The notes below the pieces were generated by a model. The model was given only the letters and a program-made list of their open reading frames with translations, did no database searches and was not told the origin of the DNA. 64,000 nt of DNA, taken from assembly GCA_937927915.1 (NCBI GenBank), contig CALGKB010000005.1:62001-126000 (forward strand). The letters are read 5' to 3'. A program made the position numbers and the translations under genes. Positions 1 through 64,000 of this stretch are shown here, in pieces. The stretch is from an uncultured Pseudanabaenaceae cyanobacterium (GTDB taxonomy: Bacteria > Cyanobacteriota > Cyanobacteriia > Pseudanabaenales > Pseudanabaenaceae). Positions within the stretch are counted from its first letter, which is position 1; every line of letters starts with the position of its first letter.

Positions 1-123
1 TGGTCCCTGCCCCAGTTAGATTTTTCGCCGCCCAAAACAGATACCACCTATCGATATGTGCCTCCCCGCTCCCAGCCACCCCAGGACGACTGGCAAGAAC
101 CCTGGGATGACGATTGGGAATAG
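1..123 (+). CDS. C-terminal end of an unidentified protein (partial)
   Basis: The window opens inside an open frame that ends with TAG at 121-123. The visible 40 residues are rich in proline, aspartate and tryptophan and end in the acidic tail PWDDDWE. No domain can be recognised from so short a piece. It reads in the same direction as the aldolase gene that follows after a 72-base gap, which contains an A+T-rich promoter-like stretch. The start and identity lie outside the window. Confidence 0.6.
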   Translation, partial: WSLPQLDFSPPKTDTTYRYVPPRSQPPQDDWQEPWDDDWE

Positions 124-195
124 TCTATAGTGGAAAGTGTTAAATTATTCTAAAATTAGGGTAGCCTACGTCCACTTTCAGTTAGGAGAAATTTT

Positions 196-1278
196 ATGGC
201 TCTTGTCCCTTTACGTCTCCTGTTAGACCACGCGGCGGAGAACAACTACGGTCTTCCTGCCTTTAATGTCAACAATATGGAGCAAATTCAGGCCATCATG
301 CAGGCAGCCCACGAGACCGATAGCCCTGTAATTCTGCAAGCTTCTCGCGGTGCCCGTAAGTACGCAGGGGAAAACTTTTTAAGACATTTGATCTTGGCAG
401 CGGTGGAAACCTACCCCCATATTCCCATCGCTATGCACCAGGACCATGGTAACGAACCTGCCACCTGCTACTCCGCCATTAGACATGGGTTTACCAGTGT
501 GATGATGGATGGCTCCCTGGAAGCTGATGCGAAGACTCCTGCTAGCTACGAGTACAATGTCAATGTCACCCGCACGGTAGTAGAAGTTGCCCATGCTGTG
601 GGCGTGAGCGTGGAAGGGGAACTGGGCTGCCTTGGTTCTCTGGAAACTGGTATGGGGGACAAGGAGGACGGTCATGGTGCGGAAGGCAAACTCTCCCACG
701 ATCAACTGCTCACTGACCCCGACCAAGCGGTAGATTTCGTGGAACAAACGGGGGTAGATGCCCTGGCAGTAGCGATCGGAACTAGTCACGGTGCCTACAA
801 GTTCTCTCGCAAGCCCACGGGGGAAATCCTGGCGATGGATCGAATTGCGGAAATTCACCGCCGTCTGCCCAACACTCACCTGGTTATGCACGGCTCTTCC
901 TCTGTCCCTGAAGATTTAATTGCTCTCATTAACCAGTACGGTGGTAAGATTCCTGAGACCTACGGTGTGCCCATTGAGGAAATTCAGCGTGGTATTCAGC
1001 ACGGGGTGCGCAAGGTCAATATCGATACGGATAACCGTCTGGCAATTACCGCCGCTGTACGGGAGGCTCTGGCAAAAGCACCAGAGGAGTTTGACCCCCG
1101 CCACTTCCTGAAGCCCTCTATCAAGTATATGCAAAAGGTCTGTGCTGACCGCTATGTGGCTTTTGGGGCTGCCGGCAATGCTAGCAAGATCAAGCAAATC
1201 GGTCTGGATGAGTTCGCTACTCGCTACGCCAAGGGTGTCTATCCTGCGCCCAAACCCAAGGTAGTGGTAATGGCATAG
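196..1278 (+). CDS. fba: Class II fructose-bisphosphate aldolase, Calvin-cycle subtype
   Basis: This 360-residue protein is a zinc-dependent class II aldolase. It joins dihydroxyacetone phosphate with glyceraldehyde 3-phosphate, and in the Calvin cycle also with erythrose 4-phosphate, in the cytoplasm. The N-terminal [10 protein letters not shown] motif, the metal-binding HQDHGN motif at residues 81-86, GTSHGAYKF near 196-204 and VMHGSSSVP near 232 are all present, and the length is normal for the family. GGAGAA lies seven bases before the ATG. The gene faces apcD across a shared terminator hairpin. The glpX-type FBPase/SBPase of the same pathway lies 46 kb away in this window. Confidence 0.96.
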
Positions 1279-1287
1279 TTGTCCACA

Positions 1288-1316
1288 AGAGAGGGACCCG
1301 ATCGGGTCCTCTTTCC
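1288..1316. terminator. Bidirectional terminator between convergent fba and apcD
   Basis: An imperfect palindrome, AGAGGGACCC followed by GATC-like loop bases and GGGTCCTCTT, lies between the fba stop and the apcD stop. The stem is about 9 bp with one bulged G and is followed by a CTTTCCCTCTT tract. Its position between two convergent stop codons suggests a shared intrinsic terminator. Confidence 0.65.
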
Positions 1317-1319
1317 CTC

Positions 1320-1805
1320 TTACAGCATTGCTTGAATGACGTAGTCAAAGTAGGGTTCGGCTAGGAGGGCATCCTCTGCAGGCAAAAGAACAAGGGCGGC
1401 AGCCTTTAAGCACCGTATAGCATCTGCCATTCCCACCAGGGGCACGTTGAGGTTGTTGTACATCTCCCGCACACCGATAATGCCGATGTCTTCGATGGGC
1501 TTTTTGTCCCCCGCCAGAATACCGTAGGTGATCAGACGCAGATACCAGCCAAAGTCGCGGATACACTGGGCACGCTGCCTAGCGCCAGCAGCATTTCCCC
1601 CAGGGGCAATATATTCGGGGTGAATCTTCCACAGTTCTTCCGTTGCTTTTTTGACAATCTTTTCTTCGTTTTCTGTTAATACACTGACCACCCGTACCCG
1701 CTGTGCCCCCGTCTGGAGATAGTCCTTAATCGTTTGCAGCTCGTCTAGGGTGGGATAGCGCAGCTCATCGTCTGCCTGTAATATAACTTGAGTAATAACG
1801 CTCAT
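1320..1805 (-). CDS. apcD: Allophycocyanin alpha-B subunit (ApcD)
   Basis: This 161-residue phycobiliprotein carries the chromophore-attachment cysteine at position 81 ([12 protein letters not shown]). The start [18 protein letters not shown] and the end [11 protein letters not shown] resemble ApcD more closely than ApcA: the family's ApcD proteins begin with a near-identical [11 protein letters not shown] stretch. ApcD is a minor core subunit that acts as a terminal emitter of the phycobilisome, passing energy towards photosystem I. The gene stands alone, separate from any apcABC operon. A 131-base gap separates it from the divergent kinase gene. Confidence 0.93.
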
Positions 1806-1936
1806 ATAATATAACGGTTAAAAACACTACCCCTCCTAGTTTACTCCCCTCCCCCCCATTTGCCAAATAATACGCTAGAGAGAAGCCAGCCCCTCCTCTG
1901 TGTGGCAAAATACATGAGATTCTTAATTATAGCCCA

Positions 1937-3040
1937 ATGGAACGCCCCGATCGCTTATTGGTAGTCGATGATGTCAGTGACAATATCCACCTAGTCCGTG
2001 CCATCCTAGCGGAGGAAAATTATCTCATCCTAGAGGCGCGCAATGGGCAACAGGCACTGGAGATGATTCCTAGGGAGCTGCCGGACCTCATTTTGTTGGA
2101 TGTAATGATGCCGGGGATGGACGGCTACGAGGTGACGCGGCGGGTGCGGGCGATGGAGAATATCCCTTTCATTCCCATTTTGTTGATTACTGCCTATGAC
2201 CAGCCCAGCGCTGTGCGGGGTTTGGATTTGGGGGCGGATGAATTTATCCGTAAACCAGTGGAGGCGGATGAGTTGGTGGCTAGGGTGCGCTCTTTGCTGC
2301 GCTTAAAACACAGTATTGCAGAGCGAGACCGCATTGAAAAACAGCGGCAGGATTTTGTCTATCGCTTGACCCATGATTTGCGTACTCCCCTGGTGGCGGC
2401 GGATAAGATGCTGGAATTGCTGCAGGAAGGGGTGTTAGGGGAAATTCCCCCCTCGGTCAAAGAAGCCCTGGCAGTAATGTCCCGCAGTAACAGGGATTTG
2501 CTGGAGATGGTCAACAAGCTCCTAGACATCTATCGCTACGAGTCGGGCAGTAAGACCCTCAATATGCAACCCATTGACCTAGGGGAACTCCTGGAACAGG
2601 TGATCAGCTCCCTGCATCCCATTGCTTTTTCCAAACAAATTGACCTCACTGTGCAGTTGCCCCCCCGCTCACCCGTAATTTACGGCGATCGCTTGGAGTT
2701 GATGCGGGTGTTTAACAATATCATTGGCAATGCCCTCAAGTTCACAGACAAAGGCAGTGTGGAGGTGAGGGTAGAGGTGCAAGAGGGGGAGACAGTGGTG
2801 GCAGTGCAGGATACGGGTCCGGGTATTTCCCCCCAGGAGCAAAAGTTATTATTCCAACGCTTCCAGCAGGGCAAACACCATAAGCAGGGGAGTGGGTTGG
2901 GACTTTATCTCTCCCATTACATTGTCAGTGCCCACGGTGGTAAAATCACAGTGCAATCCACCCCTGGTAGCGGTTCCTGTTTCTCTATCCATCTGCCCCA
3001 TGCTCACACCCCAAGTCTTGTACGAAACTCTGCTGGCTGA
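1937..3040 (+). CDS. Response-regulator/histidine-kinase hybrid (REC-HisKA-HATPase_c)
   Basis: The order of domains in these 367 residues is an N-terminal receiver, then a dimerisation/phosphoacceptor helix, then a kinase ATPase domain. The receiver has acidic residues D11-D12, phospho-acceptor D55 (LLDVMMPG) and K106 (IRKPVE). The H-box is RLTHDLRTPL with H146. The ATPase has an N-box (NIIGNALKFTDKGS), a G1 box (DTGPGIS) and a G2 box (GSGLGLYLSH). No transmembrane segment is visible, so this is a soluble kinase probably controlled by phosphorylation of its own receiver. Its 3' end overlaps the next gene by 41 bases. The partner regulator is not identified. Confidence 0.9.
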   Translation: MERPDRLLVVDDVSDNIHLVRAILAEENYLILEARNGQQALEMIPRELPDLILLDVMMPGMDGYEVTRRVRAMENIPFIPILLITAYDQPSAVRGLDLGADEFIRKPVEADELVARVRSLLRLKHSIAERDRIEKQRQDFVYRLTHDLRTPLVAADKMLELLQEGVLGEIPPSVKEALAVMSRSNRDLLEMVNKLLDIYRYESGSKTLNMQPIDLGELLEQVISSLHPIAFSKQIDLTVQLPPRSPVIYGDRLELMRVFNNIIGNALKFTDKGSVEVRVEVQEGETVVAVQDTGPGISPQEQKLLFQRFQQGKHHKQGSGLGLYLSHYIVSAHGGKITVQSTPGSGSCFSIHLPHAHTPSLVRNSAG

Positions 3041-3563
3041 TTACTCCAACCACCAGGACGCCATCGACCTCCTACGCCGCTATCGCCCCTATTTTGAACT
3101 TGTGCCCAGTTTGCGCCGTCCCGCTGAAAGTGTGATCAGTCTCCCCCTGCCAGTGGTGCGGGTAGTGCAGGTCAGCGATCGATCGAGTGTACATCAGCAG
3201 TTGAGCTGTGACATTGCTTTGTTGCTCTGTGACCCAGAGTGGAAAGTAAAAACAGACCATGAGATTTTTATCTTTATCCATCGCCCGGAGGAGGACTTTT
3301 CCGGCCTACTGACAAGATGGCGGCAGATTGAAATTCTAGTGGGGCAGGAATACTCCTGGGTCATGCCCTGGAAATATCGCCAGATCATCAGTGAAAAGGG
3401 CAGGTTGCATTTCCCCCTGTTTGTAACAATGACCTATACGCCAGAGCGCATCAGACGGGGACTGACGGGGGCGGGGCTACCCTTTGTGGATGTGAAAATG
3501 CCGGAGTTTCCCATTGCTACCCCCCCAGAGGAAATACCAGAGGCTACGGAAGAGCAAACTTAG
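3000..3563 (+). CDS. Hypothetical protein overlapping the kinase gene
   Basis: I do not recognise this 187-residue protein. The ATG at 3000 is chosen because the longer frame upstream lies wholly within the kinase coding sequence. Even so, the two genes overlap by 41 bases, which suggests translational coupling. The sequence is mixed alpha/beta with no signal peptide or membrane segment, and it ends in an acidic proline-rich tail (PPEEIPEATEEQT). Its 3' end overlaps the convergent Crp-family gene by 20 bases. A role linked to the kinase is possible from position alone. Confidence 0.75.
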   Translation: MLTPQVLYETLLADYSNHQDAIDLLRRYRPYFELVPSLRRPAESVISLPLPVVRVVQVSDRSSVHQQLSCDIALLLCDPEWKVKTDHEIFIFIHRPEEDFSGLLTRWRQIEILVGQEYSWVMPWKYRQIISEKGRLHFPLFVTMTYTPERIRRGLTGAGLPFVDVKMPEFPIATPPEEIPEATEEQT

Positions 3564-4197
3564 GGGTGAGGATGAAGCAGCGGTCTTTGTCGATGATCAA
3601 ACTCCCCTCACTCTGCAGTTGTCCTAGGAGACGGGTGACAGTGACGCGGGTACTGCTGATGGCGTTGGCGATGGTTTGATGGGTGAGACGGCAGGGCAAG
3701 CGCACTCCCTGGTCTACCTTTTGCCCCACTTCCCTATGCAGTAACCACAGAAAATGGCGTAGCCGTTCCTCTACCCGCTGAAAGTTGGCGATGGAGAGGA
3801 GGGCTTCCGTCTGCTGCTGACGATGGAGTAGATACCAAAATAGCCCTTGACTCAGTTTGGGGGAGTGAGCAATCTCTGTCACCGTCAGGCTCATTAGGTT
3901 TACTTCCGTCAGTGCCAGGGCATGGTAGGGAGAAAGAGTGGTGAGGGGCAGTCCGAAGGGCATGGAGGGGAGGGCAAAGCCCACGATCACTTCCTCCCCT
4001 TGGGCATGGAGGGTACTCAGTTGCACAATACCCCGATACACTACCCAAATCTGTCCCGGCTGTAACCCAATGCTTGTACCCGCTGCAAAGGGTTGTAAGT
4101 TCCGCCCTTGATAGACTTCTTCTAGGGAGCAGCGCCCCACTTCGGCAGTGTCTGTCCAGCTCTCCCGCAATACAGCATAGTAGTCCATAGGCGTCAA
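3544..4197 (-). CDS. Crp/Fnr-family transcriptional regulator
   Basis: The 217 residues contain an N-terminal cyclic-nucleotide-binding-like beta-barrel and a C-terminal winged helix. The recognition region is LTHQTIANAISSTRVTVTRLL near residues 173-193, closely resembling the NtcA type (STRVTVTRLL). A second ATG at 4188 would give a protein three residues shorter. NtcA itself usually shows a higher overall match, so I call only the family. The effector is unknown: the barrel lacks an obvious cAMP-binding cassette. The gene converges on the hypothetical gene to its left. Confidence 0.85.
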   Translation of the reverse strand: MTPMDYYAVLRESWTDTAEVGRCSLEEVYQGRNLQPFAAGTSIGLQPGQIWVVYRGIVQLSTLHAQGEEVIVGFALPSMPFGLPLTTLSPYHALALTEVNLMSLTVTEIAHSPKLSQGLFWYLLHRQQQTEALLSIANFQRVEERLRHFLWLLHREVGQKVDQGVRLPCRLTHQTIANAISSTRVTVTRLLGQLQSEGSLIIDKDRCFILTPKFALP

Positions 4198-4239
4198 AAA
4201 ATGCTAATGTCATCTTATCGGGGTTAGATTAAGGAAAAG

Positions 4240-4782
4240 TTAAGGATAGAGGTCGGCTTCCCCTAAAAGTTTGCCTGCCTGGTCTTTGGGGGAAAGGATG
4301 GGGTCGCTACAACCCCAGTCAATGCCTAAGGTGGGGTCACACCACAGAAGACAGCGATCGTGTTGGGGGGCGTAATAGTCTGTCGTTTTGTAGAGGAAGT
4401 CGGCGAATTCCGATCGCACGAGAAAGCCATGGCCAAAGCCGGGGGGAATCCACAGCATGCGCTTGTTTTCTGCCGAGAGAATTACACTCACCCACTGCCC
4501 AAAGGTAGGGGAGGAACGACGTAAATCCACGGCGACATCTAAAACTTCCCCCGTCACGACCCGCACTAGTTTGCCCTGGGGTTGCTGGATTTGGTAGTGA
4601 ATTCCCCGCAGCACTTTGTAGACCGATCGGGAGTGATTGTCCTGCACAAAAGTGTAATTTAAGCCCGTCAAATCGGCAAACTTTTGTTGATGAAAACTCT
4701 CTAAAAAGAAGCCGCGGGCATCACTAAAAACAGTGGGTTCCAGAATGAGGACATCGGGAATTTGGGTGGCAATTACTTGCAT
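4240..4782 (-). CDS. rfbC: dTDP-4-dehydrorhamnose 3,5-epimerase (RmlC)
   Basis: This 180-residue cupin-fold enzyme has the family signatures FFLESFHQQKF, the catalytic-histidine motif RGIHYQ and DVAVDLRRSSPTFGQW. WIPPGFGHGFLV follows. It epimerises dTDP-4-keto-6-deoxyglucose at C3 and C5 in dTDP-L-rhamnose synthesis, which feeds surface polysaccharides. The other rml genes are not adjacent, but a GT2 glycosyltransferase near 26 kb and a two-domain glycosyltransferase at 7.5 kb could use such sugars. The gene is divergent from the OmpR-type regulator with a 56-base gap. Confidence 0.93.
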   Translation of the reverse strand: MQVIATQIPDVLILEPTVFSDARGFFLESFHQQKFADLTGLNYTFVQDNHSRSVYKVLRGIHYQIQQPQGKLVRVVTGEVLDVAVDLRRSSPTFGQWVSVILSAENKRMLWIPPGFGHGFLVRSEFADFLYKTTDYYAPQHDRCLLWCDPTLGIDWGCSDPILSPKDQAGKLLGEADLYP

Positions 4783-4838
4783 AGAGGGAGAGGGATTAAA
4801 TATGTCACAATGACAGGATAGCGGATAATTGCCTCTCT

Positions 4839-5516
4839 ATGCCTGTGAGTGTACAAATTGTGGAAAGTAATTCCAGTTTGGGTTCTCTGCTGCGTTGGCA
4901 TCTGCAGGAGGCTAATTACAGGGTCTATCTCACAACAAATATACAACAGGCAAAGGAAGTGTTTGTCACAAAGTTGCCGGCGGTGATGGTTATTGATACG
5001 GATTTGGCGGACGGCAGTGGCATTGATTTATGTCGGTGGGTATTTCCTCAAAACCGCGCCGTGATCATGCTCATTTCCCACCAAACCAGGGAGAGTGATA
5101 TTGTCAAAGGGTTAGAAGCAGGGGCGGATGACTATCTCAAAAAACCCTTCGGCTTGGGGGAATTTCTTGCCCGTGTAGCTGTCTTAGCCCGCCGTGCCCG
5201 CCGCCTTGCCCCCCCCGCTATTCTAGAATTACCTAATCTGCACATTGACCTCATTCAACGAGTGGTGAAATTCCAGGGGAAAACGATCGATTTAACCCCC
5301 CAAGAATTTAGTTTGTTGTATGTTTTAGCCCAGGGGGGAGGAACAGCCCTCTCTCGCCAAGAATTGTTGCGGCGCGCCTGGGACGGCAGTGTCAAAAATC
5401 CCCGCACCGTTGATACCCATGTCCAATCCCTGCGCAAAAAATTAGACCCCCATCTCATTGTTACTGTCAGAAATGTGGGCTATGCCTTCAATTGTGTACC
5501 CAACCACAATAGATAG
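4839..5516 (+). CDS. OmpR/PhoB-family response regulator with atypical acidic pocket
   Basis: The 225 residues are a receiver domain (about 1-115) and a winged-helix DNA-binding domain (about 125-220, ending TVDTHVQSLRKKLDP and VRNVGYAF). Phospho-acceptor D53 and K102 are present. Where most receivers have two adjacent acids near residue 10, this one reads IVESNSS, so the second metal-binding acid is replaced by serine. Phosphorylation may be weakened or independent of metal. No kinase gene is adjacent. A promoter-like region for sulfite reductase follows. Confidence 0.9.
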   Translation: MPVSVQIVESNSSLGSLLRWHLQEANYRVYLTTNIQQAKEVFVTKLPAVMVIDTDLADGSGIDLCRWVFPQNRAVIMLISHQTRESDIVKGLEAGADDYLKKPFGLGEFLARVAVLARRARRLAPPAILELPNLHIDLIQRVVKFQGKTIDLTPQEFSLLYVLAQGGGTALSRQELLRRAWDGSVKNPRTVDTHVQSLRKKLDPHLIVTVRNVGYAFNCVPNHNR

Positions 5517-5599
5517 GAACACTAAGAATATATGCCTAGAGATAGCCAAAATATGTTAAGTAAAGTTTCTAAGTCGTAAGTGGGGCATTCAGGTTATCC

Positions 5600-5605
5600 T
5601 ATAAT
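5600..5605 (+). promoter_or_regulatory. Candidate -10 element upstream of sulfite reductase
   Basis: A perfect TATAAT lies 24 bases before the chosen ATG of the sulfite reductase gene. No good -35 hexamer is visible 16-18 bases upstream, so expression may depend on an activator. The leader would be only about 15-20 bases long. Confidence 0.45.
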
Positions 5606-5629
5606 TTCCTAATAATTTTGGCAAAGGAT

Positions 5630-7513
5630 ATGACGGATACGGTAAGACGCTCACGGGAAGAAGGGATCAAAGAACGGAGTCAGTTCCTCAAGGGGACATT
5701 GCCCATGGAAGTCAATGAACCTACCCCTGCCTTCAGCCGCGATGCGATGCAGATTCTTAAATTCCACGGTACTTACCAACAGCGGGACAGGGACCACAAG
5801 GGAGATGCCCCTTACTCCATGATGCTGCGAACCCGTACTCCTGCTGGGGTGGTTGCCCCTGAGCTGTATCTTACCCTCGATACCCTTGCCGATCGGTTTG
5901 CCAACGGCACGCTGCGGGTGACGGACAGACAGGGTTTTCAATTACATGGGGTACTGAAATCTGACCTCAAAACTGTTATTCGGGAAATTGTCCACCACAT
6001 GGGGTCAACTTTGGGTGCCTGTGGCGATGTCAACCGCAATGTCATGTGCCCGCCGCCTCCGTTCAAAAATGCTGCTGCCTACAACTATGCCCGTACCTAT
6101 GCCCGCAATATTGCTGACCTCCTGCGTCCCCAGACCTCTAGTTATTATGAAATCTGGTTAGACGGAGAAAAATTTGTCACGGCGGAAGCGCCGGAGGTCA
6201 CAGCTGCCCGCAATCAGCCCGGCAGGGGCAGGGTCAACACCAATATCCCTGACTGCCCGGAGCCAATCTACGGTGTCCATTACATGCCCCGCAAATTTAA
6301 GACTGCCTTGACGGTGCCAGGGGATAACTCTGTGGATTTGTTCACCAATGATTTGGGCTTGGTGGTGATTGTGGATGAGCAAGACCAACTACGGGGTTTC
6401 AATGTTTATGTGGGAGGGGGACTGGGACGTACCCACCGTGACGAACAAACGATCGTGCGCCTAGCAGACGGCATTGGCTTTGTCCCCGCCGATCGGGTCT
6501 ATGAAGTGGTGAAGGCAGTAGTAGCATTGCAGCGGGATCACGGGGACCGGCTCAACCGCAAACACGCCCGCTTGAAGTATTTGTTACATGACTGGGGGGT
6601 GGAGAAATTCAAACAAGTGCTCAAGGATTACTACCCCGATGACCTGGAACCCCTGGTGGAGCTGCCCCCCTTTACCTATCAGGATTACCTGGGTTGGCAT
6701 GAACAGGGGGATGGCAACAAGTTTTTGGGGATTGCTATTGAGAATGGCAGAATCGCCGATCGCAACGGCTGGCAGTTGAAAACAGCACTGCGGGAGATTA
6801 CGGAGCGCTTCCAGTTGACCATGCATTTGACTCCCCAGCAAAATGTCCTGTTGTGTGACGTTAGCCCTGATATTGAGCGGGAAGTGCAGCGTATCTTGAC
6901 CGAGCGGGGGGTGTTGATGCCAGAGGCGATTGATCCGATCGTGCGTCAGAGTATGGCTTGCCCGGCTTTACCGACCTGTGGTTTAGCGGTGACGGAGTCG
7001 GAACGGGTGTTGCCCAGTGTGCTGCGGCGCATTCGCGCTTTACTGGAAAAACTCAATCTGGGGCAGGAAAGTTTTGTGGTCAGGATGACGGGTTGTCCCA
7101 ATGGCTGTGCTCGCCCCTACATGGCGGAGTTGGGCTTTGTCGGCAGTGGGATCGGGGAGTACCAGGTATGGCTGGGGGGGACTCTCAACAGCACCAGGTT
7201 GGCGGAGCCATTTATCGATCGGATGCCCCTGGACAAATTAGAAGCCACCTTAGAGCCACTGTTTGTCTGTTTCCGCGAGGAACGGCAGCCAGGGGAGCTA
7301 TTTGGGGATTTCTGCGCCCGCAAGGGGATTGCCTACCTGCAGGAGTTTGCCCAGCACTATGTGCCCCCCAAGACCAAGGATATGCGCCATCGCGTTACTC
7401 TTTCTCCCCCGGTCTACGAACGCCTCAAGGAAGCTGCCCGCACCACCAACCGATCGATGAAGGAGCTGGTGGAAGCTGCCCTCAAGGAATACCTGAGCAA
7501 GCTCACTAATTAA
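5630..7513 (+). CDS. sir: Ferredoxin-sulfite reductase with a C-terminal ribbon-helix-helix-like tail
   Basis: The enzyme reduces sulfite to sulfide with six electrons from ferredoxin, using siroheme and a [4Fe-4S] cluster. With the ATG at 5630 the protein has 627 residues; a TTG at 5618 would add four. Cluster cysteines are C444 and C450 (CPALPTC) and C489 and C493 (CPNGC). The siroheme-domain motifs RQGFQLHGV and GACGDVNRN are present. After about residue 584 the fold is complete, and a further 43 residues (MRHRVTLSPPVYERLKEA, then KELVEAALKEYL) look like a CopG/Arc-type ribbon-helix-helix. Nothing adjacent belongs to sulfate assimilation; a DUF39 gene lies at 20-21 kb. Confidence 0.94.
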   Translation: MTDTVRRSREEGIKERSQFLKGTLPMEVNEPTPAFSRDAMQILKFHGTYQQRDRDHKGDAPYSMMLRTRTPAGVVAPELYLTLDTLADRFANGTLRVTDRQGFQLHGVLKSDLKTVIREIVHHMGSTLGACGDVNRNVMCPPPPFKNAAAYNYARTYARNIADLLRPQTSSYYEIWLDGEKFVTAEAPEVTAARNQPGRGRVNTNIPDCPEPIYGVHYMPRKFKTALTVPGDNSVDLFTNDLGLVVIVDEQDQLRGFNVYVGGGLGRTHRDEQTIVRLADGIGFVPADRVYEVVKAVVALQRDHGDRLNRKHARLKYLLHDWGVEKFKQVLKDYYPDDLEPLVELPPFTYQDYLGWHEQGDGNKFLGIAIENGRIADRNGWQLKTALREITERFQLTMHLTPQQNVLLCDVSPDIEREVQRILTERGVLMPEAIDPIVRQSMACPALPTCGLAVTESERVLPSVLRRIRALLEKLNLGQESFVVRMTGCPNGCARPYMAELGFVGSGIGEYQVWLGGTLNSTRLAEPFIDRMPLDKLEATLEPLFVCFREERQPGELFGDFCARKGIAYLQEFAQHYVPPKTKDMRHRVTLSPPVYERLKEAARTTNRSMKELVEAALKEYLSKLTN

Positions 7514-7522
7514 CGGGGTGGA

Positions 7523-9556
7523 CTACCCCGCCTGGGGGATCAACTCTCTTAAAACTGCCGCCAACAGAGGAGCAACGGCGCCGGGGGAATATTGCCTAAT
7601 GAACTCATAGGAGGCTTGGGAGAGGCACCGCCACCGATCGGGATCGTCGTACAAATCCAAGACAGCAGTGGCAAAGGCAGCGGCTGTTTCCGCGATCACT
7701 ACGTCTTTATCGGGTTGCAGCCCCATACCTTCCGCCCCGATGGGAGTGGTAACCACTGGTAGCCCAAAAGACAGACTATGCCCAATTTTCCCCTTCATGC
7801 CTGCCCCGTAGCGCAGGGGTGCCACAAACAGACGATGGCTCAAAAAATAACTGGACACATCGGGGACATAGCCAGGTACAGTCACGCGGGGGTCCTGTGC
7901 CAGGGCTTGCACCGCCGCAGGGGGATTACTACCCAGTAAGGTGACAGGAATTTGTGGTCGTTTTGCCCAGATCAGGGGCATAATCTCTGACACTAACCAG
8001 AGTACACCATCGACGTTGGGGGCATGGTAATAACCACCAATAAATAACAACCCTTGGCGGTCAGCAAAATCAGGAATCTCCCCTTGGTAGAGGGGGTGAA
8101 TATTGGGGATAACTCTAATATTTTGTGCCCCTTTAGATTCCCCCCGCTCTAATAACAATTGCTGCAGGATGTGTTGTTCCTTGGCGGTGACGACGATTGT
8201 TATATCGGCTTGCTGTGAGCACTGTAGCTCTAGCTTTTGCATCTCTTGCCACTCTTTGCTGTCTTTCCCCTGTAATTCCGCTTCCCGTTGCAGACGGAGA
8301 AAATGTAAATCGATCGTGTCATAGATTAACTTAATACGGCGATTTTGTTGCAGGATGGGGAAGTATTTTGCCGCCAATTCCGGGCGACAGACCCAGGCAA
8401 GATCAATGTAACTAAGGCGTTGTTGCAGTCGCTTTGCCCAATCGTATTGCTGATAGGTGAAGTAGAGAACCTCAATCCCCAAACTCTCCAATTCTGAGGT
8501 ATAGGGTTCCTGCTCATGCCCGTAGTCAGGCAGAAAAATGACACTATAACCCTGCTGCAAAAGAAGGCGCAAAATTTGATAGAGGCGGAAGGCTCCTGAC
8601 TCTTTGTCATAGGGGGGGACAAGGGTGTCAATGACCAAAATGGTCGGCTGTTTGATGGCTTTGCGGGCATGGAAAGGGGGACGGGGCACACCCCACAGGG
8701 ATTCCCACAGGGAGCGATCGGGGTCAGGGGGGCAGGGGGGGAGTCGGCTAGCGCGATAAATAAGTTGGCTTTTGGGCTGATAGAGGACGGGGACATCCTT
8801 GGCAGCAAGGCGATAACAGAAATCGGCAAAGGCATAGACCCCCGATCGGAACTCTTCTCGCAAACCCTCTAGTTGCCAAAACAGACTGGTACTGATGGCA
8901 AACCCCCAGGGAGGCAGGGCTTCCGCTGGTCGCACATAGTTGTAGCAGGGTTCCCCTGGATAGTCCTGGTCGCCAAAATAGAGGGGCGTTGCCGCCATGA
9001 TCACCCCCGCACAGAGGAGATGGGTATGTTCAGAGATGATTTTTGCCCCCACCCCATAGCCTTGCTCCAGGAAGGGCAGCAACCGATCGAGATAGCCAGC
9101 CGTGACCTGACAGTGGTCATCCAAAAACAGGAGATACTGCCCCCGTGCCTTTTTCGCCAGGTAGTTCCATGCCCTGACTGCCCCTAGGGGAGAGGGGGAA
9201 TAGAGCCACTGCACACCGCCAACGCTCAACAGTTCCCCTGAGGGGGGAGTGCCATCCAGCAGGACCATCACTTCTAGGCTATAGGGAGAGGCAGTCAGAC
9301 ATTCCTGCACATAGTAGAGACAGTTGAACAGTTTGTCCCCGCTGCTATAGATGAGGACAGAAACCGTCGCATCCCAGGCAATCTGCAGGTGGAGAGGTTG
9401 GGAGGTGACTAGGGGCGGTATCAAAGTTGTCCTAGGGGCAGGGCGGTGGGGGGGCTGCTGCAGCGATCGCAATTTCCGCCACGCTCTAGTTGCTACTCCC
9501 CGAAAACCCTCTGCCTGCCAGATTTTTTGCAGTTTGTGCCAGTAATTAGTCATCAA
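7523..9556 (-). CDS. Two-domain glycosyltransferase (GT2-like plus GT4-like)
   Basis: The 677 residues hold two glycosyltransferase modules. The N-terminal one (about 60-300) is GT-A/GT2-like, with SVLIYSSGDKLFNCL, YLLFLDDHCQV (DD motif) and a nucleotide-sugar fold. The C-terminal one (about 310-670) is GT-B/GT4-like, with GGYYHAPNVDGVLWL, VPGYVPDVSSYF and the late GLPVVTTPIGAEGM motif. There is no signal peptide, so it is probably cytoplasmic or membrane-associated. It likely builds a surface polysaccharide or O-antigen. Donor and acceptor cannot be told. The convergent gap to sir is nine bases. Confidence 0.87.
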   Translation of the reverse strand: MMTNYWHKLQKIWQAEGFRGVATRAWRKLRSLQQPPHRPAPRTTLIPPLVTSQPLHLQIAWDATVSVLIYSSGDKLFNCLYYVQECLTASPYSLEVMVLLDGTPPSGELLSVGGVQWLYSPSPLGAVRAWNYLAKKARGQYLLFLDDHCQVTAGYLDRLLPFLEQGYGVGAKIISEHTHLLCAGVIMAATPLYFGDQDYPGEPCYNYVRPAEALPPWGFAISTSLFWQLEGLREEFRSGVYAFADFCYRLAAKDVPVLYQPKSQLIYRASRLPPCPPDPDRSLWESLWGVPRPPFHARKAIKQPTILVIDTLVPPYDKESGAFRLYQILRLLLQQGYSVIFLPDYGHEQEPYTSELESLGIEVLYFTYQQYDWAKRLQQRLSYIDLAWVCRPELAAKYFPILQQNRRIKLIYDTIDLHFLRLQREAELQGKDSKEWQEMQKLELQCSQQADITIVVTAKEQHILQQLLLERGESKGAQNIRVIPNIHPLYQGEIPDFADRQGLLFIGGYYHAPNVDGVLWLVSEIMPLIWAKRPQIPVTLLGSNPPAAVQALAQDPRVTVPGYVPDVSSYFLSHRLFVAPLRYGAGMKGKIGHSLSFGLPVVTTPIGAEGMGLQPDKDVVIAETAAAFATAVLDLYDDPDRWRCLSQASYEFIRQYSPGAVAPLLAAVLRELIPQAG

Positions 9557-9559
9557 AGC

Positions 9560-9928
9560 CTAGTAACGGGTGCCCAGGGGGGTATCAGCAAATAACAGGG
9601 GAGCCAGGGCGGCTGCCGTTGCCAGGGTAGTATCGCGATTGTCTGGCAGACTGTAGAACTGGTGTAAACGATCGCACAAGCCCTCTGGGGTCAGGGTCTG
9701 CACACCGTGACTGATGATGTAGCTCTGGGCGGGGGACCCCCGAAAGGCTGCAAAGGCCTGCCGACAGTAGAGCAACTGCGCCTCCCCACTTAGTTTCTGC
9801 CACTCCCAGCCCGTTATCTGCCCACTGGGTACAACAGGTTTAGCTGCCACCATCTGCCCCCCTAGCAAACACAGCAATACGATCGTTAAGACTTGACAAA
9901 TCCAGCGCCCCATTGTTGTAAAATGCAA
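9560..9928 (-). CDS. Small secreted hypothetical protein
   Basis: This 122-residue protein starts with a typical signal peptide: a hydrophobic core VLTIVLLCLLGGQMV and a cleavage-like AAA or VAA-KP site near residue 29. The mature part is about 93 residues with two cysteines (C55 and C84), which could form a disulfide. I recognise no family. It is only four bases upstream of the glycosyltransferase gene on the same strand, so the two are probably co-transcribed, and an envelope role is plausible. Confidence 0.75.
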   Translation of the reverse strand: MHFTTMGRWICQVLTIVLLCLLGGQMVAAKPVVPSGQITGWEWQKLSGEAQLLYCRQAFAAFRGSPAQSYIISHGVQTLTPEGLCDRLHQFYSLPDNRDTTLATAAALAPLLFADTPLGTRY

Positions 9929-9974
9929 TACTAATTAACTCCCATAGTACCGCCAATAGATTTTAGTTTAACCC

Positions 9975-10241
9975 GTGACGGAAACTTACCTCAATCATCC
10001 TACCTTTGGACTGCTATCGCGCATCTGCGTTTTGGATGAGCAACGGAGTCTGTTTACTACCCTGTATGCCCATCGCCTCTTTTTCATCATCACCAATGCC
10101 AATGGCACGACACAGTTTGAACCCCTGACGCGGGGGGATGCTAAGATGCTGGTGGAAACAAAACTGCGCCATCTCCGTCGGGAAGGTAACCAAACTGACC
10201 TGGAGCAACTCCAGCACATTTTTAAGCGTACTTTTGCCTAA
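9975..10241 (+). CDS. pipX: PipX, PII-interacting co-activator of NtcA
   Basis: The 88 residues follow the PipX pattern: a tudor-like N-terminal domain beginning TYLNHPTFGLL, then LFTTLYAHRLFF, RGDAKMLVETKLRHLRR and a helical C-terminus LQHIFKRTF. PipX binds NtcA and stabilises its active 2-oxoglutarate-bound form, or is sequestered by PII when nitrogen is plentiful. The start is GTG at 9975. In many cyanobacteria pipX is followed by the PLP-protein gene pipY; here a small unrelated gene follows 12 bases later with a strong AGGAGG site. Confidence 0.92.
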   Translation: MTETYLNHPTFGLLSRICVLDEQRSLFTTLYAHRLFFIITNANGTTQFEPLTRGDAKMLVETKLRHLRREGNQTDLEQLQHIFKRTFA

Positions 10242-10253
10242 AAGGAGGAAAGC

Positions 10254-10535
10254 ATGATCAAACAGGGGGTAGGGTTATTACTCTGGTGGGTAGCGGGGCT
10301 AACCTGGGCACAGACGGTGACCATTCAAGATACGCAGACGGAGGCGCAAAAGGCATTACAGGAACAGGTACTGGACTCCTCGGGCAGCCGTAGCCTCAAT
10401 GAGCTAATTCACCGTGCCAACCTTGCCAACCGCCGATCGCTGCAGCAGTTCCGCGCTGACCAGGAGGAATCCTTCCAAGAGGCAGTAAAGACCTTCCGCC
10501 AGCAGCAAAAGGAGCGACTGCAACAAAAGCCCTAA
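10254..10535 (+). CDS. Small exported helical protein downstream of pipX
   Basis: This is an unrecognised 93-residue protein. The first 19 residues (MIKQGVGLLLWWVAGLTWAQ) look like a signal peptide with a WAQ cleavage site. The rest is charged and glutamine-rich and is predicted to be helical or coiled-coil (RRSLQQFRADQEESFQEA). The start has an excellent AGGAGG ribosome site. It sits 12 bases after pipX, so it is likely to share its transcript. Its last four bases overlap the convergent zinc-ribbon gene. Confidence 0.75.
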   Translation: MIKQGVGLLLWWVAGLTWAQTVTIQDTQTEAQKALQEQVLDSSGSRSLNELIHRANLANRRSLQQFRADQEESFQEAVKTFRQQQKERLQQKP

Positions 10536-10873
10536 TCCACTGTTTGCACCTCTACATCAATCGTGCCGGGGGGAGTGAGCCTGACAAACTGCCCTTGGCG
10601 GACTTCCAGGGGTTCACCGCAGGCGGGACAAACAAAGGACTGCTCTTTGATGGCTGTAGAAACCTGACCACAGACGGGGCAACTAGCGGTCACAACACGC
10701 GTGCGCAGCCAGATTTGCAGTGCCAAGATAAACAGGATTGGTGCCAGCAGTAGCAGCAGGAAGATGACCAGCAATGATTGCACTACCCACCCCAACCCCA
10801 GGGCACCCAGGAGGGTCACAAACAGCAGCAATCCCAGCCAAAAACGGATGCCATCAATTTGATAGTAAGACAT
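10532..10873 (-). CDS. Membrane-anchored zinc-ribbon protein
   Basis: The 113 residues have two hydrophobic segments (about 12-30 and 33-55) followed by a soluble C-terminus. That part contains paired CPVCG and CPACG motifs near residues 65-85, a rubredoxin-type or zinc-ribbon arrangement. The ribbon probably faces the cytoplasm. I do not recognise a specific family. It overlaps the convergent small gene by four bases at its 3' end. Confidence 0.78.
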   Translation of the reverse strand: MSYYQIDGIRFWLGLLLFVTLLGALGLGWVVQSLLVIFLLLLLAPILFILALQIWLRTRVVTASCPVCGQVSTAIKEQSFVCPACGEPLEVRQGQFVRLTPPGTIDVEVQTVD

Positions 10874-10939
10874 AGCTGTTTTCCCGCAATTTCATCTATC
10901 ATAGCCCCTGGAGAATTAGGTGGACGAAATTAAAAAATT

Positions 10940-12280
10940 ATGAAACTTTTCCCCCTCGATCGGGCAGTTCTGCTAGTGAGTTTGCTGTTAACAATAGCGA
11001 TCGGGGTGGTGTGGTGGCAGGGGGATCAAACTGTGCCGCAGGTGCGGGAATTTACCTGGCATAATCGGGTGGTGACGGGGCAGGAAGAGATGTTTATGAT
11101 CACCTTCAGCCGCCCGATGAACACTCAGAGTGTAGAAAGCAATCTGCAAATTGTCCCCCCCTTGGTGGGCAAATTTAGTTGGTCAGGACGGCGTATGGCT
11201 TACACTTTAACCAGACCAATTCCCTACGGACAGAAATTTACCTTGACGATCAAGAATGCCACCGATCGCTATGGCAATTCCCCGGGGCAGTTGCACTTTA
11301 GCAGCAATTTTTTCTCCCCCGATCGCGCCTTTGTTTATATTGGTAGCCAGGGGGAAGAGGCGGGCAGATTAGTGCTGCATAATTTCACCCAGGGGGAGCA
11401 TCGCCTGTTGACACCCCCCAACCAAGTAGTAACAGATTTTCGCATTTATCCCGATCGTGCCCGCATTTTATACAGTGCTATCCCCCAGGGGGAAAACTTT
11501 AGTCTTTTGGATCAGGAACTATTTACAGTGACCACAGGCATCGGCAACAGTCCAGGGCAGATAGCCAAAATTTTAGACAAGCGGGAATACCAAATTTTTC
11601 GCTTTGACCTAGCCCCAGATGGCAGCAAAATTGTTGTGCAAAGATTAAACCGCGCGACGCCTGGCAGTTATGGTTTGTGGCAGATTAGTAATCAAAAATT
11701 GACTCCCTTGCGCCAACCCCCAGGGGGAGAATTTATGATTGCCCCTGACAACTATTCCCTCGCTATTACCCAAGGGGAAGGAGTGGCTATTTTAGCTTTA
11801 GAGGAAGGAGCAGAACCCCTAGATTTTCTGCCCAAATTTGGCAATATCCTGTGCTTTAATCGGGACGGTTCCCAAGCAGCTATGATTAGGTTTAATAAGG
11901 ACTACACCCGATCGTTATTCCTAGTTACGAATCAGGGGCAGGAGCAGGAACTTATGCGCATTCATGGCTCTTTTTTAGGGGGACAATTCGATTTCACCAG
12001 TAAATTTCTGTACCTGTTGTTAACAGATGTAGAACAAACCGCCACCACTTACCAAGAGCATCCCTACCTGGCGGTACTGGACTTGCAGGAGAAAAAAGCC
12101 CATCAATTGCTTGACCTCAAAGGGCACAAAAACGTGGGATTTCATCTTTCCCCTGACAATCAAGAAATTCTCCTTGCCACCGATCGCTCTCCCCTCTATG
12201 TCCTCTCTGTCAACCCCCTGGGGCAAAACCCCGGCACCGTCCTGACCTGGTGGGGCAAACAACCCCGCTGGCTGCCCTAG
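10940..12280 (+). CDS. Exported or anchored protein: Ig-like domain plus TolB-like beta-propeller
   Basis: The 446-residue protein has one N-terminal hydrophobic segment (about 9-28, VLLVSLLLTIAIGVVWW). A bacterial Ig-like domain follows (about 40-125, FMITFSRPMNTQSVESNLQI, typical of the SbsA-type module). The rest has repeated beta-strand units of the WD40/TolB type (IYPDRARILYS, DLAPDGSKIVV, LSPDNQEILLA), about five or six blades. It is probably periplasmic and anchored by the N-terminal helix. Function unknown. Its stop overlaps the convergent RodZ-like gene by four bases. Confidence 0.8.
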   Translation: MKLFPLDRAVLLVSLLLTIAIGVVWWQGDQTVPQVREFTWHNRVVTGQEEMFMITFSRPMNTQSVESNLQIVPPLVGKFSWSGRRMAYTLTRPIPYGQKFTLTIKNATDRYGNSPGQLHFSSNFFSPDRAFVYIGSQGEEAGRLVLHNFTQGEHRLLTPPNQVVTDFRIYPDRARILYSAIPQGENFSLLDQELFTVTTGIGNSPGQIAKILDKREYQIFRFDLAPDGSKIVVQRLNRATPGSYGLWQISNQKLTPLRQPPGGEFMIAPDNYSLAITQGEGVAILALEEGAEPLDFLPKFGNILCFNRDGSQAAMIRFNKDYTRSLFLVTNQGQEQELMRIHGSFLGGQFDFTSKFLYLLLTDVEQTATTYQEHPYLAVLDLQEKKAHQLLDLKGHKNVGFHLSPDNQEILLATDRSPLYVLSVNPLGQNPGTVLTWWGKQPRWLP

Positions 12281-12996
12281 AGGCGCGCTCCGTTACGATC
12301 GAACAGGACTTCTACTACTTCCCCTTCTTCCCCCAGGACTTGGGGCGGATTTTGATTAAACTGTAGTTTGACAGCGGCGGCGTTACCTACCCGCAGGTTG
12401 AGCTGTTCTTGCGCTGTCCAGGACTGCGTAGTTCCCTCCGAGAGAATGCCTTCAAACACAACGTTGCCATCGGCGGTGACTCTAAGCCAGGATTCCCCGT
12501 GCATTTCTACCTTGACATTTACAGGTGCGCCTGCACTGGTGGGGGAGGTAGGAGGAGTTACTACTTGGGGGACAACCTGCGGTTCTGTAACGGGGGGACT
12601 AACTTTTTCGCGGCGGGGGAGGGGTTCTTGCAAGAATAGCGCCAAGACACTGACAGAGGTAAAAACGATAGCCACGTAGAGGACATAAAGATGCCAAGGA
12701 CGCAATTCGGGTTTGGGGGATGATGGTAACCCTTCTAGGGGCGGCACAGCGGGCGGAAACTGATCAGCAATATTCACTATGCCCACTGCCTGACCATATT
12801 TGCGGATGAAACCCTGGACATACACTAATTCCGGCAAGTGGTCAAGGTTGCCCTCTTCCAGAGCCTGCAGGTGGCGTTTGGAGATCAGCGTTGCCGCTTG
12901 GATTTGGTCAAGGGTGAGGTCCTTTGCCTCCCGCACCTGTTTTAATTGCGCACCGATCTCCGCTAACTTTGCTGCTAGTTCCCCTTGTGTCGTCAC
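12277..12996 (-). CDS. RodZ-like membrane protein with cytoplasmic HTH and DUF4115
   Basis: The 239 residues have a RodZ-like layout. An N-terminal Cro-type helix-turn-helix (about 8-75, LKQVREAKDLTLDQIQAATL, RHLQALEEGNLDHLPE, YVQGFIRKYG) comes first. One transmembrane segment follows (about 106-125, LYVLYVAIVFTSVSVLALFL), then a proline/threonine-rich linker and a periplasmic DUF4115 domain (ESWLRVTADGNVVFEGIL). RodZ links MreB to the wall-elongation machinery. The reading frame starts inside the end of the pseudouridine synthase gene (ATGA overlap), so the two are translationally coupled. Confidence 0.87.
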   Translation of the reverse strand: MTTQGELAAKLAEIGAQLKQVREAKDLTLDQIQAATLISKRHLQALEEGNLDHLPELVYVQGFIRKYGQAVGIVNIADQFPPAVPPLEGLPSSPKPELRPWHLYVLYVAIVFTSVSVLALFLQEPLPRREKVSPPVTEPQVVPQVVTPPTSPTSAGAPVNVKVEMHGESWLRVTADGNVVFEGILSEGTTQSWTAQEQLNLRVGNAAAVKLQFNQNPPQVLGEEGEVVEVLFDRNGARL

Positions 12997-13745
12997 TGCT
13001 CATTCCACGATCGTGCTATTTCTAGCTTAGAAGATGGTGGTGAAATTGCCAAGATTTCTGTTGGCGCCAGCACTCTATAGCGCCCCCTGGGAATGCCCGC
13101 CAGGGAGAGATGCCCAATTTGGTGACGGTGTAATTTAACCACAGGATGGTGCAATAATTCCGCGACGCGCCGAATTTGCCGATTACGCCCTTCCCGTAGC
13201 ACAATGTAGAGGAGGGTTTGCCCCCCTTGATAGTCCCAAATCTCTACCTGGGCTGGCAGGGTCAACCGATCGTCTAACAAAACCCCCGACCGCCACTTGG
13301 CTACTGTAGCAGGGGATACCCTCCCTTTAACCCACACCTGGTAATGTTTGGGCACATGATGGCGGGGATGGCTCCACCGTTGCGCTAGGTCACCGTCATT
13401 GGTGAGGAGGACGGCACCACTGCTGTCAGTGTCTAGTCTGCCAACATAGAACAGATGGTGGAACTGGGGGGGGAGGAGGTCGTAGATAGTTTGGCGCCCT
13501 TGGGGGTCATAGCGGGTACAGATTACGCCTACGGGCTTGTGCAAGAGGAGATAAGAGAGTTGGGGGAGGGGAGGCAGGGGTTGACCGTCAATTTCAATCC
13601 TGTCGGTGGAGGGGTCGGCAGTAGTGCCCAAAGTAGTGACAATCTCCCCATTCAACCGCACTCTCCCCGCTAAAATTATTTGCTCCGCCTGGCGGCGGGA
13701 ACTGACCCCATGACGGGCTAAAATTTTCTGTAACCGATCGGGCAT
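12993..13745 (-). CDS. rluB: RsuA/RluB-family rRNA pseudouridine synthase
   Basis: The 250-residue protein has an N-terminal S4 RNA-binding domain (about 1-60, RLQKILARHGVSSRRQAEQII). The catalytic domain follows, with the active-site aspartate in VGRLDTDSSGAVLLTNDG near residue 108 and the late EGRNRQIRR motif. It converts a uridine of 23S (RluB) or 16S (RsuA) rRNA to pseudouridine; the sequence alone does not firmly separate these. It overlaps the RodZ-like gene by four bases and is divergent from the broken phosphatase gene three bases away. Confidence 0.9.
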   Translation of the reverse strand: MPDRLQKILARHGVSSRRQAEQIILAGRVRLNGEIVTTLGTTADPSTDRIEIDGQPLPPLPQLSYLLLHKPVGVICTRYDPQGRQTIYDLLPPQFHHLFYVGRLDTDSSGAVLLTNDGDLAQRWSHPRHHVPKHYQVWVKGRVSPATVAKWRSGVLLDDRLTLPAQVEIWDYQGGQTLLYIVLREGRNRQIRRVAELLHHPVVKLHRHQIGHLSLAGIPRGRYRVLAPTEILAISPPSSKLEIARSWNEQ

Positions 13746-13748
13746 ACC

Positions 13749-14350
13749 ATGAACCTGACGCTCTATTTTCTACGCCATGGCGAAACCACCTATTCCCAGG
13801 TGGGGTGCTACTGCGGCAATCTCGATCCCCATCTTACCGAAGTCGGCAGGGAGATGGCAGAGGCATTTACTGCCCACTATGCGAGGGCAATCTATGTCAG
13901 TCCTATGACCCGCACGATGGAGACGGCGCAACCTCTCCGTAGCAGGATTGGCAAGGAGATGATTCTACGGGAGGGGCTTACGGGGAGTGGGAGGGCATGA
14001 TGCCCCAAGAGGTGCAAGAAAAATACCACGATGCCTATTTGCTGTGGTTAGCTGACCCCGGTTGGAATGCCCCGGTGGGGGGAGAACGGGGGGTAGATAT
14101 TGCGCGGCGCACTAGCACGGTGATTGCCGAAATTCAGGAGCAGTTTAGCAGTGGCAATGTCCTCATTGTCTCCCACAAAGCTACAATTCCCATTATGCTC
14201 TGCAGTCTGCTGGGGATCGATGGGGGTCGGATTGCCATCCCCGTTGCCTCCGTCAGTATCGTGGCAATGGCACAGCGGGGACCTCTAGTGCAAGTCATGG
14301 GCGATCGTTCCCACCTGCCACCGCACCTAAGACAGAGGGAAGGACACTAA
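13749..14350 (+). pseudogene. Histidine phosphatase split into two frames
   Basis: Two open frames, 13749-14000 (83 codons) and 13997-14350 (117 codons), together make one histidine phosphatase. The first carries the catalytic LYFLRHGETTYS motif and SPMTRTMETAQPL, then runs into LREGLTGSGRA and a stop. Reading the other frame across 13977-13996 gives YGEWEGM, the expected continuation, and the second part carries [11 protein letters not shown] with the second catalytic histidine. The break near 13970-13985 also seems to lack a few residues between REGL and YGEWEG. The frames overlap as ATGA, so two coupled polypeptides are conceivable, but a frameshift is simpler. The end overlaps trpG by one base. 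Confidence 0.8.
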
Positions 14351-14952
14351 TGCTACTAGTTATCGACAACTACGACAGTTTCACCTACAACCTCGTGCAA
14401 TATTTGGGGGAGTTGTTGCCTGGGTTTCCCCACCTGCAGGATATTAAGGTCTACCGCAACGATGCCATCACCCTGGAGGAGGTCAAGGCACTGCAGCCCC
14501 TGGGCATTATCATCTCTCCCGGTCCTGGGCATCCCTCGGAGTCCGGCATCTCTTTGGCGATTATTCAGCACCTGCGGGGGCAAGTACCCATCCTGGGAGT
14601 CTGTCTGGGACACCAAGCCATCGGTCTTCTCCATGGGGGCAAGATTACCTCCGCCCCTACCCTCATGCACGGCAAAACTTCTGAAATTTTCCACAGCGAT
14701 CGGGGGGTGTTGCAGGGTTTGCCCAATCCCTTTATCGCCACCAGGTACCACAGTTTGGTCATCGATGGGGCTACTCTGCCTGGCGAGCTAGAAGTCACCG
14801 CCTGGACAGCGGATGGGACAATTATGGCAGTGCGACATCGCCACTATCCCCATTTGGAAGGAGTACAATTTCACCCAGAGAGCATCCTCACAACGGTGGG
14901 CAAGCAGATTTTACGGAACTTTTTGCTGACTACGACACCCCAGGGCAACTAG
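14350..14952 (+). CDS. trpG: Anthranilate/aminodeoxychorismate synthase glutamine amidotransferase subunit
   Basis: This 200-residue class I glutamine amidotransferase begins with the characteristic [22 protein letters not shown]. The nucleophile cysteine is in [10 protein letters not shown] near residue 84, and the triad is completed by FHPESI near 176. It supplies ammonia to TrpE or PabB; in cyanobacteria one subunit often serves both tryptophan and folate synthesis. The start codon overlaps the stop of the split phosphatase (TAATG). trpD lies 12 kb downstream, not in the same operon. Confidence 0.92.
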
Positions 14953-15929
14953 CGTTTCTGTTCTAGGAGGGCAAGCTCAGCATCCAGGATCGTCTGTCCT
15001 GTGATCGCTAAAAATACATCGTCCAAACTGGGACGGGATTGGGAATAGCTGAACAAAGGTAGCCCCTGTTCACTCAAAGCTGTCTCGATTGCCTGTTGTA
15101 CCCCCGCCTCCCTATTGACAATCAAGTTAATGGCATTACCCTGGGCGGGGTTAAGTAAACTACTGCGCACAAAAGGTAACTGTGCCAATACTGCCATCCC
15201 CTTCTGGGCTAACTCCAGCTCCGTAAACTCTCTTAGCTTCACTGTCACCCGATCGCCCCCTAGGTTTTGCTTCAACTGGTCGGGGGTGCCCTCCGCAATT
15301 AACTTGCCCCGATCGATAATTGCCACCCGATCTGCCAGGGCATCGATTTCCTCTAGGTAGTGACTGGTGAGCAAAATGGTAATGCCACTTGCCCGCAACT
15401 TCTGCAGAAATTCCCAAATTGCCAGCCGCGACTGAATATCTAAACCCACCGTTGGCTCATCTAGCACTAACACCTCCGGCTGATGTAGCAACCCCGCTGC
15501 CAAATCCAAGCGCTTGCGTATGCCTCCTGAGTAAGTCCCCGATCGTTTATCGGCGTACTCCCCTAACTGCACTAAATCAATAACCCGATCGATGGCTTTA
15601 GGTATCTCCCTGGGGGGAATGTGATAGAGCGCCCCCTGCAATTCCAGCAGTTCCCTGCCCGTCAGTACCTTGTCCAGTGCCACTTCCTGCGCCACATAGC
15701 CCAACTTTTGGCGGATCGCCCGTTCCTCCGTGAGACCACAGACCTTAATCGTGCCCCGATCGGGCTGTAGGAGAGTACAGATACAGCGAATCGTCGTTGT
15801 TTTACCCGCGCCGTTGGGACCTAGCAGACCATAGATCACCCCAGGGGGCACCTCTAGGGATAAGTCATCCACCGCTACCTTGCCTTGGTAGGATTTGCGC
15901 AGATTCTTGACCTCGATCGCTAACATCAC
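14949..15929 (-). CDS. ABC transporter ATP-binding protein, DrrA-like
   Basis: The 326-residue ATPase has Walker [11 protein letters not shown] near residue 40, a signature [11 protein letters not shown] near 140, Walker [13 protein letters not shown] and the switch histidine in [11 protein letters not shown]-terminal extension of about 100 residues (after 225) matches the accessory domain of DrrA-type exporters. No permease is adjacent in the window, so its partner lies elsewhere. The stop overlaps trpG by four bases. The tRNA-Arg gene follows upstream on the same strand. Confidence 0.92.
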
Positions 15930-15946
15930 GTTCCCTCCTTGTTAAC

Positions 15947-16019
15947 GGGACTGGCCGGACTTGAACCGGCGACCTAGCGCTTAGGAGGCGCTTGCTCTAT
16001 CCACCTGAGCCACAGCCCC
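15947..16019 (-). tRNA. tRNA-Arg (anticodon CCT)
   Basis: Read on the minus strand, the 73 bases fold as a complete tRNA. The 7-bp acceptor stem is GGGGCTG/CAGTCCC with one G-T pair. There is a D arm, an anticodon stem AGCGC/GCGCT with loop CTCCTAA, and a T arm GCCGG-TTCAAGT-CCGGC. The anticodon CCT reads AGG arginine codons. The CCA end is not encoded. The 5' part overlaps the 3' end of the upstream protein gene on the same strand by 46 bases. Confidence 0.95.
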
Positions 16020-16567
16020 ATACCGTAGTCATTATAGCGTGCTGTCAGACAGCGCATTGCATCCTCTAGGAGAGCCTGTTCTACCCCTCGCAGTTGGGAT
16101 GTAGTTTGTGGTAGCCAGAAATCCCCATGTTCTGTCCCAGGGGGTGGCAAAATATCTGTCACAGGGGCATCTAAAAAGTAGGTATGCTCCAGGCGCACAC
16201 CCCACACTTCCCCTTCTACAGCGTAGTCTAGTTGGTAGGCATAGAGACTCTCACCGCAGCCATGCTCCGCCTCCTCCGCACAAAATCGATCGGGGTCATA
16301 GGGATAGACATCGACAATGGTTGCCAAGCCCTGGATAGCTAAGCTGGGAAAGGTGGCGGGGTCAAAGCCATAGGCGGCTAGAAACTCCAGGCAGAGCTGT
16401 TGCAGGTGGGGATGGTCAGGGAAGGGCAAAGCGTGAATCAACACCCGTCCACGATAGCGGCGCACAAATTGCGGCGGGTCAACCACAACCACCGTCGAGT
16501 AGAGCTGCGCCAAAAAACTAACTGCTTCTTCTGGTGTAAGGGAAAGGACGGGATAAGTCATAGTCAT
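15974..16567 (-). CDS. Hypothetical protein, possibly ASCH/PUA-like, 3' end within tRNA-Arg
   Basis: The 197-residue protein is not firmly identified. YRGRVLIHALPFPD near residues 38-51 resembles the strand-turn of ASCH domains (RGxxLIHA), which suggests an RNA- or nucleotide-binding fold. The rest, with HTYFLDAPVTDILPPPG, is unassigned. The last 15 or so codons (ending LWLRWIEQAPPKR) lie inside the tRNA-Arg gene on the same strand, so the stop codon is tRNA sequence. Transcription from this gene would pass through the tRNA. A second ATG two codons in could also be the start. Confidence 0.72.
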   Translation of the reverse strand: MTMTYPVLSLTPEEAVSFLAQLYSTVVVVDPPQFVRRYRGRVLIHALPFPDHPHLQQLCLEFLAAYGFDPATFPSLAIQGLATIVDVYPYDPDRFCAEEAEHGCGESLYAYQLDYAVEGEVWGVRLEHTYFLDAPVTDILPPPGTEHGDFWLPQTTSQLRGVEQALLEDAMRCLTARYNDYGMGLWLRWIEQAPPKR

Positions 16568-16687
16568 CTGGGAAACCTACTATATTTGATCATAGAGGTT
16601 CCTGGCTTTTTTGTTGACCTATCTCAGCAATCCTGTTAGGATGATTCATTTTCTAAACAACACCTGAGTACAGGGCGCAGTAGGCAC

Positions 16688-16720
16688 TAAAAAACCTGCC
16701 CCCAGGAGGACAGGCAGAAA
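16688..16720 (-). terminator. Terminator downstream of plastocyanin
   Basis: Read on the minus strand, CTGCC and GGCAG arms with a 12-base loop are followed by a run of T (the plus-strand AAAAAA at 16689-16694). It lies 18-50 bases past the petE stop, where an intrinsic terminator is expected. Confidence 0.55.
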
Positions 16721-16737
16721 AAGGCACCAGAAAGTAC

Positions 16738-17091
16738 CTACTCAACAATAATCTTGCCCACCATCCCAGCACCGCGGTGGGGAGTGCAGTAGTAGTCATA
16801 CTCACCAGGTTGGTTGAAGGTGGTTTCCACTACTTGATTGGGCTTCTGCAGCAGTTTGGGATGGGACAGGTCAGTCTCTTTGAAGACCACGTTGTGGGGA
16901 TAAGCCTTGTTGTTAATCCAACGCACTGTATCCCCTACCTTGATCTTGAGTACTTTGGGTTCGTAGGCAAGTTGCCCCTTGTCAGTCCCCATCTTCACTT
17001 CGTAGGTAGCTGCCCCCGCAGGCTGCACATTAGTTAGGACAACCAGGCACAGCGCTAGGCAGGCAAAGAAAATTTGTTTTACAAATGTCAT
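16738..17091 (-). CDS. petE: Plastocyanin precursor
   Basis: The 117-residue precursor has a signal peptide (LALCLVVLTNVQPAGA-A) for export to the thylakoid lumen and a mature domain of about 90 residues. The copper ligands are visible: histidine in YPHNVVF, then the cysteine, histidine and methionine of YYCTPHRGAGMVG. It carries electrons from cytochrome b6f to photosystem I. The gene is 29 bases downstream of psbV on the same strand, so the two lumenal electron-transfer proteins may be co-transcribed. Confidence 0.96.
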   Translation of the reverse strand: MTFVKQIFFACLALCLVVLTNVQPAGAATYEVKMGTDKGQLAYEPKVLKIKVGDTVRWINNKAYPHNVVFKETDLSHPKLLQKPNQVVETTFNQPGEYDYYCTPHRGAGMVGKIIVE

Positions 17092-17120
17092 GGTGGCAAG
17101 TTTGTAAACTACAGGATTTC

Positions 17121-17606
17121 TTAATAATATACTTTACCGCCGCCCCAGCTTACCCCTTTCAGTTGGGCAGAGTAGAGGACATAGCCGCTGATCTCCTTGA
17201 GGTTTTGTTCCGTCAGACCGCGCATTTGGGGAAAGATATCGCTACTGCGTAGGCTGGGATGCAGTTCATAGATTTCTTCTTCGCCGTCATAGCTGGTGGG
17301 GTTTTTGAGGTAGTCGATCATTGCCAGCAGGTTATCCCGGGGGGGAGTAGCCAATTTCAGGCTTTCCATGTCCAGACCAACGTTGGGGTTAGTAAAAGTG
17401 GCACCGCCAGAATGACAGCTAGCACAGGCAGAGTTAAATAACTTCTTACCGTTTTTCAGTTCCTGGGGGGTGAGAACGATCGTGGAATTCTCATCAAACT
17501 TGACAGTACGTGTAGCTTCGTCCAGGTCTTTTGCCAGGGCAGGATTGACCAGCAGATTCCACAGCAGGGAAACCAGGGTAACAAAGGTTAAAATTGCTTT
17601 TACCAT
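17121..17606 (-). CDS. psbV: Cytochrome c550 (PsbV) of photosystem II
   Basis: The 161-residue precursor has a signal peptide (ILTFVTLVSLLWNLLVNPALA) and one c-type heme site CASCHSGG near residues 61-68. The late HPSLRSSDIFPQMRGLTEQNL region and C-terminal GGGKVYY are typical of PsbV. It is an extrinsic lumenal subunit that stabilises the oxygen-evolving cluster. petE follows 29 bases downstream. Confidence 0.96.
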   Translation of the reverse strand: MVKAILTFVTLVSLLWNLLVNPALAKDLDEATRTVKFDENSTIVLTPQELKNGKKLFNSACASCHSGGATFTNPNVGLDMESLKLATPPRDNLLAMIDYLKNPTSYDGEEEIYELHPSLRSSDIFPQMRGLTEQNLKEISGYVLYSAQLKGVSWGGGKVYY

Positions 17607-18059
17607 AACTGTTCTCTTCTAATGAGGCATGATATTGTAAATTACTATGTCGATTGTAGTAGAATACTCCGCATTTTTTGTCACAACTCCCCCCAGGGGA
17701 GAAAACCAAGTTTTGTCTTAAGTAACTTTGCCTATGGGGGAATGGTTATACGATCGGGATATGCTGTTGGGGGTGGCAGACACTGTGACAAAGGTGCGGC
17801 GCTGTGCTTTTGCCCACTTACACTGCGAGCATCTGGTTACCGCAGTAGCAGACTTGGGCAGGAGTCAGAGACATACCGCTAGAAGTTGACTGCAAGGGCT
17901 AAGATGGCTATTGGGATTAGTAAAGCGAAATTCGCAATTTTGGCAACCAGCTCCAGGATGTGCTGCCAGATTCTCCCAGCCTACGCCCAAGCCCTGGCAA
18001 CCGTACGGCAGGAATACCCGCATCCTCCTTTTCTGACCGCTAATTGCTGATATTAAACT
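17607..18059. other. 453-base gap with psbV promoter region and traces of a decayed gene
   Basis: The left part must hold the minus-strand psbV promoter; two TACAAT-like words occur there when read on the minus strand. The right part looks like decayed coding sequence on the plus strand. A 51-codon frame from ATG 17734 reads MGEWLYDRDMLLGVADTVTK and ends in TGA. A second frame from 17904 to 18050 ends QALATVRQEYPHPPFLTANC. Between them a third frame reads FWQPAPGCAARFSQ, as if one gene had suffered two frameshifts. I cannot identify the ancestor. Confidence 0.35.
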
Positions 18060-19109
18060 ATGGACTGTATCCGATCGGACTTACTGCAACTTGCCCCCTA
18101 CAGTGCTGAGCATTATGAGGGTGTGGTAGATAAATTAGATGCTAATGAAGTGCCCTTAGACTTGCCCTTAGCCCTGAAGGAAGAATTGGCACAGGCATTG
18201 ACTGCTCGCTTAGCAGCTAACCGCTATCCCGATGGCAGTTATGACCGTTTACGTCAGGCAGTGAGCGAGTATGCGGGGGTCAGTAAAGAGTGTATTTCTT
18301 TGGGGAATGGCTCCGATGAATTGATCCGATCGGTGTTAATTGCCAGTTGTGTAGGGAGGGGGGGAATCTTAATTGCTACCCCTACTTTTTCTATGTATGG
18401 CATTTTAGCGCAAACCCTAGGGATTCCTGTCTACAGTGTGGGGCGAGGAGAGAGGGACTTTACGATCGATATTGCCGCTGCCCAGGAGACAATTAAGAGG
18501 GAGAATATTAGGGCAGTATTTGTGGTACATCCCAATTCACCGACGGGCAATTTATTAAGGGCAACGGAAATAGAGTGGTTACAATCCTTACCCGTCGATA
18601 TTTTGGTAGTGATTGATGAGGCATATTACGAATTTGCGGGGCATTCCTTGGTAGGGGAAATGCAGGGGTATCCCAATTGGGTAATTTTGCGCACCTTTTC
18701 CAAGGCGTGGCGGTTAGCAGCATTTCGCTTGGGTTATGCCATTGCTTGCCCGCAGGTGATTAGAGTATTAGAGACAATTCGCCTGCCCTACAATTTGTCC
18801 ACTTTCACAGCGATGGGGGGGGAATTAGTCCTGCAATATCGCCAGGAAATTCTCAGCCTAGTAGAAGCAATTAAACAAGAACGGGAAAAACTGTATCAGG
18901 CATTAAAACAATTGCCGCAATTACAAGTATGGCCAAGTGCTGCTAATTTTCTCTACTTACAGACTGCTGACGATCGTAATCTGCAGCAATATTTAGCAAG
19001 AGCAGGCACTCTTATTCGCCACACAGGGGGGGGACTGCGTATTACCATAGGCACACCGCCACAAAATCAACGCACGATCGATCGGATTTATTCTTTCTAC
19101 AAAGGGTGA
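18060..19109 (+). CDS. hisC: Histidinol-phosphate aminotransferase
   Basis: This is a 349-residue PLP-dependent class I/II aminotransferase. It has the HisC features KLDANEVP near residue 27, NRYPDGSYDRLR, NGSDELI and HPNSPTGNL. DEAYYEFAGHSLV is followed by the PLP lysine in RTFSKAWRLAAFRLGY near residue 220. It makes histidinol phosphate from imidazole acetol phosphate. The start ATG is immediately preceded by the decayed region. Its stop is followed after 32 bases by the CZB gene remnant. Confidence 0.93.
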   Translation: MDCIRSDLLQLAPYSAEHYEGVVDKLDANEVPLDLPLALKEELAQALTARLAANRYPDGSYDRLRQAVSEYAGVSKECISLGNGSDELIRSVLIASCVGRGGILIATPTFSMYGILAQTLGIPVYSVGRGERDFTIDIAAAQETIKRENIRAVFVVHPNSPTGNLLRATEIEWLQSLPVDILVVIDEAYYEFAGHSLVGEMQGYPNWVILRTFSKAWRLAAFRLGYAIACPQVIRVLETIRLPYNLSTFTAMGGELVLQYRQEILSLVEAIKQEREKLYQALKQLPQLQVWPSAANFLYLQTADDRNLQQYLARAGTLIRHTGGGLRITIGTPPQNQRTIDRIYSFYKG

Positions 19110-19141
19110 TATATGTATCAGACAAGAGTGTCTGTTGCGCC

Positions 19142-19485
19142 ATGAAAGAGCAAATTTTTACTGCCCTGATTGCTCATACCGCCTGGAAGGAGAGGTTACA
19201 TAAAGCGATCGATTCTGGCATTGTCGACCTGCCCCCCTCCGTGATTGAATTGGATAACGTGTGTGTATTTGGCAAGTGGCTATATGGGGATGATATACCA
19301 CTTCCCAGTATGAAACTGTGCGTCAAATTCATGCCCAATTTCATAAACTAACGTCCCAGATTGCACTTCTAGCTGTCACTGGCAACAAAGAAAAAGCAAA
19401 GGAACTTCTATCCGATGGCAGCGAATATATAAGACTCTCTGATCAGTTGTGCAGTGCCCTACTAGATTTAGCAAGAGTAGGTTAA
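19142..19485 (+). pseudogene. Chemoreceptor zinc-binding (CZB) domain protein, frameshifted
   Basis: The ATG at 19142 opens a frame reading MKEQIFTALIAHTAWKERL, then CVFGKWLYGDDIPLPS, which is the CZB pattern (first zinc histidine and Cys-x-FGKWLYG). The frame then drifts and stops at 19351. In the next frame, from about 19311, the sequence continues YETVRQIHAQFHKL, the HAxFH zinc motif, down to a stop at 19483-19485. A single missing base near 19308 explains the break. CZB domains sense zinc or oxidants and usually sit in chemoreceptors or cyclases; here the domain stands alone. Its end overlaps the convergent rsmG stop. Confidence 0.82.
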
Positions 19486-20105
19486 ATTTGGACATAAATA
19501 CAATGACGGTGGCTCTGGGAAATAGGGGTAACAAAACTCGCAATTTGCCAATTGTAGGTAGCTAAATATTTTGCCTCCTCTGGCTGCCAATGCCCGCGAT
19601 AGAGAATAACTGTACCTCCCCTCTTTGTTAAAGGTACACCATACTTGAGACAGGCAGGTATACTCCCCACTGCCCTTATTAACACTAGGTCAAATTGCTG
19701 GTGGTAATGTTTCCCTAACTCCTCTGCCCTACCATGCACACCGATCGCATTAGCTAAGCCCAATTTTTCAATTGCAGCATTGACAAATCTGATTTTTTTT
19801 AATGTGCCATCCAGCAAAGTGAGGTGCCAAGAGGGAAACACGATCGCTATGGGCAAACCAGGAAACCCCGCCCCTGTCCCCACATCAATTACCCGCAGAT
19901 TGGTTGCGTGCCAAAAAGGTTTTACCCCCCGTAGTGAGTCCCAAATATGCTTCTCCCAAAAGTCTGTTGGCTCTGTAATACGGGTGAGATTTTGTACCTG
20001 ATTACCCACCAAAACCAGGTCATAGAGCTGCTGGAACTTGACTATTTCCGCTGGCGTTGGTTGCCAATTTAGGGTGGACTCCCAGAGCGCTGGGTCTAAA
20101 TGCAT
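19482..20105 (-). CDS. rsmG: 16S rRNA (guanine-N7) methyltransferase RsmG
   Basis: The start is set at ATG 20105 (MHLDPALWES) because the longer frame would run into the neighbouring DUF39 gene. The resulting 207-residue SAM-dependent methyltransferase has the cofactor motif VIDVGTGAGFPGLPIA and the family motif LTLLDGTLKKIRFV. Upstream, the substrate motif NLTRITEPTDFWEKHIWDS is typical of RsmG/GidB, which methylates G527 of 16S rRNA. The 3' end converges on the broken CZB gene and overlaps it by four bases. Confidence 0.92.
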   Translation of the reverse strand: MHLDPALWESTLNWQPTPAEIVKFQQLYDLVLVGNQVQNLTRITEPTDFWEKHIWDSLRGVKPFWHATNLRVIDVGTGAGFPGLPIAIVFPSWHLTLLDGTLKKIRFVNAAIEKLGLANAIGVHGRAEELGKHYHQQFDLVLIRAVGSIPACLKYGVPLTKRGGTVILYRGHWQPEEAKYLATYNWQIASFVTPISQSHRHCIYVQI

Positions 20106-20116
20106 AGACTGATCGC

Positions 20117-21277
20117 CTAGACGTTGAGCACATCCTGATGCAAAAACTGTCGCTGGGGGGGAATGGGCGCGATCGGTTCTGTGAGGGTAAATTCCCCTTT
20201 TAATATCCAATCCTTGAGTATACTTGCTACCTGTTCTGCCCGCGAAATACTGACGACAGGGGCAGTGCGCACGGGGGTATGGTTGATGGTAATCTTGCCA
20301 CTTTTTAACTGGGCATAACTGACTAAACCAAAGCTAGGACGCACCCGGCGGGGGATAGAAAAATCAATCACAGGTGCCATAATCTCTTCATCCCGCAGCG
20401 CTAAAGTCTCGATCGTTTTACTACTTACTACAGGAATCGGTATGCCCACCCCCAACATCAAACTGACACCGTAATTGCGAAAATAACAGCCCTTCACCCA
20501 ATCCTTGTCCATCTGTTTGGCATCCCCAATGAGGGCTAAAGTGGCAGCGGGACCAATGGGGGTATGATTGGGCAGTTGTTTTTGATTGGGGAAATGTTGT
20601 GTGCCCTCCCAGGCAATAAAACCAATGCCACCGCCGAGGAAAATTTTCGTGCCAATCCCAATCGCTTCTAGGGAATGCCAGAGGGGCGCAATCACCCCCG
20701 GATTCGCATAGACAGCGTTACCCATACGGGGCAGGAGAGGACCCAAATAGGTATAAACAATTTCTTCGCCGCTGTTGACTCCCACCACAAAATTCTGATA
20801 GAGACCACGGGGCGCATAGAGATAAAACTGGTTGATGGAATCGCGATTAATCTGGGTCTCTAGGGTAGCCCTGGGGTAACAGTCATTGGGCATCCCGATC
20901 GCCCGCAACGGCACCGTCTCCCCCGCCACCAACTTGGCAATCACATGGGCACCTCCATAACCGATCGGGCGTTCTTCCTGGGGTTCTGCCTCCTGGGTCG
21001 CCCCCAAAAATAAATCCACCGCCCCCATACCGCTGTAGGCAGGCACACCATCCAACCAACAGGAGCGCAATCTGATCGGGGGGTCTGTATGCCCCAAATT
21101 GATAAACACCCCCACCGACTCCAGGGGAGCAAAAGTGCCCGTTGTCACCACATCCACTTCCTGGGCTGCCTGGGAGAGTCCCACCGCCGCCACCCGCTTT
21201 TGTAACTCCAGTAGCGTGAGTACTCGCACCGATCGGTTAGCAATTTTAGCATTGATGGCAGAGATAGACTGTTCCAT
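20117..21277 (-). CDS. DUF39/HcyS-type homocysteine biosynthesis protein
   Basis: The 386 residues match the DUF39 (COG1900) family: VDVVTTGTFAPLESVGVFINLGH at the N-terminus, a glycine-rich IGIGTKIFLGGGIGF, and IGDAKQMDKDWVKGCYF. In methanogens a member works with a ferredoxin-like partner in making homocysteine from aspartate semialdehyde and sulfide. That route is known from archaea; its operation here is inference. This protein ends without the CBS or NIL/ferredoxin extension found in some relatives. It lies 11 bases upstream of rsmG on the same strand. Confidence 0.82.
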   Translation of the reverse strand: MEQSISAINAKIANRSVRVLTLLELQKRVAAVGLSQAAQEVDVVTTGTFAPLESVGVFINLGHTDPPIRLRSCWLDGVPAYSGMGAVDLFLGATQEAEPQEERPIGYGGAHVIAKLVAGETVPLRAIGMPNDCYPRATLETQINRDSINQFYLYAPRGLYQNFVVGVNSGEEIVYTYLGPLLPRMGNAVYANPGVIAPLWHSLEAIGIGTKIFLGGGIGFIAWEGTQHFPNQKQLPNHTPIGPAATLALIGDAKQMDKDWVKGCYFRNYGVSLMLGVGIPIPVVSSKTIETLALRDEEIMAPVIDFSIPRRVRPSFGLVSYAQLKSGKITINHTPVRTAPVVSISRAEQVASILKDWILKGEFTLTEPIAPIPPQRQFLHQDVLNV

Positions 21278-21349
21278 AGAATTGTTAGTGAGACTGACCC
21301 TTAAAATAGGTTATCCTAGATAGGCTGTTTTTCGTTGAGACAAACTGGC

Positions 21350-21517
21350 ATGGCAAAACGCCGCAACCTCAAAAAAGAAAAAGCCCTCCGCAACCTCGCC
21401 TACGCCCGCAAATTCCGCAAACGCACCCCCTCCAAGTATATGCGTCGTCCTGAGATGACCCGCCTAGAAGAAGGGGAAGAGACCATCGAACCCGGGGAAG
21501 ACCTGGAAGGTGCCTAA
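21350..21517 (+). CDS. Small basic-to-acidic protein of unknown function
   Basis: The ATG at 21350 gives 55 residues. The N-terminal half is strongly basic (MAKRRNLKKEKALRNLAYA, KFRKRTPSKYMRR) and the C-terminal half is acidic (EEGEETIEPGEDLEGA). An RNA- or ribosome-binding role is plausible from composition only. The end overlaps tsaB by eight bases, suggesting coupled translation with a tRNA-modification gene. Confidence 0.7.
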   Translation: MAKRRNLKKEKALRNLAYARKFRKRTPSKYMRRPEMTRLEEGEETIEPGEDLEGA

Positions 21518-21929
21518 ACTTGCCCTTGCTTTGCACACTACTACGCCCCAGCTCCAACTCGCTCTGGGGTTTTTTTGCCCAGGGGAGGAGTTAACCATCC
21601 TAGAAAAAATTGCCGATCTGGGGAAAAGCAGCTCCCAGCTAGTACACACCTACCTCCAGGAATTGATGGCAGACCGATCGTGGTCAGACCTAGTCTACGT
21701 GGCAGTGGCAACGGGGGGGGGAAGTTTTACAGGCACAAGGGTCGGTGTTGTGATTGCTCGCACCCTGGGACAGCAGTTAAACATACCTGTCTATGGCATT
21801 CCCTGCCAGGAAATTGAGGATTGGGAGGGGGAGGGGACAGCGGTGCATAAACTATTAGCAATTGCCCATCAACGCTGGCAAAATCACATCCCTGGGGACT
21901 ACCGTGCTGTTGTACCCATCTATACCTAA
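21510..21929 (+). CDS. tsaB: Short TsaB-like tRNA threonylcarbamoyladenosine protein
   Basis: The protein begins at GTG 21510 and has 139 residues. It shows the TsaB N-terminal ASKHA half: LALALHTTTPQLQLAL, KSSSQLVHTYLQEL and the loop GGGSFTGTRVGVVIARTL. It then jumps after VYGIPCQEIE to an end AVHKLLAIAHQRW and VVPIYT. Family members are usually about 200-230 residues, so roughly 60-80 residues of the second half are absent. TsaB binds TsaD and TsaE for t6A37 modification. The N-terminal interface for TsaD appears intact, so the gene may still be functional. Confidence 0.8.
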   Translation: MPKLALALHTTTPQLQLALGFFCPGEELTILEKIADLGKSSSQLVHTYLQELMADRSWSDLVYVAVATGGGSFTGTRVGVVIARTLGQQLNIPVYGIPCQEIEDWEGEGTAVHKLLAIAHQRWQNHIPGDYRAVVPIYT

Positions 21930-22436
21930 AAAAAAAAATAGGAAGATGTGCCGCAATTTTTACTTAGCAGTAGTACATTCCCCCGTTAATTCTGTCCATC
22001 CCATTGCAATTGCATGGGTAATTTTGTGAGATAGAGGAATTCTACAAAGTGCTTAGATACTTCTTCCCTCCCTTTAGACGTAAGATGCAGCAACAGAAAA
22101 TTACCCCACAGTTAAAGGATGGTGTTCCAGGGCAGCAGACAATCCACAGAAAAGGCAACATGGTTCTGGCAGCGATCGGGGTGAGGGAGATTGGGCAGCT
22201 AGTATGAATTCATTACCAGTCCAACTGTTTACGATGATATCAGCTTGGTAGTCATAAAACAAAAATAGAGCTGCTGTTACCCGTGTTAGACTAGAGGAGG
22301 GATACTTGGCTCAGGAGTACCTATGTACGAGGATAGAAAACTATCTTTGTTGAGGTCATCTGGTGCGATCAAGCATCCTTTCCCCACCGTAGCGGGAATG
22401 CTAATATGGCAACACAAGCAGTTAAGCCAGGAAGCT
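21930..22436. other. Intergenic stretch before the DUF6761-like gene
   Basis: The stretch begins with a run of eleven A right at the tsaB stop (21928-21938), which could slip in replication. A 40-codon frame at 22085-22207 (MQQQKITPQLKDGVPGQQ) has no recognisable family. A longer in-frame extension of the next gene begins at 22323 but lacks family-like sequence before 22437. No terminator, tRNA or repeat was seen. Confidence 0.4.
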
Positions 22437-22691
22437 ATGATTACTGACCCTCTTGCCATCCGCAACTACCAAAAAATCACCGATTCCCTGGTGGATATGT
22501 GGCACAAAGGTTACACACGGGATGAACTGCGCCTGTTTATTGATGGCTTTGTGGCTGCTCTCAGAGTCAATAACTCCCTAGATGTAACACTGATCCATAA
22601 ACTAGAAGCGGAAGCGGTAAAATTTCTGTACGAACCTGCTAACTTCCAAGACCCCTTTGTCCCTGAACCCCAGCCTGAACTAAATGTGTAA
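22437..22691 (+). CDS. Small conserved cyanobacterial protein (DUF6761-like)
   Basis: The start ATG 22437 is chosen for its AGGAAG site six bases upstream and because family-like sequence begins there; an upstream in-frame ATG at 22323 is possible. The 84 residues read MITDPLAIRNYQKITDSLVDM, GYTRDELRLFIDGFVAALR and LIHKLEAEAVKFLYEP, an all-helical pattern common in cyanobacteria. The DUF number is from memory and less certain than the match. mutL follows 13 bases later. Confidence 0.75.
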   Translation: MITDPLAIRNYQKITDSLVDMWHKGYTRDELRLFIDGFVAALRVNNSLDVTLIHKLEAEAVKFLYEPANFQDPFVPEPQPELNV

Positions 22692-22704
22692 CTGAACCGA
22701 GGGG

Positions 22705-24264
22705 ATGCCGGCGGGGGGAATCCAACCACTAGACCCAACCATCGTTGCCCTGATCAGTGCGGGGGAAGTAATTGACTCCCCGGGGGCGGTGGTGCGAGAG
22801 TTGGTGGAAAATGCCCTCGATGCCCAAGCCGATCGGATTACATTGTCCCTGTGGACAGAAGATGACCTCTTTTCCCTGCAGGTAGTAGATAACGGCGTGG
22901 GTATGACGGTGGCGGATTTGGCGAAGGTAGGGCAACCCCACAGTACCAGTAAAATCAGGCAACTGCAGGATTTATATCAAATTAGGAGCCTAGGATTTCG
23001 GGGGGAAGCTCTCCACAGTATTGCCCAGTTCAGTCACCTGACGATCGCTAGTCGCCCCCCAGGGGAGATGGGTTATCAGATGCGCCCTGGAGACTACGCT
23101 CCCACCCCCTACCCTATGGCAGAAGGCACGATCGTGACTGTCACCCGTTTATTTGCCAACTTTGCCCAGCGGCGGACAGGATTACCCGCTCGTTCCCAAC
23201 AATTGCGCCAAATACAAAAACTGATCCAGGAATTTGCTCTGCTCCATACCTCCGTAACCTGGCAGGTGGCATTGGAACATCGCCCCTGGTTTAGCCTGTG
23301 GGGGAGCAAGTCAATGGCAGAGGTATTATTGCAGATTTTTCCTAAGTACAGTGCCACCGATTTACGGGAAGAGCAGCAGGACCATCTCCAAGTAGTGGTG
23401 GGGTTACCCGATCGTTTCTCTCGCCCCCGCCCGGACTGGATCAAAATTGCGGTCAACGGTCGTCCTGTGCATTTACCCCCTCTGGAGGAGACTGTCCTAG
23501 AGGCTTTTAGTCAGACTTTACCGCGGCAGCGCTTTCCTGTGTGCGTGGTGCATTTGCGGGTAGAGGGGGAAACTATTGACTGGCAGCGCCATCCCGCCAA
23601 ACGGGAAATCTATCTCCACAATTTAGGGGAATGGCAACAGCGGGTAGCAAGGATAATTAGGCAATTGTTGCAGTCACCCCAACCTAGCCTGAGTAGCTAT
23701 GGCAAACAACTCTTCCGCCTAGCGGAATCCGCGGCAGATTACCATCCCCAGACCCCGCCCAAAATCCTAGGGCAATTACACCGCACCTATATCCTAGTGG
23801 AAGAAGGGGAAGGACTATACCTGGTGGAGCAGCACGTCGCCCATGAACGCATCCTCTTTGAACAACTGGAACGCCAGTGGCAGATTGTCCCCCTGCCTAC
23901 CCCCCTCCTCCTCTCCGATTTAAGTGAAGAACAACGGGAAAACTTAAACCGAGAGGGCATTGCCACCGTCCCCTTTGGACACAACACCTGGCGCATTACG
24001 GCTCTGCCCCGTCTCCTGGTCAACCATCCCGATTTAACTGCCGCTGTCTATGCCCTCAGTCGGGAGAGCAGTTCTAGTGCTGTACGAGCAAGAGTAGCCT
24101 GCCTCTGCGCTGTGCGCAACGGCACAGAACTAGACCATGCCACCATGACCCAGATAATTCAAGGCTGGCAAAAGTGCCAAGTGCCCCACACTTGCCCCCA
24201 TGGTCGCCCCATTTACTTCTTCCTAGGGAAACAAAAACTGGATAATTTCTTCCGCCGCTATTAG
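22705..24264 (+). CDS. mutL: DNA mismatch repair protein MutL
   Basis: This 519-residue GHKL ATPase has the three ATP motifs RELVENALDAQA (about residues 31-42), VVDNGVGMT and GFRGEALHS. The C-terminal dimerisation region is recognisable from LGQLHRTYILVEEGEGLYLVEQH to CPHGRPIYF. MutL couples MutS mismatch recognition to strand repair. The length is on the short side because the linker between the N- and C-terminal domains is brief. No DQHAxxER-type endonuclease motif is clear (the sequence reads EQHVAHERI). The gene starts 13 bases after its small neighbour. Confidence 0.94.
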   Translation: MPAGGIQPLDPTIVALISAGEVIDSPGAVVRELVENALDAQADRITLSLWTEDDLFSLQVVDNGVGMTVADLAKVGQPHSTSKIRQLQDLYQIRSLGFRGEALHSIAQFSHLTIASRPPGEMGYQMRPGDYAPTPYPMAEGTIVTVTRLFANFAQRRTGLPARSQQLRQIQKLIQEFALLHTSVTWQVALEHRPWFSLWGSKSMAEVLLQIFPKYSATDLREEQQDHLQVVVGLPDRFSRPRPDWIKIAVNGRPVHLPPLEETVLEAFSQTLPRQRFPVCVVHLRVEGETIDWQRHPAKREIYLHNLGEWQQRVARIIRQLLQSPQPSLSSYGKQLFRLAESAADYHPQTPPKILGQLHRTYILVEEGEGLYLVEQHVAHERILFEQLERQWQIVPLPTPLLLSDLSEEQRENLNREGIATVPFGHNTWRITALPRLLVNHPDLTAAVYALSRESSSSAVRARVACLCAVRNGTELDHATMTQIIQGWQKCQVPHTCPHGRPIYFFLGKQKLDNFFRRY

Positions 24265-24305
24265 CCTGGGTAGAATAGAAGATACACAATTTTGGGGGTA
24301 AGACA

Positions 24306-25280
24306 TTGTTTGCTGCACTGCGGGATGCCACAGCTCGTGGGTCAAAAGTACCAACAGACTTAGTTGCCGCTATCAACGACCGCAAGCGGGAGCTAAACGC
24401 TGTTATTTTAGCCCATTATTACCAAAATAGCGATCTGCAGGACATTGCTGACTACATTGGCGACTCCCTAGGACTGGCACAGGCTGCTGCCCAAACTACT
24501 GCCGATGTGATCGTGTTTGTCGGTGTCCACTTTATGGCGGAGACGGCAAAAATTCTCAACCCCACTAAACAGGTGCTGCTGCCAGACCTCAATGCTGGTT
24601 GCTCCCTGGCGGATAGTTGTCCCCCCGAGGAGTTTCTTAAATTTAAGCAAGCCCACCCTGACCACAAAGTCGTGTCCTATATCAACTGCTCGGCGGCAAT
24701 CAAGGCTATGAGCGATGTCATCTGCACCAGTGCCAACGCCGTCAAAATTGTCAACTCCTTTCCCCCTGACCAGCCCCTCATCTTTGCCCCCGATCGGAAT
24801 TTGGGTAGATATGTGGCACAACAGACGGGCAGAGATTTATTGCTATGGCAGGGCACCTGCATTGTGCATGAAATTTTTTCGGAACAGAAATTGGTAGAAC
24901 TGCGGGTCAAATATCCCCAGGCGGCGGTGATTGCCCATCCGGAATGTGAACCAACGGTGCTACGCCATGCGGACTTCATTGGTTCCACTACTGCCTTGAT
25001 CAAGTATGTCGCCCGCAGTGATGCCCCTGCCTTTATTGTGGTGACAGAACCGGGAGTGATTCACCAGATGCAGAAAATTGCCCCCGGCAAAACCTTTATC
25101 CCTGCTCCCCCCAACAACAACTGCGCCTGCAATGAGTGCCCCTATATGCGCCTCAACACGTTGGAGAAACTCTACTACACCATGCGCGATCGGTCGCCGG
25201 AAATCACCCTGGATGAATCCCTACGCCTAGCGGCATTAAAACCGATCCAACGGATGCTGGAATTATCTGCTAATTCTTAA
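24306..25280 (+). CDS. nadA: Quinolinate synthase NadA
   Basis: The 324-residue protein starts with an uncommon TTG at 24306; no ATG or GTG upstream is in frame after the stop at 24276. It has the NadA features [59 protein letters not shown] and the late [18 protein letters not shown]. Three conserved cysteines hold the [4Fe-4S] cluster. It condenses iminoaspartate with dihydroxyacetone phosphate to quinolinate for NAD synthesis. Confidence 0.94.
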
Positions 25281-25306
25281 AGAATGAAGGAAGTGGGGGA
25301 GGAACT

Positions 25307-25963
25307 ATGAAAGTATTAGTTGTCGGGGCAACGGGTGCTACGGGACAGGCTGTCGTTCAGGAGTTACAATCTCGCCATATCCCTCTACGGGCATTAGTGC
25401 GCAATCCCTACAAGGCACAGGCAATCTGGGGTAACAGCGTGGAGATCGTGGCAGGCAATGTCCTCGATCGGTATTTACTGACAGAAGCGATCGGGGATTG
25501 TACCCACATCATTTGCACCACCGGTGCACGTCCGAGTTTGAACATCTTTGGTCCCCTGCAGGTGGACTATCTGGGCACCAAAAATCTGGTCAAAGCGGCT
25601 CTGCAGCAGAAAATTGAACATTTGGTCTTAGTCTCTTCCCTGTTGACTTCCGTCTTTTTCCATCCCCTCAATCTCTTTTGGCTGGTCCTCTTTTGGAAGA
25701 AGCAGGCGGAGGAGTACATCAAAAAGAGCGGCATTACCTACACGATCGTGCGCCCTGGGGGTCTCACCAATACCCCGACTACTGACAATCTGGTTATGGG
25801 TAGGGCAGATACCCTGTTTAGTGGCAGAATTCCCCGCGCGACTGTGGCACAGGTCTGTGTGGCAGCTCTCCTCTGTCCAGCGGCAAGGAATAAGATTGTG
25901 GAGGTAGTCACCAGCCCCACTGCTCCCTATATCCCCATTCCTGAACTATTTGCCCAAGTCTGA
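25307..25963 (+). CDS. Atypical SDR-family NAD(P)-binding protein
   Basis: The 218-residue protein has the glycine motif VVGATGATGQAVVQEL at the N-terminus. Further features of atypical short-chain dehydrogenases (the NmrA/Ycf39-like group) are VEIVAGNVLD, the YLGTKNLVKAA helix and YTIVRPGGLTN. It lacks a classical YxxxK catalytic pair in the usual context. Its role may be NAD(P) sensing or assembly of a photosynthetic complex, as reported for related cyanobacterial proteins, but that is inference. It starts 26 bases after nadA. Confidence 0.85.
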   Translation: MKVLVVGATGATGQAVVQELQSRHIPLRALVRNPYKAQAIWGNSVEIVAGNVLDRYLLTEAIGDCTHIICTTGARPSLNIFGPLQVDYLGTKNLVKAALQQKIEHLVLVSSLLTSVFFHPLNLFWLVLFWKKQAEEYIKKSGITYTIVRPGGLTNTPTTDNLVMGRADTLFSGRIPRATVAQVCVAALLCPAARNKIVEVVTSPTAPYIPIPELFAQV

Positions 25964-26028
25964 GCTTGACCCCCATGCCCCCTGCCGCTAAGCTACCCTA
26001 TGGTGGCGTTTCCCTAGGGGAGTTGTTA

Positions 26029-26877
26029 ATGGATGTCAGCATTATTATCCCGACCCTCAACGGCGGTGAACTGCTCAGGCGCACCCTAGCAGCTATCTAT
26101 GGACAACAGACAGACAAAAAGTATGAGGTGATGATTATTGACTCCGGTTCTCGCCCTGACACCCTGGCAATTTTCCAGGAATTTCCCGTCCGCCTCCACC
26201 AAATTCCTAAACACACCTTTAATCACGGTGCTACGCGGGACCTCGGTGCTAGTATGACCACAGGGGAATTCCTGATCTTCATCAATCAGGATGCGGAGCC
26301 GGGCAACGACCAGTGGCTAGAGGGGATGATTGCTCCCTTTAGGGACCCCCAGGTGCTAGCTGTGCAAGGGGGCATTAGGGAACGGGAAGATATGGAGCGC
26401 TTTTTCTGGGATTCCTGCGGGGAGCGCTTTTATTTTACTTCGGAGTCGAAGAACTGGATCAAACGTTACCACAATATGGGCTTCTCCACGGTCAATTGTG
26501 CTATCCGTCGTTCCGTGTGGGAGAAATACCCCTTTGGGCATATCGATATTTCGGAAGATAAGGCATTCCAGCGCCGTATTCATCACCAGGGGCATGAAAT
26601 TGTCTATAGTGAGGCTTTTGTCTATCACACCCACAATTACAATTTTCGGCAAATTTGGCGTCGATGCCAGGATGAGGGCTACGGCTGGCGTTTAGTGGGG
26701 GAAAACTACACCCTGGGACAGGCAATCCGCGATACTTTTATCCTCAAAAACTACAAAATTCTCTGGCAGGGTATCCGCGAGGGTAAGGTCAAACAATTTT
26801 CCGAAATAATTTATCCCTTTATGCGTCCTACGTGGGTTTATATTGGCAATCACTTCAATCGCGGGTTGGTGAAATGA
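26029..26877 (+). CDS. GT2 glycosyltransferase, rhamnosyltransferase-like
   Basis: The ATG at 26029 (MDVSIIIPTLNGGELL) has AGGGGAG six bases upstream and begins directly at the family fold. In-frame ATG 25975 and TTG 25966 are alternatives. The 282 residues form a GT-A enzyme with DSGSRPDTL, HGATRDLGASM, the metal-binding FINQDAEPG and DISEDKAFQRR. The HNYNFRQIWRRCQDEGYGW region suggests a relative of rhamnosyltransferases, consistent with rfbC elsewhere in the window. Its stop overlaps the trpD start (ATGA). Confidence 0.86.
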   Translation: MDVSIIIPTLNGGELLRRTLAAIYGQQTDKKYEVMIIDSGSRPDTLAIFQEFPVRLHQIPKHTFNHGATRDLGASMTTGEFLIFINQDAEPGNDQWLEGMIAPFRDPQVLAVQGGIREREDMERFFWDSCGERFYFTSESKNWIKRYHNMGFSTVNCAIRRSVWEKYPFGHIDISEDKAFQRRIHHQGHEIVYSEAFVYHTHNYNFRQIWRRCQDEGYGWRLVGENYTLGQAIRDTFILKNYKILWQGIREGKVKQFSEIIYPFMRPTWVYIGNHFNRGLVK

Positions 26878-27896
26878 ATTGGACGGATTTACTCAAACAG
26901 TTGCTCGATCGGCAATCCCTCACCCCAGAACAAGCCCGATCGTTGATGACTGGCTGGCTAGAGGGGGCGATTCTGCCGGAGGTGTCGGGGGCAATCCTGG
27001 TGGCATTGCAGATGAAGGGTATCACGGGGGCGGAATTGGCGGCAATGGCAACTGTGCTGCGGGAGATGGCAACTCCTGTCCCCAAGCTCAACCAAGAAGT
27101 GCTCCTAGATACCTGTGGCACGGGCGGTGATGGCAAACATACTTTTAATATCTCGACAGCAGTAGCCTTTGTGGTGGCAGCAGCGGGTATCCCTGTGGCG
27201 AAACACGGCAATCGATCGGTATCCAGTCGATCGGGTTCGGCGGATGTCCTGGAAGCCCTGGGAATTAACTTAAATGCTCCCTTGGCACAAATGCAAGCTG
27301 CCCTGGAGACGGTGGGAGTGACTTTCCTGTTTGCGCCCCATTGGCATCCGGCGATGAAGGCTGTGGCGCCCCTACGCAAAAATCTGGGTATCCGCACTGT
27401 GTTTAATTTGTTGGGTCCTTTGGTCAACCCCTATCGCCCTACTGCCCAAGTTATGGGAGTCTATGCCGCCCCTTTGCTGCACCCTGTGGCTGAAGCCCTG
27501 GGGATTTTGGGACTGCAACAGGCTTATGTCCTGCATAGCCGCGAAGGTTTAGATGAAGTGGGGTTAGGGGACATCACTGATCTCGTCCATCTACACCAAG
27601 GAAAGACCACCAATCTGGAACTTGACCCCCGCACTGTCGATATTCCTCCCACTCCCCTGACTGCCCTCCTGGGAGGTGATGTAGCAGTAAATTCTGTTAT
27701 CCTCACCCAAGTCCTGCAGGGCAAAGGGACAGCTGCCCAAACCCAATGCGTCGCTCTTAACAGCGCCCTCGCTCTTACTCTGGCAGGTCAATACCCTACC
27801 TGGCAAGCTGCCTACCCCCGCGCCCTGGAAATTATCCGCTCGGGTGCCCCCTGGGATAAACTCATGGACCTCCGCCAGTTCCTCGCCCATCCTTAA
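26874..27896 (+). CDS. trpD: Anthranilate phosphoribosyltransferase
   Basis: The ATG at 26874 overlaps the preceding stop and gives 340 residues. The family motifs are DTCGTGGDGKHTFNIS, the KHGNRSVSSRSGSADVLEALG phosphoribosyl-pyrophosphate site, and FNLLGPLVNP. It attaches phosphoribose to anthranilate in tryptophan synthesis. trpG is encoded 12 kb upstream, so the tryptophan genes are dispersed. Confidence 0.95.
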   Translation: MNWTDLLKQLLDRQSLTPEQARSLMTGWLEGAILPEVSGAILVALQMKGITGAELAAMATVLREMATPVPKLNQEVLLDTCGTGGDGKHTFNISTAVAFVVAAAGIPVAKHGNRSVSSRSGSADVLEALGINLNAPLAQMQAALETVGVTFLFAPHWHPAMKAVAPLRKNLGIRTVFNLLGPLVNPYRPTAQVMGVYAAPLLHPVAEALGILGLQQAYVLHSREGLDEVGLGDITDLVHLHQGKTTNLELDPRTVDIPPTPLTALLGGDVAVNSVILTQVLQGKGTAAQTQCVALNSALALTLAGQYPTWQAAYPRALEIIRSGAPWDKLMDLRQFLAHP

Positions 27897-27901
27897 ATTT
27901 G

Positions 27902-27931
27902 TTGCAAATCAGAATTATTCTGAGTTATAAT
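27902..27931 (+). promoter_or_regulatory. dps promoter with palindromic operator (PerR/Fur-like)
   Basis: A -35 like TTGCAA (27902-27907) and a perfect -10 TATAAT (27926-27931) are 18 bases apart. Between them sits the perfect palindrome CAGAAT-T-ATTCTG at 27910-27922. A repressor bound here would block RNA polymerase. The spacing and A+T-rich 6-1-6 symmetry resemble PerR and Fur-type boxes, and Dps-family genes are classic PerR targets. Confidence 0.6.
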
Positions 27932-27955
27932 CAACACAGGATTGAGGAAGCGCCC

Positions 27956-28414
27956 ATGCAGGAAGTGATCAAGAGTTTGCAGCGTCAGCAGGCGAATGCC
28001 TTGGTTTTGTATTTGAATTACAAGAAGTACCACTGGTTGAGCTATGGTCCTTTGTTTCGAGACCTACATCTGTTGTTTGAGGAGCACGGTGGTCAGGTAT
28101 TGGCAACGATCGATGAATTGGCAGAACGCAGTTTAGTGGTGGGGGGAGCGCCTGTAGCTGATCCCGACCAGTACCTTAAAGTTGCCACAGTCAAGCCTTC
28201 TAGCGGCACGTTGACTCTGAAGGGGATGGTAGAAGAAGCGATTGCCAATCACGATCGGGTCATTGATGAGTTGCACCAGGACGCAGAGATGGCGAGCAAG
28301 GGGAACGACATCGGTACGGCAGACCTGTTTACCCGCATTGTGCAGGTACATCAAAAACAGCGGTGGTTTCTGCGGGAAATTCTGCGCCAAGGGGACGGTT
28401 TGGTGACTAGCTAG
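27956..28414 (+). CDS. dps: Dps/DpsA-type ferritin-like protein
   Basis: The ATG at 27956 has GAGGAAG five bases upstream and gives 152 residues. Ferroxidase-type motifs are present: KYHWLSYGPLFRDLHLLFEEHG near residues 28-49 (histidine and glutamate ligands at the dimer interface) and IDELAERSLVVGG. Dps shells store iron, consume peroxide and can bind DNA. The upstream promoter contains a palindromic operator. The gene is separated from trpD by about 60 bases and is probably its own transcription unit. Confidence 0.9.
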   Translation: MQEVIKSLQRQQANALVLYLNYKKYHWLSYGPLFRDLHLLFEEHGGQVLATIDELAERSLVVGGAPVADPDQYLKVATVKPSSGTLTLKGMVEEAIANHDRVIDELHQDAEMASKGNDIGTADLFTRIVQVHQKQRWFLREILRQGDGLVTS

Positions 28415-28443
28415 GACGTAGGGAGGGCAACGGCTATCGCAGC

Positions 28444-28740
28444 ATGGTCCCGATGGTGATACTACTCAATCTTGCCCTTAGTGGCGTGTTGGGGTGGTTG
28501 ACCTGGCACTGCTGGCGGTGGTATGGGGGGACAAGGCGGGCTAGCCGCACCCTCGATCGTTGGCATCGTCAACTGTCCATCCATTTTCCCCTGTTCACCC
28601 TCAAGCAGCAGCGCAATCGTCTCTATCTTTACCAGTGGCAGCAGACCTACCGCCAAGCAGAGCGGTTGTACAAATGGGGGACTTTCCTACTATCATTAAA
28701 GAGGCGATGGCAGGGAAGACATGGCAAAAGGCGTCGGTAA
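28444..28740 (+). CDS. Small single-pass membrane protein
   Basis: This is an unrecognised 98-residue protein with one N-terminal transmembrane helix (about 5-27, VILLNLALSGVLGWLTW). A very basic, tyrosine- and glutamine-rich tail follows (LYLYQWQQTYRQAERLY, then LKRRWQGRHGKRRR). A second ATG at codon 4 is possible. Its end overlaps the next gene by 20 bases, so the two are probably translated together. Confidence 0.7.
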   Translation: MVPMVILLNLALSGVLGWLTWHCWRWYGGTRRASRTLDRWHRQLSIHFPLFTLKQQRNRLYLYQWQQTYRQAERLYKWGTFLLSLKRRWQGRHGKRRR

Positions 28741-29020
28741 GTTTTTGGGGGGTATGGTGATCGGCACAGCGATCGGTGTGGTCACCGGTATTTTGATTGC
28801 CCCCCGATCGGGGAAAGACACCCGCAGTTTAATTAAGAAGTCCGCCAAACAGATTCCCCTCCTAGCAGAAAAAGCCTGGGAAGAGACCCTAGAAAGGCTA
28901 CAGGAAGCGATCATTGCCGGGCGGGAAGCCAGCCAGAGACTCTACGAAATGAAAGAAGACATTGCTACTGTAGAAACCAGCGCCCGCTCAGAAGGGGAAA
29001 GACGTTCTCTTTTTGAATAG
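28721..29020 (+). CDS. YtxH-domain protein
   Basis: The 99 residues begin with the glycine-rich hydrophobic segment MAKGVGKFLGGMVIGTAIGVVTG followed by ILIAPRSGKDTR. That is the signature of the YtxH family: one membrane helix, then an amphipathic or coiled-coil tail. Function is unknown, though members are often stress-associated. It overlaps the preceding gene by 20 bases and ends three bases before the RNase D gene. Confidence 0.85.
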   Translation: MAKGVGKFLGGMVIGTAIGVVTGILIAPRSGKDTRSLIKKSAKQIPLLAEKAWEETLERLQEAIIAGREASQRLYEMKEDIATVETSARSEGERRSLFE

Positions 29021-29023
29021 ACT

Positions 29024-29653
29024 ATGACGACCGACATCAGCATCTTTCACAATGACTTACCCAGTGAGGTACTGCAAAGCTACCTGCAAAGTCCCCTTTT
29101 GGCGGTGGACACAGAAACAATGGGGTTAATACCAAGGCGCGATCGGTTGTGTTTGGTGCAGATGTGCGATGTGGAGGGGCAGATTAGTTTAGTGAAACTC
29201 GATCGGGGTGTGCGGTCAGCCCCCAATTTAAAACAACTGCTGGAAGCAGAGAATGTCCTAAAACTGTTTCACTATGCCAGGTTTGATATTGGTGCCCTCA
29301 AGTATCATTTAGGCATTGAGACCAAGCCCTTCTTTTGTACCAAAATTGCCAGCAAGTTAGCCCGTACCTACTCCCAAAAACACGGTTTGAAGGAACTGGT
29401 GCGGGAGTTAGAAAAGGTGGAGTTAGACAAGACAGAGCAAAGTTCTGATTGGGGCAATCCCTACTACTTGTCGGAGGAACAACTTGCCTATGCCGCCAAT
29501 GATGTGCGCTATCTAATCAGCATCTATCACAAACTAGTAGAAATGCTCAAGCGGGAGGAGCGTTACGAATTTGCCCTCGCCTGCTGTCAGTTTCTCCCCA
29601 CTCTAGTTGACCTGGATTTACTTGGTTACGAAGATATTTTTTCCCATCAGTAA
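29024..29653 (+). CDS. RNase D-like 3'-5' exonuclease
   Basis: This 209-residue DEDD-superfamily nuclease has Exo I LAVDTETMGL (D and E), Exo II FHYARFDIGAL (D) and Exo III LAYAANDVRYL (final D with the Y of the DEDDy group). The C-terminal HRDC domains of classical RNase D are absent, as in many cyanobacterial members. It probably trims tRNA or other small RNA 3' ends. The permease gene starts on its last stop base (TAATG). Confidence 0.9.
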   Translation: MTTDISIFHNDLPSEVLQSYLQSPLLAVDTETMGLIPRRDRLCLVQMCDVEGQISLVKLDRGVRSAPNLKQLLEAENVLKLFHYARFDIGALKYHLGIETKPFFCTKIASKLARTYSQKHGLKELVRELEKVELDKTEQSSDWGNPYYLSEEQLAYAANDVRYLISIYHKLVEMLKREERYEFALACCQFLPTLVDLDLLGYEDIFSHQ

Positions 29654-30684
29654 TGGTCTTTTTGTCCGATCGGTGGCGTTCCTTAATCAAGTATTGTCTG
29701 CTTCGTTTGCTGTTAGCCCCAGTGATGGTTTTACTGGTAGCCACGATCGTGTTTGTTCTGATGCGTTTAGCTCCTGGGGACCCTATTGACGCCATTGTGG
29801 GAACCCGTGCCCCTGCAGCAGTGAAAGCAAACTTGCGGCAACAACTGGGTTTAGAGGGGTCTTTAGCACAACAATACTGGCGTTACATGGGGGGACTGTT
29901 GCGGTTTGATTTGGGCAAATCCCTCTCCACCAGAGGGGAATCTGTAGGGAAAATTATTGGTGATTTTTTCCCCGCCACTGCAGAATTAGCCATCTATAGC
30001 ACGATCGTTGCCCTTGCCCTTGGTATTAGTTTAGGGATTGTCACAGCTACGAGACCGGGATGGGAATTGCCAGGTAGACTGTTTAGTATCATCACCTATG
30101 CCTTGCCCCTGTTTTGGGTGGGTATGGTATTGCAATTGCTGTTTTCTGTGCAACTGGGGTGGTTTCCCCTAGGGGGCAGACTGCCGACCACTCTGCAGAT
30201 AGGTAAAACAATCACCGGTCTGTACACGATCGATAGTCTCTTACAGGGCAATCTTTCTCTCTTCTTTATCAGTTTGCATCATTTAGTCTTACCGTCTTGC
30301 ACCTTGGGGTTAGTTTTAAGTGGTATTTTTGAACGCATTATGCGGGTTAATTTACAGGAGGCGCTCCAGAGTGACCATGTGGAAGCTGCCAGAGCCAGGG
30401 GCATTCCCGAAAGGCGGATTTTATGGAGTCATGGTATTCGCAACGCCTTGATTCCCGTTGTCACAGTTTTTGGTCTCACCTTTGCCGCTTTGTTGGGGGG
30501 AGCAGTGATGACAGAGGTGACTTTCTCTTGGCCAGGTCTTGCCAATCGTCTCTACAGCGCTATTCTAGGCAGGGATTACTCCGTTGTGCAGGGTATTGTT
30601 GTCTTTTTTGCCGTCCTTGCCACCCTCGTCAGTATTGTGATTGATTTGATCAACGCCCTCCTCGACCCCCGTATTCGCTATTAA
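29653..30684 (+). CDS. Dipeptide/oligopeptide ABC transporter permease (DppB/OppB family)
   Basis: The 343-residue integral membrane protein has six predicted helices. The N-terminal signature VLMRLAPGDPIDAIVGTRAP and the EAA-loop ARARGIPERRILWSHGIRNALIPVV near residues 240-265 define the DppB/OppB family. No second permease, ATPase or binding protein is adjacent, so the rest of the importer lies elsewhere. The start overlaps the RNase D stop. Confidence 0.93.
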   Translation: MVFLSDRWRSLIKYCLLRLLLAPVMVLLVATIVFVLMRLAPGDPIDAIVGTRAPAAVKANLRQQLGLEGSLAQQYWRYMGGLLRFDLGKSLSTRGESVGKIIGDFFPATAELAIYSTIVALALGISLGIVTATRPGWELPGRLFSIITYALPLFWVGMVLQLLFSVQLGWFPLGGRLPTTLQIGKTITGLYTIDSLLQGNLSLFFISLHHLVLPSCTLGLVLSGIFERIMRVNLQEALQSDHVEAARARGIPERRILWSHGIRNALIPVVTVFGLTFAALLGGAVMTEVTFSWPGLANRLYSAILGRDYSVVQGIVVFFAVLATLVSIVIDLINALLDPRIRY

Positions 30685-30878
30685 CGGTCTTCCTTGAAAA
30701 AGATGACCCAACCAAGATAGATAATGGCAGCCACGATCGCCAACAGGGCTAGTCCTGGTCCTAATTGAAACCGCAGCCAAAAGAGGAATCGCCGCACCCC
30801 CCCCAGCAACCACAGAATGATGACCACTGCCCCCACGATCGTAGCAATACCCCAAAGCAGCTGTACGCTTTTGTTCAT
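30681..30878 (-). CDS. Small two-helix membrane protein
   Basis: The ATG at 30878 is preceded by GGGAGCAATT, a reasonable ribosome site, and gives 65 residues. Two hydrophobic segments (about 5-25 and 40-58) are separated by an arginine-rich loop VRRFLFWLRFQLG. The end FFKEDR is charged. No family recognised. The 3' end overlaps the convergent permease by four bases. Confidence 0.65.
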   Translation of the reverse strand: MNKSVQLLWGIATIVGAVVIILWLLGGVRRFLFWLRFQLGPGLALLAIVAAIIYLGWVIFFKEDR

Positions 30879-30918
30879 AATTGCTCCCTGCACTCTAGGG
30901 AAAATTTTAGCAGCAATA

Positions 30919-32205
30919 CTACTCCTGGGAGTTCTCTAGGGAAGAGATACGCACCCGATCGATGCGGGGTCCATCAGTGGAAGCGACGGTAATTTCTAAG
31001 TTATCAAAGATGAATTGTTCCCCGGGGCTGGGAATTTTTTGCAGGTGAAACAGGACAAAGCCCCCCAAAGTTTGATAGTCCTCATGGAGGGGGAGATTTA
31101 AGCCGAGGGACTCATTTACTTCCTCAACACTCATCTGTGCCTGCACCAAAAAAGTACGTTCATCGATGACAGTAATCCCAGGCACTGCCTCATTGGGCGG
31201 TTCATGATCATCGCCGAGGATTTCCCTAATAATATCAGTCATAGTCAACAAACCCGCTGTGCCGCCATACTCATCTACTACCATCACCATTTGTTGATGG
31301 GAGCGTTGCATTTGGGGCAGCAATTCTGCCAGATAAATATCCTCCGAGACAAAGCGTACAGGGCGAATGTAGGGGGCAATGGGCTGGTCGAGGTTGTAGT
31401 TTTCCCCTGGCAATTTAGCACTGATTTCTTTCAGGTCCACAATACCCCGAATATCATCTAGGGATTCCCCCGCCACAGGATAACGGCGATGGTGGCTGCG
31501 GGCAACAGCATTAAATAGATCGCGCAGAGTAGCGGTCACTTCCAGGTAGTCAATACTAGTGCGGGGACGCATCACTTCTCCTGCCGTAATATCGCTGAAC
31601 TCAAACACATTTTTGAGTAGCTGTCTCTCTTCCGTCTCTAAGCCACTGGACTCGGAGGAAGTAGTAATTATGCGCTGTAATTCTTCGGCGCTGACAGCAC
31701 TATACCAGGACTTGGGGCTATATTCCATGCCCAACAGCCGTAGCAACAAACGCGTAGACTGACTCAACAGCCAGAGCAATGGACTCACCAGTTCCATCAC
31801 GATTTCACTAGGGCGGGCTAACACCAATGCCAGTTTTTCACTGTGGGCAAGGGCAATGGATTTTGGGACTAATTCCCCCAACACTATTTGCAAATAGACA
31901 ATCAAGCCCAGACTTATGGTTGGCGCTAATACCACTACCCATTCCTTTGACCCCAACCACTGGGAGACTTGATTAGTTAAACTTTCTTTGCCCACCCACC
32001 CCAAAGTCACACTGGCTAAAGTAATGCCAATCTGAGTAGCAGAGAGAAACCGATCGATTTGTCTTTGCAATCGCTGCACAACCAGGGCAGCACTAGACCC
32101 CTCATCCACTAACTGGTGCACACGGGAACGGCGGAGGGAAACAACGGCAAATTCCGCAATGACAAACAGAGCATTTACTAACAGCAGGGGAATGATAAAA
32201 GTCAA
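30919..32205 (-). CDS. CNNM/HlyC-type membrane protein (DUF21-CBS-CorC)
   Basis: The 428 residues have a DUF21 transmembrane domain with about four helices (1-190). Two CBS domains follow (about 205-325, VMRPRTSIDYLEVTATL, then MVMVVDEYGGTAGLLTMTDIIREI), and a C-terminal CorC_HlyC domain (from about 345, AQMSVEEVNESLGLNLP). Such proteins are related to the CNNM magnesium and cobalt transporters; the older name is hemolysin. It lies upstream of the small membrane protein on the same strand. Confidence 0.92.
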   Translation of the reverse strand: MTFIIPLLLVNALFVIAEFAVVSLRRSRVHQLVDEGSSAALVVQRLQRQIDRFLSATQIGITLASVTLGWVGKESLTNQVSQWLGSKEWVVVLAPTISLGLIVYLQIVLGELVPKSIALAHSEKLALVLARPSEIVMELVSPLLWLLSQSTRLLLRLLGMEYSPKSWYSAVSAEELQRIITTSSESSGLETEERQLLKNVFEFSDITAGEVMRPRTSIDYLEVTATLRDLFNAVARSHHRRYPVAGESLDDIRGIVDLKEISAKLPGENYNLDQPIAPYIRPVRFVSEDIYLAELLPQMQRSHQQMVMVVDEYGGTAGLLTMTDIIREILGDDHEPPNEAVPGITVIDERTFLVQAQMSVEEVNESLGLNLPLHEDYQTLGGFVLFHLQKIPSPGEQFIFDNLEITVASTDGPRIDRVRISSLENSQE

Positions 32206-32255
32206 GCAGCGTTGATGTCACCCTTAAGCGCCAAGGTAGTAAGATTCTACCACAC

Positions 32256-32483
32256 CTAAACGACAGCAACTTTAGGGGGCACAGAATTGACCTTGCGGGG
32301 CTTGTTGTAGTTTTGGGGACGCAGGACACGCCGATCGGAGGGATTGGGATTAACCTGTTTAATTGCCCGTCTGCCTAAGATAAAGCCCACTAGCGCCGAA
32401 CTGCACCCCACAATCAGCATTAAGAGGAACAGAATGCTGTAAAAGTCAAAACCCTTGCTTTTGGGGGAACGGGACTTGGGCAT
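32256..32483 (-). CDS. Small single-pass membrane protein
   Basis: This unrecognised 75-residue protein has a basic N-terminus (MPKSRSPKSKG), one membrane helix (about 13-37, FYSILFLLMLIVGCSSALVGF) and a basic proline-rich tail. The cysteine in IVGCSS lies within the helix and is not a convincing lipobox. It is separated from tRNA-Met by about 40 bases. Confidence 0.65.
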   Translation of the reverse strand: MPKSRSPKSKGFDFYSILFLLMLIVGCSSALVGFILGRRAIKQVNPNPSDRRVLRPQNYNKPRKVNSVPPKVAVV

Positions 32484-32523
32484 AGGTTTCCATTACACTT
32501 TGATTAGCATATAATGAAACTGC

Positions 32524-32595
32524 CCAGGGTTGGCTGACAGGTAAAGCAAACGACTCATAATCGTTGATATGTGGGTTCGATTCCCACACCCTGGA
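32524..32595 (+). tRNA. tRNA-Met-type (anticodon CAT)
   Basis: The 72 bases fold with a 7-bp acceptor stem CCAGGGT/ACCCTGG and discriminator A. The anticodon stem is AACGA/TCGTT with loop CTCATAA, and the T arm is GTGGG-TTCGATT-CCCAC. The CAT anticodon could serve elongator methionine or, if lysidine-modified, isoleucine (AUA). The sequence alone does not settle which. The opposite strand of its 3' half carries the end of tlyA. Confidence 0.93.
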
Positions 32596-33325
32596 TAAGC
32601 CAGAGCCAGTATTCCTGATTGCCCTTTTTGCCCGTTATAGGGGCGGGGATTACACCCTGCTGTTGCCAACCATACCCGATCGCTGCTTGCCTCACCTGCT
32701 CCACTGCCTCTAACTGCAGTGCCCGATCGCGGACTATACCCTGCTTGCCCACCTTATCCCTGCCCACTTCAAATTGGGGCTTCACCAAGAGGAGCATTTC
32801 CCGGGGGGGTTGCAGTAATTGCCACAGGGGGGCGAGGACTTTGGTGAGGGAGATAAAGGACAAATCCACCACTGCCAGGTCAGGGATGGGATCACCGGGT
32901 TGGTAGAGCTGCAGGGGAGTCAAATAGCGCAAGTTGGTCCGCTCCCGCAATACCAGCCGCGGATCATGGCGTAAAGACCAGGCTACCTGTCCATAGCCCA
33001 CATCAATCCCGTAGACTCTTGCCGCTCCCCGCTCCAGGAGATAGCCCGTAAATCCCCCCGTCGAAATACCGCCATCCAGACAAACCCGATCGGTTACCCT
33101 AATGCCAAAAGTTGTAATCGCCCCCGCCAGCTTTTCTCCCCCCCGCGACACATACTCGTATTGCTCCTTCAGACGAATAGCAGCGTCGAGGGGAATTTCT
33201 GTCCCAGGCTTATCAACCACCACCTCATCAATAAGCACCCACCCCGCCCTAATTACCCGTTGGGCTTGCTCCCGTGACCCCACTAAACCCCGCTGCACCA
33301 GGAGGACATCTAGGCGTTCCTTCAC
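32555..33325 (-). CDS. tlyA: TlyA-family rRNA 2'-O-methyltransferase/hemolysin A
   Basis: The GTG at 33325 (VKERLDVLLVQRG) is chosen because longer starts run through the upstream gene. It overlaps that gene's stop as GTGA. The 256 residues have an S4 domain (about 1-60) and an FtsJ-like methyltransferase domain with LDGGISTGGFTGYLLERGA, DVGYGQVAW and DLSFISL. The end ITGKKGNQEYWLWLIQ matches the family terminus. The final residues (GVGIEPTYQRL) are antisense tRNA-Met sequence, so the gene borrows its stop from the tRNA locus. The family methylates 16S and/or 23S rRNA. Confidence 0.9.
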   Translation of the reverse strand: MKERLDVLLVQRGLVGSREQAQRVIRAGWVLIDEVVVDKPGTEIPLDAAIRLKEQYEYVSRGGEKLAGAITTFGIRVTDRVCLDGGISTGGFTGYLLERGAARVYGIDVGYGQVAWSLRHDPRLVLRERTNLRYLTPLQLYQPGDPIPDLAVVDLSFISLTKVLAPLWQLLQPPREMLLLVKPQFEVGRDKVGKQGIVRDRALQLEAVEQVRQAAIGYGWQQQGVIPAPITGKKGNQEYWLWLIQGVGIEPTYQRL

Positions 33326-33603
33326 GGTTGGACACGATCGCGATAAATTTGGTAAGCAGCGATTGCCAAAGTACAATTGCCCACCAAGGTAAGAGTTGCC
33401 TGCAGAGTCACCAGCCACGTCATAGCGGGGTCATTGTCAAAGAGATGCCAAATACAGGCACAGAGAGCACCAAAGAGAGCGGGGAGCATTCCCCCTGCCA
33501 GGGGACGCAAAGAATGAGACTGCCAAAGAAGAGCTATGGCAACCATCCATTCCACTACGCTAGAGATGTGAATAACCCAAGTGGGGAGGGAAAGAGCATG
33601 CAT
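33322..33603 (-). CDS. DUF2499/Ycf49-like membrane protein
   Basis: The 93-residue protein has three hydrophobic segments. It follows the DUF2499 pattern seen in cyanobacteria and plastids: LSLPTWVIHISSVVEWMVAIAL, GGMLPALFGALCACIWHLFDN, then LVTLQATLTLVGNCTL. Function is unknown. Its stop overlaps the tlyA GTG by four bases, so the two are likely to be translated as a unit. Confidence 0.87.
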   Translation of the reverse strand: MHALSLPTWVIHISSVVEWMVAIALLWQSHSLRPLAGGMLPALFGALCACIWHLFDNDPAMTWLVTLQATLTLVGNCTLAIAAYQIYRDRVQP

Positions 33604-33611
33604 AATTGTAT

Positions 33612-33642
33612 ACTAAAACCCCTCTCCAGGGGGGAGAGAGGC
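33612..33642 (-). terminator. Terminator downstream of sodB
   Basis: On the minus strand CTCTCC and GGAGAG arms form a G+C-rich stem. It is followed by GGTTTTAGTA, a short T tract. It lies just past the sodB stop at 33650. Confidence 0.6.
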
Positions 33643-33649
33643 AGTGTAA

Positions 33650-34255
33650 TTAGGCAGTAGCCTTAGCGAAGTTTGCCGCCGCAAAGTCCCAGTTTACTAG
33701 GTGATCGAGGAAGGTTTGGGCATAGTCGGGACGGCGGTTTTGGTAATCCAGATAGTAGGCATGTTCCCACACATCCATAGTCAGCAGGGGGATTTGATTT
33801 TGATGCAGGGGGTTTTCTGCATTGAGGGTCTTAGTGACTTTGAGGGTGCCGTTTTCCAGGACTAGCCAAGCCCAACCACTGCCAAACTGACCGACACCAG
33901 CGGCTTTGAACTGCTCCTTAAATGCCTCGAAGCTACCGAAGTCAGCCTTAATTTTCTCTGCCAGTGCCCCTGTGGGCTGACCACCGCCATTGGGTTTCAT
34001 GGAGTGCCAATAGAAGGTGTGATTCCACACCTGGGCAGCATTGTTGAAAATAGCCACTTTGCTGGGGTCGCCGGCGGTGGCTTTGATAATTTCTTCCAGG
34101 GATTTGTTCTCTAAGTCCGTACCTTTGATGAGATTGTTGAGATTGTTGACATAGCCCTGATGGTGCTTGCCGTGATGGAAGCTCAGGGTGTTAGCGGAAA
34201 TATGGGGTTCAAGGGCGTTTTGGTCGTAGGGCAGATTTGGAAGTTCAAAAGCCAT
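33650..34255 (-). CDS. sodB: Iron superoxide dismutase
   Basis: The ATG at 34255 (MAFELPNLPY) gives the usual length of 201 residues. Metal ligands are visible: histidine in LSFHHGKHHQGYV (residue 27), histidine in FYWHSM, and the aspartate and histidine of DVWEHAYYLDY. The FNNAAQVWNH motif and GGQPTG favour the iron type over manganese. It removes superoxide in the cytoplasm. It has its own terminator and an 85-base upstream gap. Confidence 0.95.
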   Translation of the reverse strand: MAFELPNLPYDQNALEPHISANTLSFHHGKHHQGYVNNLNNLIKGTDLENKSLEEIIKATAGDPSKVAIFNNAAQVWNHTFYWHSMKPNGGGQPTGALAEKIKADFGSFEAFKEQFKAAGVGQFGSGWAWLVLENGTLKVTKTLNAENPLHQNQIPLLTMDVWEHAYYLDYQNRRPDYAQTFLDHLVNWDFAAANFAKATA

Positions 34256-34340
34256 TACTTTTCCTCTCAATAATTAGCCATGAGACATAGCCCATGATCC
34301 CACGAAATGCCCCCATCGGCAATCTCTCTCGCGGTATGTA

Positions 34341-34790
34341 CTATTCAACGGGAAGGGCGCGGTAACCCCACACCCCTTTACAGTAGTCGTTTAGCTGTTT
34401 GGTGTTGAGGTTAAGACTGGCAGTGAGGCTTTGCAGGTAGGGCAAGTTCCTTTCCAGCACGTAGGGATCGCCCACTAGCTGCCCCTCACGGATGTTTTTG
34501 AACACTTCTGCCATCGCCTGTAGTCCACTGACCAACTGTTGCTGGATGGTTTGCAGGGTGGGGTCTTGCAGATTGAGGGCACTGACATCACTGCCTAGCT
34601 GTTCTGTAAAGGCTTGGGCGATCGTGGGGTGGTCAATTTTGGGGGCTGCCTGACTGTGCCAGTTGTTGTAGAGCTTGCTAAATACGCGGCATTCCACTCC
34701 CCTCCTAGGGCTTTGGACAGCAGCGGCAGGTAGGGGCAACGTGAGGACTAGAACCAACACTAGAAGCAAGGCAGGGCAAAGAGGTTTCAT
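34341..34790 (-). CDS. Secreted hypothetical protein
   Basis: This 149-residue protein has a strong signal peptide (ALLLVLVLVLTLPLPAAA-V). The mature part of about 125 residues is helical, with two cysteines (C34 and C140) at its ends that could pair. I recognise no family. It is divergent from ilvD and upstream of sodB on the same strand. Confidence 0.75.
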   Translation of the reverse strand: MKPLCPALLLVLVLVLTLPLPAAAVQSPRRGVECRVFSKLYNNWHSQAAPKIDHPTIAQAFTEQLGSDVSALNLQDPTLQTIQQQLVSGLQAMAEVFKNIREGQLVGDPYVLERNLPYLQSLTASLNLNTKQLNDYCKGVWGYRALPVE

Positions 34791-34836
34791 AAACTGGAGT
34801 TCCCGCTAAAATGAACTTATCACTGTGAGAGGTACT

Positions 34837-36519
34837 ATGGCTGAATTACGGAGTCGTGTTGTCACCCAGGGCATCCACCGTTCCCCTAACCGCGCCATGA
34901 TGCGGGCAGTAGGGTTCAAGGATGAGGATTTCACCAAACCGATCGTGGGGATCGCCAACGCCTACAGCAATATTACCCCCTGCAATATGGGAATTAACGA
35001 ACTGGCACTCACGGCTATGGCGGAACTGCGCGGCAGTGGTGCTATGCCCCAGATGTTCGGCACGATCACCATCAGCGATGGTATCTCTATGGGCACGGAG
35101 GGGATGAAGTACTCCCTGGTCTCCCGCGATGTCATTGCCGACTCCATTGAAACGGTCTGTAACGGGCAGTCCTTGGACGGTCTCCTGGCGATCGGGGGCT
35201 GTGACAAGAATATGCCAGGGGCGATGATCGCAATGCTGCGGATGAATATCCCCTCTATCTTCGTCTATGGGGGTACGATCAAACCTGGCAATCTCAATGG
35301 CAAGGATTTAACTATCGTCAGTGCCTTTGAGGCGGTGGGGCAGTACAGTGCTGGCAAAATTACGGAGGAGGAGCTGCTAGCGATCGAGCGCAAGGCTTGT
35401 CCAGGGGCGGGTTCCTGTGGTGGCATGTACACTGCCAATACTATGTCTTCCCTGTTTGAAGCCATGGGGATGAGTCTACCCCGTTCTTCCACTATGGCGG
35501 CAGAAGATGCGGAAAAACGGATCAGCACAGGGGAATCGGCAAGGGTATTGGTGCAAGCGATCGAGAAACAAATCCTGCCCCGCGATATTGTCACTCGTAA
35601 AGCGCTGGAAAATGCCATTGCTGTCCTGATGGCAGTAGGGGGATCGACGAATGCAGTCTTACACCTGTTAGCCATTGCCCATGCGGCGGAAGTGCCCTTG
35701 ACCATCGATGACTTTGAGACTATCCGCGCCAAAGTGCCCGTGCTATGTGATTTGAAACCCTCAGGGCGCTATGTGACCACCGATTTCCACCGTGTGGGGG
35801 GCGTGCCCCAGGTGATGAAGATGCTCCTGTCCCAAGGTTTGCTCCACGGTGACGCACTGACAATTACAGGAAAAACGATCGAGGAAGCCCTGGCGGATAT
35901 ACCCGTTGACCCCGACCCCAACCAGGACATTATTCGTCCCTTCCATTACCCCCTCTATCCTTCTGGGCACATCACTATCCTCAAGGGCAATCTGGCAGAG
36001 GAAGGAGCAGTGGCAAAGATCAGCGGTGTGAAAAATCCTGTGATTACGGGTCCAGCGCGGGTATTTGAGTCAGAGGAAGCCTGTTTGGAGGCAATTCTAG
36101 GGGGGCGGATCAGACCAGGGGATGTGATTGTTATTCGCTACGAAGGACCCAAGGGCGGTCCCGGAATGCGGGAGATGCTCTCCCCCACCAGTGCTTTGAT
36201 TGGGGCTGGTTTGGGGGATTCTGTTGGTCTGATCACGGATGGTAGGTTCTCTGGCGGCACTTACGGTATGGTGGTGGGGCACGTTGCTCCTGAGGCTTAT
36301 GTGGGTGGCACTATTGCTCTGGTGGAAGAAGGGGATTCTATCACCATCGATGCCCATCGACGCCTATTGCAACTCAATGTCAGTGAGGAGGTACTAGCGC
36401 AGCGGCGGCAAAATTGGAAACAACCGCCCCCCCGTTATCAGCGTGGAGTCCTGGCAAAATACGCCCGCCTTGTGTCCAGCAGCAGTTTGGGAGCAGTCAC
36501 CGATCGGTTTGTCGATTAG
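34837..36519 (+). CDS. ilvD: Dihydroxy-acid dehydratase
   Basis: The ATG at 34837 has GAGAGG five bases upstream; GTG 34825 would add four residues. The 560-residue IlvD/Edd enzyme has cluster-binding cysteines in [19 protein letters not shown] and [17 protein letters not shown], and the end motif [17 protein letters not shown]. It dehydrates dihydroxy acids in valine, leucine and isoleucine synthesis. A secreted protein gene is divergent from it; the next region to the right is degenerate. Confidence 0.96.
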
Positions 36520-36930
36520 CAGTTTACCAGCACGGATACAGAGGCTCGTAACGCAAACTCTTCTCACCTGGCTGCCCTGCCCCCCAGGGCTGCACTCCCC
36601 TGCTCCTGTTTGCCCTCCTGTACTACTGACACGATCGGCAGGACTGGTTTTTCGGTGTCGATATGGGTATCTATCCCCTTCCTCGCTATCGGCGTACCGC
36701 GACTTGAGTTATGTCCTCTGTGTTGGTCTTAGAGATAGAATATGACCGCAAGTTGCACGCCTACAGGGCACTGGGACAATCCAGAGTACTGGCAGCGGGG
36801 GGAGCCGCTGTGGATGTCGGAGATGGGCTTGGGTAGAGGGGAGCGGAATTGGTGGCAAAAGAAAAGCTAGCAGAGTACCTCCGATCGATCGGTATTGACC
36901 CTGACCAAATCCTGCAATAGGGCATAACGC
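36520..36930. other. 411-base degenerate stretch
   Basis: No intact gene is visible. Plus-strand fragments look protein-like but are interrupted. One reads LLLFALLYY, a TGA, then DRQDWFFGVDMGIYPLPRYR and another stop. A second frame starts at 36711 and is listed separately. The likely explanation is one or two decayed small genes. No terminator or repeat was recognised. Confidence 0.4.
36711..36920 (+). pseudogene. Small gene interrupted by an in-frame amber codon
   Basis: From ATG 36711 the frame reads MSSVLVLEIEYDRKLHAYRA to VDVGDGLG. It meets TAG at 36834-36836, then continues in the same frame RGAELVAKEKLAEYLRSIG to DPDQILQ and TAG at 36918-36920. The region after the amber looks like genuine helical protein. 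No family is recognised. Confidence 0.4.
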
Positions 36931-38010
36931 CTAGCCTATCAATTGCGGTGGTACTGACAGCCAACACCGATCGCGGTGGGACTGGTGGCACAAATCCATC
37001 AGTTGTTGGGAATAGACTCCATCTTGTAGAGTGGGCAAGGGGGTAGTTTCCCCCCGCAGGGTGCGCACAAAATCCTGACAGAGGGCAATGAAGGGAGCTA
37101 GCCGCCCATCGCTAAATACCTCCGGAAATGTCTCCGCTGTAGCGACAAATTCCCACTCCTTGCCTGGGGGAGCAAATTGCACTTGAAACCCATGCCCATA
37201 GTCCTGGAGGTTGGAGCTACCCAAAACTAGCGTCCCCTCTTCCCCATAGACCGTAATCCAGTGCCCCCGCCCCTGGTACGCCACCGTACTAATGCTGATG
37301 CTAGCAGGGGTACCGTCCGTCAATTCCGCCAAGATGTGACAGGTGTCATCCGTATCCACAGGTTGCATCACCCCCGCCCGATCGGGTCTTGCTTTGATAG
37401 CTGTACTCAAATGGGCACAAATTTGGTGCACACCCCCAAAAAACCAGCGCAGATAGTCAAACACATGGGAACCCAATGCCCCCAGGGCACCCCCCCCCAA
37501 CTCCTTCTGACTGTACCAATTCCACTCCCGTTGGGGATTTGCCCGTCCCTGTACCAACCACTCCACCTGCACCAGTCGCTTTTTACCCACGCGGGGTAGC
37601 ATCGCCCTAAACTGTTTCCACTGCGGGATATAGCGCAACTCAAAGTCCACCGCTGCCACCAAATTTTGCCGCTGCGCCAGGTGATATAGTTCCACTGCTT
37701 CCCCCACCTTCATCGTCACAGGCTTCTCCAAGATAATGTGCTTGCCCGCTTCTAGGCTAGCCCTTGCCATCTCAAAGTGCAAAAACGGCGGTGTGGAAAT
37801 ACTAACTACCTGCACATCCTGTCGCTCTAGGAGGTCAGAGAACCGATCGGTCGCCAGAGGAATATGGAACTCCTGTGCCACCGCCTGCGCCTTGGCCAAA
37901 TTGCGGTCATAGACTGCCACCACCCCTAAACCCTCGCACCGCTGCAGACCAGGGATATGCACCTGCTTGCCAAACCCTGTTCCCGCCACAGCCACACCGA
38001 AACGCTCCAT
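36931..38010 (-). CDS. Gfo/Idh/MocA-family oxidoreductase
   Basis: The 359 residues have an N-terminal Rossmann fold with VAVAGTGFGKQVHIPGLQ (residues 6-23) and the family motif IILEKPVTMKVGEAVEL with the catalytic lysine near residue 95. An alpha/beta C-terminal domain follows, including GGGALGALGSHVFDYLRWFFG. It probably oxidises or reduces a sugar or inositol with NAD(P). The substrate cannot be read from the sequence. It is divergent from the coiled-coil/ABC1-kinase pair. Confidence 0.9.
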   Translation of the reverse strand: MERFGVAVAGTGFGKQVHIPGLQRCEGLGVVAVYDRNLAKAQAVAQEFHIPLATDRFSDLLERQDVQVVSISTPPFLHFEMARASLEAGKHIILEKPVTMKVGEAVELYHLAQRQNLVAAVDFELRYIPQWKQFRAMLPRVGKKRLVQVEWLVQGRANPQREWNWYSQKELGGGALGALGSHVFDYLRWFFGGVHQICAHLSTAIKARPDRAGVMQPVDTDDTCHILAELTDGTPASISISTVAYQGRGHWITVYGEEGTLVLGSSNLQDYGHGFQVQFAPPGKEWEFVATAETFPEVFSDGRLAPFIALCQDFVRTLRGETTPLPTLQDGVYSQQLMDLCHQSHRDRCWLSVPPQLIG

Positions 38011-38081
38011 CTCTAGTGCCCCACTCTTTCTCTAATTTGTAACAGTGTGTAGACTTAAAGAGTAATACAAAGATTGCAACT

Positions 38082-38378
38082 ATGGTCAATCCTATACTCC
38101 ATGCCTTTTTTGTCGGTCGGGCAACAGCAGAAGTCCTCACCGATCGGTTAGAAGATGCTCTTACCGACTTCCTCAGTGCCCTGGGCAAATTTGATGCCGA
38201 ACAGCGGGAAAAACTGCGCCAATTCACAGAAGAGGTGATGGCAAAAACCCAGCAACAGGAAGCAACTGTGACCACTGCCCCCCCCGCTGACCTGCAGGAG
38301 ACCCTCGACAATCTGCGGGCAGAGATTGCCCAACTGAAGGCGGAGTTACAGCAGTATCGCACCCAACATGGCAACTGA
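38082..38378 (+). CDS. Small coiled-coil protein coupled to the ABC1 kinase gene
   Basis: The 98 residues begin VNPILHAFFVGRATAEVLTDRL, followed by FDAEQREKLRQFTEEVM. A C-terminal coiled coil follows (LDNLRAEIAQLKAELQQY). The pattern is common in cyanobacteria (I think DUF6825). It overlaps the ABC1-type kinase gene by 11 bases, which argues for co-translation and a shared pathway. Confidence 0.75.
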   Translation: MVNPILHAFFVGRATAEVLTDRLEDALTDFLSALGKFDAEQREKLRQFTEEVMAKTQQQEATVTTAPPADLQETLDNLRAEIAQLKAELQQYRTQHGN

Positions 38379-40059
38379 ATCCCAGTACCGCTGGAGCCGT
38401 GACAACTACTCCGAACTCGCCCGCACGATCGATATATGGCGGATGGTCTTGACCTTTTTGGTCATGATCTGGCTAGACAGCAAGGACTGGAGTTACATTG
38501 GGGGCAAAACCCCCCAAAAAGTAAAAATCCGCACCCGCGAACGCGCCCGCTGGCTACGGGAAGCCCTCCTGGAACTGGGACCTACCTTTATCAAAGTAGG
38601 GCAACTCCTCTCCACCCGCGCCGATGTTCTCCCCACCGAGTCAGTGGAAGAACTGAGCAAACTACAGGACCGCGTCCCTGCTTTTTCCTACGAAAAGGCA
38701 AAGCACATCCTGGAAACAGAACTGGGAAAACCGATAGAGGAAATTTTTGCCCATTTTGACCCCCAACCCCTCGCCGCTGCCAGCCTGGGACAAGTCCACC
38801 GCGCCCGCCTGCACACAGGGGAAGAAGTAGTAGTGAAAATTCAGCGCCCTGGTCTCCTGAAACTGTTTGCCATTGATTTAGGCATCCTACGCAAAATCGC
38901 CCAGTATTTCACCAACCACCCCCGCTACGGCAGAGGCAGGGACTGGCTAGGTATCTACGAAGAATGCCGCCGCATCCTCTACCAAGAGGCAGACTACCTC
39001 AACGAGGGCAGAAACGCCGACACCTTCCGCCGCAACTTCCGCCACGACGATCGTATCCTCATCCCCCGCGTCTACTGGCGCTACTCCACCAAACGCATCC
39101 TCACCCTGGAATACCTGCCCGGCATCAAAATCAGCGACTACGACCAACTAGAGGCACACCAGATCGATCGGAAAAGCATCGCCCGCCTCAGCGCCGAATC
39201 CTACCTGCAACAACTCCTCTACCATGGTTTCTTCCATGCTGACCCCCACCCCGGCAACCTCGCCGTTACCCCTGCCGGGCAACTGATCTTCTATGACTTT
39301 GGCATGATGGGACAAATCCCCATTCTAACCAAGGAAAAACTCCTGCACACCTTTTGGGGCATTGCCAGGAAAGATGCCGATGCCGTCGTAGCAGCCCTGG
39401 TGGATTTAGGTGTACTAGAATTAAATGGAGACCCAGGACCCGTGCGCCGCTCCATCCAATATATGTTGGATAACTTTGTCGGCAAACCCCTCGGTCCCCA
39501 ATCCCTGGGCGCCATCAGCGATGACCTCTACGAAATTGCCTATGAACAACCCTTCCGCTTCCCCGCCACCTTTACCTTTGTGCTACGCGCCCTCTCCACC
39601 CTGGAAGGATTAGGGAAAGGACTAGACCCCGACTTTAACTTCATGGAAATCGCCAAACCCTACGCCCTCAATCTTATGGAAAACGGCAATAATCGACAGG
39701 ATTTAACAAACTTTTCATCAGGTTTTTTGGGGGAAATAGGAAGACAAGCCGCCCAGGTGAGTACCTCTGCCCTGACTCTGCCGCGCAAGTTGGAAGATAC
39801 AATTCTTAAACTGGAGCGGGGGGATATCCGACTGCGTGTAAAAGCGCAAGAAACTGATAGAATACTAAGAAGGATCAGCAGTATAGCAAACGCGATCGTG
39901 CTAGCAATAATGGGAACAGCCTTTTTACTATCGGCAACAGCTTTGTTTATTGCGGGGTGGCGTTGGCTGGCTGTGGTTCCCCTCACTATATCCCTTGCCC
40001 TGATGGGGGGGACGCTGAGGGTTTTGGGGCGACAGGAAAAAATCGATCGGTCATTTTAG
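38368..40059 (+). CDS. ABC1/UbiB-family atypical kinase
   Basis: The 563 residues contain the ABC1 kinase-like domain. The markers are LGPTFIKVGQLLSTRADVLP, the alanine-rich AAASLGQVHRARL, VVKIQRPG with the catalytic lysine, GFFHADPHPGNLAV and FYDFGMMGQ. Two hydrophobic segments end the protein (about 505-545). In plants and cyanobacteria such proteins affect quinone and prenyl-lipid metabolism under light stress. Its start overlaps the coiled-coil gene, and the PP2C phosphatase begins three bases after its stop. Confidence 0.93.
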   Translation: MATESQYRWSRDNYSELARTIDIWRMVLTFLVMIWLDSKDWSYIGGKTPQKVKIRTRERARWLREALLELGPTFIKVGQLLSTRADVLPTESVEELSKLQDRVPAFSYEKAKHILETELGKPIEEIFAHFDPQPLAAASLGQVHRARLHTGEEVVVKIQRPGLLKLFAIDLGILRKIAQYFTNHPRYGRGRDWLGIYEECRRILYQEADYLNEGRNADTFRRNFRHDDRILIPRVYWRYSTKRILTLEYLPGIKISDYDQLEAHQIDRKSIARLSAESYLQQLLYHGFFHADPHPGNLAVTPAGQLIFYDFGMMGQIPILTKEKLLHTFWGIARKDADAVVAALVDLGVLELNGDPGPVRRSIQYMLDNFVGKPLGPQSLGAISDDLYEIAYEQPFRFPATFTFVLRALSTLEGLGKGLDPDFNFMEIAKPYALNLMENGNNRQDLTNFSSGFLGEIGRQAAQVSTSALTLPRKLEDTILKLERGDIRLRVKAQETDRILRRISSIANAIVLAIMGTAFLLSATALFIAGWRWLAVVPLTISLALMGGTLRVLGRQEKIDRSF

Positions 40060-40062
40060 CCT

Positions 40063-40788
40063 ATGAGACTAGTGTTTGCGGGAGAAACTGACCCAGGCTG
40101 TATACGGAGTTCCAACCAGGATTCTTACTACATTGATCCCCAGGCGCGGTTTTTTGTCGTTGCCGATGGTATGGGGGGACACGCGGGGGGGGAAGAGGCA
40201 AGTCGGTTAGCCACCGCCGTTATTAGTGCCTACCTCGACCGGCAGTGGGAACAGGACTTACCAGCGGAAGAATTACTAGAGGAAGCCATCATCAAGGCAA
40301 ATTACGCCATCCTCTCCGACCAATACACCCATCCCGAACGGCAAGACATGGGTACAACGGTTGTATTGCTGATGATGTACCAAAATGAGACCTGGTTTAG
40401 TCACATTGGCGATTCCCGCCTCTACCGTTTGCGGGGAGAACGCCTAGAACAGCTCAGCGATGACCACACCTGGATTGCCCGCGCCATTGCCACAGGGATA
40501 CTAACCCCAGAGGAAGCACGCCGTCACCCCTGGCGCCATATGCTCCTGCAGTGCCTGGGCAGAGAAGACATCCAACTGATCGAAACTCGTAGAATTGACA
40601 TGGAACCAGGGGACCGCTTTTTAATGTGCAGTGACGGTCTGACAGAGGAATTGACGGACGACACTATCAAGGAAATTTGGCTCAGCTACAGCTATCAGGA
40701 AGTGCCCAAAAAGATGATCGAAGCCGCCAAAGCGCGGGGCGGCAAAGACAACATCACCGTTGTCGTGGTACATAATGAAGAGGAGTAG
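40063..40788 (+). CDS. PP2C-type serine/threonine phosphatase
   Basis: This 241-residue phosphatase has the metal-binding motifs SSNQDSYYID, VADGMGGHAGGEEASRLA, HIGDSRLYRL, LMCSDGLTEELTDD and GGKDNITVVVV. It is a soluble single-domain enzyme of the Stp1/PphA group. It follows the ABC1-type kinase by three bases, so the kinase-like protein and the phosphatase are probably in one operon. Whether they share a substrate is unknown. Confidence 0.93.
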   Translation: MRLVFAGETDPGCIRSSNQDSYYIDPQARFFVVADGMGGHAGGEEASRLATAVISAYLDRQWEQDLPAEELLEEAIIKANYAILSDQYTHPERQDMGTTVVLLMMYQNETWFSHIGDSRLYRLRGERLEQLSDDHTWIARAIATGILTPEEARRHPWRHMLLQCLGREDIQLIETRRIDMEPGDRFLMCSDGLTEELTDDTIKEIWLSYSYQEVPKKMIEAAKARGGKDNITVVVVHNEEE

Positions 40789-40803
40789 TGCGAGGCAAAA
40801 GTT

Positions 40804-41124
40804 ATGAATCCCATGTTGCGTACCAAGATTGAGGCGCAAATCAAGAACAACAAAATCATGGTCTACATGAAGGGCACGCCGGATATGCCCCAGTGCGGTT
40901 TTTCCGCTGCCACTGTGCAGGTATTGAAATCCCTAGGCTATCCCTTTACTGCTGTCAACGTCCTGGAGGACCCCGAACTGCGCCAGGGGATCAAGGAGTT
41001 TTCCAATTGGCCCACCATACCCCAAGTGTACATCAACGGGGAGTTTATCGGCGGCTGCGATATTATCCAAGAAATGTATCAGCGGGGTGAGTTACAGCAG
41101 CTACTGCGAGAAGTGCATGGATGA
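40804..41124 (+). CDS. grxD: Monothiol glutaredoxin (CGFS type)
   Basis: The 106-residue protein has the CGFS active site at residues 31-34 ([14 protein letters not shown]), the [18 protein letters not shown] motif and the family length. Such proteins carry [2Fe-2S] clusters with glutathione. It begins 15 bases after the phosphatase gene. Its end overlaps the ComFB-type gene by eight bases. Confidence 0.95.
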
Positions 41125-42118
41125 ATGCAAGAATGTGATTGAAGACCTCGTGGTGCGGGAGGTGAAGGTCCAGTTAGAGTTGCTCTCGGACAATATCAGG
41201 GCGACCATTTCCCCCCACGAAGTAGCTGCCTATGCCCTCAATCGTCTGCCTACCCTTTATGCCACTAGTCGGGACGGCTGGCACCAACAGCGGCAACGGG
41301 CTGAAAGGGAACTAAAACAAACGATCGAGCACCAGGTAAAGCGAGCGATCGTGGCAGTGCGGCGGGATACCATGCGCCAGGCAGACCCCCTACCCCAGGA
41401 AGAGATGGTGGGGGAAGCCCGTGCCCTGGCAAAGTTACGCCAAATTCTGCAGCGGGAGACTCTGACCTGGAATGAGGTGCCCCAGGCAGTAGAAGAAGCC
41501 CTCAAAACCATCAAAATTAGGGGTGTTCTGGAATACAAGAAACTGTCCGAGAGCAGGCGCAGCGCTATTGCCGTGCAGGACTATTTGAAACGGCGCAAAG
41601 TGCAGGCAGCGGATTGGAAGGGGCGGGAATCCTTTGCTTACTTTGGCACGGATAGCAAAAAAGCGGACAAGGAGTTTGCCAATTATTTGGAAGCAGAGGG
41701 GGCGGACTTTGTCAACATTTTGGAACGTCTTGTCTATTCCCTGGCGGAGCAGTACTTACAGCGGTCTAGCCCCCAAATTCGGGAAAAGGTGAATTTATAC
41801 GAGGTGGTTGCCTATACCCTCAACCGCGTGCCTCCCATGTATGCCACTACTGCCAAGGGGTTAAAGGAATTGCGGCAGAGAGCACGAACAGAGTACGGTA
41901 AGCAAATTGTCAACACTATTCACGAAGCCGTCACAGTAGTTTTACAAAATCCCCACCGATCGGTAGCGCCCTTACCATTCAAACGACGGCAGGGAGACTG
42001 TCAAGCAGCCTTGAAGAAATTGGAGCGCATACTCCAGGTCACGGACATAGACTGTAGCAATGTGGCAGTCTTGGTGGCAGATGCCCTACATCAGATGATG
42101 TCTGGGTTTATCACGTAA
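41117..42118 (+). CDS. Tandem ComFB-domain protein
   Basis: The start is ATG 41117, overlapping the grxD stop by eight bases; a start at 41087 lies inside grxD. The 333 residues contain two ComFB-like modules. The first (about 1-60) has [11 protein letters not shown] and [16 protein letters not shown]. The second (about 200-265) has [15 protein letters not shown] and [16 protein letters not shown]. ComFB proteins bind cyclic di-nucleotides in some cyanobacteria; that is known for relatives and only inferred here. The doubling is unusual for a family normally of one module. Confidence 0.85.
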
Positions 42119-43099
42119 CTGTCGCCATAGTTTTTGGTAAGCAGTGGTGGCTGAGGGGGAGAGGGGCAGTATGGGTTCGCATTTGGCGAGGTAGGCGGGG
42201 GGCAAGAAACGATCGGTATCTGTAATTCCGATGCCGTCAGTGAAGACAGTGAGCAAATGGCTTTGGTGGGGTTGCAGCGAATAATTGATCCATTTCGCAA
42301 TGAGGGGATGGGGTTGGAGGACTGCCCAACAATCAAACCAGAGGGCTGTACCTTCCTGGGGATGCACTACTCGGAGGTAGGGATAGCGCTTGACAATTGT
42401 GTGCACATCGTTTGACCACCCCACTGCGACCCAAGTATCCTCCTGGACAAGGGCTTGCACATAATAGTTGGATGTATAGGTCAGGGTTTGCCCATCTAAA
42501 CTGTGGAGGTCAGCCTGCAATTGCTCAATATCAACTAATGGCATTTGGTTATAGGAAAAACCCCGCCGTTTGAGACAGAGACCAATCACTTCCCGGTCGT
42601 TATCCGGCAAACTAATGCGTCTTTGTAAACCAGGGTGCCACAGGTCTTGCCAACTTTGAATGGGGGGAATATGCCATTTTTGCAGCTGCCTAGAGTTATA
42701 AATAATTACTGTCGTACCCCAGCGATAGGGGATGCCGTAGTGCTTATTATCAATCACACCTACTGCCCGCCAGGGGGGAGGAATTAACTGCAAATTGGGA
42801 ATAACTTGGGGGTCGATCGGTTGTAGGGAATTGTACAACAGGGGAAGCCAACTATCTCCCACACTACACAGCGCCGCCTCTGTTTTACCCTCCCTAATCA
42901 TATTAGTAATTTCTGTATAATTGTTGCCCAGCTGCGGTAAGAGGCGTACTCCCTCCCGTCGCTGAAATTCCTGTAAAAATCGGCTAGGAATAGCACCGCT
43001 TAGAAGTGTCAGATGGAGGGGTTTAGTATGAGAAGAAAGGCGGGCACAGCTGCTGAGACCGATCGTGGTCAATCCTGCCAGGAAATGACGGCGATTCAT
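42086..43099 (-). CDS. Extracytoplasmic substrate-binding protein, PotD-like
   Basis: The 337 residues start MNRRHFLAGLTTIGLSSCARL, with a lipobox-like LSSC. This suggests a lipoprotein, possibly Tat-dependent because of the double arginine. The fold resembles spermidine/putrescine-binding proteins (GIPYRWGTTVIIYNSRQL, SWQDLWHPGLQRRISLPDNDREVIGLCLK). No permease or ATPase is adjacent. The 3' end overlaps the convergent ComFB gene by 33 bases, and its start overlaps the dnaB stop by four. Confidence 0.85.
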   Translation of the reverse strand: MNRRHFLAGLTTIGLSSCARLSSHTKPLHLTLLSGAIPSRFLQEFQRREGVRLLPQLGNNYTEITNMIREGKTEAALCSVGDSWLPLLYNSLQPIDPQVIPNLQLIPPPWRAVGVIDNKHYGIPYRWGTTVIIYNSRQLQKWHIPPIQSWQDLWHPGLQRRISLPDNDREVIGLCLKRRGFSYNQMPLVDIEQLQADLHSLDGQTLTYTSNYYVQALVQEDTWVAVGWSNDVHTIVKRYPYLRVVHPQEGTALWFDCWAVLQPHPLIAKWINYSLQPHQSHLLTVFTDGIGITDTDRFLPPAYLAKCEPILPLSPSATTAYQKLWRQLRDKPRHHLM

Positions 43100-44490
43100 G
43101 GGCTAGTAAAGGCACTATTTTCAAACTTGGTAAAGCGGGGATCAAAGAGTAATTTCACCACCCCAGTCGGTCCGTTGCGATGTTTAGCAATAATAATTTC
43201 AGCAATCCCCCGATCGGGGGTATCAGGATTGTAGTATTCATCGCGGTAGAGCATAATCACAATATCGGCATCCTGTTCTATACTACCTGACTCCCGTAAA
43301 TCCGAGAGCATAGGGCGTTTATTAGTGCGAGTTTCCACCCCCCGACTTAACTGAGAGAGAGCCACAACGGGCACTTCTAATTCTCTGGCTAAACCCTTGA
43401 GAGCACGGGTAATACGGGACAATTCTTGCACACGATTATCGGAGCCTGACCCCTCCATTAGTTGCAGGTAATCAATTAAAATCATGCCCAACTTTCCCCC
43501 CTTTTCCATCTGTAGTCGCCGGGATTTGGAGCGCAATTCATTGATGGAAGGATTGGGGGTATCGTCAATGTAAATCGGTAGCTCTGAGAGGGCGCCTACG
43601 GCGGCAGCGATCGTTGCCCAGTCTTCATCCCGCATTTGCCCCGATCGCAGTCTATGACTATCAATCCCCTCTTTGCCGGGGCGTTTAGTGTGACTAGCTA
43701 ACATTCTATATACTAGCTGTTCTTTAGACATTTCTAGGCTATAAATTGCCACTGGTAAGCGATGATTTTCCGCAATTTTTTTTGCCAACTCCATGCCAAA
43801 AGCGGTTTTCCCCATCGAAGGACGACCCGCCACAATAATTAAATCCGATCGTTGTAACCCCTGGGTCATGGCGTCGAGGTCATAGAAACCAGTACTCAAA
43901 CCGGGTAAGACATTACCAGTTTCTCCCAAACTGTTGTAGCGAGTTTCAATCTCAAAATAGGTTTGGGTGATGATGTCAGCTACAGGTGTTAGCCCCTGCA
44001 AATTGCGAGATTGTGTGACAGCAAATAATTTTTGTTCTGCACTATCTAAAACTTGACTTAAAGAGAGGGCATTATTTTGGCTGAGATTGATAATTTCCCT
44101 GCCCACCTCCCCTAGCTTACGTCTGATGTATTTTTCCGCCACTAATTGGGCATAGTAATCAATATTGACTGCACTAAGAGTGGCATCGCACAGACGGGCT
44201 AATTTACTCTGTCCCCCCACTTTTTCTAACAGATTGTGGTCACTTAACCAAGTGGCGACACTCATCAAATCAGTGGGGCAAGATTGGGAATAAAGAGTTA
44301 AACAGGCACGGTAAATCTCCTGGTGGGCAACTACATAAAAAAACTCCGGGCGCAGTATATCACTTACCCGCGTAATGGCATCGGGGTCAATTAAAATGCC
44401 ACCTAAAATAGCCTCCTCCGCCTCAATATTTTGGGGAGGGAGATAACTAGTGCTCTCATCATTAAAACCATAGGTATATTCCTCACTCAT
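43096..44490 (-). CDS. dnaB: Replicative DNA helicase DnaB
   Basis: The ATG at 44490 (MSEEYTYGFNDE) overlaps the sfsA stop and is preferred to an upstream ATG inside sfsA. It gives 464 residues. The N-terminal domain (LPPQNIEAEEAILGGILID) is followed by the RecA-like helicase domain with Walker A GRPSMGKTAFGMELA, Walker B LGMILIDYLQLM and the final HRNGPTGVVKLLFDPRFTKFEN. No intein or DNA insertion is visible, although cyanobacterial dnaB is often an intein site. Confidence 0.95.
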   Translation of the reverse strand: MSEEYTYGFNDESTSYLPPQNIEAEEAILGGILIDPDAITRVSDILRPEFFYVVAHQEIYRACLTLYSQSCPTDLMSVATWLSDHNLLEKVGGQSKLARLCDATLSAVNIDYYAQLVAEKYIRRKLGEVGREIINLSQNNALSLSQVLDSAEQKLFAVTQSRNLQGLTPVADIITQTYFEIETRYNSLGETGNVLPGLSTGFYDLDAMTQGLQRSDLIIVAGRPSMGKTAFGMELAKKIAENHRLPVAIYSLEMSKEQLVYRMLASHTKRPGKEGIDSHRLRSGQMRDEDWATIAAAVGALSELPIYIDDTPNPSINELRSKSRRLQMEKGGKLGMILIDYLQLMEGSGSDNRVQELSRITRALKGLARELEVPVVALSQLSRGVETRTNKRPMLSDLRESGSIEQDADIVIMLYRDEYYNPDTPDRGIAEIIIAKHRNGPTGVVKLLFDPRFTKFENSAFTSP

Positions 44491-45191
44491 AGGGTGACCT
44501 CCCCCAAACCCAAATAGTAAACCCCCTCTGGACAAATACGGAAGCGGCAGGCTAAAACTTGCAAACCCCTAGCTACTCCCGATCGCAATAATTCCCCATA
44601 GACAGGGTCAGCTGCATCCCCTGGAGCAAACTTGTCACAGTCCCCCCGATTGATAAAAAATATAATGGTAGCGCGGCGCTCCGGTGCAATTATATGCGTG
44701 AGTTCTCGCAAATGTTTTTGCCCCCTCAGGGTAACTGTATCGGGAAACAAAGCAACGCCATTTTTACTCCAGGTCGTATTTTTTACCTCGACATAGCGAT
44801 GGAAACTCTCTCCCACCAGGCAAAAATCTACCCGACTTTTTTCCTGCCCATACTCTACTTCGGCGCGGTACTCCCCATAGGGTTCCAACTCAGGAATGAG
44901 GTGATTGGCAATCATATGACCAATGATACGATTGGGTAGAGCCGTATTTATACCTACCAATTCCCCGTCTACTTCTACTATTTCCCAAGTGTAAATTAAC
45001 TTGCGTTTGGGATTATCACTGCGGGAGAGAAAAACGCGATTACCCACAGGACATACTCCCGTCATGGGACCCGTATTAGGGCAATGGGCAGTGACAATTT
45101 CCCCTGTAGGGAGACGGACATCGGCAAAGAAACGCTGATAGCGCTGCAGTAAAATTCCCTCTACCAGGGGAGGGTAAGCGTAAACCAACAT
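44487..45191 (-). CDS. sfsA: SfsA family protein
   Basis: The 234-residue protein matches SfsA: LVEGILLQRYQRFFADVRL, VTAHCPNTGPMTGV and VDFCLVGESFHRYVEVKNTTW. The family was named for maltose-gene stimulation in E. coli and has a nuclease-like fold; its true role is unclear. The stop overlaps dnaB by four bases, indicating a two-gene unit. Confidence 0.93.
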   Translation of the reverse strand: MLVYAYPPLVEGILLQRYQRFFADVRLPTGEIVTAHCPNTGPMTGVCPVGNRVFLSRSDNPKRKLIYTWEIVEVDGELVGINTALPNRIIGHMIANHLIPELEPYGEYRAEVEYGQEKSRVDFCLVGESFHRYVEVKNTTWSKNGVALFPDTVTLRGQKHLRELTHIIAPERRATIIFFINRGDCDKFAPGDAADPVYGELLRSGVARGLQVLACRFRICPEGVYYLGLGEVTL

Positions 45192-45236
45192 TGTTAGTGT
45201 GGCTAAAATAGCACTGTGGCAAAAAAATCATAGCGA

Positions 45237-46451
45237 ATGATCAGAATAATCACATCCTTTGTCCTGTGTCTGTTGCTGTGGTGGAGTGGCATCACCCCTG
45301 CTTTGGCAGATGTCACCGACTACTTCCAAGAACGGCAACTGTTTAATCATGTGTGGCAACTGGTGCAGCACGCCTACGTCGATCCCACCTTCAATCACCA
45401 TGACTGGGGCAAAGTCCGCAAGGAGTTCGCTAATCGCAAACTGGAGTCGCGGGAGCAGACCTACGCTGCCATCAAGGAGATGCTTGCCCTCTTGGGTGAC
45501 CCCTTCACCCGCCTGCTGCCCCCAGAGGAGTTCCGCAGTATGCAGACCAGTACCAATGGCTCCCTTTCAGGAGTGGGTTTACACATTGCCACTGACCCCG
45601 AGCGGCAAACTCTGGTGGTGATCTCCCCTGTGGAAGGTTCCCCGGCGGATAAGGCTGGTATTCGTCCCCTCGATCGGATTCTTGCCATTGATGGTGTGCC
45701 GACCAAAGACCTCACCCTTGATGAATGCGCCGATCGGATGCGGGGACCGGCGGGCACAGATGTCACCATTTTAGTAGAACGGGAGGGGGAACCGCCCTTC
45801 TCTCTCACTCTCACACGGGCAATTATTTCCGTCAACCCTGTTATCAGCAAACTGGACAAGAGCAACGGCAAAAATATCGGCTACCTGCGGCTTACCCAGT
45901 TCAACGCCAATGCCCCTAGGGATATGGCAAAAGCGATCGAGAACCTAGAGGCTCAGGGGGCAGAGGGATATATCCTTGACCTGCGCGGCAATCCAGGGGG
46001 ACTGCTGGACGTGGCAATCAATGTGGCGAGGCTGTGGCTAGATGAAGGGGTGGTAGTGTACACCATTGACCGCCAGGGCATCGAGGAGGCCTATACGGTC
46101 GAGGAAAACAACCAGGCACTCACCCATGACCCCCTCGTAGTCCTAGTAGACAAGGGTTCCGCCAGCGCCAGTGAGGTGTTAGCCGGCGCACTCCACGACA
46201 ACCAGCGGGCAAAGCTAGTAGGGGAAAAAACCTACGGCAAGGGTTCCATCCAATCCCTGTTTGAATTAGAAGATGGCGCAGGCTTAGCTGTAACGATCGC
46301 TCACTATGAAACCCCTAGCCATAAAAACATCAACAAAGTGGGGTTAGAGCCGGATATTGCCGTCAAACTTAGCCATCCCCTGCAACGGGAAGAGTTGGCA
46401 ACCCCCCAGGATGAACAGTACGCCCAAGCGGTAGCACTCCTCACTAGCTAG
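45237..46451 (+). CDS. Carboxyl-terminal processing protease (Ctp, S41)
   Basis: The 404 residues have an export signal (VLCLLLWWSGITPALA). A PDZ domain (about 100-185, GSLSGVGLHI, SPADKAGIRPLDRILAIDG) is followed by the S41 protease core with the catalytic serine in DKGSASASEVLAGAL and lysine in GEKTYGKGSIQSL. Lumenal Ctp proteases mature the D1 protein of photosystem II; which paralogue this is cannot be decided here. It is divergent from sfsA. GCTAGC palindromic sequence lies just after the stop at 46491-46505. Confidence 0.92.
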   Translation: MIRIITSFVLCLLLWWSGITPALADVTDYFQERQLFNHVWQLVQHAYVDPTFNHHDWGKVRKEFANRKLESREQTYAAIKEMLALLGDPFTRLLPPEEFRSMQTSTNGSLSGVGLHIATDPERQTLVVISPVEGSPADKAGIRPLDRILAIDGVPTKDLTLDECADRMRGPAGTDVTILVEREGEPPFSLTLTRAIISVNPVISKLDKSNGKNIGYLRLTQFNANAPRDMAKAIENLEAQGAEGYILDLRGNPGGLLDVAINVARLWLDEGVVVYTIDRQGIEEAYTVEENNQALTHDPLVVLVDKGSASASEVLAGALHDNQRAKLVGEKTYGKGSIQSLFELEDGAGLAVTIAHYETPSHKNINKVGLEPDIAVKLSHPLQREELATPQDEQYAQAVALLTS

Positions 46452-46532
46452 GTCTGCAATCTTTCTTTATCGTCAGAGGGGGCAGATTGTGCTAGCTTAG
46501 CTAGCAGATAATAACAGATAATAACATAGACT

Positions 46533-46769
46533 ATGAACGGTAAATATCGCTTTTCTTGCAACCTCACCCTAGGGGACGTTTTGGGGCAGATAATCATCTG
46601 GCTAGGCATTGTTTTTGCGAGCTTAGCAGCGGGTCTCTCCTTGATGAGCCAGCCCATTTATGCCTTTGCCGCTGTGGGCTTAATCATTGTAGTGTCCCTG
46701 CCCTTCTTGCTCTTTGCCTTTGTCACCACCCTCTTCAATCACATTCAGATTACCCCCCTCGATCGCTAG
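46533..46769 (+). CDS. Small two-helix membrane protein
   Basis: The 78-residue protein has two strongly hydrophobic segments (about 14-36 and 43-70) and little else. It is unrecognised. It lies between the Ctp protease and glpX, on the same strand as both. The AGATAATA direct repeat and GCTAGC palindrome just upstream may be part of its control region. Confidence 0.65.
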   Translation: MNGKYRFSCNLTLGDVLGQIIIWLGIVFASLAAGLSLMSQPIYAFAAVGLIIVVSLPFLLFAFVTTLFNHIQITPLDR

Positions 46770-46870
46770 ATTGTAGCGTTTTGTGAAGAGTTGCTCAATT
46801 TTTTGAGTTCCTTGCTCTCAGGATGCCGTCCCACTTGTAAACTTAGAAGTGGATTTACCGCTAAAGTTGT

Positions 46871-47914
46871 ATGGAAAACACCCTGGGACTAGAAATCATC
46901 GAAGTTGTAGAGCAAGCCGCGATCGCTGCTGCCCGTTTTATGGGTAAAGGGGATAAGAATGGGGCAGACCAAGCTGCCGTAGAAGCCATGCGGGAGCGCC
47001 TCAACAAAATCTACATGCGGGGCAGGATTGTGATTGGGGAGGGGGAACGAGACGAAGCCCCCATGCTCTACATTGGCGAGGAAGTGGGAATTTGTACCCA
47101 GCCTAACGCTGCCGAAATTTGCTCCGTCGAGGAACTAATGGAAATTGATATTGCAGTTGACCCCTGCGAAGGTACCAGCCTGGTGGCAAAGGGACAGAAT
47201 GGGGCAATGGCAGTGCTGGCAATTTCCGAGAAGGGTGGACTGTTTGCGGCACCTGACTTCTACATGAACAAATTAGCTGCCCCCCCCGCTGCGGCAGGCA
47301 AAGTAGATATTCGTAAAACTGCCACAGAAAACATTAAGATTCTTTCCGAATGCCTCGATCGGGCACCGGAGGAGCTAGTAATCGTGGTGATGGACCGCCC
47401 CCGCCACAAGGAGTTAATCGAAGAAATCCGCCAAACGGGAGCAAGGGTAAGGCTAATTAGTGATGGGGATGTATCAGCTGCTATCTCCTGTGCCTTTGCG
47501 GGGACTAACACCCACGCTCTCATGGGCATTGGGGCAGCACCAGAGGGAGTAATTTCGGCAGCAGCAATGCGTGCTCTCGGTGGGCATTTCCAAGGGCAGT
47601 TGGTCTATGACCCTGCAGTGGTGAAGACCCCAGAAAGTGAAAAATGGACGCGGGAAGGCAACATTGAGCGCCTGAAGTCTATGGGCATCGAAGACCCCGA
47701 TCGGGTGTACAACGCCGATGAACTCGCCTCGGGGCAGACCATTCTTTTTGCTGCCTGCGGCATTACCCCTGGTACCCTGATGGAGGGAGTACGCTTCTTT
47801 GATGGCGGCTGTCGTACCCAGTCCCTGGTGATTTCCAGCATGAGCCGCACCGCCCGCTTTGTGGACACCATCCACATCAACACCGATCGTCCCAAGATGT
47901 TGACCCTACGCTAA
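46871..47914 (+). CDS. glpX: Fructose-1,6-/sedoheptulose-1,7-bisphosphatase, GlpX class II
   Basis: The 347-residue metal-dependent phosphatase has the GlpX motifs [35 protein letters not shown] and [20 protein letters not shown]. In cyanobacteria this bifunctional enzyme supplies both bisphosphatase steps of the Calvin cycle. It lies just upstream of hemA, with a 43-base gap. Confidence 0.95.
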
Positions 47915-47957
47915 TTTTTCTGACTTTTCTCTATAAAAACCTTTTTAGTAAACTTTT

Positions 47958-49253
47958 ATGAACATCGCTGTTATTGGTCTCAGTCACAAGACTGCTACCG
48001 TAGAGGTGCGGGAGAAGTTGAGCATTCAGGAAGACCGTGTCCAGGTGGCGCTCCAGACCCTGTGCAGTTACCCCAGTATTGAGGAAGCGGCAGTCCTCAG
48101 CACCTGTAACCGCATGGAACTCTATGTAGTGACCAAAGAGACAGAGGGGGGGATTCGGGAAACCATGCAATTTCTAGCAGAATTTAGCCAAGTCCCCCTG
48201 CAGTTTCTGCGGCGCTATCTGTTTATTTTGCTGCGGCAAGATGCGGTCATGCACCTGATGCGGGTGGCAGCAGGCTTAGATAGCCTTGTCCTAGGGGAGG
48301 GGCAAATTCTCGCCCAGGTCAAGCACACCCACAAATTGGCACAGCAGTATAACGGGGCAGGGCGCATCCTCAATCAACTGTTCAAGCAGGCACTGACAGC
48401 GGGGAAGCGAGTGCGCACAGAAACGGAAATTGGCACAGGGGCGGTTTCTATCAGTTCTGCTGCCGTCGAACTAGCCCAGCTAAAACTCGGCAATTTGGCA
48501 GAACAACGGGTGATGATTTTGGGGGCGGGCAAGATGGCTCGCCTTTTAGTCACCCACCTCGTGGCGAAGGGGGCAACCCAAATCACGATCGTCAATCGCT
48601 CCCCCCACAAAGCTAAGGAGATGCTGGTGCAGGTAGGCAAGACAGAGGGAGTGCGGTTTGAGGTGGAACCGATCGATCGGCTGCTGACAGTGATCAGCAA
48701 CTCCGACCTTGTCTTTACCAGCACTGCTTCTCCCGAAATCCTTATCCACAAAGCAGACCTTGCCCCCTTACAACACCCAGGCTTGATGCTTGTGGACATC
48801 TCCGTGCCCCGCAACGTAGAGGCAACGGTCAGTGAACTGCCTAATGTAAGGTGCTTCAACGTGGATGACCTGCAGGCAGTGGTATCCAGCAACCAGGAAA
48901 ACCGTCGCCAGATGATGGCAAAGGCGGAGGTGATTTTGGAAGAATGCCTAGCGGAGTTTGACAGTTGGTGGCGTTCCTTGGAAACAGTCCCCACAATCAG
49001 CCAATTACGGCAAAAGATGGAAAACATCCGCGAGCAGGAGATGGAAAAGGCATTATCCCGCCTAGGGGGTGAATTTGCCGAACGCCATCAGGAGGTGATT
49101 GAAAATCTAACGCGGGGCATTATCAACAAAATCCTCCACGACCCCATGGTACAACTACGGGCACAGCAGGACATTGAGACCAGACGGCGCTGTATGCAGG
49201 CACTGCAGATGCTCTTTGACCTGGAACCCACCAACCAGTTCAAGGAAAGTTAG
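47958..49253 (+). CDS. hemA: Glutamyl-tRNA reductase
   Basis: The 431-residue enzyme starts [21 protein letters not shown] and has the catalytic cysteine C50 in [13 protein letters not shown]. The NADPH-binding domain is marked by [18 protein letters not shown]. The C-terminal dimerisation helices follow. It reduces Glu-tRNA to glutamate-1-semialdehyde, the committed step for heme, chlorophyll and bilins. Its stop overlaps the convergent lipoprotein gene by four bases. Confidence 0.96.
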
Positions 49254-49675
49254 TACTCATAGCAGTTGTCCCGCAACCAAGTCCGCACCGCTGCTGCCAG
49301 AGCACCATCACTGACATCCATTGGGGGAGCAGCAGCAATACGGGTAAAAGCCATCGCCAGTCGCCAACCCTTGGGGGTCTGTACCAAAAACAGCCAGTAG
49401 GTCTGGGGTTCTACCCTCAACTCCCCCGATCGGCGGTGGTTGACCGTGAGGAATAACTGCTTAACGGTGGGATCTGCCTCCTGGATGGGTAGGGGGGATA
49501 GCTCTGGGAAACTAACCGCCTGTGCCTGTAAACCCTTTCCCAACTGCGTATACGATCGATTTAGATAATGGTGGAGGTCACGACTGAGGGCTTCGGTCAG
49601 CTGGGCAAAATCTTGGGGACAAGCACTAAGGGGCAAAGCGAACGCCAAGGGCAACAGGGTAAAAAACTTTGTCAC
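49250..49675 (-). CDS. Putative small lipoprotein
   Basis: The 141-residue protein begins [21 protein letters not shown], with a lipobox-like LSAC, so it is probably a membrane-anchored lipoprotein. The mature part is alpha/beta ([21 protein letters not shown]) and ends DNCYEY. Family not recognised. It converges on hemA and is divergent from tRNA-Leu. Confidence 0.75.
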
Positions 49676-49709
49676 GATCGCTATTTTGGGTTAGAATAAC
49701 AATTCCCTA

Positions 49710-49792
49710 GGGGGTATGGCGGAATGGTAGACGCTACGGACTTAAAATCCGTTGACCGCAAGGTCGTAAGGGTTCAAGTCCCTTTACCCCCA
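49710..49792 (+). tRNA. tRNA-Leu (anticodon TAA), intronless
   Basis: The 83 bases fold as a class II tRNA. The acceptor stem is GGGGGTA/TACCCCC, the anticodon stem CGGA/TCCG with loop CTTAAAA, and there is a long variable arm and a T arm AGGG-TTCAAGT-CCCT. The gene is continuous, with no group I intron between T34 and A35, where many cyanobacteria carry one. It marks the left border of the CRISPR island. Confidence 0.94.
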
Positions 49793-49899
49793 CTCCGGTT
49801 CATTTTATCCCATCTAGTCATCGAGGGCGAAAGTTGTCAGTAAAAGAGGACAAGTGAAAGCTAACCTCCCTACTGCCTCGGAGTCCAACGGAGACAGAT

Positions 49900-49928
49900 T
49901 TTCACCCAAGGGGAAAATAGTGTAGAAT
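49900..49928 (+). promoter_or_regulatory. Candidate promoter directly upstream of the degenerate CRISPR repeat
   Basis: TTTCAC (49900-49905) and TAGAAT (49923-49928) are 17 bases apart, a fair sigma-70 layout. A start about 7 bases past the -10 would be at 49935-49940, immediately in front of the degenerate CRISPR repeat at 49941. A transcript would therefore begin with the repeat-like hairpin and could run on into cas6, 300 bases downstream. Confidence 0.45.
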
Positions 49929-49940
49929 AGGCATTCAGTA

Positions 49941-49967
49941 CCTCAGATACCATCAGGTGTTGAGCAC
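49941..49967 (+). repeat. Degenerate CRISPR repeat upstream of cas6
   Basis: The 27 bases align without gaps with positions 9-35 of the array repeat, with 22 identities. The terminal GTTGAGCAC is exact. In the array repeat the hairpin arms are GCC and GGC around GTAA. Here they read ACC and GGT around ATCA, so the outer pair is changed on both sides and pairing is kept. The first eight bases of the repeat are not conserved. This is what a leading pseudo-repeat of a crRNA-like regulator would retain. Confidence 0.72.
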
Positions 49968-50001
49968 TTTAGCTACTTTGTGCTCAGGTGGGTCAAAGTA
50001 G
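49961..50001 (+). other. Two overlapping hairpins after the degenerate repeat
   Basis: TGAGCAC (49961-49967), which is the end of the degenerate repeat, pairs perfectly with GTGCTCA (49980-49986). The overlapping CTACTTTG (49973-49980) pairs perfectly with CAAAGTAG (49994-50001). The two stems share base 49980 and are interleaved, so they could compete or form a pseudoknot. This supports a structured RNA in the cas6 leader rather than a chance repeat match. The rest of the 445-base gap before cas6 (49793-50237) shows no convincing gene. Confidence 0.55.
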
Positions 50002-50237
50002 AAGCTACAGGGGCTTGGGGAAAGACTTGGCAAAACTCCCCAGCCGTATACCTTTGATGCCGATAGGCGACCAATATACTCCTGTAGCTGCATCTAAAAA
50101 ATTTCCTATGTTTAGATACTTAGTGTTTGACATTTATATCCTTCGACCCTATCATATAGTTACGACCTCAGAAAACCTTTAGGTTCTAAGCATCCTCCAA
50201 CATCTTTTGAGAACTTTTAAGAAAGGTACGGATTTAT

Positions 50238-50870
50238 ATGACACCAAGTACTCAAACTATTGCTTCTACGTCTTTGTCAGAATTGCAGCTCATGGTAGAT
50301 GTTACATTTCCTATAATCAGTGGTAAGGTCATTCCTGCTGACCATGGTTACGCTTTACTCTCATCAATCACAAGATACATCCCCAGCATCAAGGAACACA
50401 CAGATATAAGCATCCTGACTGCTTCAGGCTTGAGGGATGGAACAGGCAAGATAGTACTGGCAGAATACTCTCGTTTCCTTTTTCGTTTGCCCGTCAGTAA
50501 AATTCCCCTGGTTTACAGTTTGGCAGGCGAAACTCTCAAACTAGGTATCCATGCAATTAGGTTAGGTATTCCCAGTATTAATCCCTTGAAAGTTTGTTCC
50601 AAACTGCGCTCACGTATTGTAACTATCAAGGGATACGACCAGCCAGATGCGTTCCTAGAAGCAGTTCGTAGACAGCTAGAAGGATTGACAATTCGAGGAG
50701 AAGTCTCTCTACCCCACAACGCCCGCAAGACAATTAAAATCAAGCGATTTTCTGTAGTAGGCTTTACCGTGGAAGTACGGAACTTGAGTGAAGAAGATTC
50801 CCTAAAATTACAAGCCTACGGCTTAGGCGGTAAAAGGCACATGGGTTGTGGCATTTTCCTGCCATTTTAA
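50238..50870 (+). CDS. cas6: CRISPR RNA endonuclease Cas6, MYXAN-type (Cmx6)
   Basis: The 210-residue protein is a RAMP-fold Cas6: the N-terminal HGYALLSSITRYIPSI and the C-terminal glycine-rich GLGGKRHMGCGIFLPF are typical of the MYXAN Cas6 family. It cuts the CRISPR transcript 3' of the repeat hairpin. It is the first gene of the cas operon, about 300 bases after the pseudo-repeat. cas3 follows 12 bases later. The catalytic residues of Cas6 families vary and I do not assign them. Confidence 0.88.
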   Translation: MTPSTQTIASTSLSELQLMVDVTFPIISGKVIPADHGYALLSSITRYIPSIKEHTDISILTASGLRDGTGKIVLAEYSRFLFRLPVSKIPLVYSLAGETLKLGIHAIRLGIPSINPLKVCSKLRSRIVTIKGYDQPDAFLEAVRRQLEGLTIRGEVSLPHNARKTIKIKRFSVVGFTVEVRNLSEEDSLKLQAYGLGGKRHMGCGIFLPF

Positions 50871-50882
50871 GGAGCGGTAATC

Positions 50883-53291
50883 ATGTTCAAGTATCCTTAT
50901 CCTTATCTATTGGCAAAAACTCTGCCCCCAGACAAACCAAAATATAAAAATCAACGCTGTGGGGCAATTTTTAGAGAGCATATCAACGCCGTAATGAAAT
51001 CGGCTGTGATTATTCTCGATCGCTTGGGAGAGGATTTATACAATCAATTTGGCTTTAAGGATATTTCCCATGACTATTTAAGAAATACAGTGATTTTAGG
51101 GGCATTTTTGCACGACTTGGGTAAATGCAGTGAGCATTTCCAAGAGATGGTCTATCTCAAATCAGATAGCATCACGCCAGAAGATAAACAAAAATTACAG
51201 AAAAAATGGAATGCTCACAGTAAAAAGCAAATGCTCCGCCATGAGGTCATTAGTGCCATTCTTGCCCTTACCCCTGAATTAAGAGGGTGGTTAGAGAATC
51301 CGCAAAAATACTGTCTAATAACTGCTATCTGTTCTGCTATGGGACATCATCTCAAATTAGGAATAGGAATAGATCATAAGCCTAATAGTTTAATCGCTGA
51401 TTTTCCCGATGGCACAGGTAGTGAATTGCGGTTATTTACTCACCATGAGGATTTTCATGAGGTTCTCAAAAGGGGTAAGAAGTATCTCGGTTTATCTGAT
51501 CCCCCTCAGAAATTACCAAAAGAACTGTGGCAGAAAGATGAACTAAAAGAGGCGATCGCTACTTTACAAGATGAATGCTTAGACTTCTCACGGAATTTGA
51601 CGGAAGAACAACGCCGTTTCATTGCTGTGGTCAAAGCATTGGTAATTTCCGCAGACTTAGCAGGTTCAGCCATCCCTGCTGTGAGTGATAATTCTCAACC
51701 CCTGTGGCAGTATTTGGAAAAATGGATTATTGAAGTATTGAATTTAACCCTAACCGAAGATGATTTGCAGAATTTAATCCATCAACGATTAGGTGAGAAG
51801 TCTTTGCGACCTTTTCAAGAGCAAATCGCCAATACACCGACCAGAGTAACTATAGTCAAAGCAGGGTGCGGTACAGGCAAAACGATCGGGGCTTACGCAT
51901 GGGCAAAGCAAAGAGCGATCGGGCGGAAACTATTCTTTTGCTATCCCACCACAGGTACAGCTTCCCAAGGCTACCTAGACTATGCCGCTGAAACGGAAAT
52001 AGAATCAGCACTGATGCACTCCCGCGCTTCCATTGATTTGGAAAAAATTCTCTCCGCTTGTGAAGATGATGATGCCGATGGCATAGACGATCGCTTAGAA
52101 GCCATGACCGCATGGCAAGCCAAGTTGATTGTCTGCACCGTGGATACGGTCCTAGGGCTGGTACAGAATAATCGTAAGCCATTATTTTCTTTTCCTGCGA
52201 TCGCCCAGGGAGCATTTGTTTTTGACGAAGTGCATGCCTTTGATGAGAAGTTATTTGGAGCACTACTCAGATTTTTGCAAACTTTTAGAGGTGCACCTAT
52301 TTTATTGATGAGTGCCAGTTTAAGCCCAGAACAGGAATCATCTATTTGTCGGGTAATTGAGGGCTTAGGAGAAACAGTAAATATTATTCAAGGGGAACAA
52401 AAATTAGAAATTATCCCCCGCTACTCTATGCACTTAGAAACCGACCTAAATCAGATTTGGGAACAGGTACAGAATGCATTAACTAGTAACCAAAAAGTTC
52501 TATGGGTAACTAACACGGTCAAAGATTGTATTTCTATTTATCGTCAAGCAGAAAAATTATTTAGCAATGTGTTTATTTATCACAGCCGCTATCGCTACAA
52601 AGACCGTTTAGAAAAACACAAACAGGTCATAACAGCATTCAAGGGCAATGATTCTTGCTTAGCGGTTACCACCCAAGTATGCGAAATGTCCCTTGATTTG
52701 AGTGCCGATTTACTGATTAGTCAGGTCGCGCCTGCATACGCTCTGATTCAACGCATGGGCAGACTAAATCGCTATGTCTATGAAGATGAACTTGGTCAGA
52801 TTAAGCTAGTATCTGGCAAAATTTGTCCCGCTATCTTTTATCCTAAAGATAAGCCTCTTCCTTATAGCGAAGAAGAAGTTGAAACAGGGCTTTTTTTGAT
52901 TGATCAACTAAAATCTAAACCAGAAATTTCTCAGCAGGATTTAGCCGAAATATCTGCACAGATGCAAGATAAAGCATGGGTGGAAAGTGCCTCGATTTGG
53001 TTAGATAAAACTTGGGAGACTTATCCAAAACCACTTAGGGAAGGAGGATATACAATGACTGTTATAATGGAAAGAGACCTAGAAACGATCAAACAAGTAT
53101 CAGACCAGCGATCGAAGCAGAAAAAGATTCCATTCCCTAAAGCTATGATGCAGGAGATTCAGCGATGGACATTACCAATCAAAGTTATGAAGAATTACAA
53201 AAGTTGGAAGCGATGGAAGTTCTATTATCGTGTACCTGATGAATGTATCAACTATTCTGAAATTACAGGCGGAGAAGAACTATGCAATTAG
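50883..53291 (+). CDS. cas3: CRISPR helicase/nuclease Cas3 (HD and DExH)
   Basis: The 802 residues fuse an HD nuclease and a superfamily 2 helicase. The HD site is AFLHDLGKCSEHF (77-78), with later histidines in MLRHEVISAILAL and MGHHLKLG. The helicase has Walker A GCGTGKTIGAYAW near residue 330, motif II FDEVHAFDEK near 448, motif III MSASLSP and motif VI QRMGRLNRY near 620. All catalytic motifs appear intact. Cas3 is recruited by Cascade to unwind and degrade target DNA. Its last ten bases overlap cas8. Confidence 0.94.
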   Translation: MFKYPYPYLLAKTLPPDKPKYKNQRCGAIFREHINAVMKSAVIILDRLGEDLYNQFGFKDISHDYLRNTVILGAFLHDLGKCSEHFQEMVYLKSDSITPEDKQKLQKKWNAHSKKQMLRHEVISAILALTPELRGWLENPQKYCLITAICSAMGHHLKLGIGIDHKPNSLIADFPDGTGSELRLFTHHEDFHEVLKRGKKYLGLSDPPQKLPKELWQKDELKEAIATLQDECLDFSRNLTEEQRRFIAVVKALVISADLAGSAIPAVSDNSQPLWQYLEKWIIEVLNLTLTEDDLQNLIHQRLGEKSLRPFQEQIANTPTRVTIVKAGCGTGKTIGAYAWAKQRAIGRKLFFCYPTTGTASQGYLDYAAETEIESALMHSRASIDLEKILSACEDDDADGIDDRLEAMTAWQAKLIVCTVDTVLGLVQNNRKPLFSFPAIAQGAFVFDEVHAFDEKLFGALLRFLQTFRGAPILLMSASLSPEQESSICRVIEGLGETVNIIQGEQKLEIIPRYSMHLETDLNQIWEQVQNALTSNQKVLWVTNTVKDCISIYRQAEKLFSNVFIYHSRYRYKDRLEKHKQVITAFKGNDSCLAVTTQVCEMSLDLSADLLISQVAPAYALIQRMGRLNRYVYEDELGQIKLVSGKICPAIFYPKDKPLPYSEEEVETGLFLIDQLKSKPEISQQDLAEISAQMQDKAWVESASIWLDKTWETYPKPLREGGYTMTVIMERDLETIKQVSDQRSKQKKIPFPKAMMQEIQRWTLPIKVMKNYKSWKRWKFYYRVPDECINYSEITGGEELCN

Positions 53292-54907
53292 AACAAATGA
53301 AAAAACATCAAACTGTTTTGAATTACCATCTGGGTGATCCCTATATGACCATGCTTCATCGGGCAGGTTTGGCAGGTCTCTACATGACCCTTGAGCAATT
53401 TGAGAAAGAGAAAATCACTCCCTTTGGTGGCTTCACTTGGCAGAAGAGCGATCGCTCCATTACTCTATCTTGGGAAGGAAACGATCGAGAGGTATTAGAC
53501 TGGTTGCTTAAAGAATCCTTCCAACTGCGAGATGGTCTAATCTATTTCCGAGCATTGGGAGATGTAGATATTCAGCCATTAGTAACTTTGCATCAGGGCA
53601 TACTAGGCTCATTTCTACAACATAACAGCACCCACAAATCCACTGGCAAACAATCTAAAAGTTTCATGCTAGAAGAAGGGAAGCCCGAACTAATCATAGA
53701 GTACAAGGCATTATCGACCTATTCCCATCAGGACTTCACCGAAAAATTATGTGATTCTAAAACAGGAAAATTGCTAGGAAAAACTGTAGCGATCGCTGGT
53801 TGGTTAAGCCCCGGTGCAGTAGTAAAGCACATTGCTTTTTCTGGTCAAACTGCCTTTGAGGAAACTGCCAGTTCTGCATTGTTATTATTATTTGCGCCCA
53901 TTGCTTGTTGTTTTTTTGGATTGCGTTCTAAACTCAAAGAGCAGAAAGCTCAATACGCTCTTGTTATTCCTGAAGTTACTAATTTATCTGACTACAGCTA
54001 CTATCGCAGAGAGTATTTGAACTTGGGCTTTAGAGACTTTTATGCTTCCAGTTTGGGTGATGCAGGCTTGAAGTTTTTAATTAGAGATAGCCTTGTCAAT
54101 AAAACCGGGGGCATTATCCGCAACCTCCGAATCAAAACCTGTCATGTGATTACACTAGGTAGTGTACCTTGGGCAGGGCAACAAAAGACCCGTACTGATG
54201 TTTATACAGTTTCAGCTAACGAAACTATCTGTACCAATTACTATGTTGCCTGTGATCATTTGAGCGATCGAGTGATTGATAAAAAAGACAACAGTTCCAG
54301 TTGGATTGCTCCCAGTTTTGCCAGAGAAATTATTGCCGATAATCTGGCAAGGGGTAAACCATGGTTTGCTGACTTGTCAGCCATAGTCAATAGTGGAACA
54401 CTATTTCAACAACTACTTTATGAAAGGGAGGGACTACACAAAATGATTAAAGATCAACGATTGCAATGGACCGATCAACAACGCTTATTTGTCCAAGCCT
54501 GTCATGAGGCAATTTCCAAAACATATGGTCAGTTATCTAGTAGAAATCAAAAAAATAAGGAAGATTCTACTCAAGACTCAGATATAAAATCTCGTTTTGA
54601 GAAAGTGAATGTGAAGTTTCGCACTGGTTTAGCAAGGTGTAAGAATGCCATTTCATTTCGTGAATTTATTACTAACTTCTGGGCTAAGGCTGGCTATATT
54701 CCTACATTACAAAATCACTGGGAAGAAGTCATGAAGTTAGTAATTAGTGATTGGAGGTCTGCTAGAGACCTAGCTTTGCTTGCTTTAGCAAGTTACAAGG
54801 GCAAGGAGAGTAAGCAACAATCTGATAATTCACCTGAACTTCCCAGTCAAGAAGAAACGCTTAGTAGTATCGGTACGATTGATGATGGATTTGACGAAGA
54901 GGAGTAA
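53282..54907 (+). CDS. cas8a1: Cascade large subunit, Cas8a1/Csx13-like (MYXAN type)
   Basis: The 541-residue protein lies where the Cascade large subunit is expected and begins NYHLGDPYMTMLHRAGLAGLYM, as in the MYXAN Cas8a1/Csx13 family. It likely recognises the PAM and may include an alternatively translated small subunit in its helical C-terminus (from about residue 395, MIKDQRLQWTDQQRLFVQACH). The tail is acidic (DDGFDEEE). Subtype naming is from memory; under newer schemes these systems fall near I-A/I-B. Its start overlaps cas3 by ten bases. Confidence 0.85.
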   Translation: MQLEQMKKHQTVLNYHLGDPYMTMLHRAGLAGLYMTLEQFEKEKITPFGGFTWQKSDRSITLSWEGNDREVLDWLLKESFQLRDGLIYFRALGDVDIQPLVTLHQGILGSFLQHNSTHKSTGKQSKSFMLEEGKPELIIEYKALSTYSHQDFTEKLCDSKTGKLLGKTVAIAGWLSPGAVVKHIAFSGQTAFEETASSALLLLFAPIACCFFGLRSKLKEQKAQYALVIPEVTNLSDYSYYRREYLNLGFRDFYASSLGDAGLKFLIRDSLVNKTGGIIRNLRIKTCHVITLGSVPWAGQQKTRTDVYTVSANETICTNYYVACDHLSDRVIDKKDNSSSWIAPSFAREIIADNLARGKPWFADLSAIVNSGTLFQQLLYEREGLHKMIKDQRLQWTDQQRLFVQACHEAISKTYGQLSSRNQKNKEDSTQDSDIKSRFEKVNVKFRTGLARCKNAISFREFITNFWAKAGYIPTLQNHWEEVMKLVISDWRSARDLALLALASYKGKESKQQSDNSPELPSQEETLSSIGTIDDGFDEEE

Positions 54908-54909
54908 CT

Positions 54910-54984
54910 ATGTATCAGTTTCCAGTAGTCATTGAAAAACATGAAGAGGGATACTATTCCTACTGCTCTGTCTTGGAGGGTTGA
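54910..54984 (+). pseudogene. N-terminal remnant of a HicB-type antitoxin
   Basis: A 24-codon frame reads MYQFPVVIEKHEEGYYSYCS then VLEG and TGA. This is the first strand-turn-strand of HicB (typically MxYxxxVIEKDEDGYYAYCPxLPGC), after which the frame ends exactly where the conserved PGC would occur. It begins two bases after the cas8 stop. No HicA toxin or rest of HicB follows. The downstream bases are repeat-like instead. Confidence 0.65.
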
Positions 54985-54999
54985 GTGATTCCTTTTCAC

Positions 55000-55082
55000 A
55001 TCACTTTCCTCTGATGACCAAATAAGTATTTGATGTGATGCAAGATTAAATTTACCTCAGATGCCCCTAGGCGACAGAACAC
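55000..55082 (+). repeat. Pair of degenerate CRISPR repeats between cas8 and cas7
   Basis: The first copy has CTTTCCTCTGATG at 55004-55016, identical to positions 5-17 of the array repeat, then diverges. The second copy, 55055-55082, reads CCTCAGATGCC, CCT, AGGCG and ends ACAC. It aligns with positions 9-35 with one inserted base and keeps the GCC/GGC stem. Equivalent points of the copies are 47 bases apart, against 70-75 in the array. TCACATCA (54996-55003) and TGATGTGA (55031-55038) also form an 8-bp inverted repeat around the first copy. The 216-base gap has no other gene. Confidence 0.65.
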
Positions 55083-55124
55083 AACTAACTTTCAATTCAA
55101 TTGCAACTTTACAGGAGAGAAATT

Positions 55125-56048
55125 ATGAGTTGGCATCTTTTTGGTAACATTTTGACCAGCTACGGCACTGCTGCTAACAATCGCGGTGAGAACGAAGGAA
55201 ATATCACCACCTTGCAGAAAATCCTTTGGCAGGGTGAGGTGCATTCCACTGTATCCGCCGAAGCAATTCGCTGGGCACTGCGCTACTACTGGCAGACCTG
55301 CGGACACTATGAAGTTAATCGCAGATGGAATGATTTCATTAACGATAATGAGTGGCAGAATGAAAATTTTGATGACACCCAATACATTGATGATGATGTT
55401 TTGGGGTTCATGCGGGCTGAGGCGGCAAAAGCTGAAGCCAATGATGAGGAAGAGCCTGCCGATGGCAAGAAGAAAAAGAAATCTCCTCCCAAGGGAACTG
55501 CCACAGTCAAGCGGGGTGTATTAGAAGTAACTCGTGCTATTTCTACTACTCCTTTTGCTGGGGATATTACTTTCAATGCCGCGAGTGGAGCAAAGGGTAG
55601 AACTTCTCTTTATGGTGCGGAAGTACACGCAACCCGCTATCAGTATGGCTTTGCCCTCACACCCAATCGTCTAAAAGTTCAATCCAGAATCCATGCTGTT
55701 CTTGATGGTTTAACATCCCTAGGAAAAGTAGGTGGGAATCACTCCCGCTTCTTATATGATTTTGCGCCTGATAGTATTATTCTGCGTTGGACACACGACT
55801 TTGCTCCCAGAATTCTCTATTGCTTTGTAGAGGAAGATGGCATGATTTCAGTTCCCGATCTGCTGAGAAGAATTGAGGCAGAAGACATTGATCCTCAAGA
55901 GCTATGGGTGGCTGGGGCAATTACCAACACTGACGATGGAGAAGAGTTAAAGGCAAGGGGTGTAAATCTCTTTGCAGGAATTAAAGAAGCTGTAACTGAT
56001 CTGAAGGCTAAAATCAATGAAGACCTTAATTTGAACCTAGAGGAGTAA
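55125..56048 (+). CDS. cas7: Cascade backbone subunit Cas7 (DevR/Cst2-like, MYXAN type)
   Basis: The ATG at 55125 (MSWHLFGNILTSYG) has AGGAGAG six bases upstream and gives 307 residues; the ATG-less extension upstream is rejected. It is a RAMP-type protein of the DevR family, with the N-terminal GENEGNITTLQKIL, SAEAIRWALRYYW and later GRTSLYGAEVHATRYQYGF. Several copies coat the crRNA. A charged, probably disordered loop at residues 98-127 contains EEEPADGKKKKKSPPKG. The gene lies between two toxin-antitoxin remnants. Confidence 0.9.
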   Translation: MSWHLFGNILTSYGTAANNRGENEGNITTLQKILWQGEVHSTVSAEAIRWALRYYWQTCGHYEVNRRWNDFINDNEWQNENFDDTQYIDDDVLGFMRAEAAKAEANDEEEPADGKKKKKSPPKGTATVKRGVLEVTRAISTTPFAGDITFNAASGAKGRTSLYGAEVHATRYQYGFALTPNRLKVQSRIHAVLDGLTSLGKVGGNHSRFLYDFAPDSIILRWTHDFAPRILYCFVEEDGMISVPDLLRRIEAEDIDPQELWVAGAITNTDDGEELKARGVNLFAGIKEAVTDLKAKINEDLNLNLEE

Positions 56049-56050
56049 TT

Positions 56051-56275
56051 ATGGAACTACTACCGCAACTCTTGAAAAACATTCAACTGCTAATGGAAAA
56101 AATTAAGGCATTTTACGATCGCTGGCAGATTACAGAATTTGTTCTCTTTAGTTCAGTATTGCAGGATGATTTTCGTCCTGATAGCGATATTGGTGTGTTG
56201 TATGTATTTGACAATAATGCCAAACACAGATTGTTTGATTTAGTCGCCATGAAAGAAGAACTAGAAAGTCTGTAA
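56051..56275 (+). pseudogene. MntA-like nucleotidyltransferase antitoxin, truncated and mutated
   Basis: The 74 residues match the start of MntA-type minimal nucleotidyltransferases: EFVLFSSVLQDDFRPDSDIG, where active members have FGSxxxxxFxxxSDID. The glycine of the GS motif has become serine and the second metal-binding aspartate glycine, so catalysis is unlikely. It ends after MKEELESL, well short of the family length. It starts two bases after the cas7 stop and runs directly into a HepT remnant in a different frame, as if an internal deletion joined antitoxin and toxin. Confidence 0.75.
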
Positions 56276-56280
56276 CTAGG

Positions 56281-56502
56281 CGACTGGAGATTTTGGGGGA
56301 AGCAGCGCGGCGGATTTCTGATAAAGCTCGTTCGGAAATCCCCGAAATTCCTTACTAGAAAATGATTGGCATGAGGAATGTACTTGTTCATCAATACTAT
56401 GAGATTGACTTGAATATTGTTTGGGATGTAATTCATCAAGAATTACCGAAATTATCATCTAGTCTTGAAAAAGAAATTGCTAGGAGGAAACTAAACCAAT
56501 GA
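56281..56502 (+). pseudogene. HepT-like HEPN toxin remnant with in-frame amber
   Basis: The frame reads RLEILGEAARRISDKAR, EIPEIPY, a TAG at 56356-56358, then KMIGMRNVLVHQYYEIDL and NIVWDVIHQEL to a TGA that overlaps the cas5 start (ATGA). This is the C-terminal two-thirds of a HepT (DUF86) HEPN protein. The RNase motif Rx4H (RNVLVH) is intact. The N-terminal helices are missing, and the amber falls where a tryptophan is usual. No active toxin would be made without suppression or internal initiation. Confidence 0.78.
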
Positions 56503-57122
56503 GTAAACTCTTTCCCTTATTAGTGGAAGTACCGATCGCTTGTTTTCGGCAGTCCCATGCCCGTGAATACGCAGAAACTTATCCTGTACCACCCCCTGCT
56601 ACAGTGTATGGCATGCTTTTATCTTGCGTGGGCGAAGTGAATCGTTATCAACATATTGGTGTAAAGTTAGCGATCGCTATGCTTTCTAGTCCTACTAAAT
56701 CTACTGTGATTAGAACTTTTCGCAGATTCAAGAAAAGAGAGATCAGCGACCCCACCAATGCCCGTCCCGACTTTCAAGAATTACTCACGGATACTAGGTT
56801 CATAGTGTGTGTTGATTCCAGTCAAGAGAAAAATTCACCAACTTTGCAGGAACGTCTAGAGAATGCTTTTACCCATCCAGAAACGATCGATCGATTTGGC
56901 GGATTATGCTTGGGAGAAAGTCGGGATTTAGTAAACTCAATTCAGAGATTTACTATTTCAACAGATGAGTATTATGAATGGCTCACCCAAGACCCAGATG
57001 GACTGCTAACATTGCCTTACTGGGTGGATCATGTAGGTTCTAGAGGGACGAAATGGCAAAGATATAGACTGGAACTGTCTAGTTTGAATCCCAGGGTATG
57101 GACACAAATTAAAACTGACTAA
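56499..57122 (+). CDS. cas5: Cascade subunit Cas5 (DevS, MYXAN type)
   Basis: The 207-residue RAMP protein begins LFPLLVEVPIACFRQSHAREYAETYPVPPPATVYGMLLSCVGE, matching the Cas5/DevS family that caps the 5' handle of the crRNA. IRTFRRFKK and RFGGLCLGESRDLV follow. Its ATG overlaps the stop of the HepT remnant by four bases, so translation once coupled to the toxin frame. The adaptation gene follows 33-72 bases later depending on its start. Confidence 0.9.
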   Translation: MSKLFPLLVEVPIACFRQSHAREYAETYPVPPPATVYGMLLSCVGEVNRYQHIGVKLAIAMLSSPTKSTVIRTFRRFKKREISDPTNARPDFQELLTDTRFIVCVDSSQEKNSPTLQERLENAFTHPETIDRFGGLCLGESRDLVNSIQRFTISTDEYYEWLTQDPDGLLTLPYWVDHVGSRGTKWQRYRLELSSLNPRVWTQIKTD

Positions 57123-57194
57123 TTTCTAGTTTGTTGAACTCTGCTGACGTCACAGATGGTTTATCCTTTGCTAACAATGCTTGAGGGAAATTGT

Positions 57195-58856
57195 ATGGTT
57201 TGCCTAACTTCATCTTCGCTTGATCTTGATACTATTCGTGTATCTTCTCTCCATGCTCTTGCTTATTGTGAACGGCTCTTCTTCTTAGAAGAGGTAGAAG
57301 AACTCTATACCCAGGATGCAGCTGTCTTTGCAGGTAGAAGACTCCATGTGCAAATTGGAAAGCAGGAAGGGGAAGAATATGAAGAACTTTTCTTGGAAAG
57401 CTCTGAACTTGGTTTAAGGGGCAAAGTTGATGTTCTTCGTACAATCAAAGGAGAATTAATTCCCTACGAACACAAACGGGGTAAGCCAGCTAGAGATGAC
57501 TCAAACAAACCAATTCCCTGGGATAGCGATCGGTTGCAAATTCTAGCATATGCCTACTTGATTGAATCTGCTCTAGAGCAAAAGGTAAGGGAAGGACGCA
57601 TTCGTTACCATGCCGATAATGTTTTGGTAAAGGTTCCGTTTGATGATAGTGGTAGAGAGGAAGTAAGACAGGCAATTCACAGGGCACGGGAGTTACGCAA
57701 GTCTCTCTTTCGTCCTCCTGTAACTTCCAATGAGCGTCTGTGTCTACGATGTTCTCTTGCTCCTGTGTGTCTGCCAGAGGAAGCCCGCCTAACACATAAC
57801 CGAGAGTGGCAACCTGTACGTCTTTTCCCTGAAGATGACAATCGTAGGATTATTCATATACTTGAACCTGGTACAAAAGTGGGCAAAGCAGGGGAACAAA
57901 TCAAGATTACGCAGCCAGAGGGTTTGACCGAGTTAGTGCCTTCCCAAGAGGTTTCTCAGATTGTACTGCATGGTTTTGTGCAGATTTCTACCCAAGCAGT
58001 TCATAGTTTGGTTGATAAAGAGATAGGTATCCATTTTATTTCTAGTGGGGGCAGGTATGTTGGTAGTTTGGATACTAGGAGCGGTAGTATTCAGAGACGG
58101 ATTCGTCAGTATCAGGCTCTCTCTGACCCAGACTTTTGCCTGTCTTTAGCTAAAAGACTTGTGTTTTGTCGGGCTGAGGGACAACGTAAGTTCTTAATGC
58201 GGGGTAGAAGAAACAAAACTACTTCCTTTGCCTGTCTTGATGAGTGTATAGACCAAATGCGTGATGTTATACAAAAAATTGATAGAGCAGATAAAATTGA
58301 CTCTCTGTTGGGCTATGAAGGAAATTTAGCAGCACTGTATTTCAAGGGGCTTTCTCATCTCCTTGTAGAACAAACAGACCCAGAAATGCACTTTGACGGT
58401 CGCAACCGTCGCCCCCCGACGGATAGGTTTAATGCTCTTCTGAGCTTTGGCTATACTCTCTTACTAAAAGATATGGTCAACGCAATCTTAGTTGTGGGGC
58501 TTGAACCTGCTTTGGGCTTTTATCACCAACCTCGCACTCAGGCTCCACCTCTTGCCCTTGACTTAATGGAAATTTTTCGTGTTCCTCTAGTAGACATGAT
58601 CGTCATATCTTCTATCAATCGCCAACAGTGGCATGTAAAGGAAGATTTTGAGGTAAGGGGAAATCAAGTGTGGCTAAGTGATGCAGGAAAGAGAAAGTTT
58701 GTCGCTTTGTATGAGAAACGCAAGGAAGAGTCTTGGAAACATCCTATCTTGGGATATTCTCTGACCTATCGGCGCTTGATGGAATTGGAGGTGCAGTTGC
58801 TGGAAAAAGAATGGAGCGGAGAAACTGGTTTATTCGCAAATCTTATCCTGAGGTAA
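57195..58856 (+). CDS. cas4-cas1: Cas4-Cas1 fusion protein (spacer acquisition)
   Basis: The ATG at 57195 is chosen for GAGGGA six bases upstream; an in-frame ATG at 57156 would add 13 residues. The N-terminal third is Cas4. It has iron-sulfur cysteines in AYCERLFFLEE and CLRCSLAPVC, and RecB-type nuclease motifs GKVDVL, IPYEHKRGKPA and DRLQILAYAYL. The rest is the Cas1 integrase with metal ligands in GYEGNLAALYF, GFYHQPRTQ and LALDLMEIFR. Fusion of Cas4 to Cas1 is typical of MYXAN and I-G type loci. Both active sites look complete, and the array's identical repeats fit an adaptation-competent locus. Confidence 0.93.
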   Translation: MVCLTSSSLDLDTIRVSSLHALAYCERLFFLEEVEELYTQDAAVFAGRRLHVQIGKQEGEEYEELFLESSELGLRGKVDVLRTIKGELIPYEHKRGKPARDDSNKPIPWDSDRLQILAYAYLIESALEQKVREGRIRYHADNVLVKVPFDDSGREEVRQAIHRARELRKSLFRPPVTSNERLCLRCSLAPVCLPEEARLTHNREWQPVRLFPEDDNRRIIHILEPGTKVGKAGEQIKITQPEGLTELVPSQEVSQIVLHGFVQISTQAVHSLVDKEIGIHFISSGGRYVGSLDTRSGSIQRRIRQYQALSDPDFCLSLAKRLVFCRAEGQRKFLMRGRRNKTTSFACLDECIDQMRDVIQKIDRADKIDSLLGYEGNLAALYFKGLSHLLVEQTDPEMHFDGRNRRPPTDRFNALLSFGYTLLLKDMVNAILVVGLEPALGFYHQPRTQAPPLALDLMEIFRVPLVDMIVISSINRQQWHVKEDFEVRGNQVWLSDAGKRKFVALYEKRKEESWKHPILGYSLTYRRLMELEVQLLEKEWSGETGLFANLILR

Positions 58857-58860
58857 CAGT

Positions 58861-59154
58861 ATGGCGGAGTCAAGAAACTTTTATCTGATTTGTTATGATA
58901 TTCGGGAGCCGAAACGGTGGCGTAAAGCTTACAAGTTGTTACAAGGCTACGGCGATAGACTGCAATACTCTGTTTTTCGTTGCTTGCTAACTGTACGCCA
59001 TCGGGAAAAGCTGCGTTGGGAACTAGAAAAAATTCTCACCCCAGAGGACAGCTTGTTGATTGCTGGTCTGTGCGATCGGTGCGTGCAAAGGGTAGTTGCC
59101 TGCAATCGTCCAGAATCTTGGTCAACACTGCCATCTGGTTACCAAATTTTTTAG
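58861..59154 (+). CDS. cas2: Cas2 endoribonuclease-fold adaptation protein
   Basis: The 97-residue protein shows the Cas2 pattern: NFYLICYDIREPKRWRKAYKLL with the conserved aspartate, then YGDRLQYSVFRCLL, and the basic C-terminal strand. It forms the core of the Cas1-Cas2 integrase. It starts four bases after cas4-cas1 and is the last cas gene before the array. Confidence 0.94.
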   Translation: MAESRNFYLICYDIREPKRWRKAYKLLQGYGDRLQYSVFRCLLTVRHREKLRWELEKILTPEDSLLIAGLCDRCVQRVVACNRPESWSTLPSGYQIF

Positions 59155-59398
59155 AGCATGGATCTGCGAATGCAGTTGAGGCATGTATCCAAATTCCTGT
59201 AGTTCACTTGCAGAGACTAGGTTTCCGCTGTTACAGTATTTCTGAGGTGCTTGAGTTTGCTAAATGGCTTATCGATAAGCATTGTAGACTGAGGATTGGT
59301 TGGGGCTGCCTAGTTTAGAAGTGTTCGGTCTAAGATTTAAGGGGGTGCTTGCAAAATTTGCCAGGAAGGCTTACCCTACAATAAGTACAGCAAGCGCT
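59155..59398 (+). promoter_or_regulatory. Probable CRISPR leader between cas2 and the array
   Basis: This 244-base non-coding stretch lies between cas2 and the first repeat. A -10-like TACAAT is at 59377-59382, 16 bases before the first repeat. The possible -35 words (TTGCAA at 59349 or TTGCCA at 59359) are not ideally spaced. If this is the leader, the array is transcribed on the plus strand with an 8-nt 5' handle TTGAGCAC. The short 68-base flank on the other side leads directly into a dead transposase. Confidence 0.5.
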
Positions 59399-60505
59399 GT
59401 TGCTTTCCTCTGATGCCGTAAGGCGTTGAGCACTCTTATCAAAGCTGCCCCCAGAAGCACGCTACGCTGTGTTGCTTTCCTCTGATGCCGTAAGGCGTTG
59501 AGCACAGGGAGACGCTCCTGAAAACACTAGTGCCCCCTCGGGGGGTTGCTTTCCTCTGATGCCGTAAGGCGTTGAGCACGAGAGTGATCTCGTACGGAGG
59601 CTCCCTTTGGATTACACGAGTTGCTTTCCTCTGATGCCGTAAGGCGTTGAGCACACCCTCGAATGGGGGGGGAACCAGTATCTCGGTGTAGGTTGCTTTC
59701 CTCTGATGCCGTAAGGCGTTGAGCACGCATTCGATCCCTCCATCAATACTAGGTTTGTAGACGGTTGCTTTCCTCTGATGCCGTAAGGCGTTGAGCACGC
59801 ATTCGATCCCTCCATCAATACTAGGTTTGTAGACGGTTGCTTTCCTCTGATGCCGTAAGGCGTTGAGCACAATAACAGAGGTTCACACTGTTAGCTAAGG
59901 AGGAAGGTTGCTTTCCTCTGATGCCGTAAGGCGTTGAGCACTACCCCTCTACAGGGTCGAGTTCCCGATCGGTGAGGGTTGCTTTCCTCTGATGCCGTAA
60001 GGCGTTGAGCACTAACTGGGCAATAAATCTCAGGGCGTGGTACTTCTGTTGCTTTCCTCTGATGCCGTAAGGCGTTGAGCACGCGACTGGGGGTCTAATG
60101 CCCGTTCTAACGTTGTGGGTTGCTTTCCTCTGATGCCGTAAGGCGTTGAGCACTTGGATAGGTGTCTACAATAGGTGATGACAACTTAGTTGCTTTCCTC
60201 TGATGCCGTAAGGCGTTGAGCACGAATTGTTGGATTTTCTCTCTGATACTGCCCATTATGTTGCTTTCCTCTGATGCCGTAAGGCGTTGAGCACGAATTG
60301 TTGGATTTTCTCTCTGATACTGCCCATTATGTTGCTTTCCTCTGATGCCGTAAGGCGTTGAGCACTTGCAGTGGAAGTAGGAGATGAAACTGTTATATTT
60401 GTTGCTTTCCTCTGATGCCGTAAGGCGTTGAGCACACCCAGAATCTGCGGTTTCCTGTTTCGTCTTGCGAGTTGCTTTCCTCTGATGCCGTAAGGCGTTG
60501 AGCAC
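59399..60505. CRISPR. CRISPR array, 16 identical 35-nt repeats and 15 spacers
   Basis: The repeat starts GTTGCTTTCCTCTGATGCC and ends GTAAGGCGTTGAGCAC, with a GCC/GGC hairpin. All 16 copies are identical (first at 59399-59433, last at 60471-60505). Spacers are 35-40 bases: 37, 39, 40, 37, 37, 37, 36, 36, 35, 36, 35, 36, 36, 35 and 35 from left to right. Spacers 5 and 6 (59727, 59799) are identical to each other, as are spacers 12 and 13 (60224, 60295). Direction is not certain. Leader position and the pseudo-repeat promoter favour the plus strand; the minus-strand repeat end AAAGCAAC also resembles many known handles. Confidence 0.97.
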
Positions 60506-60573
60506 GTCGACCAAAAGTGTTGAATCTTCGAACAAAACTTAACATTAAAGGTTAGATTTAACCTACCAGAGGC

Positions 60574-61500
60574 TCAAGTTTCAAGTGCATCTTCAATTTG
60601 CCAGCGTAGACGATAGGCTTCCTTGATTTCTTCGTCACTCATATTTTGCACATTAGTAACTACTCTATACTCAATGTTATCTTCTTCATTAAAAATTTGC
60701 ACCACCCGTACATTAGGATTGTCTGGATTGAGTTTCATGTTATTTCTAATCCGTACAATAAACAATGTATTTCTATTGCATATTTCATCGATTAATTTTC
60801 AAGAGGCAAAACGTCTATCCATTATGCCAAAGGCATCCTCTGGTATCGTTCCGATGACAAGGTTACCAATTTTTTAGTCATTAGTTTGCCCAAAAGTAAT
60901 TATCTCATCACCAATGTTACCTGCATTTACATCAAAGCCAAGAGACAGTTTTACTTGGTATACTTGCTGTTGCCAAAATAGTTTACTTGTTAAAGTTATG
61001 ATAGTAGAATCCAGAGGAAATAAATGCTTAAACTCTCCATAGTTTTGTCTTTTCAGCCGCTGTTGCAATTCTCTTAAGATGTGTTGCAATAGTTCAGTAC
61101 TACGATGCTTAAAGGCTTTAGAAAAGGTAAATATATCCACCTTAAAGCTGAGATGATTTAAGAGAAAGAATAAGCCCCTCATTGTAAAGACTCTTGCATC
61201 TAAAATGAACTGTATCCAGAGGAGAACAAAGAGTTGAGAATGCAAAACAGGATAATCATTTTGGGGTAGAAGTTTTAGCAAGGGCTTGATAAGTTGCCGC
61301 AGTTGTTTTAACGTAAACTCAATGCTATTTCTCAGAGCTAAAATACTATTTCTGGCTCCTTTTTTTCTACCTCTTTCCTGACATTCAACACTTCTGCCAC
61401 TCCACATACTCATCAGGAGCAATGCCACCATAAGTAGAATGGCAACTGTCGGCATGGGAGGGAGCGGTAGTTTCTCAATATAAATTGGACAAACAGACAT
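60574..61500 (-). pseudogene. IS4-family transposase remnant
   Basis: One minus-strand frame of 309 codons is interrupted by TAA at 60874-60876 and TGA at 60799-60801. The parts encode an IS4-type DDE transposase: LFPLDSTIITLTSKLFW with the second catalytic aspartate, and AYRLRWQIEDALE, the Y(2)R(3)E part of the YREK signature. The frame stops just before the expected lysine, so the C-terminus is lost too. No terminal inverted repeats were recognised. It abuts the right end of the CRISPR array by 68 bases. Confidence 0.82.
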
Positions 61501-61543
61501 AAATGACTTTCTTAGAGACTTAGGATTCTCTTACTCTACAAGA

Positions 61544-61566
61544 CTAAAAAACCGCCCTGGCGGACG
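61544..61566 (-). terminator. Terminator downstream of the DUF4912 gene
   Basis: CCGCC and GGCGG arms (61552-61563) form a compact G+C-rich hairpin with a 2-base loop. On the minus strand it is followed by TTTTTAG. It lies about 32 bases past the DUF4912 stop. Confidence 0.65.
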
Positions 61567-61597
61567 GAGGATAGGAGTTATTATGGTAGCTAATTGA

Positions 61598-63091
61598 TTA
61601 TTCCCGAATCCATTCTGGAATTGCTTCTTCTTTGGTGTTGGTGCGGCGTTCCAGGGTCTGGCGCTCAAACCGCATATGAATCGATCGGGTCTGCACACCA
61701 TCAGCCGCCACTGCCAAAATGGGATAGTCAATTACCCCGTCTTGGAAAGACATATGGTGACGGAAGGTACCATCGGGGTTGAGTTCAATGCGCTGACCAC
61801 CGATCGTGACTGTTGCATCGGGTTCTGTTGCGCCATAGACAATGAGTTCAGCATCAGCTACTAGCCAGAATTGCCGTGGGCGTTGAGGCACAGCCGCCGA
61901 GAACAGACCCATACCAGAGAGGGTTAAAAGTCCGAGACCAGAGGCAGTGAGATAACCTACCCCCGATGCGCTGTAGAGACCAAGTCCCGACATAGAGAGG
62001 AAGCCCAAACCGCTGGCAGTCAGTTGCAGGGAACCAGGTACACCCAAGCCTACCCCTGACATAGAGAACTGGACAGAACCAGGTACACGGGTCTCAAAAC
62101 CTACCCCCGACATGGACAGTTGGACAGAGCCTGGTACACGGGTTTCCATGCCCACACCCGACATAGACAGTTGCACTGAGCCTGGTACTGCTAACCCTAC
62201 CCCACTGGCAGTGAGCTGGACGGAACCAGGTACTTCCATACCCACACCAGACATATGCACAGAGCCAGGTACAGCAAAAGAACTGACGGCGCTTTCTGCC
62301 ATTTGCATAGAGCCGAAGACAGAACCAGGTTGTCTTTGCTCCAATACTGTCGTTGCCTCAGCAGTGGGACGGGCACCTGTGCGCTGTTTGGGCATGAGAG
62401 TAAAGAAGGTACGCCCAATCAGGGTTTGCTCCCAGGGAATGGAGAGGAAATAGTCTTCCGTCCAGTCGGTGGGATAGACAGGGGGCACATGGATAGCTGC
62501 CGATCGGGCTAGCATTAGCCAGCGACCATCACTGGTGCGATAGCCAATTTCCACCACATAACTCCGATCGCTCATGGGAATCGGCAAGTACCACTCCCGC
62601 GCCATTTCATCACAGGCATATTCCTGGACGGTGTGGGGCATTTGGTAATCCAGGTTGATGTCCGTGACATCGTAAATGCGGAGGGCTAGTTGTTGTCCCC
62701 CTTGGCGGCGGCAGGCTTCCTTGGCACTGTCGGGAATGTCCCAGTAGGCATAAGCCCATTGGGGGTCACGGGGTAAAAGGACAATACGGGGTTCACCATA
62801 ACCCTCAGGGAGGTCTCCCAAATTCCAATCCACCATTGCCAGCTCCGTTGCTTCTGCTACTACTGCACCGCTGGCTTGCCCTAATTCAAATTTTTTTGCT
62901 TCCACTGTCTCTCTCTCTTCTCCAGGTTGGGGTTCATGTTTGCGGACGAGATCACCAAGCTTCGCTGCCTGAATAGCCTTGAGTAGTTGGGACTTCCGCA
63001 TACGGCTGTAGCGGGAAATCGCATACTCGGAAGCTATCTTCCGCAACTGGCGCAAGGTCATCTCTTCCAAGGGTGGGCGTTCTTGAGCCAT
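61598..63091 (-). CDS. DUF4912 protein with Rho-N/SAP-like domain and tandem peptide repeats
   Basis: The 497 residues have an N-terminal SAP/Rho-N-like helical domain (about 8-50, MTLRQLRKIASEYAISRYSRMRKSQLL). A DUF4912 region follows (about 95-235, RIVLLPRDPQWAYAYWDIPD, VEIGYRTSDGRWLMLARS). A repeat tract (about 265-400) has units like VPGSVQLSMSGVGMETR and LTASGLGLLTLSGMG. A C-terminal beta domain (about 410-480, LIVYGATEPDATVTIGGQ) closes it. Members occur widely in cyanobacteria; function is unknown and may involve the envelope or nucleoid. The repeat units are 13-17 residues, glycine- and serine-rich, with probable beta character. Confidence 0.85.
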   Translation of the reverse strand: MAQERPPLEEMTLRQLRKIASEYAISRYSRMRKSQLLKAIQAAKLGDLVRKHEPQPGEERETVEAKKFELGQASGAVVAEATELAMVDWNLGDLPEGYGEPRIVLLPRDPQWAYAYWDIPDSAKEACRRQGGQQLALRIYDVTDINLDYQMPHTVQEYACDEMAREWYLPIPMSDRSYVVEIGYRTSDGRWLMLARSAAIHVPPVYPTDWTEDYFLSIPWEQTLIGRTFFTLMPKQRTGARPTAEATTVLEQRQPGSVFGSMQMAESAVSSFAVPGSVHMSGVGMEVPGSVQLTASGVGLAVPGSVQLSMSGVGMETRVPGSVQLSMSGVGFETRVPGSVQFSMSGVGLGVPGSLQLTASGLGFLSMSGLGLYSASGVGYLTASGLGLLTLSGMGLFSAAVPQRPRQFWLVADAELIVYGATEPDATVTIGGQRIELNPDGTFRHHMSFQDGVIDYPILAVAADGVQTRSIHMRFERQTLERRTNTKEEAIPEWIRE

Positions 63092-63399
63092 AGCTTTTTA
63101 CCCTGAATTACGACATCCGACCGCTAACCGATCGAATAATTCCATTCTCACCACAGCTCCCCAGGGGATCAATGACCAGCGGTAGGGATTTTGTCAGGGC
63201 ATAAGCGTTTCTACCTAGAGCAAAGCTTGTCCCTGTCTGGATTTGGGGGGTTTTGCTTTGGGATCAAAATGTTGTGATCCCCTGACATATGATCCCCTAT
63301 TACGTTTTTGGTGCTCAGGGGTGGTGATAATCCCCCAGCAAGGAGGAGGATTGTATGGTTGGTAACCATTACAATTGTTGAAACTTTGGAGGAGTTTCT
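63092..63399. other. 308-base control region between the DUF4912 gene and psb27
   Basis: GATCCCCT occurs at about 63277 and 63291, and its complement AGGGGATC at about 63163, which may be operator copies. Just before psb27, TTGTATGGTT (63351-63360) and AACCATTACAA (63364-63374) form an imperfect inverted repeat. That repeat contains the start of a tiny frame listed separately. Confidence 0.4.
63355..63381 (+). CDS. Possible 8-codon leader peptide upstream of psb27
   Basis: ATG at 63355 is preceded by a very strong AGGAGGAGG site (63341-63349) at good spacing and encodes MVGNHYNC, then TGA. psb27 starts 18 bases later with its own GGAGGAG. A strong ribosome site on such a short frame is unlikely to serve a protein and may serve control of the downstream gene. 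The frame overlaps an inverted repeat. This is too short to support by composition. Confidence 0.35.
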   Translation: MVGNHYNC

Positions 63400-63861
63400 A
63401 TGGCAAAGACAATAATTAACTGTGTGCTAGCGGGGCTGGTACTACTGACCTTTTTGTTTAGTTCTACCCTGGGGGCATGGGCAAGTTTGAGCAATTTACC
63501 CCGCAATGAGGGTAAGCCCCTGACCACGAAGGAAATGCGAGAGTTAGTAGGGGGCGGTATGACTGGCAACTATGAAGAAGATGTCAAACGATTGGTAGCC
63601 AGTCTGCGTACGGCATTAGACCAGGAAACTAAGGAGGCACAAACGGATGCCAAGTACAAGATCAATGCTTTTGCAGCACGCTATCGTCGTCCCCCCTACG
63701 AAGGCTTGGAGTCTTTTACTACACTACGTACCGCCCTCAACACCCTAGCCAGCTACTACAACAACACGACAGCACGCCGTGCCTCTCTGCCCCAAAAGGT
63801 GAAGGAACGGGTGTTCATGGAACTCGAGCGGGCAGAACGTGCCCTGGCAGAGGGTCTATAG
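63400..63861 (+). CDS. psb27: Photosystem II assembly protein Psb27
   Basis: The 153-residue precursor has a signal peptide (VLAGLVLLTFLFSSTLGAWA). The Psb27 four-helix domain follows, with MTGNYEEDVKRLVASLRTAL, INAFAARYRRPPYEG, FTTLRTALNTLASYYNN and a helical end ELERAERALAEGL. It binds the lumenal face of assembling or repairing photosystem II before manganese-cluster formation. In many cyanobacteria a cysteine near the signal peptide marks lipidation; none is visible here, so this member may be soluble in the lumen. No terminator was seen in the 139 bases to the window end. Confidence 0.92.
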   Translation: MAKTIINCVLAGLVLLTFLFSSTLGAWASLSNLPRNEGKPLTTKEMRELVGGGMTGNYEEDVKRLVASLRTALDQETKEAQTDAKYKINAFAARYRRPPYEGLESFTTLRTALNTLASYYNNTTARRASLPQKVKERVFMELERAERALAEGL

Positions 63862-64000
63862 GTACAGTCTGAGTTTCTCGCAGCTCAACTCCCTCTTCCC
63901 CACACTCAGGGGGAAATTAAGCTAAACCTAGGGAGCCAGGAACCGAGTTTTCCCGATTGAGGACCGAGCTTGTGGCAGCCCGATCCACAAAAGTTAGAAA

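Follow-up and report, generated by a model that had tools for sequence, protein, structure and literature searches.

Why would sulfite reductase, a textbook house-keeping enzyme, end in a domain of the DNA-binding type? The question is raised by the sir gene of the window, i.e. the whole 64,000-nucleotide stretch of DNA from an uncultured Pseudanabaenaceae cyanobacterium that was analysed here, and the domain is conserved in nearly all cyanobacterial families examined. Based on profile matches, structure predictions and comparisons across the phylum, we propose that the tail is probably a true ribbon-helix-helix (RHH) domain fused to an assimilatory sulfite reductase, where it would pair the enzyme and attach it to DNA in a PutA-like manner. 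Such a conserved module of the DNA-grip type suggests a second job, so far unstudied, for a core metabolic enzyme, and with it a further level of control, likewise unstudied, linking photosynthetic electrons, sulfur and transcription. Both the RHH domain as such and its fusion to enzymes, as in PutA, are already known (PMC5293562, in the portion available); new is the occurrence on sulfite reductase, as a variant of these fusions. A literature search, with subscription journals mostly outside its scope, returned no paper combining 'sulfite reductase' and 'ribbon-helix-helix', and searches of the literature by locus tag and C-terminal extension returned no RHH domain on sulfite reductase, although an earlier database annotation may exist.

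Reductase core and linker

The sir frame of the window occupies positions 5618-7513 of the forward strand as a single uninterrupted open reading frame of 631 amino acids, starting at a TTG, with an ATG at 5630. Residues 1-580, counted from the TTG at 5618 (5618-7357, forward strand), form the siroheme/4Fe-4S core of a ferredoxin-dependent sulfite reductase. TIGR02042, the profile of this enzyme, covers residues 4-581 with 866.9 bits, above the equivalog cut-off of 731.5, the alignment to maize sulfite reductase spans residues 4-580, and the best solved fold for the full-length model is again the maize enzyme (5h92/5h8v, 50% identity in the structural alignment). The gene is single-copy in the window's genome. 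Five other genomes of the class (G048, G058, G080, G083 and G211) hold just distant nitrite-reductase-like matches, without a clear assimilatory sulfite reductase of this type.

The core is followed by a linker, residues 581-588 (7358-7381, forward strand), whose length differs widely among relatives. Lengths are unequal in 33 of 63 pairs, the C-terminal domain lies 97 to 352 residues from the GCxNGC motif, and the linker itself can be very short or reach about 250 residues. The longest, in L164 (genome G320, family f11), has a high content of Thr, Pro, Ser and Gln and contains repeated TVEPTIPSTSGQQEGQ-like units. In the full-length model of the window's enzyme, residues 587-590 have a pLDDT below 50. 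The ten residues ahead of the domain are basic, with a mean net charge of +1.96 in 117 genomes versus -0.03 in random core stretches.

A conserved C-terminal domain

An earlier note, made from the letters of the window, had described a tail of about 43 residues beyond the siroheme fold; this is borne out, the quoted residues being identical in the translation and the frame open throughout. The domain comprises residues 589-631 (7382-7510, forward strand), and the CopG/Arc-type beta-helix-helix pattern that the note had read into it is backed, as the probable fold, by a Pfam profile, structure prediction and conservation. Pfam RHH_1 matches residues 593-626 of the full protein at 24.8 bits, where the gathering score is 20.5, and the isolated 43-residue tail reaches 30.5 bits (E 3.2e-7); hence, the match is beyond chance. 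A Pfam scan of 57 aligned named tails at E ≤0.01 gave RHH_5 in 25, RHH_1 in 13, 56B_RHH in 12 and ParG in 12.

The putative ribbon strand, R590-H-R592-V-T-L595 (7385-7402, forward strand), would direct V593 and L595 inward and R590, R592 and T594 outward, as judged from residue alternation and the alignment to CopG and PutA. Helix A (residues 597-610; 7406-7447) and helix B (residues 614-630; 7457-7507), both on the forward strand, follow in the full-length model as well as in the tail model. In all 197 tailed loci of the combined set described below, the domain aligns to a profile of 37 positions. The outward-facing arginine at 592 (codon 7391-7393, forward strand) is invariant in 197/197 loci and in 158/158 distinct tails, while its strand neighbour 594 varies; positions 593 and 595 each hold V, I or L in 197/197, and position 590 is R in 142/197. 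Conserved helix columns include L (186/197) and K (185/197) in helix A, and A (193/197) and Y (192/197) in helix B.

The tail is under purifying selection, with a pN/pS of 0.27 compared to 0.18 for the core in 63 disjoint pairs. The linker was discarded as a neutral yardstick, as its pN/pS of 0.21, obtained from equal-length linkers only (30/63 pairs), gives no contrast with the tail. We also considered a small separate gene or antitoxin 3' of sir. None of the 197 tailed loci has a break in the frame, and only 6 of them carry a Met near the point where the domain begins; the tail is therefore not a separate gene.

In the window's genome the tail is the sole RHH_1 match above cut-off; a weak second RHH match lies at G000:C7:69229-69357. 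Similar weak matches in genomes of families f18 and f26 (L254, L256, L258-L260, L262 and L263) come from short conserved proteins that contain KVTLYLSPELH and end in a Cys-rich, zinc-ribbon-like part.

Predicted fold

Prediction of the tail's structure, proposed as a check in the earlier note, yielded helices and, in monomer models, top fold matches that are all RHH. The tail model was built on an alignment of 57 tails and the full-length model on 40 sequences. The former shows an extended stretch and helices at 23-36 and 40-56, with a mean pLDDT of 82 and a pTM of 0.47. DSSP assigns no strand; both models are monomers, and since the ribbon forms in the dimer alone it is absent from them.

The fold reading is based on the top Foldseek rows, all of which are RHH, with PutA first (2gpe, probability 1.00, E 0.11), followed by AmrZ and CopG. 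Probabilities for these three are 0.93-1.00, yet the E-values are 0.1 or worse, and no PDB chain matches the tail model at E ≤0.001 in Foldseek. In VIA-align, three PutA entries lead with Z 5.8-5.9, one of which (2rbf) shows the domain bound to operator DNA; Z is 5 or more for 34 of 170 chains. For a 43-residue fold on its own, a Z below 8 and an E no better than 0.1 are weak values. Sequence comparisons point the same way: solved chains searched with the window's tail give PutA, AvtR and CopG as nearest, in a weak but consistent manner, and the 57-tail profile recovers AvtR, ORF56, PutA, E73, ParG, 56B and others at E 0.0003 to 0.01, along with one odd row (8fje). R590, R592 and T594 align with residues 4, 6 and 8 of CopG and 5, 7 and 9 of PutA, the positions that contact DNA in those two proteins.

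Relation to known RHH proteins and proposed mechanism

Repressors of the CopG/Arc/NikR/AmrZ type share the strand-helix-helix pattern, the polar or basic outward strand residues and the fold matches with the tail. They differ in that they either act alone as regulators or carry ligand-binding parts, and are not known to be fused to an assimilatory reductase. The trifunctional PutA of E. coli and Pseudomonas is closer, likewise a metabolic redox enzyme with a fused RHH domain, which is the best solved fold for the tail and among its best sequence matches. However, PutA has the RHH domain at the N-terminus (PMC5293562, available portion). It is also a flavoenzyme with a proven operator and switch, whereas the window's protein is a siroheme enzyme with the domain at the C-terminus and a predicted DNA role. 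The RHH-enzyme fusion is present but the core is that of TIGR02042, not of proline dehydrogenase, so the protein is PutA-like in its presumed working without being a member of that family. TrcR of Anabaena is a cyanobacterial RHH repressor kept in many cyanobacteria, autoregulated and with a conserved promoter element; it differs in that the accessible text of PMC10272220 describes no enzyme fusion, and in that its element, ATACTACACTTGTATTAC, is unlike that of sir.

We propose that the enzyme operates as follows. Two tails would pair via their strands, turning the enzyme into a dimer, and the resulting two-stranded ribbon would sit in the DNA major groove with R590, R592 and T594 facing outward, while the flexible basic linker would leave the catalytic domains hanging free. 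Sulfite reductase would then be an enzyme with a DNA-binding module, working like PutA. DNA binding by the tail is likely; such contact might regulate transcription or place the enzyme on the nucleoid.

As a counterpoint, RHH domains can also serve mainly to pair proteins or to hold a partner. In the available portion of PMC5293562, fusion of the PutA RHH domain to a monomeric PutA yields a dimer, and the tail might thus do no more than pair the enzyme. That the tail only pairs the enzyme or holds a protein partner, with no nucleic acid contact, is nevertheless quite unlikely, as pairing needs the inward residues only and leaves the outward arginine, invariant in 197/197 loci, and the basic arm without explanation.

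Distribution and origin of the tail

The spread of the tail among cyanobacterial sulfite reductases, a further check named in the earlier note, turned out wider than could be seen from one sequence. Of 386 genomes of the phylum that were searched, 200 had matches, and 150 of these (one per genome, among the matches listed) were used; tails were detected with a profile grown from that of the window, and the lowest-scoring tailed locus reaches 44.9 bits. Among the matches listed, the tail is present in 117/150 genomes. All 26 examined genomes of family f20 lack it, and outside this family it occurs in 117/124, the exceptions being 1/41 in f7, 2/3 in f15, 2/2 in f18 and 2/2 in f26. Given these seven genomes and the 26 examined from f20, again among the matches listed, neither catalysis nor growth depends on the tail in general. 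In a second search 80/80 named loci were tailed, in a sample biased toward the query; the combined set holds 197 tailed of 230 loci, with some genomes counted twice. Named carriers include Nostoc, Anabaena, Calothrix, Microcystis, Thermosynechococcus, Leptolyngbya, Symploca and Lyngbya. The tail is absent from 5/5 enzymes of f38, an outgroup from another class.

A tree of 86 cores, made by a quick method with SH-aLRT support only, was rooted on f38. The tail-less f26 and f18 rows branch first, and the clade of the remaining 77 rows has a support of 97. Presence and absence of the tail take four changes on this tree, where f20, L184 and the L194/L200 pair read as losses. This suggests one gain and three losses, the gain having occurred inside the cyanobacteria after two basal tail-less lineages split off, on a tree in which the deepest forks are open and the f20 branch is long. 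No tail remnants were seen 3' of the stop in the tail-less L184, L194, L200, L201 and L203 (three frames, about 400 bases, by eye). One locus of f18, L253 (G427:C160), has a tailed enzyme, unlike the two tail-less relatives in that family. Its core lies inside the tailed clade with distant families, on a long branch, and hence a transfer or a mis-binned contig is possible.

The earlier note had drawn a parallel to plastid sulfite reductase, which may hold at the level of function but does not extend to homology. The plant plastid enzyme is reported to bind and compact DNA (PMC4154389; PMC2923531, available portions of both), and the nucleoid protein DCP68 is a plastid sulfite reductase, of the same enzyme family, for which the accessible part of PMC4154389 describes both activities. 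However, the maize chain in the PDB has 583 residues, of which the match reaches no further than residue 575, so that the C-terminal architecture differs from that of the tailed enzyme, and any DNA binding by DCP68 would use other parts. The maize chain ends without the tail, and the module is therefore not shared inheritance with the plant enzyme. Descent of the tail from an ancestral DNA-binding part common to the plastid enzyme could draw on the shared enzyme family and a maize core that is 50% identical in the structural alignment, but it is contradicted for maize, and the tail was apparently gained after basal tail-less lineages had split off; we regard it as highly improbable. DNA binding in plastids and any binding in cyanobacteria would thus have come about by different means, and the long-standing puzzle of plastid sulfite reductase on DNA becomes open to comparison.

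The sir promoter element

If the tail contacts DNA, the sir promoter is a candidate site. Across cyanobacteria, sir is preceded, mostly at 40-130 bp, by a highly conserved element, TCATAATTCCGACCGGATTACCGGGAAT, in which 8 bp separate two CCGG cores (L019, L020, L026, L035, L201, L202 and others); tail-less genes have it too. In one locus, L003, both cores are changed together (TGGG-N4-TGGG). The tail might read this element, in the form TTCCGACCGGATTACCGGGAA with the same core spacing, and the enzyme could repress or tune its own gene as PutA does, a reading that we hold as a tentative possibility. The element scores above the 99% null in 143/197 tailed loci, most often 90-119 bp ahead of the start. 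The presence of the element shares more than 0.5 bit with five of 37 tail columns, which belong to the strand, the stretch directly after it, the loop and the beginning of helix B, versus 0/540 core columns. Tail columns are more variable than the core (mean entropy 1.67 versus 0.81), and 19 ordinary clades taken from the core tree therefore served as a comparison. In those, the core tracks the split about equally well as the tail, or better, and the tail-to-core ratio for the five best columns is at most 1.11 compared to 1.47 for the element. At tail position 1, Q or E co-occurs with the element in 0/40 loci and R in 132/142, although other residues at this position (H, G, A, S, K and P) do so in 11 loci.

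Other observations oppose autoregulation. The element stands upstream of 7/7 tail-less sir genes outside f20, which argues that it is older than the tail and is read by something else. Scores are 33.6 to 40.3 bits in the three recent tail losses and 27.2 and 31.6 in the basal f26; those of L203 and L204 are barely above the threshold of 4.84, at 5.3 and 9.1. The element is missing in 54/197 tailed loci, the window's own among them (5517-5617), the clade with Q or E has no strong replacement element of its own, and a tree-corrected test, with just 5 independent contrasts, gives significance at 0/4 positions (median p 0.25 to 1). As tail-less genes keep the element and the tree-corrected test is non-significant, we do not accept it as a clear operator of the tail; autoregulation by the tail is live but unproven.

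The same covariation bears on looser binding. The tail could hold the enzyme on the nucleoid with little sequence preference, convergent with plastid sulfite reductase, for which the available portion of PMC4154389 describes binding and compaction of plastid DNA. The basic arm and the R-rich strand would fit such a mode, but the outward face varies in step with the promoter element. RHH domains are usually sequence-specific, which also speaks against it, and we consider the idea possible but doubtful.

Our preferred reading, a PutA-like RHH domain that would pair the enzyme and attach it to DNA, can be extended to a scenario that we judge unlikely in its full form. In most cyanobacteria, sulfite reductase would be a trigger enzyme of the PutA kind, paired by its tails and bound to the sir promoter and to a small number of further sites, with the redox state of siroheme or ferredoxin, or bound sulfite, setting its residence and tying sulfur assimilation and photosynthetic electron supply to transcription. 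The clade without the CCGG element would have a reading surface rebuilt for another sequence.

Genome-wide, an 18-base pattern of the element (at most one mismatch) has matches in 37/145 genomes, at no fewer than 43 places. A reversed control pattern gives about 44 places, and hence these numbers alone mean nothing. Where the place of sir is known in a pattern-matching genome (14 genomes), the site is beside sir in 11 and only elsewhere in 3 (G005, G008 and G296). As a second reader of the element, a stand-alone RHH protein was considered; most f26/f18 genomes searched hold weak RHH matches, but G185 and G289 have none yet keep the element, and the candidate was rejected. In the clade with Q or E, no replacement element is common to all members. 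A GCGATCGC palindrome lies just 5' of a -10-like box in several of them, but GCGATCGC is common in cyanobacteria as a repeated word. In the window (5545-5605) and its nearest relative, L031, a shared block, GTTAAGTAAAGTTTC..TAAGT..GTAAGTGGGGCAT, lies 5' of a TATAAT-like box upstream of sir, where the CCGG element would stand.

Follow-up and report, generated by a model that had tools for sequence, protein, structure and literature searches.

What is a degenerate CRISPR repeat doing in the leader of a cas6 operon, well apart from the array, and if it is a working part of the locus, what would it act upon? The stretch of DNA analysed here (64,000 nucleotides, termed the window) is part of a 2.4-Mb cyanobacterial genome and contains a complete type I-MYXAN (I-B) operon (50238-59154), ordered cas6-cas3-cas8a1/Cmx1-cas7-cas5-cas4/1-cas2 and followed by a 16-repeat array. 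CreRs are mini-CRISPR regulatory RNAs that mediate autorepression in types I-B, I-E and V-A via partial complementarity to the promoter (PMC12737573; PMC13131331; PMC12948488), and CreR autorepression is a known mechanism in these types. Judged from its sequence, the interval upstream of cas6 is very probably a CreR-type gene, in which a two-repeat pseudo-CRISPR is predicted to autorepress the cas6 operon.

Two degenerate repeats upstream of cas6

The features of the leader and operon are as follows.

49899..49928, + strand: predicted pseudo-crRNA promoter, TTTTCA-18-TAGAAT, equivalently TTTCAC-17-TAGAAT
49933..49967, + strand: psiR1, degenerate CRISPR repeat, 25/35 identities to the array repeat, intact 8-nt 5' handle TTGAGCAC at 49960-49967
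50043..50077, + strand: psiR2, second degenerate repeat, 21/35 identities (core 17/19), hairpin kept, handle degraded
50165..50193, + strand: psiR3, repeat-like hairpin in the cas6 5' UTR, handle degraded
50238..50870, + strand: cas6 (I-MYXAN, Cmx6; TIGR02807, 208 bits), first operon gene, predicted to be repressed
50883..59154, + strand: remainder of the operon (cas3, cas8a1/Cmx1, cas7, cas5, cas4-cas1, cas2)
59399..60505, + strand: CRISPR array, 16 identical 35-nt repeats, spacers of 35-40 nt

Apart from the array, sites that differ from the 35-nt repeat at no more than 14 positions occur on the two strands of the window only at psiR1 (10 mismatches) and psiR2 (14), both of which lie within 310 nt of cas6. 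By sequence alone psiR1 is marginal, its 25/35 identities equalling the best of 60 shuffled windows, and it is supported by its location, by a match of the Rfam CRISPR-repeat model RF01343 to 49931-49967 (23.7 bits, below the gathering threshold, E 0.012) and by stem covariation. In relatives the psiR1 stem is paired in 91 of 99 cells, above permuted arms (p 0.0004, distinct arm pairs), with off-register controls pairing in 31-33 of 99. The psiR1 loop is often expanded in relatives (total length 27-57 nt), which is why ungapped repeat scans miss many copies; a handle-based search recovers them. With repeats at 25/35 and 21/35 and a spacer of 75 nt, the element does not qualify as a canonical CRISPR array.

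The original prediction had described a promoter followed by a single degenerate repeat, and its account of the local sequence proved accurate. TTTCAC (49900-49905) and TAGAAT (49923-49928) are separated by a 17-nt spacer, and 12 bases further on comes a 27-mer (49941-49967) that shares 22/27 positions with the array repeat, with the terminal GTTGAGCAC intact and the stem arms altered from GCC/GGC to ACC/GGT so that pairing is kept. Two interleaved perfect inverted repeats are also present (49961-49967/49980-49986 and 49973-49980/49994-50001), and the covarying stems that were to be sought in related MYXAN loci were found. Regarding the extent of the element, psiR1 stood, but psiR2, psiR3 and the guide-target match had been overlooked, and the true element is larger, with a long pseudo-spacer. 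The -35 box of the predicted pseudo-crRNA promoter is weak, yet the pair outscored 200/200 local shuffles, and promoter-like scores upstream of psiR1 are raised over 33 loci, a figure inflated by relatedness. A perfect 9-nt inverted repeat (AGCTACAGG/CCTGTAGCT, 50003-50011/50081-50089) encloses psiR2 and contributes to the fold predicted for the CreR precursor.

A guide matching the cas6 promoter and its recurrence in relatives

If the element is a CreR, its guide should be complementary to the cas promoter, and such a guide was found.

49968..50042, + strand: pseudo-spacer, 75 nt (67 nt in most same-class relatives)
49968..49984, + strand: guide segment matching the cas6 promoter, 14/15 read positions
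50108..50110, + strand: PAM-like ATG
50111..50127, + strand: target (protospacer) of the predicted pseudo-crRNA
50127..50155, + strand: predicted cas6 operon promoter, TTGACA-17-TATCAT, 11/12 to consensus, best promoter of the leader

Directly after the psiR1 handle, TTTAGCTACTTTGTGCTC matches TTTAGATACTTAGTGTTT at 50111, beside the ATG, and the target extends to the TTGACA -35 box of the cas6 promoter. This match supports the autoregulatory pseudo-crRNA that had been proposed for the interval. Within the first 18 nt, guide and target mismatch at positions 6, 12, 16 and 18. In the related I-B Cascade of Synechocystis PCC 6714 every Cas7 accommodates 5+1 nucleotides, the sixth being flipped out, and AYG is the preferred PAM (PMC11096372). 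Of the mismatches, those at 6, 12 and 18 are at flipped-out positions of a Cascade guide, and the target match is imperfect at position 16. A genome-wide search for ATG followed by the first 13 read positions, allowing at most two mismatches, gave the cas6 promoter as the sole site. Comparison of the window array and two large arrays of relatives with phage records gave no usable protospacers from which to read a PAM. The pseudo-spacer is twice the normal length and can form hairpins pairing part of the guide or handle; in relatives its 3' half gives a modest, weak consensus hairpin of five pairs, two of them with compensatory changes.

Relatives were collected as loci of the same Cas6 family from approximately 660 cyanobacterial genomes and a few named contigs, and were classed by operon content. 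Guide-target pairs were scored over 15 guide positions with the PAM ignored, a score of at least 12 upstream of cas6 being termed strong, and the wide scan was filtered of masked N runs and array self-matches. The element, with a co-evolving guide and target, is present in about 30 related cyanobacterial loci. At least 12/15 upstream of cas6 was reached in 26 loci, whose guides form 12 sequence clusters, and all 26 targets are flanked by ATG with the PAM unscored. When a handle plus ATG was demanded, 21/23 loci with the same effector were positive against 0.75 expected from shuffles, as were 12/22 Cmx8-type loci (0.55 expected) and 3/21 loci with other Cas8 types (0.4 expected). CAST-like loci lacking cas3 gave 4/24 (1.5 expected), all with handles two bases off. 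The two same-effector negatives comprise one locus (L032) scoring 10/15 with ATG and another (L122) in which both repeats are present and a target was not recognised. No CreR was seen in 10 acidobacterial MYXAN genomes.

At 26 unique sites anchored only by ATG and positions 1-5, mismatches fell at position 6 in 20/26, position 12 in 18/26 and position 18 in 22/26, with positions 7-11 mismatched in only 6/130 cells. Over 18 homologous loci the guide scores 12.56/14 against its own target and 8.55/14 against the targets of other loci, and none of 10,000 permutations, which ignore relatedness, reached the observed total. This co-evolution of guide and target is a stronger test than stem covariation and lends further support to the CreR reading. 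The evolutionary pattern alone thereby points to ATG as the likely PAM, to the unread guide positions and to a short pairing being sufficient for promoter binding. The PAM is located at +3 to +8 from the predicted transcription start in 18/31 loci and upstream of it in the others (-54 here), where a complex bound to the target would overlie the -35 box; we infer that RNA polymerase would be blocked in either placement.

CRISPR arrays returned by a search of plasmids led to the I-MYXAN locus that Synechocystis PCC 6714 has on its plasmid pSYLB. This locus carries the same element, with guide ATAAGTGCGGTATCGG and target ATG-ATAAGAGTGGTATCGG matching at 14/15. Given that the structure of the PCC 6714 Cascade has been solved and its PAM preference measured (PMC11096372), the mechanism is directly testable in this strain.

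Predicted autorepression and rival explanations

In the predicted mechanism, the pseudo-crRNA would be transcribed from the promoter at 49899-49928, and Cas6 cleavage at psiR1 and psiR2 would leave an RNA resembling a crRNA, its 5' handle intact. Loaded with this RNA, the I-MYXAN (I-B) Cascade would be guided to ATG-TTTAGATACTTAGTG (50108-50125), at the -35 box of the promoter predicted for the cas6 operon. The short pairing (about 17 nt, with every sixth base unread) would allow binding and the blocking of RNA polymerase, and is presumably too little to license Cas3. In this way free Cascade would repress its own operon, and array crRNAs or anti-CRISPR proteins occupying Cascade would relieve the repression. 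On the sequence evidence, the defence system most likely turns itself down with its own machinery.

Repeats and guide of this kind are also found in CRISPR-repressed toxin modules (CreTA/CrePA), in which a toxin RNA or small toxin protein encoded between the promoter and cas6 would be repressed by the guide, so that the cell becomes addicted to Cascade. The guide and repeat architecture is common to CreA (PMC8501985), and in some relatives, although not in the window, the space between the target and cas6 is occupied by a small ORF or by hicBA. In the window, however, the predicted start lies only about 76 nt from cas6, no ATG-initiated small ORF was seen there by inspection, and the predicted promoter reads straight into cas6. 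With the leader running directly into cas6 and no toxin seen, this reading is decidedly unlikely and was rejected. A similarly slim chance is given to feedback at the level of RNA only, where Cas6 would bind or cut repeat-like hairpins in the cas6 leader and DNA targeting would be absent. Here psiR3 is the relevant feature: it shares ACCTCAGA with psiR1, and a hairpin of this kind is present in the cas6 5' UTR of many same-class loci. The psiR3 match in the window is weak (15/27, p 0.083) and its hairpin is absent from the predicted fold; it is stronger in relatives, reaching p<=0.017 in 16/23 same-class loci. Feedback through RNA alone nevertheless leaves the co-evolving guide-target pair, the ATG flank and the 6-nt mismatch period unexplained, and psiR1 and psiR2 both precede the predicted cas promoter. 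It is more likely that psiR3 represents a possible second layer than the sole mechanism, and such a Cas6-dependent second feedback layer is put forward purely as a hypothesis.

Decay of a mini-array in the cas leader into a functionless relic would fit the degeneracy of the repeats, since ectopic repeats are generally degenerate (PMC9458426), and a relic-like orphan repeat exists elsewhere in the genome. This explanation was rejected as very unlikely, because guide-target co-evolution, psiR1 stem covariation and the uniform ATG flank require selection and the strong guides fall into separate clusters. The tRNA-Leu gene at 49710-49793 raised the further possibility of a private homing guide of a CRISPR-associated transposon, since some CASTs use tRNA genes for attachment. 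Among solved structures, the nearest Cas8 comes from an I-B Cascade that was deposited together with a transposon system and that we take to be from a CAST. I-B Cascade chains of PDB 8fcj are related to Cas8, Cas7 and Cas6 of the window, and Cas7 is also related to 8h67. Against the transposon reading, the operon has cas3 and cas4-cas1-cas2, whereas a CAST would have a Cascade lacking cas3 and cas1/cas2 within a Tn7-like element; the sole ATG-flanked genomic match of the guide is the cas6 promoter rather than a tRNA-type attachment site, and CAST-like loci are without the element beyond chance. Contradicted by both operon content and guide target, the transposon reading was rejected and has next to no probability.

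Relation to known regulatory CRISPR RNAs

The element thus has the sequence-level defining features of CreRs, namely degenerate repeats beside a cas operon and outside the array (psiR1 and psiR2) and a guide, placed like a spacer, that in part complements the promoter of its own cas operon beside a PAM (ATG plus 14/15, 50108-50127). Its function is predicted to be CreR-like, which would entail a mature crRNA-like RNA produced by the Cas processing enzyme and an effector-dependent repression of cas that crRNAs or anti-CRISPRs relieve. In common with CreRs of types I-B, I-E and V-A, it is a mini-CRISPR of degenerate repeats beside a cas operon with partial complementarity to the cas promoter, and Cascade-dependent autorepression would be expected. 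The distinctive traits were set against the CreR descriptions cited above: here the loci are cyanobacterial and I-MYXAN, most same-class loci have a pseudo-spacer of 67 nt (75 nt in the window), the psiR1 loop is often expanded and a repeat-like hairpin is present in the cas6 leader of many relatives. No literature report of a CreR in cyanobacterial I-MYXAN loci was found; the original CreR paper lay beyond the search, so priority is uncertain. With strong evolutionary evidence, RNA-guided cas autorepression would be extended to a cyanobacterial group that includes Synechocystis PCC 6714.

The CreA RNAs of CreTA likewise possess two divergent degenerate repeats, with the psiR1 handle kept and a PAM beside the target (PMC8501985; PMC9458426), and in one case pair at positions 1-5 and 7-11 (PMC8501985), as does the element described here. 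In contrast to CreA, the target here is the cas6 promoter rather than a toxin gene, no toxin was seen, and psiR2 keeps its hairpin and loses its handle. Cas9 scaRNA and tracr-L also represent repurposed CRISPR-type RNAs that guide an effector to repress transcription through short pairing (PMC9458426; PMC8616872), but are Class 2, Cas9-based and of unrelated architecture.

In Myxococcus xanthus, DevTRS, the MYXAN prototype, represses its own operon by an unexplained mechanism, and its Cas8-Cas7-Cas5 proteins are related to those described here. DevTRS differs in that neither Cas3 nor Cas6 activity is reported to be needed and no guide is known (PMC8616872). The shared autorepression invites comparison, and the reported independence from Cas6 and Cas3 activity cautions against assuming it. 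The element offers a concrete candidate mechanism for the negative autoregulation of the dev operon, the founding MYXAN system. A broader proposal, that cyanobacterial I-MYXAN loci have two-layer self-control, consisting of a CreR with a long, possibly structured pseudo-spacer and psiR3-based Cas6 feedback, and that such guide logic could also explain DevTRS autoregulation, is possible though rather doubtful.

Several further observations were made at these loci. Small ORFs occur between the CreR target and cas6 in L130 (NZ_CP007544.1, 5364-6063), L031 and L121, and a hicBA pair is located there in PCC 6714. The small proteins encoded in L031, L121 and L130 resemble one another by eye, and may be carried along in operons under CreR control or be additional, CrePA-like targets within them. 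Two more small-ORF families, also assigned by eye, occupy this gap in L043, L050, L051 and L120, and in L101, L103 and L106. Between cas7 and cas5 of the window, about 450 nt (56049-56498) hold no recognised gene, a gap that exceeds that of most relatives and is single copy in the genome. Two array spacers each occur twice, duplicated in tandem with their repeats (59691-59870 and 60189-60365), i.e. as recent array duplications. The gene for a DUF4912/Rho_N-domain protein (ORF 61598-63091, minus strand) contains a 51-bp tandem repeat at 62049-62188. On another contig, a solitary near-perfect array repeat (32/35, minus strand, contig 137583-137609; L151, G000:C9:135500-139800) adjoins a short ORF resembling part of the regulator gene that some relatives carry upstream of cas6, and seems to be what is left of a second CRISPR locus.

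What the first reader, a model, noticed from the sequence alone, without database searches (positions are those of the whole stretch)
54985..55124. Mini-CRISPR-like pair of pseudo-repeats inside the cas operon between cas8 and cas7
Directly seen: one copy has a 13-base exact match to the repeat (CTTTCCTCTGATG); the second matches most of positions 9-35 with the GCC/GGC stem kept. Their spacing is 47 bases, shorter than the 70-75 of the array, and an 8-bp inverted repeat surrounds the first. Known: the CreA antitoxin RNA is a pseudo-repeat/pseudo-spacer unit placed among cas genes. Inference: this may be a CreA-like element, or a fossil of an array fragment.
Basis: partly seen in the sequence, partly recalled or inferred. 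Interest (0 to 1): 0.85.

Follow-up and report, generated by a model that had tools for sequence, protein, structure and literature searches.

The report
Cas6-type hairpins punctuating a cas operon
A CRISPR repeat-like hairpin sits just in front of cas7 in this bacterium's immune operon and recurs at the same gene junctions in distant relatives, probably as a place where the repeat-cutting enzyme Cas6 acts on the operon's own messenger RNA, while a separate guide RNA at the front of the operon appears to switch the operon's promoter off.

Summary
Both pseudo-repeats are real. The 13-mer CTTTCCTCTGATG occurs in this 2.4-Mb genome only in the array and at 55004. The second copy (55055-55073) is one of three exact core matches outside the array. 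They are not a mini-CRISPR. The first copy lacks stem and handle. The second lacks the TTGAGCAC handle, and the sequence behind it has no target. A CreA-like guide is therefore not supported here.

The second copy recurs just before cas7 in distant relatives. The same Cas6-type hairpin stands alone before cas4-cas1 in 28 of 31 cyanobacterial loci and in the cas6 leader, nearly always on the sense strand. I read these as Cas6 binding or cutting sites in the polycistronic cas mRNA. This is inferred, not shown.

A true CreR-type element lies elsewhere, upstream of cas6 (49941-50126). An intact handle is followed by a pseudo-spacer matching a promoter target beside an ATG PAM. Mismatches fall mainly at positions 6 and 12. 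This holds in 23 of 25 loci, with guide and target covarying.

Stand-alone repeats and mini-arrays in cas loci are already described, so I call this a new variant of a known kind. The main survey could not be read.

The parts
55055..55073 (+). psiR4: stand-alone Cas6-type repeat core (CCTCAGATGCCCCTAGGCG) in the leader of cas7, handle degenerate (ACAGAACAC)
55004..55016 (+). partial repeat (CTTTCCTCTGATG): 5' half of the host's own repeat, without stem or handle; no counterpart seen in relatives; probable fossil
54996..55038 (+). 8-bp inverted repeat TCACATCA/TGATGTGA around the partial repeat
   Evidence: no better than shuffles
55132..55138 (+). GGCATCT in cas7 codons 3-5, complementary to AGATGCC of psiR4 (55059-55065); possible alternative pairing over the cas7 start, with UUACC 55052-55056 / GGUAA 55143-55147
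   Evidence: overall fold not significant (z 0.17)
54910..54984 (+). 24-codon ORF MYQFPVVIEKHEEGYYSYCSVLEG, probably the remnant of a HicB antitoxin gene
   Evidence: best plasmid match is an annotated HicB antitoxin, 58% identity, E 0.2; no Pfam hit
49941..49967 (+). psiR1 of the CreR-like element, intact 8-nt handle TTGAGCAC, stem ACC/GGT
   Evidence: (35.6 bits)
49968..50042 (+). pseudo-spacer; first 16 nt TTTAGCTACTTTGTGC guide to the cas promoter
50051..50069 (+). psiR2 of the CreR-like element (stem kept, handle lost)
50108..50126 (+). PAM ATG plus protospacer start TTTAGATACTTAGTGT; match interrupted only at spacer positions 6, 12 and 16
50127..50155 (+). promoter of the cas operon: TTGACA, 17 nt, TATCAT
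   Evidence: 11 of 12
50166..50191 (+). psiR3 (degenerate, stem ACC/GGT) in the leader of cas6
50238..50870 (+). cas6 (Cmx6, TIGR02807)
50883..53291 (+). cas3
53282..54907 (+). cas8 (Cmx1/Csx13)
55125..56048 (+). cas7 (Cst2/DevR)
56499..57122 (+). cas5 (Cmx5/DevS)
57156..58856 (+). cas4-cas1 fusion
58861..59154 (+). cas2
59398..60508 (+). CRISPR array, 16 repeats GTTGCTTTCCTCTGATGCCGTAAGGCGTTGAGCAC

Best explanation
The conserved part of the finding (55055-55073, psiR4) is a stand-alone Cas6-recognition hairpin in the untranslated leader of cas7 within the polycistronic cas mRNA. It is one of a series: psiR3 before cas6, psiR4 before cas7 and, in relatives, psiR5 before cas4-cas1. Free Cas6 most likely binds and cuts the mRNA at the 3' base of the hairpin. 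That would separate the modules cas6-cas3-cas8, cas7-cas5 and cas4-cas1-cas2 and tune their expression post-transcriptionally, in the way some ribonucleases act on their own leaders. It is not a guide RNA, because the 8-nt handle is lost. The neighbouring partial repeat (55004) is most likely a non-functional fragment. Separately, the operon carries a CreR-type guide unit upstream of cas6 that should direct Cascade to its own promoter. Shown here: sequence, position, orientation, conservation and absence of a target. Inferred: Cas6 binding, Cas6 cutting and the effect on expression.
For: The relatives' gaps share psiR4 28-53 nt before the cas7 start (this window, L029, L048, L049, L063, L099; also L035, L054 and degenerate L055, L056, L069) and 3 nt before it in three archaeal MAG loci (L086, L087, L102). 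PWM scan of 72 loci: sense-strand hits per kb are 0.009 in cas coding sequence against 1.5 (cas8|cas7), 2.6 (cas5|cas4-1) and 1.3 (upstream of cas6); antisense hit counts there are 0, 1 and 5. psiR5 is present in 28 of 31 cyanobacterial loci with that junction. Handle identity to TTGAGCAC is 0.39 (psiR4) and 0.46 (psiR5) against 0.94-0.95 in array repeats and psiR1, while the stem is kept. psiR4 cores are 14-17/19 identical between this genome and L029, L048, L049, L063 and L099, where fourfold sites are only 26-43% identical and upstream control windows match 0-6/19. Downstream sequence is not a guide: 0/9 psiR4 and 0/42 psiR5 have a target better than all shuffles. Cargo genes lie upstream of the proximal hairpin, so the hairpin stays with the following cas gene. 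psiR5 can pair with an anti-repeat beside the cas4-cas1 start in many species: 17 of 32 psiR5 elements have an energy in the best 10 of 200 shuffles, and own pairs beat cross-species pairs, p = 67/20000.
Against: No RNA data. psiR4 is patchy: most Nostocales loci and the I-B2 transposon loci lack it. The hairpins were found with a model of the core, so 'core kept, handle lost' is partly selected for; a handle-first scan found no extra psiR4 but several psiR5 with near-intact handles. Stem columns vary too little to show compensatory change beyond column composition. The psiR4 of this window scores only 9.3 bits in the covariance model (E 0.36). The predicted psiR4/cas7-start pairing is not better than shuffles. 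Intact arrays occur at the cas5|cas4-1 junction in L058, L061 and L091, so some hairpins could descend from arrays. This window itself lacks psiR5.
Confidence: 0.5

Rival explanations
1. Both pseudo-repeats are fossils of a former CRISPR array or of stray repeat copies between cas8 and cas7, without present function.
For: The first copy is a fragment identical to the host's own repeat including its variable CTTT. The gap also holds a probable HicB remnant. Real arrays sit at another junction in L058, L061 and L091.
Against: The second copy is conserved in place, strand and distance to cas7 over saturated divergence, and the three closest carriers share a non-repeat sequence after the stem (9/11 and 7/11 identical to this window). 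The same element recurs at other junctions, almost always on the sense strand.
Confidence: 0.28
2. The pair is a CreA/CreR-like guide RNA.
For: Two repeat-like sequences near each other inside a cas operon; a true CreR-type unit exists upstream of cas6 in the same operon.
Against: No handle, no stem in the first copy, about 12 nt between the copies, no target beside ATG (0/9), no counterpart of the first copy in relatives.
Confidence: 0.05
3. The stand-alone repeats are DNA-level module boundaries: homologous recombination between repeats shuffles cas modules and cargo (toxin-antitoxin genes), and the repeats persist for that reason.
For: Hairpins lie at module borders and sometimes flank cargo (pairs in L040, L041, L047, L052); adaptation and effector modules are known to shuffle (own knowledge).
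Against: Does not explain the loss of the handle with the stem kept, the fixed short distance to the next start codon, or the anti-repeat at the cas4-cas1 start.
Confidence: 0.1

Closest known systems
CreA / CreR crRNA-like RNAs and stand-alone repeats or mini-arrays in cas loci (Cheng 2021 PMC8501985; review PMC12737573; Shmakov 2023, NAR gkad495, not held)
   Same: Degenerate repeats that keep the Cas6-critical part, inside cas loci. The unit upstream of cas6 also has an intact handle, a second pseudo-repeat and a spacer partially matching the cas promoter.
   Different: The element of the finding is a single hairpin without handle or target, placed in an mRNA leader and repeated at module borders.
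Solitary repeat units / RNA anti-CRISPRs (Racr; PMC10651486)
   Same: Single repeat that could occupy Cas6.
   Different: Racrs are phage- or plasmid-borne and inhibit the host's system; here the repeats belong to the system's own operon.
Ribonuclease leaders under autocontrol (RNase III on its own leader, RNase E on its own leader; own knowledge)
   Same: A processing enzyme acts on a hairpin in the leader of its own operon.
   Different: The enzyme would be Cas6 and the hairpin a copy of a CRISPR repeat; no experiment yet.

Membership tests
CreA/CreR (element of the finding, 54985-55124) | intact 8-nt handle after a Cas6 stem | tested here: not met
   first copy has no stem; second copy continues ACAGAACAC instead of TTGAGCAC
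CreA/CreR (element of the finding, 54985-55124) | pseudo-spacer partially complementary to a promoter, beside a PAM | tested here: not met
   0 of 9 cas8|cas7 elements beat 40 shuffles
CreR (element upstream of cas6, 49941-50126) | two degenerate repeats, the first with an intact handle | tested here: met
CreR (element upstream of cas6, 49941-50126) | guide matches the cas promoter beside the PAM | tested here: met
   23 of 25 loci, PAM ATG, own 12.9 vs cross 6.7 of 14, permutation 0/20000; ATG is the PAM reported for I-B2 PmcCAST (PMC12719977)
CreR (element upstream of cas6, 49941-50126) | crRNA-like small RNA and Cascade-dependent repression | not testable with these tools
   no RNA data
CreTA | small RNA toxin repressed by CreA | not tested
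   no search for a CreT was made
CRISPR array | near-identical repeats at regular spacing of 70-75 | tested here: not met
   spacing 47, copies unlike each other
Cas6 processing site in mRNA | repeat-like stem of the host's Cas6 type on the transcribed strand | tested here: met
   no promoter-like site in 54700-55124 and one weak match inside cas7, so cas7 probably shares the operon transcript
Cas6 processing site in mRNA | binding and cleavage by Cas6 | not testable with these tools
   needs biochemistry or 5'-end mapping

The most novel reading that the evidence does not exclude
The leader hairpins are Cas6-responsive RNA switches. Without Cas6 the pseudo-repeat pairs with an anti-repeat at the next start codon (before cas4-cas1 in many cyanobacteria; codons 3-5 of cas7 in this clade, where Cas7 carries a clade-specific W3) and blocks translation. 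Cas6 binding or cutting at the hairpin frees the start codon. The operon would thus be set twice by its own guide machinery: transcription by CreR-Cascade and translation by free Cas6.
Probability: 0.2. Interest if true: 0.85.

Novelty: new variant of a known kind. Interest (0 to 1): 0.62.

Why it matters
If Cas6 cuts or binds its own operon's mRNA at repeat-like leaders, crRNA-processing capacity would be coupled directly to the supply of Cas7 (needed in several copies per complex) and of the adaptation genes, without any extra regulator. The guide/target pairs upstream of cas6 also bear on an open question: Cas7/DevR of this subtype is named an 'autoregulator', and the mechanism by which Myxococcus DevTRS represses its own operon is stated to be unknown (PMC8616872). 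A promoter-matching pseudo-spacer with mismatches mainly at flipped-out positions is the kind of partial match that a search for perfect spacers would miss.

Tried and rejected
A first scan of genome contigs with the single Cas8 protein found nothing; the Cas7 alignment worked. Guide targets for the cas8|cas7 and cas5|cas4-1 elements: none. Phage and plasmid matches to relatives' spacers, as an independent PAM test: none. Rfam: only the tRNA. Stem covariation within psiR4/psiR5 beyond column composition: not significant. Stability of the psiR4-cas7 fold against shuffles: not significant. HicB remnant by Pfam: no hit, the peptide is only 24 aa. Myxococcaceae genomes near L101 gave no clear second dev-type locus to test. 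A promoter inside the cas8|cas7 gap: none found before cas7. Shmakov et al. 2023 was not held. Literature searches for Cas6 sites in cas mRNAs found none described, but the library is incomplete.

Full report
WHAT THE LOCUS IS. The window carries a complete subtype I-B operon of the MYXAN variant: cas6/cmx6, cas3, cas8/cmx1, cas7/DevR, cas5/DevS, cas4-cas1, cas2 and a 16-repeat array. The genome is a 2.4-Mb assembly and its relatives are cyanobacteria. The + strand is the crRNA strand: the repeat has a GCC-GTAA-GGC hairpin followed by the 8-nt handle TTGAGCAC (and reading of the sequence).

CHECKING THE OBSERVATION. CTTTCCTCTGATG at 55004-55016 is found nowhere else in the genome except in the array. 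CCTCAGATGCCCCTAGGCG at 55055-55073 is one of three exact matches to the core pattern CCTNNGATGCCNNNAGGCG outside the array in the whole genome; the others are 50051 in this window and one solitary repeat on another contig. Neither is expected by chance (0 of 3000 shuffles each). The 47-base spacing and the 8-bp inverted repeat are also real, though the latter's fold is ordinary.

WHAT IT IS NOT. The first copy has no stem and no handle. The second has the stem but not the handle. Nothing downstream of the second copy, or of its equivalents in eight relatives, matches a site beside an ATG PAM better than shuffled sequence does. A crRNA-like or CreA-like product is therefore unlikely, and the pair is not a regular mini-array.

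RELATIVES. I compared 72 loci (64 named loci plus genome neighbours). Relatives have the second element in the same place: 28-53 nt before the cas7 start in L029, L048, L049, L063 and L099, similar or degenerate versions in L035, L054, L055, L056 and L069, and 3 nt before it in three archaeal MAG loci. I saw no counterpart of the first element. Between this genome and its relatives fourfold-degenerate sites are saturated (26-43% identical), while the cores remain 14-17 of 19 identical. The three closest carriers also share a tail after the stem (nnArAACAnAA) that differs from the true handle. That argues for maintained descent rather than recent stray copies, at least in this clade.

A SERIES OF HAIRPINS. 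The same element stands alone before cas4-cas1 in 28 of 31 cyanobacterial loci, in the leader of cas6, and in a few Nostocales between cas6 and cas3. Sense-strand density at these junctions is 1.3 to 2.6 per kb, against 0.009 per kb inside cas genes; antisense density is near zero. I-B2 transposon loci, which lack cas3 and the adaptation genes, have none at their cas junctions. The handle is lost at these sites (identity 0.39-0.46 for psiR4 and psiR5) but kept in array repeats and in psiR1 (0.94-0.95). What remains is what Cas6 needs, not what Cascade loading needs. One caveat is that the search model covers the core only, which favours this result; a handle-first scan nevertheless found no further cas8|cas7 element.

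MOST LIKELY MECHANISM. I infer that Cas6 binds and cuts the polycistronic mRNA at these leaders. No promoter-like site precedes cas7 within the gap, so cas7 probably lies on the operon transcript. Cutting would give cas7-cas5 and cas4-cas1-cas2 their own 5' ends and let free Cas6 sense how many repeats need processing. Supporting a regulatory role, the cas4-cas1 hairpin can pair with an anti-repeat next to the start codon: 17 of 32 elements lie in the best 10 of 200 shuffles, and own pairs are more stable than cross-species pairs, p about 0.003. In this window the analogous partner would be GGCATCT in cas7 codons 3-5. It exists because Cas7 has W at position 3 only in this genome, L029 and L048, but the fold is not better than shuffles, so I treat it as a lead.

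THE REAL CreR-LIKE ELEMENT. Upstream of cas6, psiR1 (49941-49967, handle intact), a pseudo-spacer and psiR2 (50051-50069) precede a strong promoter (TTGACA-17-TATCAT at 50127-50155). The first 16 nt of the pseudo-spacer, TTTAGCTACTTTGTGC, match TTTAGATACTTAGTGT beside ATG at 50108-50126, with mismatches at 6, 12 and 16. In 23 of 25 loci with such a handle the same relation holds. The mismatch counts over spacer positions 1-16 are 1,0,0,0,2,19,0,0,6,1,1,17,2,1,6,5. Positions 6 and 12 are those flipped out of the guide/target duplex in type I Cascade (own knowledge). The search masked positions 6 and 12 when ranking targets, so their high mismatch counts were allowed but not forced. Own pairs match 12.9 of 14 unmasked positions against 6.7 for cross-species pairs (0 of 20000 permutations). 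ATG is the PAM reported for the related I-B2 transposon PmcCAST (PMC12719977). This is strong evidence for a guide that directs Cascade to the operon's own promoter, as CreR does (PMC12737573).

COMPARISON AND NOVELTY. CreA genes with two degenerate repeats (PMC8501985), CreR (PMC12737573) and phage solitary repeats (PMC10651486) are known. A survey of stand-alone repeats in cas loci (Shmakov 2023) is cited but could not be read and may already list some of these sites. The upstream unit is therefore a new member of the CreR kind. The leader hairpins without handle or target are, as far as I could find, a variant without a described function.

VERDICT. Observation real, pairing not. The CreA-like interpretation is misplaced by 5 kb. 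Conserved Cas6-type leader hairpin: confidence 0.5 for a Cas6 site in the mRNA, 0.28 for a relic.

Noticed in passing
54910-54984: Tiny ORF after cas8 (MYQFPVVIEKHEEGYYSYCSVLEG) resembles the N-terminus of a HicB antitoxin, so a toxin-antitoxin gene may once have sat in this gap.
   Followed up: partly
L048:9291-9931: Between cas8 and the cas7 leader hairpin lie two small adjacent genes (99 and 112 aa) that look like a toxin-antitoxin pair; L029 has broken versions. Family not confirmed by a search.
   Followed up: partly
L058:11852-13589, L061:11955-13001, L091:11857-12318: Real CRISPR arrays lie between cas5 and cas4-cas1 in these Calothrix-type genomes.
   Followed up: no
L086:721, L087:6827, L102:3354: In three archaeal MAG loci (two titled Nitrososphaera/Nitrososphaerota) the repeat-like stem ends 3 nt before the cas7 ATG, so a Cas6 cut would leave a nearly leaderless mRNA.
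   Followed up: no
L108:5592-5610 (genome contig C9:137591-137609, minus strand): A solitary full repeat core (CCTCTGATGCCGTAAGGCGTTGAGCAA) lies alone on another contig.
   Followed up: partly
60874-61500 and L108:6306-6578: Similar transposase-like fragments lie next to the CRISPR array and near the solitary repeat on contig C9.
   Followed up: no
59691-59834 and 60188-60330: Two spacers of the array are present twice in tandem (repeat-spacer duplications).
   Followed up: no
57123-57155: This genome lacks the otherwise near-universal hairpin before cas4-cas1; the gap is only 33 nt.
   Followed up: yes
49710-49793: A tRNA-Leu(UAA) gene lies directly upstream of the cas operon and its guide element.
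   Followed up: no
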